Positions 1-50,583 of a DNA stretch of 50,583 bases are shown here, in pieces. Origin of the DNA: Methanobacteriota archaeon (GTDB taxonomy: Archaea; Halobacteriota; Methanosarcinia; Methanosarcinales; Methanosarcinaceae); the NCBI GenBank assembly GCA_016841625.1, contig JAENYU010000004.1, positions 99,209-149,791 of the forward strand. Direction: 5' to 3'. A program made the position numbers and the translations under genes. Positions within the stretch are counted from its first letter, which is position 1, and the number at the start of each line of letters is the position of its first letter. Below the pieces are notes generated by a model, which did not search any database, was not told the DNA's origin, and worked only from the letters and a program-made list of their open reading frames with translations.

Positions 1-2
1 TC

Positions 3-770
3 ACAGTTACGGTCAATAATGTTGCACCAACTCCAGAAGCAGGAGCAGACAAAAACGCTGATGAAGGTGAGACTGTTAGCTTCTCCGGAAGCTTTGCAGA
101 TCCAGGTACTGCAGACACCCAAACCTTCGAATGGGACTTTGGTGATGGCAATAAGGCAACAGGAACCGAAACAACACATGTCTATGCAGACAATGGAGAC
201 TACACTGTAACTTTGACAGTAACCGATGATGATGGTGGTATTGGAACCGATACGCTCACAGTTACGGTCAATAATGTTGCACCAACTCCAGAAGCAGGAG
301 CAGACAAAAACGCTGATGAAGGTGAGACTGTTAGCTTCTCTGGAAGCTTTGCAGATCCAGGTATTGCAGACACCCATAACTTCGAATGGGACTTTGGTGA
401 CGGCAATACGGCAACAGGAACCGAAACAACAAATGTCTACACTGATGATGGTACCTACACTGTTACTCTCACAGTAACCGATGATGACGGTGGTGTTGGA
501 ACCGATACACTCACAGTTACGGTCAATAACGCGGTTCCAGAGGTAGACGCAGGTGTTGACTTATTTGTGAATGAAGGAGACCTTGTAGATTTCTCCGGTA
601 TATTTACAGATGCTGGTGTTGTTGACACTCACACAATTGAGTGGGACTTTGGTGATGGTAATAATGCATCAGATTCTCTAACTCCGTCTCATATTTACGT
701 AGATGATGGGGTTTACACAGTCACATTAACTGTTACTGATGATGACGGTGGTGTTGGAACCGATACACTC
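3..770 (+). repeat. Tandem PKD-encoding DNA repeats (255, 255, 258 bp)
   Basis: The block beginning with CACAGTTACGGTCAATAA recurs near bases 2, 257, 512 and, slightly changed, near 770. The first two units differ at only a few positions, which points to recent duplication or gene conversion. The repeats are in frame and probably continue to the left of the window. Confidence 0.9.
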
Positions 771-1826
771 GCAGTTACGGTCAATAATGTTGCACCAGCT
801 GTTACTGCAACTGGGTCTGAAATCTCTGAAAATGGTATTGCAACAGTTTCCGGTACCATCTTTGATCCGGGAATCATCGATACTTTTGAAGTGGCAATCA
901 GTTGGGGTGATGGAAATACTAATACAGTCTCCTATCCTGCTAGTAGTACCATATTCAGCGAGACTCACCAGTACATGGACGATGACCCAAGCGGCACATC
1001 ATCTGATGATTACACGGTGAGTGTAAAGGTAACAGACGATGATATGGGCGAAGGGACTGCATGTACCTCAGTTACGATCAATAATGTTCCTCCTGAGGTT
1101 AATGACATCAATTCCCCAGTTGATCCGATACAAGTTGGAACACCAGTAACGGTTGATTCTACCTTTACAGATGCTGGAACCCTTGATACCCACACAGCAG
1201 TTTGGGATTGGGGTGATGATGCTTCGGATGAAACCGTAATAGAAATCGGTGGAACAGGCACAGTTAGTGGGACGCATACATATTCCTCTGCAGGCATCTA
1301 TGAAATCAAACTGACAGTTACCGATGATGATTTGGGATCTGATTACTCAGTTTCCAACTACATAGTCATCTATGATCCTGAAGGAGGATTTGTTACCGGT
1401 GGTGGGTGGATTAATTCTCCAGAGGGAGCCTATGCACCTGACCTCACTCTCGTAGGCACTGCCAACTTTGGTTTTGTTTCAAAATACAAGAAGGGAGCCA
1501 CTGTGCCAACAGGTGTTACCCAATTCAATTTCCAGGTCGCAGACCTGAATTTCCATTCGGACGAATACGACTGGCTGGTAATTGCCGGAGCACGCGCACA
1601 ATATAAGGGTACAGGCACAATCAATGGAGAAGGCGTATATGGCTTCATGTTAACTGCCATTGATGGTGAACTTATTGGTGGCGATGGCACTGACAAATTC
1701 AGAATCAAGATCTGGGACAAAAACACTGATGCAATTGTGTATGACAACATGCTTGACGCAGAGGATACTGCCGAGCCAGCTACGGAACTTCAAGGAGGGT
1801 CAATAAAAATTCATCAGGATAAGTAA
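3..1826 (+). CDS. PKD-repeat surface protein with post-COAP-1 C-terminal domain (5' partial)
   Basis: The frame is open at the left edge, so the N-terminus and any signal peptide lie outside the window. At least four PKD-type beta-sandwich repeats are visible, each with a WDFGDGN core and a TVTLTVTDDDGG strand. The first units repeat every 255 bp (85 residues) and are almost identical at DNA level; later ones diverge, including one with WDWGDD. From about base 1380 the protein changes to a globular C-terminal domain starting GGFVTGGGWINSPEGAY and containing FHSDEYDWLV and DKFRIKIWDK, which I recognise as the post-COAP-1 type found on archaeal and bacterial surface proteins. PKD arrays usually act as spacers or adhesion modules outside the cell; that role is inferred. 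No C-terminal anchor is seen after the last domain. The stop is followed by a hairpin and T-tract. Confidence 0.9.
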   Translation, partial: TVTVNNVAPTPEAGADKNADEGETVSFSGSFADPGTADTQTFEWDFGDGNKATGTETTHVYADNGDYTVTLTVTDDDGGIGTDTLTVTVNNVAPTPEAGADKNADEGETVSFSGSFADPGIADTHNFEWDFGDGNTATGTETTNVYTDDGTYTVTLTVTDDDGGVGTDTLTVTVNNAVPEVDAGVDLFVNEGDLVDFSGIFTDAGVVDTHTIEWDFGDGNNASDSLTPSHIYVDDGVYTVTLTVTDDDGGVGTDTLAVTVNNVAPAVTATGSEISENGIATVSGTIFDPGIIDTFEVAISWGDGNTNTVSYPASSTIFSETHQYMDDDPSGTSSDDYTVSVKVTDDDMGEGTACTSVTINNVPPEVNDINSPVDPIQVGTPVTVDSTFTDAGTLDTHTAVWDWGDDASDETVIEIGGTGTVSGTHTYSSAGIYEIKLTVTDDDLGSDYSVSNYIVIYDPEGGFVTGGGWINSPEGAYAPDLTLVGTANFGFVSKYKKGATVPTGVTQFNFQVADLNFHSDEYDWLVIAGARAQYKGTGTINGEGVYGFMLTAIDGELIGGDGTDKFRIKIWDKNTDAIVYDNMLDAEDTAEPATELQGGSIKIHQDK

Positions 1827-1868
1827 TGTTTTTGCTTTTTGAATTTAAAAAAGGAGAATTTTGAAGTA

Positions 1869-1895
1869 AAGGGAGTTATTCTCCCTTCTTTTTTT
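1869..1895 (+). terminator. Hairpin plus T-tract terminator
   Basis: AAGGGAG (1869-1875), a five-base loop and CTCCCTT (1881-1887) form a 7-bp perfect stem followed by CTTTTTTT. It lies 43 bases after the PKD gene stop. Archaeal termination mainly needs the T-tract; the stem is extra support. Confidence 0.7.
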
Positions 1896-2012
1896 AATTT
1901 CAAATTTTTTTCTTTTTATCGACATACTTTTTTGACATTTACAGTTCTTCAAACCGCATAACCTCAAATCTAAAATAGCTTACAACCGCATATTCTAATC
2001 AGGTGCAAGCTT

Positions 2013-2237
2013 ATGACCTGAAAGGAACGCATCATTATTGACCCTGCAGTTCTTGCAGGCAAACCGATAATAAAAGGCACACGCCTTGCAGTTGAATTCA
2101 TTATTGACCTGCTGGCTCATGAATGGTCTGAGGATGAGATTCTGAGGAACTATCCCGGTTTGACTCATGAAGATATTCAAGCGTGCCTTAGCTATGCAAG
2201 CGATTTGCTCCAGGGAAAAAGAGTTTATTTACTTTGA
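2013..2237 (+). pseudogene. DUF433 antitoxin-like gene with an early in-frame TGA
   Basis: Codons from 2025 to the stop at 2235-2237 encode a nearly full DUF433 protein: DPAVLAGKPIIKGTRLAVEF, then a helical part with YPGLTHEDI and LSYASDLLQ. DUF433 proteins are small winged-helix antitoxins of VapB type, usually paired with a PIN-like toxin. The only ATG in frame (2013) is followed by ACC and then TGA at 2019-2021. No ATG, GTG or TTG lies between that stop and the conserved domain. Reading ATG ACC CTG AAA would restore the family start, so a lost C and a gained A or G nearby are the simplest explanation. No partner toxin follows. It is probably inactive, unless translation starts at a rare codon such as ATT. 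Confidence 0.65.
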
Positions 2238-2284
2238 GGCTTGAAGCGATCGTCTATTGAATTACTTTATTTGAAAGAAAGGCT

Positions 2285-2635
2285 TTATTTGAAGTATTTT
2301 TCTTCCAGTATAATTTCAATCTCTTTTTTCAGTTCAGGCAGCCTTTCATTTGCGGTTTTCCACACCACGTTCAAATCCACACCGAAATAAGCGTGTATCA
2401 TTACATCGCGAGTTCCTGCAATTTTTCTCCAGGGAACAGAAGGATATTCCTTCCTGATCTCATCAGGAATATGTTTTACAGCCTCCCCGATTATTTCAAG
2501 TGCATGCCTTACGGCAAAAGTCGTTTTTTCGTCGGAAACGAACTCATCAAAATCCATTCCTTCAATAAAACTTTCACAACTTTCAATAGTATCAAGGATA
2601 TCCTGCAGATAATCTCTGATAGTGCGCTCTGTCAT
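2285..2635 (-). CDS. hepT: HepT-like ribonuclease toxin (DUF86), first copy
   Basis: This 116-residue all-helical protein carries the HEPN RNase motif R-X4-H-X-Y as R76, H81 and Y83 (RDVMIHAY), in the usual place after the EIIGEAVKHIPDEIR helix. HepT proteins are toxins of MntA-HepT systems that cut RNA; their partner MntA silences them by adding AMP to the tyrosine of this motif. The start overlaps the mntA stop by 4 bp, so the two are co-translated. Family assignment is firm; activity in this organism is inferred from the intact motif. Confidence 0.92.
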   Translation of the reverse strand: MTERTIRDYLQDILDTIESCESFIEGMDFDEFVSDEKTTFAVRHALEIIGEAVKHIPDEIRKEYPSVPWRKIAGTRDVMIHAYFGVDLNVVWKTANERLPELKKEIEIILEEKYFK

Positions 2636-2964
2636 ACCTGCACGACCTCCTCTATTATCCTTTTCCCGATCGTCGGCTTCAGCGCACTTTTCATTACAAG
2701 GTCCACTTTCACTCCCAGCATATCCGAAAGGTCCTCTTTAAGCCCGATGAATTCAAAGAGATCAGGTGTTTTAGAAAATTCTACAAGGACGTCGAGGTCG
2801 CTATCCTCTTTTTGTTCCCCCCGGACGTAAGACCCGAAAATTCCCAGATAGCTGATGCTATATTCATTTGAAAGTTCCGGGAGATGCTGCCTTAGAATTT
2901 TTGTGAAATATGCCGCATCGTTTGCTTTTTCGCCTTCTGGTTTGGGGGTGGTCCTGACTGTCAT
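2632..2964 (-). CDS. mntA: MntA-like nucleotidyltransferase antitoxin, first copy
   Basis: This 110-residue minimal nucleotidyltransferase has the GSX10DXD motif: G44-S45, then D56 and D58. A short N-terminal tail precedes the domain. In characterised MntA-HepT modules the enzyme transfers AMP from ATP to the tyrosine of the HepT active site and so neutralises the toxin. The gene comes first in the pair and overlaps hepT by 4 bp, the standard order. Confidence 0.92.
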   Translation of the reverse strand: MTVRTTPKPEGEKANDAAYFTKILRQHLPELSNEYSISYLGIFGSYVRGEQKEDSDLDVLVEFSKTPDLFEFIGLKEDLSDMLGVKVDLVMKSALKPTIGKRIIEEVVQV

Positions 2965-3189
2965 GTGGAATCAGAGGTTCTGGCTTTTAATTGTTGTTCG
3001 CAAAAGTGTTCCTGTAATATATTTTTATGTTCAGTATTTAAAAGTAAGTCTTGATCATATCCTGAATTACTCCTTTTATCAAAAACACATGCCTCGCGGT
3101 CAGGTAAATATACAAAAAAGGTTATACCTGAAAGGAAGATAAATGCATATAAAAACAGGTTTCAGGTTTTTCCCGGAAAAGGTGATTAT

Positions 3190-3357
3190 GTGACCGTTAC
3201 GCATGGACAATACATGGTTGATGAAAATGGGGAAAAAGTGGCGATTATTCTTCCAATAGAGGAATATGAAAAAATGAAAGAGGATCTCCACGATCTGGCT
3301 ATCGTTGCAGAAAGACGTAACGAGAAGACCATTAGTTTTGAAGAGATTAAAAGATAA
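3190..3357 (+). CDS. Small Phd/YefM-like antitoxin, apparently orphan
   Basis: A 55-residue frame starting at GTG 3190 reads VTHGQYMVDENGEKVAIILP and then an EEYEKMKEDLHDL helix with a charged tail ending FEEIKR. This looks like the small antitoxins that pair with RelE or ParE toxins: an N-terminal DNA-binding part and a C-terminal toxin-wrapping helix. A short overlapping ATG TGA lies at 3188, so GTG is the best start. No RelE-like gene follows; 16 bases after the stop the opposite-strand hepT copy ends. The family call is by pattern only, and the toxin may have been lost. Confidence 0.55.
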   Translation: MTVTHGQYMVDENGEKVAIILPIEEYEKMKEDLHDLAIVAERRNEKTISFEEIKR

Positions 3358-3372
3358 TTGTAAAAGTAATTT

Positions 3373-3801
3373 TCATTCGGTTTCTTTCTTCTCAATATAT
3401 TCCAGCACATACCCCGCAAATTCCTCAAAATCCCCAAGTTTTTCGGTCAGAAATTCTTCCAGAACCCCAAGGTCAACTTCATCATACATGTGGACGAGCA
3501 CATTCCTGAACCCGGCGGCAGGTGCGAATTTTTCTGCAAACTTTTTCGGGATGATCGAATGTTTACCCAGGACAAGGAAAGTACTCCTATAATCTGCAGG
3601 CCTTTCGAATCCTTCTTCCGAGATGATGATTTCCCCGATATCTATAGCACTTTCTATGGCAAGCTGGAAGTTTCTCTCGACTGCACTTCGTTTCTCGTAG
3701 TCGTATTCCAGGTCCATGGTTTCGGGATCAAGGGACTTGAGGTAATCAACGCACCTTTTCATGGAACTTAATTTTCTGAGAATCGCGTCCGAACTTTTCA
3801 T
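3373..3801 (-). CDS. hepT: HepT-like ribonuclease toxin (DUF86), second copy
   Basis: This 142-residue helical protein has the R-X4-H-X-Y motif as R99, H104 and Y106 (RNVLVHMY). It is longer than the first copy and little like it outside the motif, so it belongs to another HepT subgroup and is not a recent duplicate. Its start lies one base after the stop of the second mntA, and the two form a compact minus-strand operon. An RNase toxin silenced by AMPylation is expected from the family. Confidence 0.92.
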   Translation of the reverse strand: MKSSDAILRKLSSMKRCVDYLKSLDPETMDLEYDYEKRSAVERNFQLAIESAIDIGEIIISEEGFERPADYRSTFLVLGKHSIIPKKFAEKFAPAAGFRNVLVHMYDEVDLGVLEEFLTEKLGDFEEFAGYVLEYIEKKETE

Positions 3802-3802
3802 T

Positions 3803-4249
3803 TCAGGAAAATCCCCTTTCTTTAAATCGCTTTACAAATTCCCTGTTCAAAAAGTCCTCATGGTACTTCCGGTCATAGTACCTTGACATAATATAAGGCT
3901 CCACTTCCAGTTTCAGCGCGTGATCCCTCTCAAAAAGAAGGCAGTTAGGTTCAATGATTTCAAAATTAAGGACCGGTGTGGCGTCGTTCATGACTACCAG
4001 ATCTACTTTGTTGGTTTGCAGGAAAGTGGAGAGGGAAGCGGTTAGTTCGAGCCTTTTTTCGAAACGTTCTTTTTTACTGAGACTTCTGGAAAGATATACT
4101 CCGATATCAATATCGCTTAGGGGCCCTTCTGTGCCTTCGGCTGTCGAACCGAAGAGATATGCAAGTTCTACATATTCCCGTGCCTTAAAAAATTCCGGGA
4201 GCACGGTACACAGAACCTCTTTCCCTACCTTTCGCATTGTAAAGCCCAT
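3803..4249 (-). CDS. mntA: MntA-like nucleotidyltransferase antitoxin, second copy
   Basis: The 148-residue protein has an intact GSX10DXD motif (G34-S35, D46 and D48 in LFGSTAEGTEGPLSDIDIG). After the catalytic domain comes a C-terminal extension rich in charged residues (YIMSRYYDRKYHEDFLNREF), typical of the longer MntA type. ATG at 4249 is used here; ATG at 4237 (MRKVGKEV) is an alternative. It precedes its hepT partner by one base. The module is independent of the one at 2285-2964. Confidence 0.9.
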   Translation of the reverse strand: MGFTMRKVGKEVLCTVLPEFFKAREYVELAYLFGSTAEGTEGPLSDIDIGVYLSRSLSKKERFEKRLELTASLSTFLQTNKVDLVVMNDATPVLNFEIIEPNCLLFERDHALKLEVEPYIMSRYYDRKYHEDFLNREFVKRFKERGFS

Positions 4250-4654
4250 TACATTTTTCTCTATGTCCTATTCTTTCAAATACATTATGTTGTAGAACGG
4301 TTTAAATCTCTGCTCTGGAGATCTGGATCTTCATACGTTTTTTACATTTCTGCTTTTCAACTTCAAACTGTTTGGTTTTTTATTCACTTTACATTCTACA
4401 ATTTCTAATTAATTCTGCTCCGTAAAGTTTTACTTTTTAGGCCTTGATGTTTGTAGAACCTTCAAATATTTTTATTTGAATTTTTCAGGTTTCACTTTGT
4501 GTTGATCTAATTTTCAAAAATCTGTATCCATACTTTATTTCCGTTTAGTTTGGACATATATTTTCTAAGTTATATAAATAACTTTATAAGATTATCACGG
4601 AATAAACTCATTCAATGTAAACCGTTTATGGAATATGAACTAAAGGTAGGATAT
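4250..4654. other. A+T-rich spacer with TATA box
   Basis: I see no gene here. TATATAAATA at 4571-4580 lies about 75 bases before ATG 4655 and would place transcription start near 4605. That rules against the longer upstream start at 4550 for the next gene, because the TATA box would be inside it. Confidence 0.5.
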
Positions 4655-5536
4655 ATGAATACAAAAGTAAAGTTTCTATTGATATCGGTTTTATTTTTCT
4701 CATTGGTTTTGTCAGGTTGTGTAAGTCCTTTTCAACCGGAAGAGTCTTCCAGTGACGAAGCGCAAAGTGAGGTCAGCCAGTTGAATGACTCCCTTACTTC
4801 TACCAATTCGTCGGGCGACTCACCTGAAACTTCTCAAGCCATAGGCAGCGGAGAAGAGATTTCAGGGAATGCGGATAAGGAAGAGTATGGGGCATTTCCG
4901 AACCTAAAGTCGGAATCAGACACAGTACCTTCACTTATTCGTTCCGTTAAATTGTTCCCGGCTAATGCCACTGCGGGAGCTGCCATCGACATTAGTGTGG
5001 AAACAGCACCTGAGGTTGAAGAGGTTGATGCAAATGGGGGAGATGTCCTCTTTGCAAATAGCAATGGTATATGGAAGGGCAGCATAACCGCTCCATCCGG
5101 GGTCGGTAATTATGTCCTGGAGATAACTGCCAGGGATGCTGATGGGAACAGCGCTGAAGTTTCCGTTCCTTACAATGTGTTCCTACTTGAGGGTGGAGCT
5201 AACATAGCTGTACTGCCAAGGGCAAATAACGTTACTGCCGGGGAAGAGGTCTTACTCAATATCAAAGTCAAAAATACTCAGAACATTGATGACGTTTTCA
5301 GGATTTCTCTTGATGACAGTGCCAGTGGAGTTCCCGTCGGCTCACAGGCAGATATTGAGTGGTTTGAATGGACAGAAAAAACCGTGGAGCTTAGAGCCGG
5401 GCAGGAGGTCCTTTTTCCCCTGAGTATTCAGGTGCCTGAAGGAGTCACTTCCGGGTACAGGCTCTTCAGGGCAAGAATGGTGTCAGAGACTTCACCGGTG
5501 CAAAGCCTTGCTACGGGCTATCTCGGAATAACTTGA
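4655..5536 (+). CDS. Exported lipoprotein with Ig-like C-terminal module
   Basis: This 293-residue protein begins with a basic start, a hydrophobic run and a lipobox ending LVLSGC with Cys22, so it should be a membrane-anchored lipoprotein on the outside of the cell. Residues 23-85 are a Ser/Thr/Asp/Glu-rich linker. From about residue 88 come two beta-rich units: one with SITAPSGVGNYVLEITARDA and one with KVKNTQNIDDVFRISLD, resembling CARDB-like or Ig-like folds. The same two units form the C-terminus of the protein at 6775-8403. AAAGGTAGG lies 4 bases before ATG 4655. Function is unknown; surface binding or scaffolding is a guess. Confidence 0.85.
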   Translation: MNTKVKFLLISVLFFSLVLSGCVSPFQPEESSSDEAQSEVSQLNDSLTSTNSSGDSPETSQAIGSGEEISGNADKEEYGAFPNLKSESDTVPSLIRSVKLFPANATAGAAIDISVETAPEVEEVDANGGDVLFANSNGIWKGSITAPSGVGNYVLEITARDADGNSAEVSVPYNVFLLEGGANIAVLPRANNVTAGEEVLLNIKVKNTQNIDDVFRISLDDSASGVPVGSQADIEWFEWTEKTVELRAGQEVLFPLSIQVPEGVTSGYRLFRARMVSETSPVQSLATGYLGIT

Positions 5537-5896
5537 TGTGTAGAGTTTATTAACTAATTTTCATTTTTACTTTTTTTATTTTTCTTTTGATTTCAACTAG
5601 ATACAATTTAAAATTTTATTTAATAAATCAATAACAATTTTAAGAAACTTTGTTTCCTAAAGTTTTAGGCATTGAATTATTACTGTTATAGAATATTATA
5701 CAAAATAATTGATATATGAGGGAATATATAAACTAATTTCCGTTTAAACTTTTGAAAAGAAGAGAAATTCAGAATAGTTTATCAGATACAAGTTTTACAG
5801 CTAAACTGCCTGTATTCATCAATTGATCTTCCACTTTATAGATGATTTGATGCTTCATTCCACAGATTTTGGTCACATAAATTTGAGGTGGTATTT
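5537..5896. other. A+T-rich spacer with TATA box
   Basis: There is no supported gene. GGAATATATAAACT at 5721-5734 is a good TATA box about 165 bases before the next start, which implies a long leader. Confidence 0.45.
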
Positions 5897-6436
5897 GTGC
5901 TAAAAATAAAAAATTTAGGGTTTGGAATCCTCGTTTTGTTGCTGATGGTAAATACCTGCTCTGCTGAATTTTCACTATTAGTCAGTCCTGTAAATACAGA
6001 GCTTGTGAGCCCCGGAGAGTCAATAAGTTACAATGTAATTGTAAATGATAGTGATGATGGTGAGTTTATTGTAACAGAAAATGTTAATCTCTCAATTAAT
6101 AGGACAATTGAATGTCCTTCCTCGATTGATGAGGATTATTGGAGTCCTGATTGGGAATATATATTTAATCCTTCAGAAGTCAGAATAGACCTCCCAGGCT
6201 CCAATTTTTCAGTTTTAACACTCGAAGTCCCCGCTGACGTAGTTCCAGGAACTTATAATCATATAGTTGAAGCAAAAGTATGGAATGAGTACGATACTTT
6301 AGAACCAAGTATAATCCAGACGGTCGTGATTAACACAGATGTCAACAACATTCCAGAGTTCCCTACTGTAGCACTCCCAATGCTTGCGGTTTTTGGTCTT
6401 GTGGCCATATTTGGAAAGCGGAAGAACAAAGTTTGA
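5897..6436 (+). CDS. PEF-CTERM surface protein
   Basis: The 179-residue protein has an N-terminal signal segment (LKIKNLGFGILVLLLMVNTCSA), a beta-rich body with many Asn-X-Ser/Thr sites, and a C-terminal tripartite sorting tail: the motif IPEFPTVALP, a hydrophobic helix, then the basic cluster KRKNK. This tail matches the PEF-CTERM signal, processed by archaeosortase in methanogens, so the mature protein is expected to be cut near PEF and attached to a lipid or S-layer partner. GTG 5897 is chosen because GAGGTG (5885-5890) lies 6 bases upstream; GTG 5888 overlaps that site. No archaeosortase gene is in the window. Confidence 0.88.
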   Translation: MLKIKNLGFGILVLLLMVNTCSAEFSLLVSPVNTELVSPGESISYNVIVNDSDDGEFIVTENVNLSINRTIECPSSIDEDYWSPDWEYIFNPSEVRIDLPGSNFSVLTLEVPADVVPGTYNHIVEAKVWNEYDTLEPSIIQTVVINTDVNNIPEFPTVALPMLAVFGLVAIFGKRKNKV

Positions 6437-6774
6437 CGAAGATTTGATGCTCTGGAATGCGGGATACCATTTTCTTGTACATTTATTTCGTGTGATTAGT
6501 TAAGGATCTTGCAAACGTTCGATATATTTTCACCTACAATAAAATCCATAACCCTCTTCACGACCAACATCAATACCGTTTCTATGATTATCACCCATCT
6601 GAATACTTATGATGAAGGATCATCTATTTTGATTAATTCCACTGTTTCCTAAATATCTGAACTAATTTCAATTAAATTATGAATAATGAAAAAATATAGT
6701 TAAGTGTAAATACATTGAAAAACATTTTTACAATTTATATATTTGTAGAGCTACTCGATAATGTGGGAACAAAT
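6437..6774. other. A+T-rich spacer
   Basis: I see no gene or clear repeat. Several short TATA-like stretches occur around 6640-6700. Confidence 0.3.
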
Positions 6775-8403
6775 ATGAAAAATAAACCTCTTAAAAATTG
6801 TTTTTGTTTACTAATATTGTTGCTTTTAGCACTTGTTTCTCCGGTTGGAGCAGTTGTTGATTCTTCGTGCAGCATAGTTCTGGAACCGAACGCAAAATAC
6901 GTATATCCCGGAGATACGTTCACTGTAACCATAAGTATTGACCCACAATCTGTAGAAGTTTACGGGTTACAGTACGAAGTTGTATTTGATCCAAATATCT
7001 TTGAAGCATTGTCCCAGTCTCAGGGATCTTTCCTCTCTTCGGATGGTCAGCATACGTATATGGTTCCTAAAACATATCCTGAAAAAGGTGTGGTTCTCTA
7101 CGCAGAATCAAGATACGGGGTAAAGACTGGGGTTTCCGCACCTGGTGTCGCTTCAACGATTCAATTTAAGGTGAATGACACAATCTCATCCTATGGAATT
7201 AAAGAGATCCTCCTTGATAATGTTCTAATTGTAGATTCAAATCTTCTATTTACTAGTTTTGATTCCAGTACCGGGACAGTTGTCTTGATGGAGCCGGTTG
7301 TTTCTGATTTCACTGCCAATGTCACTGAAGGTGAAACTCCATTAACAGTTGGGTTCACCGATACTTCTATGAACGCTGTTTCGTGGCACTGGGATTTTGA
7401 CAGTGACGGTTTAGTGGATTCTGGGGTGCAGAACCCCGAACATACGTACACTGAATCTGGTGAGCATACTGTTTCCCTAATTGTAGCAAATGAACTCGGT
7501 ACCAACGACACCTCTACAAAAACCATCACTGTTTACGGTGTTCCTGTTTCTGATTTCACTACCAGTATCACTGAAAGCGAAGCTCCATTAACAGTTAAGT
7601 TCACCGATACTTCTACGAACGCTGTTTCGTGGTCATGGGACTTTGACGGTGACGGTTCTGTGGATTCTGAGGTTCAGAATCCGGAATACACATACAATGA
7701 ACCCGGTGAGTATATTGTTTCCCTTACCGTAGCAAACGAACTCGGTACCATCGATACGGAAACGGAAATCATCACGGTTAAAAGTCAGCCAGTTGATGAG
7801 CCTCCTGTCATCAATTCTGTAAATCTGTTCCCTGCCAGCACGATTCCAGGCACTACAATACATGTAAATGTGGATGCCATGGATGAGCTTGAAGTGATCA
7901 AAGTGGATGCAGGGGACGTTTCACTTGTTAAAAAAGACGGTATCTGGCAGGGCAGCATAACCGCTCCCAATGAACTGGGAGACTATTCCCTGTCAATAAT
8001 TGCCAGGGACGCCGTCGGCAACACCGCTGAAACTTCAGTCCCATATCATGTTGTCCGAGTTGAGGGTGGTGCCAGTATATCCGTATCGCCTAGATTCAGC
8101 AGAGTCAGTGCAGGAAATGATGTTTCCTTAACTATCAAGGTAAAAAATACCCAGAACATCGATGACATTTTCAATGTCAGGATAAACACTGACGGGCTAC
8201 CAGAATCATATTCTGCGAACCTTGCCGGTTTCAGCTGGACTGAAAATGAGGTCAAGCTCAGAGCAGGAGAAGAAAAGGTATTCCCGCTAGAGGTGAATGT
8301 TCCTGCAGGGGCTCCTCGGGGTTTTAAGCTCTTCAGGACGAATGTGGATTCTGAGACCACATCAATATATGGGACCAGTGTGGGGTATTTATTAGTATCG
8401 TGA
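6775..8403 (+). CDS. Secreted cohesin-like/PKD protein
   Basis: The 542-residue protein has a signal peptide (LKNCFCLLILLLLALVSPVG). Next is a cohesin-type beta domain (about residues 28-175) containing YPGDTFTVTISID, YGLQYEVVFDPNIFEAL and a late GTVVLMEP strand. Two PKD domains follow, with SWHWDFDSDGLVDSG and SWSWDFDGDGSVDSE. The last 200 residues repeat the module of the lipoprotein at 4655-5536, sharing SITAP, ARDA, SVPY and KVKNTQNIDD. Cohesins bind dockerin partners; whether this one does is unknown and no dockerin is seen here. ATG 6775 is preferred to TTG 6715 because the signal peptide follows it directly. There is no C-terminal anchor. Confidence 0.87.
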   Translation: MKNKPLKNCFCLLILLLLALVSPVGAVVDSSCSIVLEPNAKYVYPGDTFTVTISIDPQSVEVYGLQYEVVFDPNIFEALSQSQGSFLSSDGQHTYMVPKTYPEKGVVLYAESRYGVKTGVSAPGVASTIQFKVNDTISSYGIKEILLDNVLIVDSNLLFTSFDSSTGTVVLMEPVVSDFTANVTEGETPLTVGFTDTSMNAVSWHWDFDSDGLVDSGVQNPEHTYTESGEHTVSLIVANELGTNDTSTKTITVYGVPVSDFTTSITESEAPLTVKFTDTSTNAVSWSWDFDGDGSVDSEVQNPEYTYNEPGEYIVSLTVANELGTIDTETEIITVKSQPVDEPPVINSVNLFPASTIPGTTIHVNVDAMDELEVIKVDAGDVSLVKKDGIWQGSITAPNELGDYSLSIIARDAVGNTAETSVPYHVVRVEGGASISVSPRFSRVSAGNDVSLTIKVKNTQNIDDIFNVRINTDGLPESYSANLAGFSWTENEVKLRAGEEKVFPLEVNVPAGAPRGFKLFRTNVDSETTSIYGTSVGYLLVS

Positions 8404-8411
8404 AAAAGGAA

Positions 8412-8440
8412 ATGAAATCCGTATTAAGAGGGGATTTCAT
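8412..8440 (+). terminator. Hairpin after the cohesin/PKD gene
   Basis: ATGAAATCC (8412-8420) and GGATTTCAT (8432-8440) make a 9-bp perfect stem with an 11-base loop, 9 bases after the stop. A T-rich stretch comes further on (8479-8495). It may end or stabilise the transcript. Confidence 0.45.
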
Positions 8441-8568
8441 AAACAGGAAGTTTTGGAGGAGTTTTCACAACTTCTCCTATTTTGTTTTCAAATCCCTTTT
8501 TGACCTTGTTGAAAAATCATAAAAGTTATTATGTAAACAGTTGATTCTGTACCCACGAACCGCAATGA

Positions 8569-8709
8569 GTTATCTCCCATTTTAGCTGCGGAATTCTGAT
8601 CGGTATTATCGTTGGGGTTGTTTTTGCAGGTTTCATTCAGGGAGCCGATTCCGAACTGAACCTGAAAGTCGACGGATCCGATGCCGTAAAAATCGTAATC
8701 AAGAACCAA
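8569..8709 (+). pseudogene. Possible remnant of a small membrane protein gene
   Basis: The frame from 8569 reads GILIGIIVGVVFAGFIQGAD followed by LNLKVDGSDAVKIVIKN. This is a hydrophobic helix and a regular beta-like segment, unlike the surrounding spacer. A stop lies directly upstream (8566-8568), there is no start codon before the helix, and the frame runs into the 3' end of the opposite-strand hydrolase gene. It looks like a decayed gene for a protein with one membrane helix. Chance is not excluded. Confidence 0.3.
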
Positions 8710-9585
8710 TCAATAAAGTTCCGTTCTCCGGTCTTCAAAAACAGGAATCGAGTCCCTAACCTCTTCTTTGTGGTTAAGATCGAGCTTTGAGACTATTACA
8801 CATTCCTTATGCCCGGCGTCGGCTTTTACCTCCCCCCAGGCATCAATAATCGCCGAGCCTCCGAAATAGCTCGCATCAGGGGCTTTTCCTGTCCGGTTGC
8901 AGGCAATGTGGGGGATCTGGTTTTCGATTGCCCTGGCTTTGATGAGAGTCTTCCAGTGATCCGATCGGGGGTTAGGAAAAGCAGCGGTGGTGATAAGGAG
9001 GTCGGAACCGGCAAGAGTGAGTTTTCTCGCAACTTCGGGGAAGCGCAATTCGTAACAGAGCTCAAAACCGATTTTCAGCTTGTGTTTTTTCAGGAGGATG
9101 GGCTCGATTGAGTCGCCCTTGGAGAAATAGCTGTTTTCGCTTTTGAAAGGATGAGTTTTCCGGTAGGTGCCCACAAGCTTCCCGGATTCGATACAGAAAC
9201 CAAGGTTATAATAGAAAGTGGAGTTTTCACCATCTTTTCGATCCTTTGAACCTGTATTTTCCGGAGAAGATTTTTCTGCAATATCTCTTTCTGCAATACC
9301 TTTTTCTGAGGTGTCTTTTACTACAACTGCTTTTTCAATTAAGGAGCCCATGAGGATGCAGTCACGGGTTTCGGAAAAACATAGTAAATTCTCAAGGGTA
9401 GGGGAGGGGAGGCTTTCCGCAATCCGGTAAAAGTTTTCATAGCAAAAACCCGTAGAAAAGACTTCAGGGAGCACAATAAGTTCGGCTCCTTTTTCTGCGG
9501 CTTCCGCTGCCATGGAGAGAGCTTTATTAAGATTTTTTTGCTTCATGCACTGCTGCACGTCCATCTGGACGCAGGCTACTTTCAT
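8710..9585 (-). CDS. Nitrilase-family carbon-nitrogen hydrolase
   Basis: The 291-residue protein has the full Glu-Lys-Cys triad of the nitrilase superfamily: E41 in LIVLPEVFSTGF, K143 in GTYRKTHPF and C177 in GFELCYELRFPE. These enzymes hydrolyse amides such as omega-amides or carbamoyl groups in the cytosol; the substrate cannot be read from sequence. Most relatives have C-Y-D-X-R-F-P at the nucleophile; here it is C-Y-E-L-R-F-P. Residues about 88-123 (KDTSEKGIAERDIAEK and following) are a charged, repetitive insertion just before the NLGFCI strand, on the surface of the fold. The gene lies 91 bases after the winged-helix gene and may be cotranscribed with it. Confidence 0.9.
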   Translation of the reverse strand: MKVACVQMDVQQCMKQKNLNKALSMAAEAAEKGAELIVLPEVFSTGFCYENFYRIAESLPSPTLENLLCFSETRDCILMGSLIEKAVVVKDTSEKGIAERDIAEKSSPENTGSKDRKDGENSTFYYNLGFCIESGKLVGTYRKTHPFKSENSYFSKGDSIEPILLKKHKLKIGFELCYELRFPEVARKLTLAGSDLLITTAAFPNPRSDHWKTLIKARAIENQIPHIACNRTGKAPDASYFGGSAIIDAWGEVKADAGHKECVIVSKLDLNHKEEVRDSIPVFEDRRTELY

Positions 9586-9676
9586 GGTCAGAACACCGCC
9601 AACTCTAATTAATTTCTAAATAGTTAAAGTCGAAACTTAAAAAAGAATTCGGTATTTTAAGGAAAATACCGGATTT

Positions 9677-10321
9677 TCAGGGAAGGAGAGTTGTTTGCTT
9701 GCTCTTTGCTACAAGGCCCTCCAGGTCTATCCTGTGCTTGATTATCCCGGCAAGCACTTCATTTGCAAACCTGGAAATCTCTTCGCTGTCTTCCCGGATT
9801 TCGTAGCCAGGGTCGTCAGGGGGGATTTCTATCCGCGTGACCTCGGAACGGTATTTTTTCAGATGCGTGAAGGAAGCTTCGCTTAAAACGCCGGATTTTT
9901 CACAGTACTGGTCGAGGTGTTTGCTGGTAATCCCGACAAGCTTCAGCTCCTGGTGGAAGCACGGTCTTTCGAACAACTTCGAGATTACATACACGCCCAC
10001 GGGAATCCGGAGGTCCAGGTCAATTTCGATTAGTTGAGCCCTTATAAGAGCGTAAATGTTTTCGGCGTTTTCGGAAGCCACAGAAGCCCCAGGCTCTGCA
10101 TATTGGGAGTCCCCGGATGATTCGGGCATGGAATATATCTTGGAAGGAGGGACTTCAATTTCCTGCAGGACTTCCAGGTCCCTGAGCGCCCTCAGGTAGC
10201 CTGTCAGGATCAGGCGGTGTTCGTCCACACCTCCGGCTTTAAGTTCCCGGGTAAGCCCGCTTATCGAGAGCTGTTTGTCAGCCAGCAATTCAAGAATTTT
10301 AAGGTGAAGCTTCTCTACCAT
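9677..10321 (-). CDS. Winged-helix protein of unknown function
   Basis: The 214-residue protein starts with a helix-turn-helix pattern (KLHLKILELLADKQLSISGL, then GYLRALRDLEVLQEIEVPPS), typical of winged-helix regulators. A Ser/Glu-rich linker (about residues 65-85) leads to a second helical domain containing RIPVGVYVISKLFERPCFHQ. No catalytic motif is seen. A DNA-binding regulator is inferred from the N-terminus only. It is upstream of the nitrilase-family gene on the same strand and could control or be cotranscribed with it. Confidence 0.7.
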   Translation of the reverse strand: MVEKLHLKILELLADKQLSISGLTRELKAGGVDEHRLILTGYLRALRDLEVLQEIEVPPSKIYSMPESSGDSQYAEPGASVASENAENIYALIRAQLIEIDLDLRIPVGVYVISKLFERPCFHQELKLVGITSKHLDQYCEKSGVLSEASFTHLKKYRSEVTRIEIPPDDPGYEIREDSEEISRFANEVLAGIIKHRIDLEGLVAKSKQTTLLP

Positions 10322-10984
<663 letters not shown>

Positions 10985-11483
10985 ATGATCACGAAATTAA
11001 TTCCCAGGAAGGTGCTTTTTGTAAGTGGAGTGGGTACCCACCCCGAACACTTAGAATCATTTGAAGTTGCACTCCGGGATGCAGGTATTGAAAAGTTTAA
11101 TCTTGTGACCGGTAAGTTCGATCTTGCCCCCAAAATGTGAAATTGTATCCAGAGAAGAGGGTTTGAAATAGTTAAGTCCGGGAGAAGTCGTCTTTTGTGT
11201 AATGTCCAGAATATCTTCAAACGAACCGAGAAGGATGCTCAGCACTTCTGTCGGATGCGCTCTTCCGCAAGGCATAAATAAGCATGGTTATATTTCAGAA
11301 TACCACGCTTATGGAGAAACTGCGGAAGACGTAGGGGAACACGCAGTAAAGCTTGCAAAAAGCATGTACAGCACCTGGACCAATGAGGCGCCCCTGAAGA
11401 CTTACAGCATTCCCGAATTATCCTTTGTTGAGGAGAACGGAGATTGGAAGACCGTAATCTCCGTAGCAGTTTTTGTAATCTAA
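10985..11483 (+). pseudogene. pdaD: Pyruvoyl-dependent arginine decarboxylase, frameshifted and with an in-frame TAG
   Basis: ATG 10985 opens a frame reading [20 protein letters not shown] and ending [13 protein letters not shown], the N-terminus of PdaD, which decarboxylates arginine to agmatine for polyamine synthesis. An extra G at 11111-11112 shifts the frame, which then stops at 11138-11140. In the +1 frame the self-cleavage region [19 protein letters not shown] continues, including the Ser-Ser pair that makes the pyruvoyl group. A TAG at 11169-11171 then interrupts it before LSPGEVVFCVMSRISSNEP and the normal C-terminus. The gene is thus complete in content but has two lesions. UAG can encode pyrrolysine in Methanosarcina, but that cannot cure the frameshift. 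An intact second copy elsewhere is expected. Confidence 0.88.
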
Positions 11484-11782
11484 TAGGATCTGTTATTAAA
11501 CAGGATCCCTTATTCGGCAGACAAATCCCTTTTCCGGAGATTTCATACATTTGAAATCCCTGCCAGCTCTACAGGGCTGAATGGGGTCTGCATACTTTAA
11601 TATTTGATAAATAATATATAAAATCGAGAGCTAATAGTACCCCCAACCCCTGTTGCCGAATGTGTGCAGGTCCGGAAACTGTTATCATTCAGAAGAGACT
11701 AATATAGGAGATCTTATTAGCCGCTTTATAGAAGATCTATTAGCCCCTATTCATCAATCAACTACTCATTGCGGAGAGTGGC

Positions 11783-12820
11783 ATGCATCACAATGTATTT
11801 ACCGATACCCCAACCGTTCCCATCGATGTAAAGGACAGGTCCGTAAGCGATATACTGGACGAGATGCTCAGAACCGGCTTCCAGGGCAGAAAACTGGCAG
11901 AATCAGTCCAGGCCTGGCACAACATGCTCAAGGAAGAGAACATGACAGTCCTCATGGGCTTATCCGGAGCCATGGTCCCGGCAGGCATGCGCAGGATCAT
12001 TTCTTACATGATCCGGGAAAGAATGATTGACTGCCTGGTAAGTACCGGAGCAAACCTGTTCCATGACTGCCACGAGGCCCTTGGCAGGAAGCACTACGTG
12101 GGTTCACATCTGGCAAATGACGAAAAACTTTTCGAGAACGGTGTGGACAGGATCTACGACGTTTTTGCAGTAGAAGAAGAGTTCAGGGTAGCTGACAACC
12201 TTATCGCGGACTTCGCAGAGGAAATCGGAGAGATGTCCTGTTCATCAAGGGAGTTTATGTACCTGCTCGGAAAGGAGCTGGCAAAGCGCGGAGCCCCCGA
12301 AGACTCGATAGTCGTGAGCGCATACAGGCACAACATCCCGATCTTTGTCCCGGCAATCTCGGACAGTTCCATAGGAATCGGACTCACAATTGCAAGGAGA
12401 AAAGGAATAAAAATCGAAATCGACCAGATAAAAGATGTGGACGAGATCACGGAAATTGTGGAAAAATCCAGAAAAACAGGCGTAGTCTACGTTGGCGGCG
12501 GAGTTCCCAAGAATTTCATCCAGCAGACGGAAGTAGTAGCTTCCATCATGGGAAACGATGTTGGAGGGCATGATTATGCAGTCCAGTACACATCCGATGC
12601 CCCCCACTGGGGAGGACTCTCAGGCTGTACTTTTGACGAAGCAGTTTCCTGGGGGAAAATAGCAGCCCAGGCAAAAAAAGTACAGGTCTTTGTGGATGCG
12701 ACCATTGCTCTTCCCATAGTTGCCCATGCCCTGCATGAGAAATGCCGCGGAATGAAGCGTTCCCCCCCCATTTTCAAGTGGGGAGGACCTGAAGGGCTTG
12801 AAATCGGTTTCGGGGAATAA
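11783..12820 (+). CDS. dys: Deoxyhypusine synthase
   Basis: The 345-residue protein matches deoxyhypusine synthase along its length: LSGAMVPAGMR near residue 60, the NAD-binding STGANLFHDCHEALG, VPAISDSSIG, YVGGGVPKNF, and the catalytic loop FDEAVSWGKI with the reactive lysine at K292. The enzyme transfers the aminobutyl group of spermidine to a lysine of aIF5A, the first step of hypusine formation. The loop before the lysine reads GLSGCTFDEA, shorter than in the eukaryotic enzyme, so a homospermidine-synthase-like activity cannot be ruled out. GGAG at 11773-11776 precedes ATG. It lies 299 bases after the broken pdaD, in the same polyamine context. Confidence 0.92.
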   Translation: MHHNVFTDTPTVPIDVKDRSVSDILDEMLRTGFQGRKLAESVQAWHNMLKEENMTVLMGLSGAMVPAGMRRIISYMIRERMIDCLVSTGANLFHDCHEALGRKHYVGSHLANDEKLFENGVDRIYDVFAVEEEFRVADNLIADFAEEIGEMSCSSREFMYLLGKELAKRGAPEDSIVVSAYRHNIPIFVPAISDSSIGIGLTIARRKGIKIEIDQIKDVDEITEIVEKSRKTGVVYVGGGVPKNFIQQTEVVASIMGNDVGGHDYAVQYTSDAPHWGGLSGCTFDEAVSWGKIAAQAKKVQVFVDATIALPIVAHALHEKCRGMKRSPPIFKWGGPEGLEIGFGE

Positions 12821-12884
12821 TCATCTTCGCAAATATTTATTATATTTGAAACCTTATAGTTAAGGAGAGAAGGAGAGGAAATAA

Positions 12885-13406
12885 ATGGGTAAACGAACTC
12901 GAATAATCAACGATCCTTCCTATTTAGTACCATTACTCAGAACTTTCGGGTCCAGAACTCACAAAAAAGTTTTTGATGCACTTTCGAGCAAATGGATGGT
13001 AAAAACCGAACTTGATGAGTTTATGGGCACTGACTCGGGAAGAAGTCTCCAAATTCTGAAAAAGGCCGGACTTCTTGAGAGTCAGTGGAGAGTTCCCGAG
13101 GCGGGGCAGAAGCCCTCGAAGGAGTTCCATACTTCTTATTCCAAAGTACAGGTAAATTTTCAGTGTTCTTTTGAAGATTTGAGCGATATAATCATGCTTA
13201 CCTTCAAACCCTATGAAGAGGTCAAAGACGCAATCGAAGAACTGGAAAAACTGGTCGGAGAGGGTAACAATTCAATGAGTAACCTGACCCGAACCCTTAA
13301 CAAGAACCCATTCTACATCTGCTCTGTTGCCCGCAGGTCCGAGCACCTTTCGGTAATGGGACAGAGATTAAAGCTAATCGAAGAAAACGAGGAGAATTAC
13401 GATTGA
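12885..13406 (+). CDS. ArsR-like winged-helix regulator
   Basis: The 173-residue protein has an N-terminal winged-helix pattern (VPLLRTFGSRTHKKVFDALS, then LQILKKAGLLESQWRVPEAG). A central domain follows with YSKVQVNFQCSFEDL and a helix pair EEVKDAIEELEKLVGEGNN. GGAGAGGAAATA precedes ATG 12885. The stop overlaps the next regulator gene by 4 bp, so the two are probably made together and may act together. Target genes are unknown. Confidence 0.75.
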   Translation: MGKRTRIINDPSYLVPLLRTFGSRTHKKVFDALSSKWMVKTELDEFMGTDSGRSLQILKKAGLLESQWRVPEAGQKPSKEFHTSYSKVQVNFQCSFEDLSDIIMLTFKPYEEVKDAIEELEKLVGEGNNSMSNLTRTLNKNPFYICSVARRSEHLSVMGQRLKLIEENEENYD

Positions 13407-14197
13407 TGATTAAAATCCTCCAGACAAAGAGTGGAGTCACGAAGTTCCAGGTCCTGATCGAGGTCGCAGCCCACCAGCCGAATGTGAGGCAAAAGGAAAT
13501 CGCCGCCAAGATAGGGATAACCCCCCAGGCAGTTTCCGAATACATCAAAGAGCTGGTTGCTGACGGACTGATCGTCACCGAAGGACGGGTGAGATACAGG
13601 ATTACAAAAGAAGGCGTTGAATGGGTCCTTGAAAACGCCGGAGAACTTAAACGCTACGCCCGCTTTGTCATGGAGGACATCATCAGCCATGTCTCGACCT
13701 GGACAGCCATTGCAAGGGAAGAACTCAAGGAAGGCCAGGAGGTCTACCTGAAAATGGAAAGCGGACTCCTGTATGTTAGCAGCACTGATAAGACAGGGGC
13801 AGCCGGAACCGTCATCTCCGACGCGGACGTTGGGGAAGACGTTGGAGTAACCAATCTCAAAGGTCTCATTGACCTGGAAAACGCAAGCATTTCGGTCTGC
13901 AAGGTCCCCAGGGTAGAAAGAGGGGGCTCAAGAAACGTAGACATAGAACGCCTGAAGATGCTTGCAGCTTCAAAACCGTACATTGCCGCCATTGGCGTGG
14001 AAGCCCTGATAGCTCTTCGCAAGATCGGGGTAACCCCGAATGTCATGTTCGGCACCAGCGAATCCGTAGTAGAGGCAGCATATCACGGGCTTTCTTCTCT
14101 TGTCGTGTCCGTTGACGAACAGGTTGCGGCACTCCTCAACCGGCTCGAGACCGAAAACCTTGAATATGAACTCGTGGACCTGACCCTTGAATCCTGA
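13403..14197 (+). CDS. Winged-helix protein with conserved archaeal C-terminal domain
   Basis: The 264-residue protein has a MarR/Lrp-like DNA-binding domain (residues 10-75): RQKEIAAKIGITPQAVSEYI followed by the wing GRVRYRITKEGVEWV. The C-terminal part has an alpha/beta pattern (YLKMESGLLYVSS, VGVTNLKGLIDLENASISV, AAIGVEALIALRKIGV) and resembles a ligand-sensing domain of unknown effector. The ATGA overlap with the upstream gene shows translational coupling. A hairpin and T-tract follow the stop. Confidence 0.75.
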   Translation: MMIKILQTKSGVTKFQVLIEVAAHQPNVRQKEIAAKIGITPQAVSEYIKELVADGLIVTEGRVRYRITKEGVEWVLENAGELKRYARFVMEDIISHVSTWTAIAREELKEGQEVYLKMESGLLYVSSTDKTGAAGTVISDADVGEDVGVTNLKGLIDLENASISVCKVPRVERGGSRNVDIERLKMLAASKPYIAAIGVEALIALRKIGVTPNVMFGTSESVVEAAYHGLSSLVVSVDEQVAALLNRLETENLEYELVDLTLES

Positions 14198-14205
14198 ATA
14201 AGTTC

Positions 14206-14233
14206 CCGGGACATTTCCCGGCGGCTATTTTTT
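14206..14233 (+). terminator. Hairpin plus T-tract terminator
   Basis: CCGGGA (14206-14211) and TCCCGG (14216-14221) form a 6-bp stem with a 4-base loop, followed by CGGCTATTTTTTC. It lies 9 bases after the regulator operon. Confidence 0.6.
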
Positions 14234-14442
14234 CATTCCGAAGCTTCGACCCGGAAGACGTTTTTTTGTCCGAATAAGCCCTGTACCCGAACCTGTCACT
14301 TAATTTTTCAGGGTCTCGTGCCAACTCCGGGCTCTACGTTTTTATCTTTTGCACGTTTAATCTGTAAGGACAGACTTTATCTCAGCATTGTGAAGTTAAA
14401 CTCCCGGGAGTTTAAAAAGTAAAGAGCAAAAGAGGTCTTCCA

Positions 14443-15000
14443 ATGAAACTTATCGTACTCTCCGACACTCACATGAAAACCGGCAATATCCCTCCGCAAC
14501 TTCAACCCATTCTCGCGGACTGCGACCTGATAGTCCATGCAGGCGACTTCAGTTCTCTCGAAGCTTACAGAGCTTTCAAAGCCACAGGGAAACTTAAAGC
14601 CGTTTTCGGGAATACGGACCCCTTCGAACTGAGGCAGCACCTAACTGAAAAGCTGAAATTCGAAGTAGAAGGGGTAAAAATCGGAGTCGTGCATGAAGGG
14701 GGGCTCTCCATAACGGACACAACTGCCCAGGGCTATCTTGCAAGGGAAATGGGAGTGGACGTTTTGATTTTTGGCCACCTGCACCGCCCCCTGATAGAGA
14801 AAAAAGGAGTCATGCTGATCTGCCCGGGTTCACCTACCAAACCCAGGATGTCAAGGCCCAGCGTCGTGGAACTGCTCATCGAAAAAGGGTCCGTGACCGG
14901 CAGGATCATTTCCCTTGAAGGAGATATCTGCGGGTTCATGCAGTTCAGGGATGCCCTCAAGGGGCTTGAAAAAGGCAAAGAAACAGGGAAAGAACCCTGA
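14443..15000 (+). CDS. YfcE/MJ0936-type metallophosphoesterase
   Basis: The 185-residue protein has the calcineurin-like metal-binding motifs in order: D8-X-H10 in VLSDTH, GD in VHAGDFSS, GNTD in AVFGNTDPFE, HEG, and GHLHRP near the end. This is the two-metal phosphodiesterase family that includes MJ0936 and YfcE, cytosolic enzymes acting on phosphodiesters of uncertain physiological identity. The C-terminal 25 residues are a short Lys/Glu-rich tail. It stands alone, after a terminator. Confidence 0.92.
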   Translation: MKLIVLSDTHMKTGNIPPQLQPILADCDLIVHAGDFSSLEAYRAFKATGKLKAVFGNTDPFELRQHLTEKLKFEVEGVKIGVVHEGGLSITDTTAQGYLAREMGVDVLIFGHLHRPLIEKKGVMLICPGSPTKPRMSRPSVVELLIEKGSVTGRIISLEGDICGFMQFRDALKGLEKGKETGKEP

Positions 15001-15256
15001 AATGATTCTGGTGAGCCCGAAGAAAAAGAAAACATGCTGAAAAGAACTAATTCAAATTCAGGCACATATTGGTAGCCCGGACTACAGTTCCAGAACCATG
15101 CCTTCCAGGGACTGATTTTGCGGGCTGGTTTTTGCCGGAAACAGCAGTGACCCGGCATCTGGAGTCTCTATGGCACCTATGCCTCTGCTACCTCTTTTTG
15201 CCCACTTCATGAGTTCATGTGGTTTACATTGTCGCGCGGTTCAAACAGTCGTGAGT

Positions 15257-15478
15257 TCACATAGTTTCCAGTTTGAACATAGCACCCGTACCATGAAGGC
15301 TAAGGTACACCTTGTCCCCAAGCTCCAGGACTTGATCGAGGCTTGCGATGCCGTTCCATTGGAATTCGAAGTCGTAACTGCCCTTGGTGAGTTCAAAACC
15401 GAGAGACATAAGTCTCCTGTTGACCTCGGAAGGGCGCTCGCCTTCACTGTTGAACCAGACCAGAAGATAAGTTTTCAC
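15257..15478 (-). CDS. Small conserved-looking protein of unknown function
   Basis: A 73-residue frame from GTG 15478 reads VKTYLLVWFNSEGERPSEVN and continues with MSLGFELTKGSYDFEF and LGDKVYLSLHGTGAMFKLE. The alternation of strand and helix looks like a small alpha/beta protein and the codon use is like that of real genes nearby. An in-frame ATG at 15532 would add a Lys-rich tail and fits less well, because GAGATGATC lies just before GTG 15478. I do not recognise the family. Confidence 0.55.
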   Translation of the reverse strand: MKTYLLVWFNSEGERPSEVNRRLMSLGFELTKGSYDFEFQWNGIASLDQVLELGDKVYLSLHGTGAMFKLETM

Positions 15479-15589
15479 AGGATCATCTCGTGATGCTTTT
15501 TTATTTATAAGCATGCTTCTTTTGTTTATCAAGATTTTGCCTTTAACCCGATTAACAAACTAAATCAAAACAGGTCCGGAATATCAGGA

Positions 15590-15790
15590 AATCTGAAAAA
15601 GCAAACACCAAAAAAAGAAAAAGCTGTTCTCCATGTCTGAAAAGGAAAAAAGAGGGAAACGGCAAGAAAAAGAAAGAAAAGAAAGAGGATGAAGGTCGTA
15701 CAGGGAGAAAACAAGAAGAAAAAGAAAAAAAAAAGAAAAAAAAAAGAAAAGAAAGAGAAAAAGAGAGAAAAGGAAAAGAATCTCCTGTTC
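15590..15790 (-). terminator. Long polypyrimidine tract ending the RPA operon
   Basis: The plus strand is almost purely A and G from about 15590 to 15785, so a transcript coming from the RPA genes would be U- and C-rich with several U runs (complement of 15721-15748). U-runs are the main archaeal termination signal. Frames read across it are Phe/Leu/Ser strings and are not genes. Confidence 0.5.
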
Positions 15791-15807
15791 TCCGGAAAGG
15801 TTTTCAA

Positions 15808-16377
15808 TCACACATTTTCCTTCAGGGACTCAAGTGTTTTCTTAACCACGGAACGGTAAAAAGCCGCATCCGTTGCATAGTGTTCCTTCGCAAGTTTTGC
15901 GTTGGGGTCTTCTCCCGCCTCAAGATCCTTAATCCGATTAAGGGTATCTTTTGCCGTTTCAAGCACCCAGAGGTCCCGGGTCAGTTCGTCAACCTGCTGG
16001 ATTGATTCGGGGCGGATTGACGTAAAGACGTTTCCATCATCTGTGGTGTAGGTACTGGTCTTCCCCACCACCGCCACGAAAGCGGGAAGTTCGCACTCCG
16101 ACAGGAACTGGGCGCCTTCGGGCTGGTACTGCCCTGCGTAGACAAGGAAGGAACCCGTCGGGTCCGATATCCTGCCTCTCCAGTACTCGGAGTCCGTGCC
16201 GATATCCTCTTTTTCGATAAGGGTACCCACAAGGAAGATGCGGTTCACTTTTGCCCCGGTCGGGGTCAGGAGATACTGTGGAGCGTACTGGTCGCTCTCG
16301 TCCCTGAAAGTCAGGTTCGAATCCTTCAGTTCCTGGGCAAATACCCTGCGTGCCACTTCTCTGAAAAAGGCAGCCAT
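15808..16377 (-). CDS. RPA-associated OB-fold protein
   Basis: The 189-residue protein from ATG 16377 begins MAAFFREVARRVFAQELKDS and has an OB-fold core (VNRIFLVGTLIEKEDIG, YWRGRISDPTGSFLVYAGQY, ELPAFVAVVGKTSTYTTDDG). A C-terminal helical part follows. It matches the COG3390 RPA-associated family, encoded next to RPA in Euryarchaeota and thought to work with it in binding single-stranded DNA. The start lies one base after the rpa stop, which gives tight coupling. An upstream start at 16422 would overlap rpa and is less likely. Confidence 0.9.
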   Translation of the reverse strand: MAAFFREVARRVFAQELKDSNLTFRDESDQYAPQYLLTPTGAKVNRIFLVGTLIEKEDIGTDSEYWRGRISDPTGSFLVYAGQYQPEGAQFLSECELPAFVAVVGKTSTYTTDDGNVFTSIRPESIQQVDELTRDLWVLETAKDTLNRIKDLEAGEDPNAKLAKEHYATDAAFYRSVVKKTLESLKENV

Positions 16378-16378
16378 T

Positions 16379-17635
16379 TCACTCCACCTCCAGTTCCGCA
16401 AGCATTGCCTCAAGGAGTTCACTGTCCAGAGAATCCTTCAGTGCAATCGATTCCACAAGGAGGTAGCGGTCAAGTTTCGGGCCGCTTGCAGTGTAATACT
16501 TTCCTATGAGTTCCTGCTTCAGCCGGTCCAGCACAACCCCCGGATCAAGGGCATCTGCAGCCATGGCGATTGCCTCATCCAGAGAGATCCCGACAAGCTC
16601 TTCAGTAATTTCACGGTTTATCAGGGCATCCTGGGTAGAGGTTCCGGAATCCAGAACCGCCTTGATCCTGAGGTCGTATTCTCCCCTGACCTTCCCGTGC
16701 TCGGCACAGGCACCTTTTGCCAGGGCACGCTTGCACTCAGGGCAGCGCTTGATCAGCCCGGAACCGGTCTGGATGTCCACCATTGCTCCGGAATATGTGA
16801 AAGTTGAGGTCCCTACTTCAATATCCTCATCAAGCTCTTCAATGGAACTCCCTTTGTTAAGCTGGATCTGAGCTCTGCCGTTCCACTCGCTTACCACCAC
16901 GTTTTTCAGGAGGTAACTTTTGCCTTCTTCCATGTCCGAAAGTTCGGAACTTGCCCAGTTAGTAAACTTGACAACCCCTGTCTCGTCCCCTATAAGCCCT
17001 GTCTGCTCTATTGACTCGTGGGAATTTTCCCAGAGCTGTACCACTTTTCCCCTGACCGTAACCCACTGGTTATCTCCCTCAAGGTCGACAATATTCCTGA
17101 GTTCGGATTCCCTTGGACCTGGAGTGAAATCGCCCCCCTGGACTTCCACTGGTTCGGAAAGTTTCTCTGCAGAACTATTCCGGTTGAGCTGGACCTGGAA
17201 CCTGTCGTTATATTCACCCGTCACCACACTCCGGAAAAGATAACTTTCTCCTTCTTCGAGGTCAGGGAGTTCAGCGTGTTGCCACTTAGTAAACTTTATG
17301 ATGCCAGTCTCATCCCCCAAAAGCCCGACCTGGGAAATAGACTCATGATTGTTTTCCCAAAGCTGTATGACTTTTGCATTAAGATTTGCCCACTGCCCAT
17401 TTTCAGAAATATCAGCAATTTTGGAAAGTTGAGGCTCGGCCTGTCTCACATAAAACTCATTTTTAGGAATGGAATATTTCTTCAGGAAATAATTGACAAC
17501 GCTGCGCTGCGCTTCATTGTCAGGGACTTTGAATTTCGTAATCAGTTCGTCTAGTCTTTCTTCGATGTCCTCCATGGGCACATCGACGCCAAGTTTCAAA
17601 AACCGGTCCTTAATTGATTCTGCAATTTGTCTCAT
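16379..17635 (-). CDS. rpa: Replication protein A (single-stranded DNA-binding protein)
   Basis: The 418-residue protein has an N-terminal helical region (1-65), two closely related OB folds (about 70-170 and 178-280, each with QLWEN-HESI, GDETG-KFT and QLN) and a zinc-finger motif CPECKRALAKGACAEHG near residue 297 (C-X2-C-X8-C-X2-H). This is the architecture of the shorter Methanosarcina RPAs. It coats single-stranded DNA during replication and repair. GAGGT just before ATG 17635 is the ribosome site. The RPA-associated gene follows directly. Confidence 0.95.
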   Translation of the reverse strand: MRQIAESIKDRFLKLGVDVPMEDIEERLDELITKFKVPDNEAQRSVVNYFLKKYSIPKNEFYVRQAEPQLSKIADISENGQWANLNAKVIQLWENNHESISQVGLLGDETGIIKFTKWQHAELPDLEEGESYLFRSVVTGEYNDRFQVQLNRNSSAEKLSEPVEVQGGDFTPGPRESELRNIVDLEGDNQWVTVRGKVVQLWENSHESIEQTGLIGDETGVVKFTNWASSELSDMEEGKSYLLKNVVVSEWNGRAQIQLNKGSSIEELDEDIEVGTSTFTYSGAMVDIQTGSGLIKRCPECKRALAKGACAEHGKVRGEYDLRIKAVLDSGTSTQDALINREITEELVGISLDEAIAMAADALDPGVVLDRLKQELIGKYYTASGPKLDRYLLVESIALKDSLDSELLEAMLAELEVE

Positions 17636-17983
17636 ATTTTTACCTCAGGCCTCTTGGTTGTCATCTTATAGAGAGGCACTTTAAGGTATGCATTTGGAAT
17701 ATTTAAAGCTGTACAAAGCAGGGTGAAAGTATTCAGAATTTAACCAGTCTGCTAACCCCACAGGAAAAAATCCAGGAGAAGAAAATCAGAGTGACTATCC
17801 CCTTACGTGCATGTTTTTCACATCCAGAAAAATCACTCTTCTTTTTTAAGCCTGAATCTATAATGCCAAATTATTTTCGCAGTTTTTCTATTTTCAGGAA
17901 GTATACTGTCAGGAACTATAACTATTAAGAACTTTGTCAGGAACTATAGGTATCAAGAACTATACCTTGCAAAATATTTAAAA
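17636..17983. other. Spacer with a short degenerate repeat
   Basis: There is no gene. TCAGGAACTATA occurs at 17909-17920 and 17937-17948, with the related CAAGAACTATA at 17954-17964, a degenerate repeat before the antiporter stop. Confidence 0.4.
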
Positions 17984-19822
17984 TTATTTGTGAAGTATGT
18001 CCGCGGTGATCTTGGCAGCATCTCCTTCTCCGATCACGGTTACGATATCTTCATATTCAAGCACAAGGCTCCCGTGGGCGATGATGGAATCACTGCCCCG
18101 CTGCACCATAACCAGAAGGCTCTTTTCAGGGAAATGGATATCCTTGATGGCTTTCCCGACTACTTTCGGGTTTGTGACCTTGACTTCCATCATGTCCCCT
18201 TCGCCCCCTACCTCGCACATGGAGAAGAGGTGAGGCCTTCCGATCATGTTGTCAAGCACAACTGCCGTAGTCGTGGCCGGGCTCATGGCGCGGATGCCCA
18301 GATCCCAGAAAGCCTGCAGGTTTTCGATCTCGTTTACCCTGGCTACGAGCTGGTCGCCCCCGAATCCGAAAGAAGCTTTTGCGATCTGGCAGAAGAGAAG
18401 GTTCGTGTTGTCCTTATTGGTTGTTGCAACCACATATTTGGCATTTTCTATTCCTGCCTTTTTCAGGACATTTACATCCCCGGCGTCACCCTGGACGATC
18501 CGGATCCCGAGTTCCATGCATTTCTTGCAGTTATCCTCGGAAATATCTACCACAACAACATTTTCTCCTCTTCTGTCAAAGCGTTCGGCAAGAATCCTGC
18601 CTACCTTTCCTCCACCAATAATAAGGATTTCCATAGGGATTACCTCCAGCATCTCTGCCACTCTTTTTGACAGGCTGCCACTCATGAAGACCGTAATGAT
18701 AACCGTGAGGAAGACCAGTCCCACGAGGGTCTGCCCTCCGGGAATGCCCATCGAATCAAGCTTGATTGCAAAATAAGTTGCAACCGAAGTGGGTACAACG
18801 CCCCTGGGCCCAACGAAGGAAATGAAAAGTTTCTCATTCGTGGCGATCCGCGAGTTCCACATCGAAACAAAGACCGCCACCGGGCGGATAAGAAACACAA
18901 GAAGCAGTACAAGGGCTATTCCGTTTACCCCTATCCTCTGGATATCCTCGAATTTAAGCATTGCCGCAAGCAGGATGAAGAGCAGGGAGAGCATCACAAT
19001 CACAATGTCGCTCTTGAATTCCTTGATAGTCTCCTTGTAAGGGAACTCCGAAGTCCCAAGGATGATCCCGAAGACAGCTACCGCCAGAATCCCTGACTCG
19101 TTGCCCAGGTATTCGGAAAGGACGAAGCAGGCAAACACTGCGGTCAGGGAAACCAGCCTTGCGGTCTGTTTGCTGATCACCGTCCCTCGGGTAAAGAACC
19201 AGCGGAGGGCAAACCCGCTGAAAGAACCAAGGGCAATTCCTATTCCCAGCCTGTAAAGGATAAAGACCACCGCATCCGTCCCGGAAAGTTCTGCTGCGAC
19301 CCATTCGAAGACCATGGCTGCAAGGATCACACTGGCAGCGTCATTCAAGACTCCCTCAAGTTCCAGGATCTTGCCGAGCTTGTGGCTGATCTGGATATTC
19401 CTTACAATGGGAGTGATAACTGTCGGCCCTGTTGCCGTGACGAGGGCTCCGAAAAGGGCGGCGAGTTCGAGAGGGATCCCTATCAGGAGACTGGTCAGAA
19501 CCGTGGTTCCCAGGAAGGTCACAAGGACCCCGATTGTTGTCAGCTTCAGGACGCTTTCCTGAACCATCCTGATATGCTTCAGGTCAATGTGAAGCCCTCC
19601 GTCAAAAACAATCACAGCTACCGAGATTGCCACGATAGCACTGAGTCCATCGATGTAGACGGCGGGATCCAGCAGGTTCAGGACTTCGGGCCCTACGATG
19701 ATTCCTTCGATCAACAGGAAAATGATAAAAGGAATCCGGAAATAGCGGCTGAGAGCCTGTGCTACAAGGGACATAACAAGCACTGCAACCACTAGCCCAA
19801 GTAGAAGTATCGGATCAACCAT
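17984..19822 (-). CDS. Cation:proton antiporter with RCK (TrkA-N/TrkA-C) domain
   Basis: The protein from ATG 19822 is 612 residues. About a dozen hydrophobic segments (residues 1-390) form a CPA-type exchanger with FDGGLHIDL and the conserved ATGPTVITPIVRN. In the latter, ATGPT replaces the ATDP found in many NhaP proteins. Next is a Rossmann RCK domain starting EILIIGGGKVGRILAERFDRR (about residue 395) with VVVDISEDN and VVATTNKDNTNLLF, and a TrkA-C domain to the end. RCK domains sense nucleotides or ions and gate transport. Na+ or K+ exchange for H+ at the cell membrane is inferred. AGGGAA precedes ATG 19822; TTG 19837 is an upstream alternative. Confidence 0.9.
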   Translation of the reverse strand: MVDPILLLGLVVAVLVMSLVAQALSRYFRIPFIIFLLIEGIIVGPEVLNLLDPAVYIDGLSAIVAISVAVIVFDGGLHIDLKHIRMVQESVLKLTTIGVLVTFLGTTVLTSLLIGIPLELAALFGALVTATGPTVITPIVRNIQISHKLGKILELEGVLNDAASVILAAMVFEWVAAELSGTDAVVFILYRLGIGIALGSFSGFALRWFFTRGTVISKQTARLVSLTAVFACFVLSEYLGNESGILAVAVFGIILGTSEFPYKETIKEFKSDIVIVMLSLLFILLAAMLKFEDIQRIGVNGIALVLLLVFLIRPVAVFVSMWNSRIATNEKLFISFVGPRGVVPTSVATYFAIKLDSMGIPGGQTLVGLVFLTVIITVFMSGSLSKRVAEMLEVIPMEILIIGGGKVGRILAERFDRRGENVVVVDISEDNCKKCMELGIRIVQGDAGDVNVLKKAGIENAKYVVATTNKDNTNLLFCQIAKASFGFGGDQLVARVNEIENLQAFWDLGIRAMSPATTTAVVLDNMIGRPHLFSMCEVGGEGDMMEVKVTNPKVVGKAIKDIHFPEKSLLVMVQRGSDSIIAHGSLVLEYEDIVTVIGEGDAAKITADILHK

Positions 19823-20253
19823 GAGATTCCCTGTCAATGATGCGTTCTCTTATTAAAAATATCTAGTAGATGTCCAAGATAAATTGAACGGTAAGATATG
19901 CCGGGGTGTTTTTGCCAAAAAAGCACAAAAATGCTTAGTAATGTATACATAATCATACAATTTTTATATAAATTTGACTCCTGATTATTAACCCCCTGAG
20001 GACTTACTGTCCGATTACTCGCATTATATATAAATTGCAGCATATAAATGGGACCTATGATTGTTAACCCTCCGGGAACCTGCTGCTCGATTACTTCTAT
20101 CACATATAAATGAGAAAGACAATCCCCGGAAAGGAATAGTTTTTTTACAATACCTGCCAATCTCTTTTCAGGGAAGTATTACCCGGAAATTCCCAATTTG
20201 AACGCTTGTTACTTGAAATCCGGTTACAAAAACCTGTCTTTGGAGTGGAAGGA
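19823..20253. other. Divergent spacer between antiporter and DUF427 genes
   Basis: The spacer has no gene. Most of it is occupied by the tandem promoter-like repeat described separately at 19962-20112. Confidence 0.5.
19962..20112. repeat. 76-bp tandem repeat carrying TATA boxes
   Basis: Two units start at 19983 and 20059. In an ungapped 53-base comparison 39 positions match. Each contains GATTRTTAACCC, a central CGATTACT and ends in ATATAAAT. A further ATATAAAT with the same flank precedes the first unit (near 19966). The TATA-like boxes point to a multiplied plus-strand promoter for the gene at 20254. Confidence 0.65.
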
Positions 20254-20538
20254 ATGGCAAAAGCAACATGGAAAGGAAAAGTACTCGCAGAGAGCGATGA
20301 ACCTAAAATCATCGAAGGAAACCTCTATTTCCCACCCGAATCCGTAAACAGGGAATATTTTAAGGAAAGCAACACCCACACTACCTGCCCCTGGAAAGGG
20401 AAAGCAAACTATTATGACGTGGTTGTGGAAGGAGAGGTCAACAAAGACGCTGCCTGGGATTATCCGGACCCAAAACCTGCGGCAAAGGAAATTAAAAATC
20501 ACATGGCTTTCTGGAAGGGTGTGGAACTAGAAGCATAA
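20254..20538 (+). CDS. DUF427 protein
   Basis: The 94-residue protein starts MAKATWKGKVLAESDEPKII and contains YFPPESVNREYFKES, TTCPWKGKANYYDV, AAWDYPDPKPAAKEIKNH and AFWKGVEL. These are the hallmarks of the DUF427 family of small beta-rich proteins of unknown biochemical role. GGAAGGA directly before ATG 20254 decides the start over ATG 20206. It sits behind the 76-bp repeat and stands alone. Confidence 0.92.
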   Translation: MAKATWKGKVLAESDEPKIIEGNLYFPPESVNREYFKESNTHTTCPWKGKANYYDVVVEGEVNKDAAWDYPDPKPAAKEIKNHMAFWKGVELEA

Positions 20539-20725
20539 GCTGCTGAGACACAAAAGAATAGGCGAAAAATTATTCTGAAAAGACTACCCGATCAAAAGAC
20601 CATTCAATATAAAGATATGAAAACCGGAAAAACAAATTTAAAAAAGAAATCTCATTTGTAAATATCATTCTATTGGTCATAGGTTAAGGAATTTAAGCTA
20701 CTTAATTGACCAATGAATATCATTT

Positions 20726-21346
20726 TTAAATATCATTTTTAAGGTATTCCGGGGTTAACCGGCGTTCCAGCACCGAGAAGGAGAAGTCAAGGAAAAGGGC
20801 AATGCCTATGACCGGAAGGGTTCCTGCCAGGATTTTTGCGGTATTGAAGTTGGTAAGCCCTTCGAAAATCATTGACCCGAGCCCCCCACCTCCTATAAGA
20901 GCTGTAAGCACGGCTATGCTGTTTGCAAGGATGGCGGCAAACTTGATCCCTGCAAATATGGCAGGATAGGCATTGGGCAGCCGAACATTGCGGATGATCT
21001 GGAATTCCGTCAGTCCTATCCCTTTGGCAGAATCAATTAGAGCAGGGTCCACGTTGAAAAGTCCTATGTAAGTGTTCTTAACAATCGGGAGCAGGACCCT
21101 CAGCATAATGGCAATGACTGCCGGGGTAAATCCGATCCCGATAAGAGGGACTACCACTGCTACCACCGCAAAACTCGGGACTGCCTGAACGAGGTTTGAA
21201 AACTTCATGACCATTGATGCCAGCCTCTCACTGTACAATGAGAGAAGGACCAGAGGGACAGCAACAATAATTCCTGCAAGGAGTGCCGTATAAGCCAGGA
21301 AAAAATGTTCAAGGGTGGCTTCCAGGATTTCCGCGCTTATGACCAT
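20726..21346 (-). CDS. Osmoprotectant ABC transporter, permease (OpuC type)
   Basis: The 206-residue membrane protein has five to six hydrophobic segments and the cytoplasmic coupling loop LIDSAKGIGLTEFQIIRNVR followed by LPNAYPAIFAGIKFAAI, typical of OpuBB/OpuCD-like permeases. It is the second of two permeases and overlaps the first by 10 bp. With the ATPase and binding protein it forms an importer of glycine betaine, choline or similar compatible solutes; the exact ligand is not readable. It ends the minus-strand operon. Confidence 0.9.
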   Translation of the reverse strand: MVISAEILEATLEHFFLAYTALLAGIIVAVPLVLLSLYSERLASMVMKFSNLVQAVPSFAVVAVVVPLIGIGFTPAVIAIMLRVLLPIVKNTYIGLFNVDPALIDSAKGIGLTEFQIIRNVRLPNAYPAIFAGIKFAAILANSIAVLTALIGGGGLGSMIFEGLTNFNTAKILAGTLPVIGIALFLDFSFSVLERRLTPEYLKNDI

Positions 21347-21969
21347 GTCCCGTACCTCACCTTTAACCTGTTTTCAATAACACCGGCTCCTCCGTCAAGG
21401 ATTACCGCCAGCAGCCCGACCCAGGCTCCTGTGACCAGGATTGTCCCCATGTCATAGAGCTGTATCCCGTTCTGGAGAGCTGCCCCAAGGCCCCCTGCGG
21501 CGATCAGGCCCCCAAGGGTCACGACTCCCATGGTGAATACAACGGCGATCCGGATTCCCCCTGCAATCAGGGGGAGAGCCAGGGGAAAACGCACCCTCAT
21601 GAGAACTTCCCCGGGGGAAAGCCCCAGGGCTTCGCCGATCTCTACGTATTCCCTGGGCACGTTTGCCAGGCCCGTATACGTATTTCTGGCTATGGGCAGG
21701 ATGGAATAGAGGATTGAGGCAGCAACCGTGGGTCCTGTACCGATCCCGAAAATAGGGAGCAGGAGTACCAGGAGCGCAACATCGGGAATAGTTTCCACAA
21801 CGTTCAGGCCGTTCAGGACCGGGTCTGCAAGTTTCGGGTTTCGGTAAATAAGAACTCCTACAGCTATACCTACCAGGATGGAGACAGAAAGCGCAATTGT
21901 GAACATGTATAGGTGCTCAAGGGTGCGGAGCGAGAGGAGCTGGGAATTCCAGACCCTCTGGATTTCCAT
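21337..21969 (-). CDS. Osmoprotectant ABC transporter, permease (OpuC type)
   Basis: The 210-residue membrane protein has the coupling loop YVEIGEALGLSPGEVLMRVR followed by FPLALPLIAGGIRIAVV. It is related to its neighbour but clearly diverged, as is usual for the heterodimeric permeases of the OpuB/OpuC type. It is transcribed ahead of the second permease, which overlaps its 3' end by 10 bp. Confidence 0.9.
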   Translation of the reverse strand: MEIQRVWNSQLLSLRTLEHLYMFTIALSVSILVGIAVGVLIYRNPKLADPVLNGLNVVETIPDVALLVLLLPIFGIGTGPTVAASILYSILPIARNTYTGLANVPREYVEIGEALGLSPGEVLMRVRFPLALPLIAGGIRIAVVFTMGVVTLGGLIAAGGLGAALQNGIQLYDMGTILVTGAWVGLLAVILDGGAGVIENRLKVRYGTWS

Positions 21970-22043
21970 TAAAACTTCATTTATAGTCGGAATTTCACTC
22001 AGGTAACCACCATTCCATAGCCGGCCTCAAGTTTAAATCACCC

Positions 22044-22108
22044 CTTAGATCAGACTCTTAGATCAGACTCTTAGATCAGACCATTAGATCGGACTATTAG
22101 ATCAGACC
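22044..22108. repeat. 13-bp tandem repeat, five copies
   Basis: The unit CTTAGATCAGACT is repeated at 22044, 22057, 22070, 22083 and 22096 with one or two changes. The last unit includes the stop codon and last codons of the ATPase gene (Gly-Leu-Ile-stop), so the array appears to have grown out of the gene's 3' end. Confidence 0.85.
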
Positions 22109-23224
22109 CTGTAGAACCCTGTCGGAAAAAAGAAGACCTGCCGGCATTCCCTCCTCCAGGACCAGCGCCATGGACTCCCCTTCCTCTTTGAGCTGCGTCA
22201 GACCTTCGAAAAGTGAAGCATCCGCCGGAAATACAAGGAGGGGCTTTGAGATTTCGTTCAGGTTTTTCCCGGTCTTTCCGGCCTTCAGGACTTCATTTAG
22301 GGAAATTCTCCCCGCAGCCCCGGATTCCTTAAATACTAGAGCGACTTCAAGCCCGCCATCTACCATTTTTTGAAGGGCAATTTCGGCAGGCAGACTTCCT
22401 TCCAGGAAATATCCGGGATCAAGGGGCTGCATCATATCCCTTACCTTCAACACTTCCATGTGCCTGTATTTGCGCTTCGAGTCAACAATTTCAGAGACAA
22501 GCTCACTTGAAGGCTCAAAGATCAGTTCTTCGGGAGTCCCCAGCTGGACGAGAGAAGCATTATCCATTATGGCAACCCGGTCTCCCAGTTTGAAAGCTTC
22601 ATTGACGTCATGGGTAACGAAAACGATAGTCTTCCCGAGTTCCTTTTTTATTTTGCAGAACTCGTCCTGGAGCTGTGTCCTGAGAAGGGGGTCAAGCGCC
22701 CCGAAAGGTTCGTCCATAAGGAGCAACGGAGGGTCCATGGCAAGAGCCCTTGCAAGCCCGATCCTCTGCTGCTGCCCCCCGCTCAACTGGTGAGGATAGC
22801 GGTCCATGAAACTTTCAGGAGGCAGGGATACGAAATTCAGAAGTTCGGTTACCCTTTCCCGGATTTTGGCTTCATCCCACCCTTCCAGTTTCAGGATGAG
22901 CCCGATGTTTTCCGAGACTTTCAGGTGTGGGAGTAGCCCGATGTTCTGGATCACATACCCGATGCTCCGCCTGAGCCGTACCGGGTCAAAGTCCTCCACA
23001 TCCGCCCCGTTTATGGACACCCTCCCGGAATCGGGGTCTATCAGACGGTTGATCATCCGAAGAGTAGTGGTTTTCCCGGAACCGCTGCGCCCTATGAGGA
23101 TCATGAGTTCCCCCCCCCGCACCTCAAGATCCAGGTCCCTGACGGCAAAACGGTCCCCGTACCTCTTCGTTACTTTTTCGAGCCTGATGGACTCGATTCG
23201 GTTAAAAAGTTTTTTGAACTTCAT
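22097..23224 (-). CDS. Osmoprotectant ABC transporter, ATP-binding protein with CBS region
   Basis: The 375-residue protein has Walker A GRSGSGKT (residues 45-52), the Q-loop, the signature LSGGQQQRIGLARAL, Walker B LLLMDEPFGALDP and the H-loop VFVTHDVNEAF. The C-terminal 115 residues (from about 262) form a degenerate CBS pair (VRDMMQPLDPGYFLEGSL, ALVFKESGAAGRISLNEVLK). In OpuA and OpuC relatives this region senses ionic strength. It powers import of compatible solutes. Both the upstream spacer and the 3' end hold tandem repeats. Confidence 0.93.
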   Translation of the reverse strand: MKFKKLFNRIESIRLEKVTKRYGDRFAVRDLDLEVRGGELMILIGRSGSGKTTTLRMINRLIDPDSGRVSINGADVEDFDPVRLRRSIGYVIQNIGLLPHLKVSENIGLILKLEGWDEAKIRERVTELLNFVSLPPESFMDRYPHQLSGGQQQRIGLARALAMDPPLLLMDEPFGALDPLLRTQLQDEFCKIKKELGKTIVFVTHDVNEAFKLGDRVAIMDNASLVQLGTPEELIFEPSSELVSEIVDSKRKYRHMEVLKVRDMMQPLDPGYFLEGSLPAEIALQKMVDGGLEVALVFKESGAAGRISLNEVLKAGKTGKNLNEISKPLLVFPADASLFEGLTQLKEEGESMALVLEEGMPAGLLFSDRVLQGLI

Positions 23225-23541
23225 GAATTACAATGAAACTTTGCAGAGATTCTGAAAACGATGCCTGAACCCGATGCTGGAGCCAGGAGAGCGTTTTACC
23301 TGATAGAGTGTTTAACCCGATAGAACACTTATCCTGACAGAGTGATTACCTGAAAAAGTGTTTACCTGATAGAGAGTAACCCGCTAGAACGCATAACCTT
23401 AAAGAAATCCAGAATCAAGCAGGAGTTTGGAACAATCCGGGATGAAAAAAATCCCCGGACATCCAGAACCCCAACAGAGTATCAGAATCATCAAGAGTCC
23501 TGAAAATCCTCCATATTACCTTATAGGCAAGAAATTCGGAA
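23225..23541. repeat. Intra-operon spacer with degenerate 16-17-bp tandem repeat
   Basis: Between the binding-protein and ATPase genes, 23296-23398 consists of about six copies of a 16-17-bp unit like TTACCTGATAGAGTGT, alternating with TAACCCGATAGAACAC. The rest holds no gene. Confidence 0.7.
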
Positions 23542-24531
23542 TCAGCCCGATATCAGGCCTTCTTCCACCAGGAAGTCCCGGGCAATGTCCCTGGCTTCCC
23601 GTTTTTCGATGTCGTACTCCCCGTTAAGCTGCCGCATGGTGTCCGAATCTATCCTGCCATCGAGTTCTGCAAGGATCGCCATGACCTCGGGGTTCTCCCC
23701 CTCAAACTCGGCCGAAACCAGCACGACCGCATCGTAAGGAGGCAGGGCGTTCTTATCGTCCTCAAGCACCTTCAGCTCGTAAAGGTCGTTTCGGGTGTCC
23801 GTGGTGTAGGCACTTATGGCATCCACTTCTTCATTCTTGATGGCTTCGTACATTATACCCGGAACCATGGGATTGTATTTCTTGAACGTGAACCCGTATA
23901 TCCGGTCGATCTGGGGTAGCCCGTCTTCCCGCGTGGCAAATTCGGGATCAGTCCCAATTTCCATATCAGGGGCATAGGATGCAAGGTCACTGATCGTGGA
24001 AACCTCGTTGCTTTCCGCCCATCCTCCATCCACGGCAATGGCATAGGCGTTCTCAAAGCCCAGGCTGGCAGCAATTACAATTCCGTCCATCTCAAGGAGT
24101 CCCTGCTCGGATTCCTCGTATACGACCTCAGGGTCCCATTTCTCAAGGGGAGGTTTTTTCAGGATCTGGCTGTAGATTGTCCCCGTGTAATCCACGTAAG
24201 AATGGATGTCCCCTTTTTTCAGGGCTTCGTAATTTACAAGCGTGCCCCCGAGGTTCTCTTTCACATCGGTATTGTACCCGCGATCTTCGAGCAAAAGCGA
24301 AATCATGTGCGCTGTTATGTAGGATTCCTGGAACAGTTTGGTTCCGATTACGATGGTTTCGGAAGTTACCGGGGCAAGCTCGTCATCAGTTTCACCTTCA
24401 ACCCCATCTCCAGGCCCAGCTTCAACCTCGCCTTCAATTTCTCCTTCCTGCTCATCCGCACTATTATCCGCACAGCCACTGGCCAGAAGAGAGGCAATGA
24501 GCATAAAAACTACCAGAATATTCAATTTCAT
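23542..24531 (-). CDS. Osmoprotectant ABC transporter, substrate-binding lipoprotein
   Basis: The 329-residue protein from ATG 24531 has a lipoprotein signal (MKLNILVVFMLIASLLASGC, Cys20) and an acidic linker rich in Glu/Gly/Asp. The binding domain begins TIVIGTKLFQESYITAHMIS and contains GGTLVNYEALKKGDIHSYVD and YTGTIYSQI, the OpuC/OsmF type that closes on quaternary amines. It is the first gene of the importer operon. The longer frame from 24678 is excluded by the signal peptide. Confidence 0.92.
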   Translation of the reverse strand: MKLNILVVFMLIASLLASGCADNSADEQEGEIEGEVEAGPGDGVEGETDDELAPVTSETIVIGTKLFQESYITAHMISLLLEDRGYNTDVKENLGGTLVNYEALKKGDIHSYVDYTGTIYSQILKKPPLEKWDPEVVYEESEQGLLEMDGIVIAASLGFENAYAIAVDGGWAESNEVSTISDLASYAPDMEIGTDPEFATREDGLPQIDRIYGFTFKKYNPMVPGIMYEAIKNEEVDAISAYTTDTRNDLYELKVLEDDKNALPPYDAVVLVSAEFEGENPEVMAILAELDGRIDSDTMRQLNGEYDIEKREARDIARDFLVEEGLISG

Positions 24532-24830
24532 CCGAATCTTTATAAAAATCCCCCCATACAATATGATTAAGATCAAGCTCTTAACCGAGTAAAATCGATC
24601 CCTTAGGATTGAAATTAATCCCCCATAACGATTAAAATCAACCTCCGAACTGATTGAAATCAGGCTTCTAACAAACATTCTTTTTTATCTAATTATAACT
24701 TTGTATGGGATACTCAAATGCGTAAAAACAGAACCCCAACACTACATAATTATTAAGGGGCAAGTCAAACCGGTCGAGCTGGAAACTCAAGGCGTTTGAG
24801 TTATATTCCTTGTCGCTGTTAAGGGGTGCC
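24532..24830. other. Divergent promoter region with about 22-bp degenerate repeat
   Basis: 24562-24672 holds about five degenerate copies of a 20-24-bp unit built around GATTGAAATCAACCC. They lie in the leader of the importer operon. AGTTATAATTAG on the minus strand (complement of 24690-24702) is a possible TATA box upstream of them. Confidence 0.5.
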
Positions 24831-25778
24831 ATGGATTTACTTTCGATCTTTCTTTTCCTGTTGAGCCTTGCGATGATCAGCAAGGGCTCGGACTGGTTCA
24901 TAGAATCGGCCGTTGCAATCTCAAATAAAAGCGGGATCCCAAAAATGATCATAGGGGCTACCATCGTAAGCTTTGCGACCACGGCCCCCGAATTTGCCGT
25001 ATCCGCAACTGCAGCGTATATCGGGCATACCGACATGACGATAGGCAATGCAGTAGGTTCTGCAATCTGCAATACGGGCCTTGTTCTGGGCTCGATCATA
25101 GTCGTAAAGGCAATCCCGGTCCGGGACCACACATTTCCAATAAAAGGCGGCCTGATGCTCCTCTCAGGAATCGTCCTGATCCTTTTGAGCCTTGACGGGG
25201 AAATTTCCGGGCCTGACGGGCTGATCCTCCTTCTGGTCTTTTTCGCGTTCCTCTATCACGCCTCGAAGACCCAGTACAAAATCTTCGGAAAGGAAAGAGC
25301 AGGGGCAGGAAAGGTAAAAATCAAGGAAATGCAAAAGGACATTGCCCTCTTCATTATAGGAGCTCTCTCGGTTGTTATAGGGAGCAGAATCCTGGTCGAT
25401 TCGGGAATAAAAATCGCGGAATGGCTGGGCGTCCCGGAAGTGATCATAGCCCTGACAATGGTTGCAGTAGGAACCTCCCTTCCCGAACTTGCAACGGCAA
25501 TCGCGTCCCTTAAGAAGGGCCACCAGGACCTCTCCATCGGAAACATACTGGGGGCAAACACCATGGATATCGCCATGATCCTCGGGGCCTCATCCCAGAT
25601 CCGGATGCTTCCGGTTTCTGACCAGTTAGCAGGGTATGATTTTCCCTTCATGCTCGTAATCATGCTCGCCCTTATCATCTTCGGGTTAACTGGCAAAAAG
25701 CTGGAAAGATGGGAGGGCGCCCTTATCCTGGGAGCTTATCTTGTGTATGTGGCAGGGCTCTTTATCTGGTACGGCTGA
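24831..25778 (+). CDS. CaCA-family Ca2+/Na+ exchanger (YrbG-like)
   Basis: The 315-residue membrane protein has about ten hydrophobic segments and the two inverted alpha-repeats of the CaCA superfamily: GATIVSFATTAPEFAVS near residue 43 and ALTMVAVGTSLPELATA near residue 215, with the ion-binding acidic residues in APE and LPE. A charged cytoplasmic loop (about 145-170) divides the halves. It exchanges Ca2+ or another cation for Na+ or H+ across the membrane. AAGGGGTG before ATG 24831 decides the start over ATG 24810. Confidence 0.92.
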   Translation: MDLLSIFLFLLSLAMISKGSDWFIESAVAISNKSGIPKMIIGATIVSFATTAPEFAVSATAAYIGHTDMTIGNAVGSAICNTGLVLGSIIVVKAIPVRDHTFPIKGGLMLLSGIVLILLSLDGEISGPDGLILLLVFFAFLYHASKTQYKIFGKERAGAGKVKIKEMQKDIALFIIGALSVVIGSRILVDSGIKIAEWLGVPEVIIALTMVAVGTSLPELATAIASLKKGHQDLSIGNILGANTMDIAMILGASSQIRMLPVSDQLAGYDFPFMLVIMLALIIFGLTGKKLERWEGALILGAYLVYVAGLFIWYG

Positions 25779-25835
25779 CATCAACCCTTATGTATCTCCT
25801 GCTACTTTTTTTTCATAAACCCTTTTTCAGAAACT

Positions 25836-25871
25836 CTTACAAAAAACCCCTACAAAAAACCCCTACAAAAT
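25836..25871. repeat. 13-bp tandem repeat
   Basis: CTTACAAAAAACC and CCTACAAAAAACC are followed by CCTACAAAA, giving 2.7 copies in the spacer between the exchanger and glmU genes. Confidence 0.7.
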
Positions 25872-25930
25872 AAAAGAACAGATTCAAAATATTAAATAGA
25901 AACTATATTTCCCCAGAAATTTTAACTATA

Positions 25931-25954
25931 CTCTATATACCGGCAAGTACCGGT
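25931..25954 (+). promoter_or_regulatory. TATA box with overlapping dyad before the glm operon
   Basis: CTCTATATA (25931-25939) is a TATA box 76 bases before the first glm gene. The dyad ACCGG-N6-CCGGT (25939-25954) starts on its last base, where a repressor would block initiation. TACCGG is also a direct repeat there. Confidence 0.45.
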
Positions 25955-26014
25955 CTGGAGGCAACAGGGACTTTTGAAGGCAATGTATAAATTCTAAAAA
26001 AGATTCTTTACATT

Positions 26015-27232
26015 ATGAAAGCCATCATCCTTGCAGCCGGGGAGGGACTGCGCTGCAGGCCTCTTACCCTTACTCGTTCTAAAGTGATGCTTCCGGTAGC
26101 CAACAAGCCTATCCTGGAACATGTCATAACTTCACTAGAAGAAAACGGGGTCAAAGATATCATACTGGTTATCGGATATGAAAAAGAACGCATAATGGAC
26201 TATTTTGAAGACGGGTTGAATTTCGGGGTTAACATAAAATATGTGGAACAAAAAGCCCAGCTAGGGACCGCCCATGCAATCAAACAGGCACAGAATTTAA
26301 TCGGTCCCGATGATACCGAGTTTCTTGTCCTGAACGGGGACAACCTGGTAGAAGCCAGGACTATCGCAAACCTCCTTTCGAACTGCGAAGGGGATGCAAG
26401 CCTCCTAACCGTAAAAATGGAGGAAACCGCGGGCTACGGGGTCGTGCTAACCGAAGGGAAAAAGGTTACGCAAATCCTGGAAAAAAGACCGGGAGACGTA
26501 AGCCGCATCGTAAATACCGGAATCTACGTCTTTACTCCACAGGTTTTCGAGACCATAGAAAAAACTCCCATATCCGAATATGGGGAATATGCCATAACAG
26601 ACACCCTCCAGCTAATGATCGATGAGCGGAAAACGGTTACCGCTGTCCCCACTGATTTCAAATGGCTGGATGCGGTCCACGCCTGGGACCTCCTGAAAGC
26701 AAATTCCATCGTACTGAATGCTGCAACAGAGGTGGAGATGGAAGGAAAGCTGGAAGAAGGCGTGGTTACAAAAGGGAAAGTGTCGGTTGGGAAAAACACG
26801 AGGATAAGGTCAGGCACCTACATAGTGGGCCCTGTTATGATAGGGGATAACTGCGACATCGGGCCAAACGTCGTAATCCTTTCTTCGACAACCATAGGAG
26901 ACAACGTCTCAATCCGACCTTTTACAGAGATCCAGAACAGCATTATAATGAACGACTGCAGGATTTCATCCCACTGCTGTGTTTCGAATTCCATAATAGG
27001 CAGCAATAACACCCTGGGCTCTTACTTCGTTGCGGAAGAAAAGGAAAACCTGGAGATCAACATGAACGGCGTCATACACAATGCCCCGAAACTCGGAACG
27101 ATTGTGGGCGACGACAACAACATCGGATGCAGGGTTCTCATAAAAGCCGGAGTGACGATTGCCGTCGACTGCCAGGTCGAGGCGGGAAAGACCTTATACA
27201 GGCACCTTCCCCGTGGTTCGGTGGTCCTGTGA
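26015..27232 (+). CDS. glmU: GlmU-like sugar-1-phosphate nucleotidylyltransferase with left-handed beta-helix
   Basis: The 405-residue protein has an N-terminal nucleotidyltransferase domain with LAAGEGLRCRPLTLTRSKVM, EQKAQLGTAHAIKQA and the metal-binding LVLNGDNLV. From about residue 245 come hexapeptide repeats of a left-handed beta-helix (GTYIVGPVMIGDNCDIGPNV). In archaea such bifunctional enzymes acetylate glucosamine-1-phosphate and then make UDP-GlcNAc. It differs from the second copy at 30467 mainly in the C-terminal part. One copy may serve another sugar. No strong Shine-Dalgarno precedes ATG. Confidence 0.85.
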   Translation: MKAIILAAGEGLRCRPLTLTRSKVMLPVANKPILEHVITSLEENGVKDIILVIGYEKERIMDYFEDGLNFGVNIKYVEQKAQLGTAHAIKQAQNLIGPDDTEFLVLNGDNLVEARTIANLLSNCEGDASLLTVKMEETAGYGVVLTEGKKVTQILEKRPGDVSRIVNTGIYVFTPQVFETIEKTPISEYGEYAITDTLQLMIDERKTVTAVPTDFKWLDAVHAWDLLKANSIVLNAATEVEMEGKLEEGVVTKGKVSVGKNTRIRSGTYIVGPVMIGDNCDIGPNVVILSSTTIGDNVSIRPFTEIQNSIIMNDCRISSHCCVSNSIIGSNNTLGSYFVAEEKENLEINMNGVIHNAPKLGTIVGDDNNIGCRVLIKAGVTIAVDCQVEAGKTLYRHLPRGSVVL

Positions 27233-27252
27233 GGTCAAAAGGAGGATAAAAA

Positions 27253-29106
27253 ATGTGCGGAATTGTAGGATATGCGGGAGAAAAGCCTGCTACACCGATG
27301 CTCATAGAATCTCTCAAGAAACTTGAATACCGCGGATACGACTCTGCGGGAATCACTGTCCAGAACGGAAAGCTTGAGACTTACAAAACCGTAGGAAAAA
27401 TCGTAAACCTTGAAGCCGAACTTCCGGAAAACCTGGGAGGCAATGTGGGGATCGGGCATACCCGCTGGGCAACCCACGGCCGTCCGAGCACCATAAATTC
27501 TCACCCCCATACCTCGGGAAATGAGGTGAAAATCTCGGTAGTGCACAATGGGATTATCGAAAATTACATGAAATTGAAGGAAAGGCTGATTGAGGAAGGG
27601 TACGAATTCAAGTCCGAAACCGATACCGAGGTAATAGCGCACCTCCTGCACAGGCATATCTACGGAAGTCCGGAAGCAAGCGAAAAACAGTGTGACCTGT
27701 TAACAGGGCTTCGCAAGGCCCTGTCTGAGATTGAAGGGTCTTATGCAATCGAAGCTCTTTCTTCTGACGAGTCCGGGAAACTTTTCGTTGCCAGGAAAGA
27801 CAGCCCTCTTGTCATAGGGATCGGAAACGGGGAAAACTTTGCAGCCTCGGATGTTACGGCTTTCCTGAACCATACAAGGGATGTTATTTACGTAAATGAT
27901 TTTGAAATGGCGATACTGACTCCGAAAACCGTTGAAATATATGACCATGAGGGAAATCCCCTGGAAAGAAGAGTCGAAAAGATCGAATGGAATATCGAAG
28001 CTGCTGAAAAAGCCGGGTACGAGCATTTCATGCTAAAAGAGATCCACGAACAGGTTAACTCTATCCACAATACCCTGGCAGGCAAGATCTCGGAACTCGA
28101 AGGAGATATATTCCTGGAAGAACTGAACATGAGCGAGAAAGAGATCCGCTGGCTGTCTCGAGTCCAGGTCCTGGCCTGCGGGACTTCCTGGAACGCAGGC
28201 CTGCTCGGAAAGTATCTCTTTGAACAGCTGGCAGGCATACACTCCGATATTGATGTCTGCTCCGAGTACAGGTACCGGAACCCGGTAATGGACGAAAGGA
28301 CGCTTGCAGTCGCAATTACCCAGTCAGGGGAAACCGCTGACACCCTTGCAGCTGTCAGGGGCATCAAATCATACTATTGCCCCACTCTCTCGGTCACGAA
28401 CGTTGTAGGAAGCACCATCACCAGGGAAACGGACAGTGTGATCTATACCCGGGCAGGCCCTGAAATCGGGGTTGCAGCCACAAAGACCTTTACGGCCCAG
28501 TTAACCGTACTTTACCTGCTTGCCATGAAATTTGCCCAGTTGAGGGGCAAAATAAGCCCGGACTACGTCAAGGACTTTATAATCCAGATGAGAAAGATTC
28601 CCGGCCAGATCCAGCAGATCCTGAACAAGAAAGAAAGCATAAAGGAATGTGCCGAAACCTTTGCCGATGCGAAGAGCTACTTCTTCCTGGGCAGGAACCT
28701 GAACTACCCCGTAGCCCTTGAAGGAGCCCTCAAACTCAAGGAAATTTCATACATACACGCAGAGGGCTTTGCTGCAGGGGAACTCAAACACGGGCCAATT
28801 GCCCTGCTGGACGAGAAAACACCGGTAGTCGCCATTGCAACCAAAGGGAATACCTACGAAAAGATGCTCAGCAACATAAAGGAAGTAAAGGCAAGGGACG
28901 CCGTAGTTATTGCGGTTGCGGACGCGGAAGATACCGAGATTGAAAAATATGTGGATATGGTCCTCAGGGTTCCCAGCACCGACGAACTCCTATCGCCGAT
29001 TCTGAGCACTGTTGTCCTGCAGCTCCTTGCATACTATACCGCCCTTGCCCGGGGATGCTCGATAGACAAACCGCGAAACCTTGCAAAGAGTGTCACCGTT
29101 GAATGA
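27253..29106 (+). CDS. glmS: Glutamine-fructose-6-phosphate aminotransferase (isomerizing)
   Basis: The 617-residue protein starts MCGIVGYAG; Cys2 is the N-terminal nucleophile of the glutaminase domain, which includes [14 protein letters not shown] and GSYAIEALS. Two SIS domains follow ([20 protein letters not shown] and [20 protein letters not shown]), and the C-terminus ends LAKSVTVE as in the family. It makes glucosamine-6-phosphate from fructose-6-phosphate and glutamine, the first committed step to UDP-GlcNAc. AAAAGGAGGATAAAA before ATG is a strong ribosome site. It is the second gene of the operon, 20 bases after the first. Confidence 0.97.
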
Positions 29107-29165
29107 AGGAAAATCCATATAGGAGGAAGAACCATCGCTTTTTCGGGAATGTCGGAGGGGAATAC

Positions 29166-30470
29166 ATGAAACTTTTCGGATCATCAGGAATCAGAGGAAT
29201 TGCAAATAAAGATATCAGCCCCGAACTTGCCCTGAAAGTAGGGCTTGTACTGGGGAGTCGGAAAAAAACAGCAGTAATCGGGAAAGACCCCAGGACCGCT
29301 GCGTCCATGATCGAGCACGCCCTGATCGCAGGGCTAACTTCGACAGGCTGTGCCGTTACAAGGGTCGGGCTTGTAAGCACTCCCACCCTCGCCTACGCAG
29401 CCCGGGACTACGATTGCGGGGTCATGGTTACTGCCTCCCATAACCCTTCGGAGTATGTGGGAATCAAGCTCTGGAACCCTGACGGGATGGCTTTTGACTC
29501 TGCCCAGCAGGAGGAAATCGAAGCCGCAATTGAAAATTCCGACTATTCCCCCGCTTCATGGGACAGGATAGGGAAAATTACGAAAAACGGGGATGCTATC
29601 CGCAGCCATATGGACATGATAGAAAAGCTTGTGGAAGGCGCACCCCTTCGCGTGGTGCTGGACTGCGGCTGCGGGGCCGGAGGGACCATTACCCCCTACC
29701 TCCTGCGGGAGCTAGGCTGTGAGGTCATAACCCTCAATGCCCAGCCGGACGGATATTTCCCTGCCCGGAACCCGGAACCTTCCGACGAAAACCTCTCCCT
29801 GCTCAAAAAAGCCGTTGTAAGCTTTGAAGCCGACCTCGGGATCGCCCACGACGGGGATGCGGACAGGATGATGGCTGTGGACGAGAAAGGAAATTTCGTC
29901 TCCGGAGACGAGCTGCTTGCAATCTTCGGGCGCTATGAATGCGGGGAGAAAGGGGGAACTGTTGTGGTGCCTGTGGACACTTCCATGATGGTTGACGACT
30001 CACTGCCTGCTTCCGAAATGGTGAGGACAAGGGTAGGGGACGTCTATGTGGCGGAAGGCATCAAGCAGCATGGAGCCGTATACGGGGGAGAACCATCGGG
30101 AAGCTGGATTTTCCCGCGCATCTCCTACTGCCCGGACGGGATTTATGCTGCTGCGAAGCTGGTTGAAATCGTGAAAGAAAAGCCTCTTAGCGAACTCCGG
30201 GAAGAACTTCCCCATTATGCGACAAAGAGGAGTGCCCTGCCCTGTGCAAACGAAAAGAAAGCCGAGCTCATGGAAAAAGTGAAGGCAAAGCTCGAACCCC
30301 TGGGAAAAGTCCTGGATATCGACGGCATCCGCGTGGAACTGGAAAACGGCTGGGTGCTTGTCCGCCCCTCGGGGACCGAAGCCAAGGTAAGGATCACGGC
30401 CGAAGCCAGGGAAAACGTGGACGGGATCTTTGAAATGGCTGAAAAAATCGTAAAAGAGGCACTTTTATGA
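29166..30470 (+). CDS. glmM: Phosphoglucosamine mutase
   Basis: The 434-residue alpha-D-phosphohexomutase has the catalytic phosphoserine loop [16 protein letters not shown], the metal loop [12 protein letters not shown], the sugar loop GGEPSGSW and the phosphate loop [13 protein letters not shown]. It converts glucosamine-6-phosphate to glucosamine-1-phosphate, between the GlmS and GlmU steps. GGAGGGGAATAC fixes ATG 29166; the longer frame from 29103 overlaps glmS and lacks support. The stop overlaps the next gene by 4 bp. Confidence 0.95.
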
Positions 30471-31660
30471 AAGCGGTTGTCCTTGCAGCAGGGAAAGGAA
30501 CCCGGATGGAGCCCCTGACTTCCGACTGCCCGAAAGTCATGCTCCCGGTTGCGAACAAACCCATCCTGGAGCACATAGTAGACGCTGCCGTGGAAGCAGG
30601 TGTAGACGGATTTGTTTTCATTACCGGCTATATGGAAGAGCAGATCAGGGAATATTTCGGGGACGGAAAAGCCCGGGATGTCACCATCGACTATGTTCAC
30701 CAGAAAGAACAGCTTGGGACTGCCGACGCAATCGGCTGTGCCCGCGGGCACGTCGGGGATACATTCCTGGTGCTCAATGGGGACATGCTGGTCGGGGCAG
30801 ATGACCTGAAAGCCCTGGCAGCAAGGAAAGAAGAAGCAGTCATCTGCGTAAAAGAGGTCGAGAACCCCTCAGACTTCGGGGTGCTTGAGACCGAAGGCGA
30901 AAAAGTCGTAAGGGTCCTGGAAAAGCCAAAAAATCCCCCCACAAACCTTGCAAACGCAGGGATCTACCTCTTCAGGGAATCCATATTCGAATATATTGAC
31001 AGGACCCAGCTTTCTGAGAGGAGGGAACTGGAAATCACGGACTCCATCCAGATGCTGATCGACAGCGGAGCGCCCGTGGGCTACATGCCCCTTGCAAGCG
31101 AGTGGATAGATATAGGATACCCCTGGGACCTCCTGAAAGCTACCGAATACCTGCTAAAAGACCTTAAAGGAAAATGCGAAGGCACCGTGGAGCCAAATGT
31201 CACCTTGAAAGGGGAAGTTGCAATCGAGAAAGGCACCCTTATCCGGAGCGGGTCCTACATTGAAGGGCCCGTGGTAATCGGGAAAGACTGCGACATCGGC
31301 CCTAACTGCTTTATCCGCCCATCCACCGCAATCGGAAACCACATCAGGATAGGAAACGCCGTTGAAGTCAAGAACACGATCGTCATGGAAGACACTCATA
31401 TAGGACACCTGAGCTATGTGGGAGACAGTATAATCGGGTGCAGGTGCAACCTCGGAGCCGGGACAAAAGTCGCAAACCTCCGCCATGACGGGAAAAACAT
31501 AAAATTGATGGTAAGGGGGCGGGTCGTGGACACAGGGAGACGGAAACTTGGCGTGATCATGGGCGATGACGTGCACACCGGAATCAATACGAGCATAAAT
31601 ACCGGCGTGATGATGAAAAAAGGAAGTTACACCTACCCCGGGGAATTTATAAGACACTGA
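30467..31660 (+). CDS. glmU: Bifunctional GlmU-type enzyme (acetyltransferase/uridylyltransferase)
   Basis: The 397-residue protein has [35 protein letters not shown] and LVLNGDMLV in the nucleotidyltransferase domain. The C-terminal beta-helix includes [19 protein letters not shown] and ends with [20 protein letters not shown], the motif common in archaeal bifunctional GlmU. It probably acetylates glucosamine-1-phosphate and makes UDP-GlcNAc. The ATGA overlap with glmM indicates coupling. Of the two copies it is the better candidate for the main GlmU. Confidence 0.92.
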
Positions 31661-31695
31661 CCTGAAAAAAATAAGCTCAAAAAAGAACAGGAAAC

Positions 31696-31742
31696 CCGGT
31701 GGTATAGTGGAATATTCCGGGCATTATCCGGGGTACCGCCGG
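31696..31742. other. Long hairpin between convergent genes
   Basis: CCGGTGGTA (31696-31704) pairs with TACCGCCGG (31734-31742) over 9 bp with one G-U, and three more A-T pairs can add outside a bulged C. The loop contains CCGG twice. It lies between converging genes and may act as a two-way terminator or belong to a small RNA. Confidence 0.4.
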
Positions 31743-31845
31743 TTTGAACTGCCTGCCGGGGCACATCCTGCCTTCAAAAGAAAGCCCTGGGTTCCAGCCC
31801 TGACAGGGAGTTCCAGTTCTAAAAAAGAGATATTCCTGATTTCCA

Positions 31846-32379
31846 TCAGGAGTAGAGCTGCTTTATTGTCCAGAGGACAGTTTTTCTGAAAAAGCCCTCA
31901 ACTTCCACTACAAGCGTCCCTTCATCCATACTCTGGACAGCTTTTTTAAACGGGTCTTCCGAGTCAAGAATTTGACGGACCGTCTGTTCGTCAGTTTCCA
32001 CAGTCATGGAGGGACCGAATTTCGAGTTAGGGTCATTGGGTGTCTCGTAACTGTAAAACTCTCCCACCATTCCACCCCTCATAATCGCGGTCGTATAGAG
32101 CATATCGCCGTCATCCTGTTTAATCCGCAAAGCAATTTCCTGGCTTCCAACCAGCCTTTTAAAAAGCATGGGGACTTCATCAAAATGCTCATTGTAAAGT
32201 TCGGCATCCACACTCAGTTCACTGAAGAGGTCATTGTCTCCGTTCGCAGCGTCTTCAGGAGCTTTAAAGAGTTCCGCTTCCCGGATGTTCCCGGAATCCG
32301 ATACCGCACCTGCCACCTGCATGAGCAGAAGAGCCATAAGCAGGACAGCCAGAAACTTATTTTTGCCCGAAAAGTGCAT
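31846..32379 (-). CDS. Secreted protein of unknown function, paralogue A
   Basis: The 177-residue protein has a signal peptide (MHFSGKNKFLAVLLMALLLM, cut near VAGAVSDS). The body, SELSVDAELYNEHFDEVPML, then RIKQDDGDMLYTTAIMRG and ETDEQTVRQILDSEDPFKKA, matches the layout of the gene at 32591-33109. The order of a helix, a beta-meander and a helix with DPF-KA-Q resembles SCP2-like lipid-binding folds, but this is pattern reading only. No anchor is seen. It is probably outside the cell or loosely attached. Confidence 0.8.
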   Translation of the reverse strand: MHFSGKNKFLAVLLMALLLMQVAGAVSDSGNIREAELFKAPEDAANGDNDLFSELSVDAELYNEHFDEVPMLFKRLVGSQEIALRIKQDDGDMLYTTAIMRGGMVGEFYSYETPNDPNSKFGPSMTVETDEQTVRQILDSEDPFKKAVQSMDEGTLVVEVEGFFRKTVLWTIKQLYS

Positions 32380-32590
32380 GTTGAGAATAAAGAAGTAGGG
32401 TTATAAAAATGTTCGTGAATTACCTATTTCCTTCCGTGTAAAGAGGGATCATAAGCCTCAGACTGCATTATTTTAGTAATTAATGCAGGAGTAACAAAAT
32501 AAAAGCATGATAAACAGTAAGGAAAAAAGAAAAGAATTAAATGTAAAAATTTATATTAAGTAACGTAAAAAGAAATTAGCTTACATGGGA

Positions 32591-33109
32591 TTATAGCCCA
32601 AGAAAATTTAGAATGTCGTTGATAAGCAATAAGATGTTAATATCGAGATCTGAGCTTTCAACAACCACGGTCTTCTCATTTAATGCCAGTCTCAGGGTGT
32701 CAAAGGGATTACTGGAGTTCATAATTTCACGGACTGTGGATTCATTGCTCTCGACGCGAAGGGCATCTTCAAGGCCTGAAGTATCGTCTATCTCCTCAAA
32801 AAGCACGAACACCCCATTTTCATCAGTAGAACCGTGGACATTCATCTCCGAGCCATCATCAAGAGCAATGATGAAAAGGATTTCCTTGTCATTGATACGA
32901 TTCTTCACAAAATCTGGGACAGAGCTGATGTTCCCATTATAGACATCTATATTGCTTTTCATCTGGGCGAAAAGATCCGATTCCTGGTTCGCGTTGTCAT
33001 CAGGGTCCCCCTCGTCGAGCGTTGAATTTTCAGCTAACGCAAGGGTCGAAAATACCAGTGAAAAAGCAAGAGCCAGTACTAAAAACATAAAGCCATTTCT
33101 CGAAGCCAT
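32591..33109 (-). CDS. Secreted protein of unknown function, paralogue B
   Basis: The 172-residue protein starts MASRNGFMFLVLALAFSLVF and is likely cleaved after TLALA. The mature part has an acidic Asn/Asp tail, then DVYNGNISSVPDFVKNRIND, IIALDDGSEMNVHGSTDENG and ESTVREIMNSSNPFDTLRLA. These align with paralogue A by position and pattern, although identity is low. The last 20 residues are hydrophobic (INILLLINDILNFLGL). Each gene has its own A+T-rich upstream region, so the pair may not be one operon. Confidence 0.8.
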   Translation of the reverse strand: MASRNGFMFLVLALAFSLVFSTLALAENSTLDEGDPDDNANQESDLFAQMKSNIDVYNGNISSVPDFVKNRINDKEILFIIALDDGSEMNVHGSTDENGVFVLFEEIDDTSGLEDALRVESNESTVREIMNSSNPFDTLRLALNEKTVVVESSDLDINILLLINDILNFLGL

Positions 33110-33264
33110 GAGTATGTATAAGAAATAAAACTATAAAAAAACATCTTAAGTATTGAATAGAACGGCCAAAAAAATAGAAGATGTAAAATGAAAAATTGAA
33201 GAAATGATGGAAAAAAGAAATAGGATGTTCGTAAGAACAATCCTGTCTCCCTCACGGGAGAGTT

Positions 33265-33444
33265 TCAGAGTTTAAGAGAAGGCCTGAAGACTTCAGTACA
33301 GTACCGATCAAAGACCTGATCTTCGATCTTTTCGTAAGTTTTCTTGTAATTCATAGATTTCGGATCGTGTTTACTCATGAGTTTCTTAACCTCTGAATTC
33401 ATCCTATCAAGAGTAAACTGATCGAAACCTTCCGTGTTCTGCAT
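33265..33444 (-). CDS. Small charged protein of unknown function
   Basis: A 59-residue frame starts MQNTEGFDQFTLDRMNSEVK and continues with SKHDPKSMNYKKTYEKIEDQ. It is helical and charged, with codon use like real genes. ATG 33462 would add six hydrophobic residues. I do not recognise the family and no partner gene is adjacent. Confidence 0.5.
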   Translation of the reverse strand: MQNTEGFDQFTLDRMNSEVKKLMSKHDPKSMNYKKTYEKIEDQVFDRYCTEVFRPSLKL

Positions 33445-33462
33445 TGTAAACATAAAAATCAT

Positions 33463-34147
33463 ACTCTGACTTAAATATTCGATAATTTTATAATATAGTT
33501 TTAATATATTACTTTTTGCTTTCTTCCGATATTAGCTATGTGCGGCATTAGTTGTACGAGATTCAAATTAATGCACGTTAAACGAAGAAGTACCTGAAGT
33601 ACCATATCATATAATTTCTTACTCATATATAATATTTTACATTAGTATTATTATCCTGCGACACATAAGCATCTATTATTTGAATATATGCCTATATAAT
33701 TGTTACTTGCAAGGGCTTCTTTCAATTCAGACGCGGGGATCATTAGCAAAAAAAACAGTATGAGAAGCAATTCCCGGGAGAAGAAAGCACATATCCGGCC
33801 AGGAGAGAATTTAAATAGAGACGAGAGATATAACCCCCATCCCCGCAAATCAATAAAACTCCCAAACACAAAAACTGTTTCCGGAAAATGTCATAACATC
33901 TGGAACATAAAACCGGTTTCCGGAAAATATCATAACTCCAGAAAGGTAAACCCGGATTTCGAAAAATAACACAACTCCTGGAACATAAACACAAATTCAG
34001 GGATGCAAACAACTTCAAAAGCAGATCCTATCTCTGAATGTGGCAGGGGAAGCCTTACCCGGAATGTAAATTGCTTTAAAGGGTTAATTTTATTAGCTCC
34101 CTTGATTTACATATTAGTTAAAGAGAAGCATTCGAGTTGATAACAAA
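33463..34147. other. Long spacer with a 39-bp repeat
   Basis: This 685-base spacer has no supported gene. It carries the 39-bp repeat at 33867-33983 and is otherwise A+T-rich. CATATTAGTTA near 34110 is a weak TATA candidate for the AAA gene. Confidence 0.45.
33867..33983. repeat. 39-bp tandem repeat, three copies
   Basis: Units begin at 33867, 33906 and 33945 and are exactly 39 bases each. They share the core GTTTCCGGAAAATRTCATAA, with a third more diverged copy. The start of a fourth (CATAAACACAAATTC) follows. The core TTCCGGAAAA contains the dyad TTCCGGAA. Confidence 0.8.
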
Positions 34148-35266
34148 GTGAGAACTGTCTCCCACCGAGTAAACACGAAAAAGAGTTACGGAAGCAGTAC
34201 GGAACTCGGAAAATCTACTTCAGAGCTGCTGATCCTGAAGCCTGAAGGGTACCCATTGAACGGAATGATAGAAGAGTATCCCGTAGTTGAAAACAGAGAC
34301 GTTTTTGAGTTCTATGCCCGGGAACAATGGAACGGCTGCATTGCCCGCAAGGGAGATTACCTCTTTGACCGGAGGATGTTTCCGGACTTTGCGTACAGGA
34401 TAATCGATGTTGAACCTGCCGAGTCGGTGATCGGGATTACCACGTCCATCGTCGTAACCGAGGAGGAAAGCAGCCTATTCCCCACAACTGAGATCAATAG
34501 CGACGTTGTCTTCGATGACGTGATAGGGCAGGAAAACGCAAAAAGAAAATGCAAACTAATCGAACGCTTCCTTGATGAGCCGGAACGTTTCGGGAAATGG
34601 GCTCCGAGGAACGTCCTCTTTTTCGGCCCCTCGGGAACCGGGAAGACCATGCTTGCAAAAGCCCTTGCAAATAAGACCAACGTTCCCATTATCCCCGTCA
34701 AAGCCACCCAGCTGATCGGGGAATACGTAGGAGACGGTTCCAGGCAAATCCACCAGCTATACGACCGGGCGGAAGAAATGGCGCCATGCATCATTTTCAT
34801 CGACGAACTGGATGCCATAGCCCTTGACAGGCGCTTCCAGGAACTCAGGGGAGACGTAAGTGAAATCGTAAACGCCCTCCTGACCGAAATGGACGGGATC
34901 GAAGAACGCGAAGGGGTCTGCACCATAGGCTCCACAAACAGGGTCCACTCCCTGGACGCTGCGGTAAGGAGCAGGTTTGAAGAAGAGATCGAGTTCGTGC
35001 TTCCCAAAGAAGATGAGATAAGGCAGATCTTCGAATCCAACATAAAGACCTTCCCGCTACCCGTGGAAGACTGCGATTTCGAAGCTTTCGCAAAGAAAGC
35101 AAAAGGGCTTTCAGGCAGGGACCTGGTCGAAAAGGTCATGAAAACCGCCCTGCACCAGGTAATTATCGAGGACAGGGAAACAGTCAGGGCAGAGGACTTT
35201 GAAAAAGCCTTCTCGAAACTCGGTAAAAATGAACCGACGAAGGACCCAAGCGGGCTCTATGTATGA
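34148..35266 (+). CDS. Single-domain AAA ATPase, Cdc48-like
   Basis: The 372-residue protein has an N-terminal beta-rich domain (about 25-100) and one AAA module: FDDVIGQENAKRK, Walker A GPSGTGKT (160-167), pore loop KATQLIGEYVGDG, Walker B IIFIDE (215-220) and the second region of homology ending DAAVRSRFEEE. The arginine finger position is present. Cdc48/VAT proteins have two AAA rings; this one has a single ring and a short N-domain, so it is likely a hexameric unfoldase with unknown client. GTG 34148 is the start in the frame, without a clear Shine-Dalgarno, so the start is uncertain. Confidence 0.88.
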   Translation: MRTVSHRVNTKKSYGSSTELGKSTSELLILKPEGYPLNGMIEEYPVVENRDVFEFYAREQWNGCIARKGDYLFDRRMFPDFAYRIIDVEPAESVIGITTSIVVTEEESSLFPTTEINSDVVFDDVIGQENAKRKCKLIERFLDEPERFGKWAPRNVLFFGPSGTGKTMLAKALANKTNVPIIPVKATQLIGEYVGDGSRQIHQLYDRAEEMAPCIIFIDELDAIALDRRFQELRGDVSEIVNALLTEMDGIEEREGVCTIGSTNRVHSLDAAVRSRFEEEIEFVLPKEDEIRQIFESNIKTFPLPVEDCDFEAFAKKAKGLSGRDLVEKVMKTALHQVIIEDRETVRAEDFEKAFSKLGKNEPTKDPSGLYV

Positions 35267-35634
35267 ACTTTACAGGACTGAATTTTCTGTGCGGTATTGA
35301 ATTCCTCATGCGCAGTGAGTTTTTTGTGTGGGGATGAATTTCCCACACATTAATGAATAATCTGTGCTTTGATGATTATTTTTGATTCACCGCCAATTCT
35401 GTTTCCAAAACCTTTTTTTATAAACTAAACAAGCAGCTTTTTAAGAGATCAGCCTTTACGCTCTGGGAATAGCTTTATTTAGAAAAATCGGCATCTTATC
35501 AGCATTGAGATCAGAAATAAAGATTTAAATAAAGATCTGAAGTAAAAGGTCTGAACCAGACCTGAACCAGATCCGAAATGAGATTGAAAAAGGTCCGTAA
35601 AAGAGACTTGAAACAAGCGTGTGAAGGGATCCCC
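35267..35634. other. Spacer with a hairpin and short repeats
   Basis: There is no gene. GTGTGGGGA (35326-35334) pairs with TTCCCACAC (35340-35348) over 9 bp with a 5-base loop, one pair being G-T. CTGAACCAGA is repeated at 35551 and 35562. Confidence 0.45.
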
Positions 35635-35895
35635 ATGAATGAAATACGAGAAACCGACCGATTTGAATGCATGGTTTTAAGCGTAATGGAAAACTTGATA
35701 TGGAAAGGCATAATAGTCGAAGAAAAGGACACGAAAGGCAGGGTTTACTTCGGAAGGGTAAAAGGGGAACTCAACATTAATCAAGGAGATACCCTCTACC
35801 TGGGAGTCAGGCCGACTTACGATATCGAAGACAAGACCATGAAAGTTTTCCTTTACGACGCAGAAGACAACAAACTGGACTGGACCCTTGTCTGA
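35635..35895 (+). CDS. Small protein of unknown function
   Basis: The 86-residue protein from ATG 35635 reads MNEIRETDRFECMVLSVMEN, then IVEEKDTKGRVYFGRVKGEL and GDTLYLGVRPTYDIED. It is a beta-rich small domain, possibly OB- or SH3-like. GAAGGGATC just before ATG supports this start over ATG 35578. No family is recognised. Confidence 0.6.
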   Translation: MNEIRETDRFECMVLSVMENLIWKGIIVEEKDTKGRVYFGRVKGELNINQGDTLYLGVRPTYDIEDKTMKVFLYDAEDNKLDWTLV

Positions 35896-36011
35896 GTTCC
35901 CGGATCTCTTTTCCGGGAGTTTTTCTCTCAGGCCTTTTTTTTCAAACTTTCAAAACCCCTTTTTTGGCTTTAAAGAGAAACTTCTCTGGAAATGGAGTTC
36001 TCGATTTATCA

Positions 36012-36086
36012 GGCATCAGGAATTATTTCGGGTGTCAGGAATTATTTCAGGTGTCATGAATTATTTCAGGTGTATAGATTATTTCA
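36012..36086. repeat. 19-bp tandem repeat, four copies
   Basis: The unit GGTGTCAGGAATTATTTCA occurs at 36012, 36031, 36050 and, one base shorter, 36069 with a few changes. It lies in the spacer between convergent genes. Confidence 0.85.
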
Positions 36087-36142
36087 GTTATTGGCTATTC
36101 TTTGAACGTCCAGGACTTTTTTAAGTTCCCGGTCCCGAATGT

Positions 36143-37060
36143 TTATTCCTGCCTGAAAGGGATTTCGATTTCCATCAGGTCTTCTGCTACTATGACATTT
36201 TCGAAAATCTTCTCAGAATCTGTAACTATGGGCTCCACATCATCGGAGTAACGGGAACTGATATGGGTCAGAACGAGCTGCATGACTCCGGCTTCTTTTG
36301 CCAGGGCTGCAACTTCCCCTGCCGTGGAGTGCATGGACTCTTCAGCCCAGTCGGCCATCTCGTCGGCAAAGCTCCCGTCGTGAATCAGGAGATCGGCATC
36401 CCTGCTGGCTTCAAGCACAGCTTCACAGGGCCTGGTGTCCCCGGTATAAACGATAGTCCTGCCTGGCCGGGGTTCGCCCACGACTTCCTCGGGCTTTACG
36501 ATTTTTCCCTCCACTTCAACGGGTTCTCCCCTGTGAAGCTTTGAAAAAAGGGGGCCAGTGGGCACTCCCAGTTCGGTAGCCCTCTCCCGGTTGAAACGAC
36601 CGGGGCGCATGTCTTCGACAAGGGCGTATCCAAGGCTCGGGACACTGTGTTCGGTTTTTAGGGCGCGGATTACAAACCCGTCTCCCTCAACGACATCCCC
36701 GGGCTTCAGTTCCACGCCCCTGATTTCATACTTCAGGTTGAAGTAACCAAGAGCCTGGAAAAGTTCCGTGAATTCCCGCGTATGTGTAGGACCATAGATG
36801 ATGAGGGGCTCCCTTCTACCCATGAAGGACATGGTCTGGATGAGGCCCGGAATCCCCAGGAAGTGGTCCGCGTGGAAATGGCTGATAAAAATAGAGGACA
36901 GGCTCATCATTCCTGTCTTTGCCCGCATCATCTGCTGCTGGGTACCTTCCCCGCAGTCAAAAAGGATGAGCTCCCCTTCCCGGTTGACCATCACCGCGGA
37001 TGGGTTCCTGTTGCGGGTCGGGAGGGACCCTCCTGTACCGAGAAATGTTACGCGAAGCAT
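36143..37060 (-). CDS. rnz: Ribonuclease Z
   Basis: The 305-residue metallo-beta-lactamase protein has the zinc motif H61-X-H63-X-D65-H66 (ISHFHADHFLGI), the GTGGSLPTRNRNPS start, FDCGEGTQQQMMRA, VYTGDTRPCE and HIHS-type late histidines (MHSTAGEVA, LTHISSRY). It trims the 3' ends of tRNA precursors. Length and motifs match short-form RNase Z. It is a single gene converging on the small protein gene. Confidence 0.96.
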   Translation of the reverse strand: MLRVTFLGTGGSLPTRNRNPSAVMVNREGELILFDCGEGTQQQMMRAKTGMMSLSSIFISHFHADHFLGIPGLIQTMSFMGRREPLIIYGPTHTREFTELFQALGYFNLKYEIRGVELKPGDVVEGDGFVIRALKTEHSVPSLGYALVEDMRPGRFNRERATELGVPTGPLFSKLHRGEPVEVEGKIVKPEEVVGEPRPGRTIVYTGDTRPCEAVLEASRDADLLIHDGSFADEMADWAEESMHSTAGEVAALAKEAGVMQLVLTHISSRYSDDVEPIVTDSEKIFENVIVAEDLMEIEIPFRQE

Positions 37061-37462
37061 GATTGATTCACTTAATATTGTCAGGAGTATTTATGGATTG
37101 CCTCTGTACCGTGACTGTTACTCAACCATTCCCGAACCATTAACTGACCATTCCAGGGCTATTCCTGTATTCTTTTCGAGGCGATTCCTGAAACATTCCA
37201 GGAGCATCTATCCCGGCAGCAGTATGCCCGGGCACGGAACTGCCAATGCCTGCAAAGCGGGATTAGTTCAGTAATATATAAAGTATATGATATAAAAACT
37301 GTGAAGACGGTATACTATTTATTATAAAAGCTCTTTAAATCCTAGAAACTATACAACCTGTAAAATATACGCTTCTATCAAAACCTTGTTTCTGCGAAAG
37401 AGGCTGCAGATTCAACGGATTTTCTTCAAAGCAACAAAGAAACATAAAGGAATCATTATCAT
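37061..37462. other. Divergent spacer before the heme genes
   Basis: There is no gene. AATATATAAAG at 37273-37283 is a good TATA box with a further TATAAAA at 37290. Transcription from there would give a leader of roughly 150 bases before cobA. Confidence 0.45.
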
Positions 37463-38230
37463 ATGTCAGGAAATTACGGAAAAATTTATCTAGTGGGTTC
37501 GGGTCCGGGGGACCCTGAACTCCTCACCCTGAAAGCCCGCCGGTTAATCGACACGGCTGACGTCATCATCTATGACCAGCTCCCGGGAAAAGCGATCCTG
37601 AGTTCAATGCCGGATAATGCGGAAAAGATCGATGCCGGAAAATTTGCAGGGAAGCACATCCTCACCCAGAACAAAATCAATGAAGCGATTGTGCAAAAGG
37701 CAAAGGAAGGTAAGATGGTTGTCCGACTGAAAGGTGGAGACCCTTACGTGTTCGGGAGAGGCGGAGAGGAAGCCGAGGCCCTCTTGCAGGAAGGAATCGA
37801 ATTCGAAATAGTGCCCGGGATCACCTCCGCAATCGCAGTACCTGCATATGCTGGAATTCCTGTGACTCACAGGGAAAGCACTTCCATGGTCACCTTCATA
37901 ACAGGCCATGAAGACCCCACAAAGGAAGAAAGTGGGCTCGACTGGGACGCCCTGGCAAAGTTCGGGGGGACCATCGTGATCCTGATGGGGGTAAAGATGC
38001 TCAGGCGGAATGCCGAAGAGCTCATGAAAAACGGGAAAGACCCCAAAACCCCTGTCGCACTTATCGAGAGGGGGACCCGGCCCGACCAGCGGGTTACCGT
38101 GGGCACTCTCGCAAGCATCGCAGACCTGGCAGAAGAAAGAGGGGTAAAAGCGCCTGCTATCACAGTGGTAGGAGACGTTGTCCGCCTCCACGACATCCTC
38201 GGGGAACAACTTGTTGAAACGGATTTTTAA
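37463..38230 (+). CDS. cobA: Uroporphyrinogen-III C-methyltransferase
   Basis: The 255-residue SUMT protein has the SAM-binding YLVGSGPGDPELLTLKA, ADVIIYDQL, RLKGGDPYVFGRGGEEAEAL, VPGITSAIAVPAYAGIPVTH and the closing IERGTRPDQRVTVGTL. It methylates uroporphyrinogen III twice to precorrin-2, the branch point to siroheme, heme, cobalamin and F430. It is followed at 28 bases by hemD, so the cyclase product passes to its neighbour's enzyme. Confidence 0.96.
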   Translation: MSGNYGKIYLVGSGPGDPELLTLKARRLIDTADVIIYDQLPGKAILSSMPDNAEKIDAGKFAGKHILTQNKINEAIVQKAKEGKMVVRLKGGDPYVFGRGGEEAEALLQEGIEFEIVPGITSAIAVPAYAGIPVTHRESTSMVTFITGHEDPTKEESGLDWDALAKFGGTIVILMGVKMLRRNAEELMKNGKDPKTPVALIERGTRPDQRVTVGTLASIADLAEERGVKAPAITVVGDVVRLHDILGEQLVETDF

Positions 38231-38257
38231 ACCGGGACTCCGGAGGAGATCAGGTAT

Positions 38258-39073
38258 ATGACAGGAAAAGCGACAGAAAAAACAAACGAAGCAAAGGTCC
38301 CCGTACTTGCGATCATGAGGCCCGAGAGTTACCGGGAAAAGTCCGAAGCCCTTGCCCGGACTTACGGCTTTGAACCCTTTTGCGCCCCCATGATCCGGCT
38401 TGAAGGCATGAAGGACGAAGGCTTTGACCCCTTCGTGCGGAGAGTCCTGGAAGGAGTCTCGGATTATGTGATCTTCACCAGCGCAAACGGTATCACCTTC
38501 ACCCTGGAAAAGCTCCCGGAAGGCAAAAGGGAGAGCTTTATCGAAGCCCTGAAAAAGAGCAGGGTAATTGCAATCGGCCCTAACACGGAAAAAGAGCTCG
38601 TGAAAATAGGAGTTGAAAACCCCTTCCTGCCCGGGGACTACAGTTCGGAAGGAATTGTAGAAGCCCTCTGTCCCGAAGTTAAGGGAAAAACCGTGGACAC
38701 CGCAAGGAGCGCATATGGCTCAAGCCTGCTCATCGAGGGTCTGGAAAAGTGCGGAGCTACGGTATTTGAGACAAAGGTATACACCCTTACCATACCCGAG
38801 GGGGACATCCAAAAAGAGCTCATCGAGCGCACCCTTGACGGGGAAGTAAGTGCCTTTGCCTTTACAAGCTCCATGATGGTCCGGGGTTTCATGAAGCATG
38901 CGGAAAAGATAGGAGCAGGCAGAGAAGTCAAAGAAGCCCTGAGCCGGGCAGTTGTAGGGGCTATCGGGACCCCGACTGCAAACACCCTGGAAAGTCTCGG
39001 GGTAAGCGTGGATGTGGTTCCCGGAAAATTTACCTTTGAAGCCCTGCTCGAAGTCCTGAAAAACCGGCTCTGA
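38258..39073 (+). CDS. hemD: Uroporphyrinogen-III synthase
   Basis: The 271-residue protein has the weakly conserved HemD layout: two alternating alpha/beta domains with LAIMRPESYREKSEALARTY, SDYVIFTSANGITFTLE, VIAIGPNTEKELVKIGV, the linking SAYGSSLLIEGLEKCGATVF, and SAFAFTSSMMVRGF and GAIGTPTANTLESLGVSVDV. It cyclises hydroxymethylbilane to uroporphyrinogen III. GGAGGAGATCAGG precedes ATG. The order cobA-hemD is common in Euryarchaeota. Confidence 0.93.
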   Translation: MTGKATEKTNEAKVPVLAIMRPESYREKSEALARTYGFEPFCAPMIRLEGMKDEGFDPFVRRVLEGVSDYVIFTSANGITFTLEKLPEGKRESFIEALKKSRVIAIGPNTEKELVKIGVENPFLPGDYSSEGIVEALCPEVKGKTVDTARSAYGSSLLIEGLEKCGATVFETKVYTLTIPEGDIQKELIERTLDGEVSAFAFTSSMMVRGFMKHAEKIGAGREVKEALSRAVVGAIGTPTANTLESLGVSVDVVPGKFTFEALLEVLKNRL

Positions 39074-39123
39074 ATCCCGAAAGCCGGCAGGAAAATATAT
39101 GAAACATTACCCATTTTAAGAAG

Positions 39124-39162
39124 CCGGTTGAAACCGGAAACACACATTATAAAAACCGGTTT
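39124..39162 (+). promoter_or_regulatory. Paired dyads flanking the TATA box of ahbC
   Basis: CCGGTT-GA-AACCGG (39124-39137) and AAACCGGTTT (39153-39162) are both perfect dyads with the same half-site. They sit on each side of CATTATAAAA (39146-39155). The larger arms TTGAAACCGG and CCGGTTTCAA form a 10-bp perfect inverted repeat. The layout fits a regulator that binds both sites and blocks or helps the basal factors. Confidence 0.55.
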
Positions 39163-39215
39163 CAAAAAACAACATTTAAAATTTTGAAAGATAATGTTTA
39201 TTCCGAAGGATTAAC

Positions 39216-40415
39216 ATGATAGGCATTTCAAAACTTTACTGCGGAACCGTGGAACCCTCCGACGCCCTGCGCTACGGCCGGGACTCAAAGAGGCTACCCT
39301 CCCACCTACTGCAGTTTTCAAAGGACAAGAAACCGGTCGTGGTCTGGAACATGACCCGCCGCTGCAACCTGAAATGCGTTCACTGCTATGCCCAGGCAAA
39401 AGATGTAGAATTCAAAGACGAACTCTCAACAGAAGAAGGCAAAGCCCTGATCGACGACCTTGCAGCCTTTGGCTCTCCCGTAATGCTCTTTTCAGGAGGG
39501 GAGCCGACAATGCGAAAGGACCTCCCCGAACTTGCGGCCTACGCAAGGGAAAAGGGAATGAGGGCAGTAATTTCCACAAATGGGACCCTCATCGACAAGG
39601 CCCTGGCAAAAAAGCTGAAGGACGTGGGTCTTTCCTACGTGGGCGTTTCCCTGGACGGAGTCAGGGAAACAAACGACAGGTTCAGGGGCATGAAAGGAGC
39701 TTTTGATGCCGCCCTTCAGGGCCTGCACAACTGCCAGGAAGAAGGCATAAAGGTCGGGCTTCGCTTTACCATCAACAAACAAAACGTCCTGGATATTCCC
39801 GCCATTTTTGACCTGCTCGAGGAAGAAAATATCCCGAGGGTCTGCTTCTACCACCTGGTCTATGCCGGACGGGGTTCGACGATGGTGGATGAGGACCTCT
39901 CCCTGGAAGAGTCCCGGAAAGCCGTGGACCTGATCATGGAGAAGACAAAAGCCCTGCACGAAAAGGGCTTCCCCGCAGAAGTCCTGACCGTGGACAACCA
40001 CTGCGACGGTCCCTACCTCTACCTGAAGCTCCTGAAGGAAAACCCGGAAAGGGCAGCTGAAGTCTTCGAGCTCCTTTCCATGAACCAGGGCAACTCCTCG
40101 GGGATAGGCTTTGGCTGCGTCTCCTGGGACGGTTCAGTGCACGCCGACCAGTTCTGGAGGCATTACTCCTTCGGAAACGTTAGGCAGCGGCCATTCAGCG
40201 AGATCTGGACCGACCTTTCCGACGAACTGATGGCCGGGCTTAAGTACCGAAAACCCCATATCAAGGAGAACGGGGACCGCTGTGCCCACTGCAAATGGTT
40301 CGATGTCTGCAACGGGAACTTCCGGGTGCGAGCCGAAGCCGTATACGGGAACGTCTGGGCGGATGACCCTGCCTGCTACTTAACAAAAGAAGAGATCGGA
40401 TACGACGAGGCCTGA
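39216..40415 (+). CDS. ahbC: 12,18-didecarboxysiroheme deacetylase, radical SAM
   Basis: The 399-residue radical SAM enzyme has the [4Fe-4S] motif C50-X3-C54-X2-C57 (CNLKCVHCYAQ), the GGEPTMRKDL SAM loop and a C-terminal cysteine-rich region (GFGCVSWDG, CAHCKWFDVC) for a second cluster. The start MIGISKLYCGTVEPSDALRY is distinctive of AhbC. It removes two acetate groups from 12,18-didecarboxysiroheme to give iron-coproporphyrin III in the siroheme route to heme b. AhbD, the next enzyme, is a similar radical SAM protein, but its start differs. It lies 142 bases after hemD, behind its own TATA box. Confidence 0.9.
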   Translation: MIGISKLYCGTVEPSDALRYGRDSKRLPSHLLQFSKDKKPVVVWNMTRRCNLKCVHCYAQAKDVEFKDELSTEEGKALIDDLAAFGSPVMLFSGGEPTMRKDLPELAAYAREKGMRAVISTNGTLIDKALAKKLKDVGLSYVGVSLDGVRETNDRFRGMKGAFDAALQGLHNCQEEGIKVGLRFTINKQNVLDIPAIFDLLEEENIPRVCFYHLVYAGRGSTMVDEDLSLEESRKAVDLIMEKTKALHEKGFPAEVLTVDNHCDGPYLYLKLLKENPERAAEVFELLSMNQGNSSGIGFGCVSWDGSVHADQFWRHYSFGNVRQRPFSEIWTDLSDELMAGLKYRKPHIKENGDRCAHCKWFDVCNGNFRVRAEAVYGNVWADDPACYLTKEEIGYDEA

Positions 40416-40463
40416 AAAGGCTTTTTCCGGTCTATTTATTTATTTATTTATTTATTTATTTTC
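40409..40463 (+). repeat. Small hairpin and (TATT)n microsatellite after ahbC
   Basis: GCCT-GAAA-AGGC (40410-40421) overlaps the stop and is followed by TTTTT, a short terminator candidate. Next is TATT repeated about seven times from 40433 to 40463. Confidence 0.6.
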
Positions 40464-40750
40464 CTTTTCAGGGACTCTTCCCCTCTTATCCCTGGGCTTT
40501 CCTAGCCTTACCTATCCTCCAGTCCTTAAGAAAGGATTCACATCCTTTTGAAGTACTTGATAAGCACTTGATAAGCACTTGATCAGGCTTGAATTAAGGC
40601 TTGATTTAAGCACTTGAATTAAGAGCTTGGTTTCGGATGTCCTTTCCCCCTTGAGTTGAAGCCCTGAAAAATTTCTTTCCTGAATAAGGCTTTATCCAAG
40701 CCGGAAGATATATTTTTAGCAAGAGAAAAGCGAGGGAAGGCAGGGAGATA
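40416..40750. other. Spacer with degenerate CACTTGAT repeats
   Basis: There is no gene. 40551-40630 has several copies of AAGCACTTGAT or AGGCTTGAATT at 10-11-base spacing. Confidence 0.5.
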
Positions 40751-41413
40751 ATGAAACGAATTCTGCTACTTACAACCTTAGTACTCGTAATCATCATTTT
40801 TTCAGGCTGTGCTTCCGAAGATCAGCAAAAGCCCGGAGTCTACAATAACGAAACAGAGACTACTTTTTACGAGGGACAGGGATTAACGCCCATAGCCGAA
40901 CAGCGCAACAATGCCATAAAGGGAACACAGTATATCGAAAGGGAGAGCTACCGCCTGCAGGTAGACGGCCTTGTGGAGAACCCCCGGGAGTTCAGCTATG
41001 AAGAGATTACGGCACTTCCCCGGACTTCGAAGATCGTGGACCTGGACTGCGTGGAAGGCTGGGGTTTTACCGGAAAGTGGACAGGAGTGAAAATAGCCGA
41101 CCTCTTTGAAGAAGTGGGGGTAATGGAAAGTGCCAGCACGGTTATATTTTACAGCGCTGACGGGTATTCCACAGCCCTTGAACTTGACTACCTTCTGGAT
41201 AACAACATAATCCTTGCCTACAAGCTAAACGATGTGGCCCTCCCCCCGGACAGGGGCTTTCCTCTGCAGCTCGTTGCCGAGAGCAAGTACGGGTACAAAT
41301 GGGCAAAATGGATCGTCAGAATTGAACTCAGTGATTCCGAATACAGAGGATACTGGGAAAAACGGGGTTACAACGATAGGGCAGATGTCGGGGGACCTGC
41401 GTTTGAAAGATGA
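40751..41413 (+). CDS. Molybdopterin-binding (sulfite oxidase-like) lipoprotein
   Basis: The 220-residue protein has a lipobox (VIIIFSGC, Cys20) and a domain of the sulfite-oxidase/MsrP fold: YRLQVDGLVENPREFSYEEI, the cofactor cysteine C100 in VDLDCVEGWGFTGKWTGVKI, VIFYSADGYSTALELDYLL and FPLQLVAESKYGYKWAKWI. The domain is present without a heme or dimerisation domain. It is expected on the outer face of the membrane as a small molybdenum or tungsten oxidoreductase or a cofactor-binding protein; the substrate is unknown. GCAGGGAGATA precedes ATG. Confidence 0.9.
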   Translation: MKRILLLTTLVLVIIIFSGCASEDQQKPGVYNNETETTFYEGQGLTPIAEQRNNAIKGTQYIERESYRLQVDGLVENPREFSYEEITALPRTSKIVDLDCVEGWGFTGKWTGVKIADLFEEVGVMESASTVIFYSADGYSTALELDYLLDNNIILAYKLNDVALPPDRGFPLQLVAESKYGYKWAKWIVRIELSDSEYRGYWEKRGYNDRADVGGPAFER

Positions 41414-41803
41414 GCTTAGGATCAGAAAATGATGCCATCCTGATAAATCAGTCATCCTGATAAATCAGTCATCCTGATGAATCCGCCATCCTGATGAATC
41501 CGCCATCCTGATGAATCCGCCATCCTGATAAATCGGGACATCGGCTTCATCCGGAACCGTCCTAATTGTTGGCCAACATTGTTTCCAGAATTTTAAATTC
41601 ATAGATTTTACCACAGCAGACTCCAGATGCCCCTCTAAGAGCCAAAAACTCACAATGTATATAAGTAATCTGAACTATAGATACGTAGTCGTCATAAAGG
41701 AAAATTTACTATAAAGGTAGATTTGCTACCGGGTATTCTATATCGCTGGGGAGCGCTATGAAAAAGAGAGCGCTATTTAAAAAAATAGAAGGGGGTAATT
41801 TGA
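41414..41803. other. Spacer with repeat, palindrome, TATA box and short upstream ORF
   Basis: After the 17-bp repeat array come the 12-bp perfect palindrome TGTTGGCCAACA (41567-41578) and TGTATATAAG (41657-41666), a TATA box. A 35-codon upstream ORF starts at 41758 behind GGGGAG and ends at 41865, overlapping the kinase start in another frame. Confidence 0.5.
41436..41537. repeat. 17-bp tandem repeat, six copies
   Basis: The unit CATCCTGATRAATCCGC (or CAGT at its end) repeats exactly every 17 bases from 41436 to 41537. Three central copies are identical. Confidence 0.92.
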
Positions 41804-42751
41804 GTGGCAGAGTGCCATGTAAATACACTGAAACCAGGGGATCCTTTCAGGGACTGGCTCGTTGAAGAAGTGATGGAGCACAGGGTCCGGGACAAAAACT
41901 GCTGTGTTAAGGTCTTCAAGAACGGCTCTTCATCCCATACCGTCTGCAGGTATCACTTTGAAGGAGAAAATTTCAGTGTAATGGCAAAATTTTTTGCCGA
42001 GCCCACGGGAAGACTCAAGAATTACAATGCCTGCAAAGCCATGAAGAACGAATTCAAGAAGCTTGAACTTGCTGCATCCCTGATAAATGTTGCAAGGCCC
42101 CTTGCGATAAATAAAGAGTTTAACTGTGCCCTTGTAACCGAACATATACCCGGCAAACCTCTCAGCTGGTATTTCAAATCCGAAAAAAATCTTTACGAGA
42201 AGCTAACCGGGATGTCGCATATGCTCCGCAAACTTCACGACAACACCCGTTCCTCCTACAACAAAGAAAATGAGTTCAAAAACTACCACGGCGTCCTGGA
42301 CCACCTTACGCTCGACCACAGCACCCGGGAAACTTTCAACCGCCTTCTGGGGGAATGCTGGTACAGCGACCTGCTTGACCGAAAGCACGGCTGCATGATT
42401 CACAGGGACGTGCACCCCTCAAACTACATCTTTTACAAAGGCCAACCCTATGCCCTGGATTTCGAAAGCTCCTGGTTCCATGCAAACCCTGTCCGGGATC
42501 TCGGGATCCTCTCCGCAGAACTTAAGAACTATTTCGAGCAGAACAAAGGAGGAGGGGGGAAGGCCGAACCCTATATAGGCCATTTTCTCTGGGAATACAG
42601 CGGAGGGGATGAGAAGAATTTTATGGAGATTACGAAGGTTCTCCCCTTTTACATGAGTCTGGGACTGCTCCGTTCCGCAAGGCTACACCATGAAGTGTAC
42701 CAGGGTTATCTGGTTAGAGAGGCAATGGCATGCCTGAAAGCTATCAGGTAA
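41804..42751 (+). CDS. APH/choline-kinase-like phosphotransferase
   Basis: The 315-residue protein has a small-molecule kinase fold: ATP-site lysine K62 (FSVMAKFFAE), helix glutamate E83, hinge region VTEHIPGKPL, catalytic loop HRDVHPSNYIF (D202, N207) and metal motif DFE (219-221). The residues needed for activity are present, so phosphate transfer to a hydroxyl or amine is likely; the substrate is not clear. GTG 41804 follows a GGGGG site. An internally deleted second copy and three HAD genes follow, which suggests a shared pathway. Confidence 0.85.
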   Translation: MAECHVNTLKPGDPFRDWLVEEVMEHRVRDKNCCVKVFKNGSSSHTVCRYHFEGENFSVMAKFFAEPTGRLKNYNACKAMKNEFKKLELAASLINVARPLAINKEFNCALVTEHIPGKPLSWYFKSEKNLYEKLTGMSHMLRKLHDNTRSSYNKENEFKNYHGVLDHLTLDHSTRETFNRLLGECWYSDLLDRKHGCMIHRDVHPSNYIFYKGQPYALDFESSWFHANPVRDLGILSAELKNYFEQNKGGGGKAEPYIGHFLWEYSGGDEKNFMEITKVLPFYMSLGLLRSARLHHEVYQGYLVREAMACLKAIR

Positions 42752-42950
42752 AAGGTCAGTAAAATTGCGTCCCAGAGCCCAATAATCCGCAAATAATTAG
42801 CAAATAATGGAATCTGTTTTTACAAACATGCATCTTGCAGGAGTTAGCCTGATGATACCTGAAAGGCTGCAAATGATTGCCTGTAAGGCTATAAATATAA
42901 GCCAGTGCTATATAATAAGGGGAGGATATTTTGCGGGAGGAATCTTGAGG

Positions 42951-43171
42951 ATGGCCACTGGATTTGACATAATACAGGTTAGTACATTAAAACCGGGGGT
43001 TCCTTTCAGGGACTGGTTAGTTTCCTTTTCAGGGCACATAATTCACGACAGCACTTCTCTGTTCGGTTCTTCAAATACATCCCTTCATCCCATACCTCCC
43101 ACAATATCGAGATTATCTTATCAAATAACCCTGTCAAAGAAGCCCTGGCACGTTTGAAGGCTGTCAGATGA
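42951..43171 (+). pseudogene. Internally deleted copy of the adjacent kinase gene
   Basis: ATG 42951 opens a frame with VSTLKPGVPFRDWLV, matching VNTLKPGDPFRDWLV of the kinase at 41804. The DNA stays alignable to about CTTCATCCCATACC (kinase 41930-41943, here 43084-43097). In another frame the 3' end reads VKEALARLKAVR-stop (43133-43171), matching VREAMACLKAIR-stop of the kinase. Everything between, including all catalytic motifs, is missing. It is a relic of a tandem duplicate. Confidence 0.8.
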
Positions 43172-43180
43172 AAGGGGAAA

Positions 43181-43963
43181 TTGGGAGGCGAAAACATTTC
43201 TGAGATCTACGAACCGGAAATAACGGGAAGAGGGAGCGCATTCCTGAACTATCCCTCCGAAGAACCGGGAGAAGGAGAAGGAAAAGAAGAAATATTCGAA
43301 AGCTGCCGGATCAAAGGGGTTATCTTTGACTGCTACCAGACCCTTATCGACATTGATACCGATGAACACAGTCTGGAAACCTATGAGACGCTGAGTAGGT
43401 GGCTTGCGTACCAGGGAGTCGGAATCGAACCCAGAAAACTCAAGGATACTTATATGCTGAAAGTAAAGGAGAGGATGGACGAGTCTCTGGAAATATACCC
43501 TGAGATCAGGGTCGAGGAAATTTTTGCCGAGATCTGCAAGGAAAATGCAGTCTGGAGAATAAATGAAAAACGCCTGGGAATAGACACTTCAAGGACTTTC
43601 AGGGCTGCTTCAATCCGAAAACTCAAGCCCTTTCCCCAGAGTATAAAGCTGATCGAGCACTGTATCAACATCCCTAAATGCATCATCTCCAACGGGCAGC
43701 GGGTCTTTTCCGAACTTGAACTGAGGTACCTGGGGCTCTATGACTACTTCGACTTCGTGATCTTTTCCTCGGACGTCAGGTACAAAAAACCGGACCTGAG
43801 GCTTTTCATGGACGCACTAAAAAGGATGGGCCTGGAATTCCAGCCCAAATGCGTGATGTCCATAGGTGATTCCTATGAAAACGAGATACTCCCCGCCAGA
43901 AAGCTGGGGATCCGCGCCATGAACATTGAGGAAGCCTGGGAGAAGTTAGGGCTGAAAGAGTGA
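43181..43963 (+). CDS. HAD-like hydrolase, paralogue 1 (D-X-Y motif)
   Basis: The 260-residue HAD-fold protein has motif I FDCYQTLID, motif II CIISNGQRVF, motif III KKPDLRLF and motif IV SIGDSYENEI. The nucleophile Asp is present, but the +2 Asp that acts as acid/base in phosphatases is Tyr, as in haloacid dehalogenases. A helical cap follows motif I. TTG 43181 is the only conventional start; the Shine-Dalgarno GGGAGGCG (43183-43190) lies ideally for ATT 43196, which aligns with the ATG of paralogue 2. The three paralogues and the kinase form one cluster. The substrate is unknown. Confidence 0.85.
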   Translation: MGGENISEIYEPEITGRGSAFLNYPSEEPGEGEGKEEIFESCRIKGVIFDCYQTLIDIDTDEHSLETYETLSRWLAYQGVGIEPRKLKDTYMLKVKERMDESLEIYPEIRVEEIFAEICKENAVWRINEKRLGIDTSRTFRAASIRKLKPFPQSIKLIEHCINIPKCIISNGQRVFSELELRYLGLYDYFDFVIFSSDVRYKKPDLRLFMDALKRMGLEFQPKCVMSIGDSYENEILPARKLGIRAMNIEEAWEKLGLKE

Positions 43964-43971
43964 ATTTGCAA

Positions 43972-44001
43972 TACGGGAGTTGATCCCGTAAATTCTTTTT
44001 T
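43972..44001 (+). terminator. Hairpin plus T-tract terminator
   Basis: TACGGGA (43972-43978), a 5-base loop and TCCCGTA (43984-43990) form a perfect 7-bp stem followed by AATTCTTTTTT. It separates HAD paralogue 1 from paralogue 2. Confidence 0.7.
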
Positions 44002-44229
44002 GAAAAACCTTTGAACATTTTGAAATTTTTGAAAAGGCACGTAAAACTATATTTTTGACATTGATATTTACTTCTCGACTTCTTAGAAATTTGCCGATTT
44101 ATTGGAAAAGAAACTTCACCTATAAACATATAAGGAAACGTGAATAATATAGTTCGAGAAGAGGATATTTTACGGGAAGACATTTTAAGGAAAGAGATTC
44201 TGTGAGTGGGCACTTCAGGGAGAGGAAAT

Positions 44230-45024
44230 ATGTTGGAAAGCTATAAGATACAGGGGGAAGGAATTGAAAGCGTGCTTAAAAGCTACCAGATGGAAAAGAC
44301 CCGGGAACTCAGTGCCCCACCTGTGATAGAAAGGGTTTCGGTAACCAGAACCGTATGTGAGGGCAGCCCTATTAAAGGAATCATCTTTGACTGCTACCAG
44401 ACTCTTATCGACATCCACACCGACGAAGATGACCCGGAAACCTATAAAAGGGTGAGTATGTGGCTCGCTTACCAGGGCGTAAAGATCAGCCCTGAAAAAC
44501 TGCGGCATATTTATGAATTGAAAGTCAAGGAAAGGATGGACAGGTCCGAAGAAGAATACCCGGAAGTAAAGGTAGAAGAGGTTTTCAGTGAGATCTGCAA
44601 AGATCACGCGGTCTGGAGAATTGATGAAAAAAAATTGGGAACCGAAACTGCAAAGGTATTCAGAGCTGCGTCTATTCGAAAACTCCAGCCCTTTCCCCAG
44701 AGCATAAAGCTGATCGAGCACTGCATAAACATCCCCAAATGCATCATCTCCAACGGACAACGGGTCTTTTCCGAAATGGAACTGAGGTACCTGGGGCTTT
44801 ACGACTACTTTGATTTCGTAATCTTTTCCTCGGACGTAGGGTATAAGAAACCGGACCTCAGGCTCTTCATGGAAGCTCTCAAGAAGCTGGGAATGGAACT
44901 CGAACCAAAGTGTGTGCTGTCCATCGGAGACTCTTATGAAAATGAGATCCTGCCTGCCCACAAACTCGGGATGTGCGCCATGCATATCGAGGATGCCTGG
45001 GAGTTTTACGGGGTAAAAGATTAA
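44230..45024 (+). CDS. HAD-like hydrolase, paralogue 2 (D-X-Y motif)
   Basis: The 264-residue protein has a 48-residue N-terminal extension, then motif I FDCYQTLID (D54, Y56), CIISNGQRVF, KKPDLRLF and SIGDSYENEI. From PFPQSIKLIEHCINIPKCII onward it is nearly identical to paralogue 1, including at DNA level, which shows recent duplication or conversion. AGGGAGAGG precedes ATG 44230; the longer GTG start at 44206 is less likely. It has its own leader after a terminator, so it may be transcribed separately. Confidence 0.87.
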   Translation: MLESYKIQGEGIESVLKSYQMEKTRELSAPPVIERVSVTRTVCEGSPIKGIIFDCYQTLIDIHTDEDDPETYKRVSMWLAYQGVKISPEKLRHIYELKVKERMDRSEEEYPEVKVEEVFSEICKDHAVWRIDEKKLGTETAKVFRAASIRKLQPFPQSIKLIEHCINIPKCIISNGQRVFSEMELRYLGLYDYFDFVIFSSDVGYKKPDLRLFMEALKKLGMELEPKCVLSIGDSYENEILPAHKLGMCAMHIEDAWEFYGVKD

Positions 45025-45522
45025 CTTTGGAAAAGTAAGAAGTTTTCTCACAATTCAAGCCTGTTGAACGGCCCGGATAGCCCGACTTCTCCTGTATTGC
45101 TGCCATCTCCTTTTTTGCCTACCTCAATTTATTATCTGATTCCCATAACCATTCTTTCAATACCCATACCTCTCCGCCACATTTCTCTCCACTCTTCCAA
45201 TTTCCGGAAAAATTCCGAAATCTTTTTTAATATATTTGGTATTTTGGTTCCTGTATTTGGCTTTTGATCTGCTTCTCAGGATCAACTACCCCTGAACTGA
45301 AGATCCTGAACTGAAGATTCGGAGATTTAACATTGAGGTTTTATGACCGAATCTTATCAACCTTCTATTTGAATGAATCATCATATATATAGATATATAA
45401 GAAGTATATAGATACTTGCATAAGGGATATATTCAATCGTATTATTTTAGATATTGAGAGAAAAAATAATAGACAAAACGAAAAAAGAAAAAAATTGAAA
45501 AAAATTAAATGGGAGGGCCTCA
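45025..45522. other. Long spacer before HAD paralogue 3
   Basis: There is no gene. CCTGAACTGAAGAT is tandemly doubled at 45291-45318. TATATATAGATATATAAG near 45384-45402 offers TATA boxes about 125 bases before the next start. Confidence 0.45.
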
Positions 45523-46176
45523 ATGCTACAAAACGGAAAGATAAAAGGCTTGATTTTTGACTGTTATAAAACCCTCGTCGATATTAAAACCGATGAGAGA
45601 AGCAGGGAAACAAATCAGCGTGTCAGCCACTGGCTGCTCTACCAGGGTGTGAGGATAGAATCCGAACGGCTCAGAGAAGTATATAAGTGGAAGGTCGTCG
45701 ACAGGCTGGGTAACTCTGGACAGCAGCATCCCGATATCCGTATCGAAGAGATATTTGGAGAGATCTGTGCCGAAAACGCTTACCGTGAAATAGATCCCTA
45801 CTGGCTGGGTATCGAAACTGCGAAAATATTCAGGACAGCATCCATCAAAAAGCTGGAAGCTTATCCCCAGAGCCGGGCGCTCCTTGAAAAATACAGGCAG
45901 GTTCCCAAATGCATCGTTTCCAATGCCCAGAGGGTCTTTACCGAACAGGAATTACGTTTCTTAGGCTTATATGATTATTTTGACCATGTAATCCTCTCCT
46001 CAGATCACAAAATAAAGAAACCGGATACCCGGCTTTTTCAAATGGCTCTCGACCACCTCGGCCTCGAACCCCATGAAGTACTCTCCATCGGGGACACCCC
46101 CGAAAACGATATCTATCCACCCCAGAGCCTTGGCATGAATGCAATGCACATCCATGATGCCTGGCGCTATGCATAA
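45523..46176 (+). CDS. HAD-like hydrolase, paralogue 3 (D-X-Y motif)
   Basis: The 217-residue protein lacks the N-terminal extension of the others. Motif I is FDCYKTLVD (D13, Y15), followed by CIVSNAQRVF, IKKPDTRLF and SIGDTPENDI. It is clearly homologous to paralogues 1 and 2 along the whole domain but more diverged, so it marks the older duplication. GGGAGGG lies before ATG 45523. The shared D-X-Y motif shows that the loss of the second Asp predates the duplications and is not decay. Confidence 0.88.
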   Translation: MLQNGKIKGLIFDCYKTLVDIKTDERSRETNQRVSHWLLYQGVRIESERLREVYKWKVVDRLGNSGQQHPDIRIEEIFGEICAENAYREIDPYWLGIETAKIFRTASIKKLEAYPQSRALLEKYRQVPKCIVSNAQRVFTEQELRFLGLYDYFDHVILSSDHKIKKPDTRLFQMALDHLGLEPHEVLSIGDTPENDIYPPQSLGMNAMHIHDAWRYA

Positions 46177-46523
46177 CGAAAAAAATCAAGGGACAATCAC
46201 GGAAAAAAATCACGGAAAAAAATCACGGAAAAAAATCACGGAAAAAATTTCAACTAACAGATTCTCATATTTTCCCATCATTCCTGAATCATCCCTCTAC
46301 GGGAAAAAGCAAGGCAGTAAAAAGTTATTTAGGAATCTTCCTCTTTTTTAAAGTTCCAGACCTTCGACCCGTTTTCTATTTTAAGAGTGGAAGGTTACAG
46401 TGATTCCGTGTTTTAGACTGGAACTCCCGTTTCCGTCCCAAACCAGATATATTTAAATAATCGCAAGCACTCTAAAACCCAAGAAATTCATACACTATTT
46501 CCCAATCATCGGAGTGTTTTTAC
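46177..46523. other. Spacer before valS with TATA box
   Basis: There is no gene. After the 13-bp repeat array, GATATATTTAAATAA (46446-46460) is a TATA-like box about 65 bases before valS. Confidence 0.5.
46197..46248. repeat. 13-bp tandem repeat, four copies
   Basis: TCACGGAAAAAAA repeats at 46197, 46210, 46223 and 46236 (last base changed), 20 bases after the HAD paralogue 3 stop. Confidence 0.92.
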
Positions 46524-49133
46524 ATGACGGAATCGGAAATTCCAAAAGAATATAACCCTCATGAAGTTGAACCGAGATGGATGGAGCAGTGGGACCTCTC
46601 CATGTACCACTTCAACTGGGAAGGAGACTCCCGTCCCCAGTATATAATTGATACCCCCCCACCTTATCCTACGGGCAACTTCCACATCGGAAACGCCCTT
46701 AACTGGTGTTATATCGACTTCGTTGCCCGTTACAAAAGGATGCGTGGGTACAACGTTATGTTCCCCCAGGGCTGGGACTGCCACGGGCTGCCCACCGAAG
46801 TTAAGGTTGAAGAAATCCACGGAATTACGAAAAACCAGGTCCCAAGAGCTGAGTTCCGGAAGATGTGCAGGGAACTCACTGCCGGAAACATTGATAAGAT
46901 GCGCCAGACCATGCTGCGCCTGGGCTTTTCCGTGGACTGGAGCAACGAATTCGTCACCATGGAACCGGAGTACTTCGTAAAGACCCAGAAGTCCTTTGTC
47001 AAAATGTACAACGACGGGCATATCTACCACGAAGAACACCCGGTCAACTGGTGCCCACGCTGTGAAACAGCTATCGCTTTTGCGGAAGTCGAGTACGAAG
47101 CAGGGCAGACAAAACTTAATTTCGTACACTTCGATAAGGTCGACATCGCCACTACCAGGCCCGAACTCATGGCTGCCTGTGTGGCTGTGGCCGTTCACCC
47201 GGATGATGAACGCTATAAGGAGTTCGTGGGAAAAACGACCAAAGTCCCCCTCTTCGGACAGGAAGTCCCCTTAATCACAGACGACGCAGTCGAATCCGGG
47301 TTCGGGACAGGCGCAGTTATGATCTGTACCTTCGGGGACAAGCAGGACGTACGCTGGTGGACCAAGCATCACCTGCCCCTTATCAAAGCCATCGACAAAG
47401 AAGGAAAGATGACAAAGGCAGCAGGCAAATACGAAGGTCTGGGCATTAAAGAGTGCAGGCAGGTCGTCATCGAGGACCTGAAAGCAGGAGGTTTCATCTG
47501 CGACCAGAAACCCCTGGACCAGAACGTGGGACTCTGCTGGCGCTGCAGCACACCCATCGAAATCCTTTCCGAACCCCAGTGGTTCGTCAAGATCAACCAG
47601 GAAGGCATCCTGGAAAAAGCTGACGAGATAGAGTGGGTCCCCGAGTACATGAAAGTCCGGCTTGAGAACTGGACCGGGACCATGGAATGGGACTGGTGCA
47701 TTTCCAGGCAGAGGATCTTTGCAACCCCGATTCCCATCTGGTACTGCAAACAGTGCGGAGAAGTACTGATAGCCGAGGAAAGCTGGCTCCCGATTGACCC
47801 TAATGAGAACGCACCAAAGAGGACCTGTACCTGTGGCTCCACCGAATTTGAACCCGAAACCGATGTGCTGGACACCTGGATGGACTCATCCATCACCGCG
47901 CTGCACGTCGCGGGCTGGGAAAGTGACCGGGAACTTAGGCTTCCGACCCAGATCCGCCCCCAGGGACACGACATCATCCGGACCTGGGCTTTTTACACGA
48001 TCCTCAGGACCCAGGCCCTGGAAGGCAAGCGGCCCTGGGACTCCATCATGGTCAACGGGATGGTGCTCGGCCCTGACGGGCACAAGATGAGCAAGTCGCT
48101 TGGAAACGTCATCTCTCCTGAAGAAGTCCTCAAGGACTACAGTGCGGATGCCTTCAGGCAGTGGGGTGCCGTTGGGGGCTCCACAGGTTCGGACGTTATG
48201 TTCAGGTGGAAAGACGTGGTCTCAGCGTCCAGGTTCCTCCAGAAGATGTGGAGCATCTACCGCTTCTCCATGTCCCACCTGAAAGAATTCGGAGCTGAAG
48301 ACGCCGAAAACTTCCCGACAGAAAACCTGCTTGCAATCGACAGGTGGCTGCTCAGCAAGCTGAACAGGCTCATACAGACCGCCACCAGGGAAATGGACGG
48401 CTACCAGTTTGACTCCACCTTCAAGGCTATCAGGGGCTTTGCCTGGGAAGTCCTTGCTGACAACTACCTGGAGCTCGTGAAAGGCAGGCTCTACGGGGAC
48501 GAGCCCGAAGGCAAAAAAGCCGCACGGTACGTGCTCTACCGGACAATGGACACCCTCTCCCGCCTGCTTGCACCCTTTGCACCCTTCTTTGCAGAAGAAC
48601 TTTACTCCAGGCTCGGCAGGGAAAGTGTCCACATGCAGCCCTGGCCCGAAGCGGACGAAAGCCTGATCAGCGAGGAACTCGAAGCTGCAGGAGAACTTAT
48701 CAAAGACATCACGAGTGAAGTCCGCAGGTACAAGTCGGACCGGAAAATTGCCCTGAACGCCCCCCTGAAGAAGATCGAGATCTACAACGCAAACATCGAC
48801 ACGGGGGACATTACAGGTGCCACGAACACGGAAGTGGAACTGATAGAAGGCGCTCCTTCCTTCGAACACGTACCCGTTGAAGTCAAACCGGACATGGGCA
48901 TCCTGGGCCCCAGGTTCAGGAAAGAAGCAGGAGCAATCGTAAAAGCCCTCAAGGCAGCAGACCCCGCAGCCATTGAGGAACAGGCAAGTTCCGGAAAAAT
49001 CGTTGTGGACGTAAACGGAGAGGCAATCGAACTCGAGCCCAAAGCCGTTGAGATCAGAAAAGAAGTTATTTCTGGCGGCAGGGAAGTCGACGTCCTTGAC
49101 GTAAGCGGGGCTGTCATTGTAATCGTCAGGTAA
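46524..49133 (+). CDS. valS: Valyl-tRNA synthetase
   Basis: The 869-residue class I synthetase has HIGN (54-57 in [12 protein letters not shown]), KMSKS (521-525 in [10 protein letters not shown]), the editing domain with [17 protein letters not shown], zinc-type cysteines ([18 protein letters not shown]) and the anticodon-binding domain. It charges tRNA-Val and edits misacylated threonine. Length and motifs match archaeal ValRS. GGAGTG precedes ATG by about 8 bases. The stop lies inside a terminator hairpin. Confidence 0.98.
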
Positions 49134-49160
49134 GCTCCGGCTTACCTTCCCTTTAATTTT
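49129..49160 (+). terminator. Hairpin terminator overlapping the valS stop
   Basis: GGTAAGC (49129-49135) and GCTTACC (49140-49146) form a 7-bp stem with a TCCG loop; T-rich sequence follows. The TAA stop is in the stem. Confidence 0.6.
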
Positions 49161-49744
49161 TGAAAAATGAATTTTTTGTGATATAATTTTGCAGTATTTA
49201 CCGGAACTTTCTGGAATCATCCCTGTTTACCTGTTTTTCTTTGCTGGTTTTCAGGTAGGTTTTTTTGATAAAGTTTAGTTTTTTCAATTATATCTTTTCT
49301 TTAATTTCAATTTTTATTATACCCCTTATTTCATTGAAAGTATGGGTGTCCGATAGTTTCAAGCGATAAAGGAGCCTGTATCAGGGTTTGCAACGGCCGG
49401 AGTTTAATAGGGGATTTAGATTTCCAACGGTTCAAAAGGTTTAAAGCAGAAAAGGTATTCATTACTTAAGGGTTTGAAGTGGTTTGGAGTTCATTAGCCG
49501 AGACATTCTTGAAGTTCATTAGCCGAAACCTTCAACGTTGATTCAATTTAACTAAAGGGATCTAGAGGATCTGGAAAGAATTTGGGGCTACAGATCATGT
49601 AAAAGATCCTTATCCATTAACAATGAAGTAAGATTATTTAATAAAAGTAGAACGAAATTTATATTTTTATAATTTCAATGTGAAACTTTATATACATCAA
49701 AGTAATCTGTTTCAGAAAAGTATTATTCAGACCATGGGGTTTTT
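49134..49744. other. Long A+T-rich spacer with TATA box
   Basis: There is no gene. GTTCATTAGCCGA occurs at 49489 and 49514. CTTTATATACATC (49685-49697) is a good TATA box about 55 bases before the DsrE-like gene. Confidence 0.5.
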
Positions 49745-50113
49745 ATGACAAAGGTCAAAAAGGTATTACTGCTGCTCAAAAACATGGTGTACGAAAGCAC
49801 CAGCCCGCAGGAAACCCTCAAATTTGCGAAGTACTATCGGAGTAAGGAGCTTGATGTACTGGTAATCCTCTGGGGGCCCATGGGAGTTTTACTTGGAAAG
49901 AAAGACAAGACCAGGGGGTCGCCCAAATATGACGTCACGATGCAGGAGTGCATCGAGATGGGAGTGGAGTTCCGCTGCTGCCAGCTCGCATCAGACATGA
50001 TAGGGCTTAAAAAAGAGGAATTGATTCCCGGGATCGAGTTTATCTGCTCCAGAGACGTTGCTGAAGTGTTTCTCCAGTATCAGGAAGAGAACCAGCTGAT
50101 CATCAGTTTCTGA
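49745..50113 (+). CDS. DsrE-like protein
   Basis: The 122-residue protein has the small alpha/beta DsrE/F fold: KVLLLLKNMVYESTSPQETL, LDVLVILWGPMGVLLGKKDK, VTMQECIEMGVEFRCCQLAS and IEFICSRDVAEVFLQYQEEN. Cysteines occur in the FRCCQLAS segment, where related sulfur-relay proteins hold their active cysteine. A role in sulfur transfer or redox is possible but not shown. ATGGGGTTTTT precedes ATG. The gene stands alone. Confidence 0.85.
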   Translation: MTKVKKVLLLLKNMVYESTSPQETLKFAKYYRSKELDVLVILWGPMGVLLGKKDKTRGSPKYDVTMQECIEMGVEFRCCQLASDMIGLKKEELIPGIEFICSRDVAEVFLQYQEENQLIISF

Positions 50114-50583
50114 TGCTACTGATCAATTTTTGACCCTGCTGCCTGTCCCTCGACTTCAACTCTTTTACAATAATCCCCGGGCTTCCGGCAGCTCCGGAAA
50201 ATTCGTTCCTCAATATTTTAGATTAAACATGACCTGAAGCTATCAAGGTTTCACCCTCTTCCCGGCTCCTTACCCTGAACTATCAGGCTTCGTGTCTCAA
50301 CGGTTTTTGACCGGATATAATCCGGCTTCAAGCTGGCTACCAGGCCGTGCAAACTTGCAAAGTTTTTTATGTCCCCTTTGCAATTCACTTGTCCTTAGCA
50401 AAATAAAGCCTGAAAAAGCCGCTTTCAAGGAATGGATTATATGCTAAAATGTATATATTTAGCATAAAAATGCCTAATTTGAATTAGCATACCGAATTTT
50501 AGAATTATGAATTAATTTAGTCTGATTGATTTAGCATTAAAAGGTAATTTAGCATTAAAAGGTAATTTAGCATTAAAAGGTAA
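50114..50583. other. Spacer at the window end
   Basis: I see no gene to the end of the window. The first 290 bases are unremarkable; the last 140 hold the repeat cluster listed separately. Confidence 0.5.
50441..50583. repeat. TTAGCAT repeat cluster with 18-bp tandem repeat
   Basis: ATGCTAAA (50441-50448) and TTTAGCAT (50458-50465) form an 8-bp inverted repeat. ATTAGCAT follows at 50484. TTTAGCATTAAAAGGTAA is then repeated exactly three times at 50530, 50548 and 50566, up to the last base. The array may go on beyond the window. Confidence 0.85.

Follow-up and report, generated by a model that had tools for sequence, protein, structure and literature searches.

An APH-fold kinase and a D-x-Y HAD protein form a conserved archaeal gene pair with a possible role in alpha-glucan metabolism

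The kinase-HAD locus in the window, by which we mean the whole analysed stretch of 50,583 nucleotides, represents the expansion, at the level of the genus, of a conserved module of two genes, in which an APH-fold kinase gene is followed by the gene of a HAD protein whose motif I reads D-x-Y. Because genes of alpha-glucan metabolism recur beside this pair in several archaeal families, we read it as a previously undescribed accessory module of archaeal alpha-glucan (glycogen) metabolism, a reading to which we give about an even chance. The association with glycogen genes is new relative to the initial annotation of this DNA, which was based on the window alone, and we found no literature on the kinase-HAD pair in Methanosarcina. 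If the genomic context has been read correctly, two conserved, uncharacterised genes would be added to the archaeal glycogen pathway, and because Methanosarcina is genetically tractable, the role of the pair can be tested directly. In addition, a strictly conserved D-x-Y next to a kinase represents an unusual HAD active site that is worth study in itself. A 2024 review describes archaeal glycogen metabolism and its regulation as mainly unexplored (PMC11046441).

Structure and age of the locus in the window

The kinase carries the residues K62, E83 in helix C, H200-x-D202-x4-N207 and D219-F-E221 (Table 1), and, judged by sequence, its predicted catalytic HxDxxxxN and metal-binding DxE/D motifs are intact. 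K62, E83, H200, D202, N207 and D219 were invariant among 30 kinase homologues, and H200, D202, N207 and D219 were at least 97% conserved across seven families. The closest match among profiles of solved structures was amicoumacin kinase (E=1e-3), there being no close solved relative, and a Pfam scan at E values up to 0.1 returned the APH domain only, with no maltokinase N-cap (Mak). Structure predictions for the kinase (3 sequences, mean pLDDT 38.5) and for HAD3 (6 sequences, mean pLDDT 48) were unusable.

Table 1. Kinase and HAD features of the locus, with Pfam matches (cut-offs: PF01636, 23.2 bits; PF00702, 26.4 bits)
Feature	Position	Strand	Pfam match	Description
APH-fold kinase	41804-42751	+	PF01636, 28.4 bits	intact; GTG start; 315 aa
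Kinase remnant	42975-43171	+		second copy with only its 5' and 3' ends left; interior missing, frame broken
HAD1	43181-43963	+	PF00702, 57.8 bits	260 aa; motif I FDCYQTL; N-terminal extension of ~40 residues
HAD2	44206-45024	+	PF00702, 62.1 bits	motif I FDCYQTL; start more probably at ATG 44230
HAD3	45523-46176	+	PF00702, 68.8 bits	217 aa; motif I FDCYKTL; long AT-rich gap upstream

The remnant consists of three collinear matches to the kinase, at 42975-43022 (81%), 43053-43096 (77%) and 43134-43171, the last of which matches the 3' end of an orthologue at 87% (E=1.7e-8). A remnant is found at the same position in G011 and G025, two genomes of the window's genus, where it has decayed differently; in both of them (L083 and L084, between the kinase and HAD1) its middle is made up of expanded GGGAATCAATTCA-type short tandem repeats, which represent repeat growth within a pseudogene. 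Broken kinase fragments are also present elsewhere in Methanosarcina genomes (G178, G179, G077:C10 and G085:C1:3857446), indicating that duplicate kinases decay repeatedly. In the window, tandem 17-nt repeats (CATCCTGATRAATCNGN) lie immediately 5' of the kinase at 41434-41535, and tandem 13-nt repeats (AATCACGGAAAAA) directly follow HAD3 at 46195-46246.

Profile scores above the cut-off and the presence of all four motifs assign HAD1, HAD2 and HAD3 to the HAD superfamily (PF00702/PF13419), and D13, S133, K165/K166 and D191 were invariant among 24 HAD homologues. HAD1 and HAD2 share 68% amino-acid identity overall and 81% in the last half, with 97% identity confined to two adjoining blocks of 30 codons. 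HAD3 is 55% identical to HAD1 and fell within a separate, older clade in the phylogenetic tree; it is 81-95% identical across Methanosarcina and the window's genus, and its clade is also represented in one Methanohalophilus-type genome, by a gene lying immediately 5' of one for a GT3 glycogen synthase-like protein. The initial annotation had recognised an intact APH-like kinase gene, a second kinase copy reduced to its ends and three HAD paralogues on the same strand, the third of them older, and all of this was borne out. Its description of HAD1 and HAD2 as nearly identical in the last half was overstated, as this applies to 60 codons only.

Synonymous sites between HAD1 and HAD2 are near saturation, with a dS of 1.55 in the window and of at least 2.1 in relatives, and the copies are therefore not recent. 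Both genes are carried by all four genomes compared in the window's genus, and nucleotide identity is 0.69-0.72 between paralogues vs. 0.84-0.92 between orthologues. Taken together, these findings place the duplications before the radiation of the genus. Thus, the repeated local duplication proposed initially is real, but it is not a fresh burst, being old and common to the four genomes. The data do not support a recent conversion event linking HAD1 and HAD2, since the 60-codon block is similar in all four genomes and orthologues are closer overall. The kinase and all three HAD genes have evolved under purifying selection, with dN/dS values of 0.05-0.16 against their orthologues (0.10-0.13 for HAD1 and 0.07-0.08 for HAD2).

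A single kinase gene with a single HAD gene is the common arrangement outside the Methanosarcina-type genera. Within these genera, an N-terminally extended HAD follows the kinase and a gene of the HAD3 clade lies further on, while HAD2 is an addition of the window's genus. A kinase followed by three HAD genes has also arisen in family f28 (L160). The third tandem HAD at that locus (L160:3655-4272) reads FGCYGTL, the Asp nucleophile being replaced by Gly.

Linkage of the kinase and HAD genes across archaea

Among 101 Methanosarcinaceae genomes, the kinase was found in 52, and the HAD was found in exactly the same 52. The two genes are adjacent on one strand in all 50 genomes that could be checked, contig ends permitting, and a same-strand HAD lies within 1.5 kb downstream of the kinase in 49 of the 52; in G008 the HAD is upstream, and in G035 and G097 a contig end lies beside the kinase. 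The matched kinase and HAD regions share a few to 19 bases in 24 genomes outside Methanosarcina and the nearest genera, an arrangement like that of translationally coupled genes. An order-wide search recovered the kinase from Methanosarcinaceae alone, and profile searches widened to the class and to the phylum detected it in the further families f7, f9, f27, f28, f11 and f15. A HAD gene adjoins the kinase at 7/7 kinase loci in f9, 5/5 in f27, 1/1 in f28, 2/2 in f11, 2/3 in f15 and 8/13 in f7, where either gene order occurs and several of the remaining loci are short contigs or fragments. Adjacency was thus observed in seven families, Methanosarcinaceae and six more of the phylum. Among the genomes searched, we take G347 and G369 to be Methanoculleus, G245 and G254 to be Methanocella, G008 and G033 to be Methanohalophilus, and G085 to be M. 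acetivorans, from which L082 probably also comes. One f7 genome, G190, has two tandem kinases with no HAD nearby (L132:6900-8842) and a third copy with a HAD at L134.

These results support the functional linkage suggested by the initial annotation. It had called for a search of Methanosarcinales genomes and held that homologues scattered and never adjacent would make the linkage accidental; the opposite was found.

Alpha-glucan context, HAD active site and possible function

Genes of alpha-glucan metabolism were found near the pair in five families, in differing gene orders, at all f27 loci and at some loci elsewhere. All five f27 loci consist of a same-strand run of GH57-GT4(-GT4-GDE)-kinase-HAD with the pair at its end; one or two GT4 genes are present, three of the five loci have the glycogen debranching enzyme (GDE), and the genes overlap or almost touch. 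The f28 locus reads GH57-GT4-GT4-kinase-HAD-HAD-HAD, and L162 of f11 reads GH57-GH15-GDE_C-kinase-HAD. In f7, the kinase adjoins a GT4 gene in L128 and a GH13 alpha-amylase gene in L135. The pair is accompanied by GT3, a GalT-like enzyme, GT4 and GH57 at the Methanohalophilus-type loci L100 and L101 (f1), and a GT4 gene is flanked by divergent kinases in L082 (f1). The pair stands within a run of glycogen enzymes in f27, f28, L162 of f11 and Methanohalophilus and not in the window, whose genome has GT3 and GT4 on another contig (C24), detached from the pair. Likewise, no glycogen genes adjoin the pair in most Methanosarcinaceae or at any f9 locus.

GT4 occurs in 52/52 kinase-positive vs. 32/49 kinase-negative Methanosarcinaceae genomes, a difference that is supportive only because the counts are uncorrected for shared ancestry, and in 17 of 18 genomes with the kinase that were examined in other parts of the phylum. 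GT3 and GT4 are present without kinase or HAD in Methanococcoides-like g3 genomes, and GT3 is missing from four genomes that carry the kinase. Obligatory co-occurrence with glycogen genes was rejected on these grounds, and the module is dispensable for glycogen.

Of 82 readable HAD copies, 81 have D-x-Y as motif I and the remaining one has G-x-Y, so that the D-x-D of canonical HAD phosphatases was found in none of the 82. The HADs retain the Asp nucleophile, the motif II Ser, the motif III Lys and the motif IV Asp/Asn; in every HAD of the window motif IV is GD[ST]xEN[DE], which is of the phosphatase type. The second Asp of motif I acts as both general acid and general base in phosphoserine phosphatase (PMC6321591), and HAD phosphatases of glucan pathways have D-x-D (PMC11046441). 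Because Tyr replaces this acid/base Asp, the HAD half of the pair is not a standard phosphatase by sequence. The simple cycle of phosphorylation and dephosphorylation that had been envisaged for the locus is unsupported as written, since the replacement is present in every HAD of the window.

As an accessory glycogen module, the pair might work as follows. GH57, GH15 or debranching enzymes would set free glucose, maltose or a short piece of glucan, which the kinase would phosphorylate, and the HAD would then act on this product or on a related metabolite. It might hydrolyse a substrate whose leaving group is good, form a long-lived aspartyl phosphate or carry out non-phosphatase chemistry. The least secure part of this proposal is the HAD reaction. 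The substrate of the kinase is probably a sugar, the two proteins presumably serve one pathway, and we infer that the detached copies of the Methanosarcina type keep a glycogen-linked role. A more tentative possibility is that the pair provides archaeal glycogen metabolism with a new phosphorylation step or switch, such as a glucan-fragment or glycogen kinase partnered by a HAD that functions despite lacking the usual acid/base Asp.

Alternative explanations and known systems

Tetrapyrrole genes, valS, an MscS-type channel gene or CBS genes are the neighbours of the pair in the window and in most Methanosarcinaceae. They are consistent with a pair that serves the salvage or detoxification of small molecules other than sugars, in which the kinase would phosphorylate some other metabolite, the HAD would degrade the product and the glycogen neighbours would be secondary in some lineages. 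The Methanococcoides-like genomes with glycogen genes and no pair fit this explanation, as does the match to amicoumacin kinase, an antibiotic kinase. However, at the loci read, no other functional class is as widespread beside the pair as the alpha-glucan genes recurring in five families, and we consider such a salvage function doubtful.

The invariant Tyr at the position of the acid/base Asp, in an active site that is conserved in the remainder, would also suit a regulatory pair in which the kinase targets a protein or glycogen and the HAD serves as a sensor or eraser by means of a long-lived aspartyl phosphate or partner binding. The extra HAD paralogues, including the one without a nucleophile in L160, fit non-catalytic roles, and a non-catalytic, protein-binding HAD is known (PcrP, PMC12632274). 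Nevertheless, APH-fold enzymes are mostly small-molecule kinases, and the conservation of the nucleophile and the Mg-site residues in nearly all of the HADs argues for catalysis, making regulation unlikely. Far less probable is an accidental linkage left by local duplication without a shared function. Duplication did occur at the locus, and kinase fragments lie elsewhere in Methanosarcina genomes, but the perfect co-occurrence in 101 genomes, the adjacency in seven families and the inverted gene order in part of f7 are hardly compatible with chance, and the linkage data rule it out.

Returning to the proposed glycogen module, we compared its components with characterised proteins. Type II 2-haloacid dehalogenases (TIGR01428) have a Tyr at position +2 of motif I, which is the same as in the HADs studied here, but their motif IV is S-x-N-x-x-D instead of the phosphatase-type G-D-x3-N of the window HADs, and the best score of these HADs against TIGR01428 was 57 bits, below its cut-off of 125.4. 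The best NCBIfam match was TIGR02253 (CTE7), a family that includes PH1655 and has a similar fold length; the score of 94.5 bits is nevertheless below the cut-off of 169.75, and PH1655 has a canonical FDLDDTL motif. A sequence match to azetidine-2-carboxylate hydrolase (PDB 3smv) was also obtained (E=4e-9). OtsB and sucrose-phosphate phosphatase are likewise HADs with an Asp nucleophile and a Mg site, in their case in glucose-disaccharide metabolism, but they carry D-x-D-x-(T/V) (PMC11046441), whereas the HADs here carry D-x-Y-x-T. The same review describes, for the GlgE pathway, the maltokinase Mak/Pep2 together with GlgM, a GT4 enzyme, which likewise places an APH-fold sugar kinase near alpha-glucan genes and a GT4 in the pathway. 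The kinase studied here differs in lacking a Pfam match to the Mak N-cap, Mak was not among its solved-structure profile matches, and its partner is a HAD rather than TreS. Finally, the glycogen clusters of Picrophilus and Methanoculleus (GT4, GH57 and GH133) contain the enzyme classes also found beside the pair, although no kinase-HAD pair is listed among the members of the archaeal clusters in the available portion of PMC11046441.

Other neighbours were noted at individual loci. A possible pointer to methylthioadenosine salvage, a phosphorylase-like gene, lies several genes away from the pair and in Methanohalophilus only. An island of an Opp/Nik-type ABC transporter and two divergently transcribed SAM methyltransferases separates HAD1/2 from HAD3 in L067, L070, L073 and L085, and it lies beside HAD1 in L074, L077 and L080; several Methanosarcina genomes and, within the window's genus, G035 have this island, but the window does not. 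In several Methanosarcina genomes, the kinase is preceded by a second, unrelated APH gene (L066:11268-12248; 141.5 bits to PF01636, with a weak fructosamine-kinase match) that lies upstream in divergent orientation, and L083 also has a member of its cluster.
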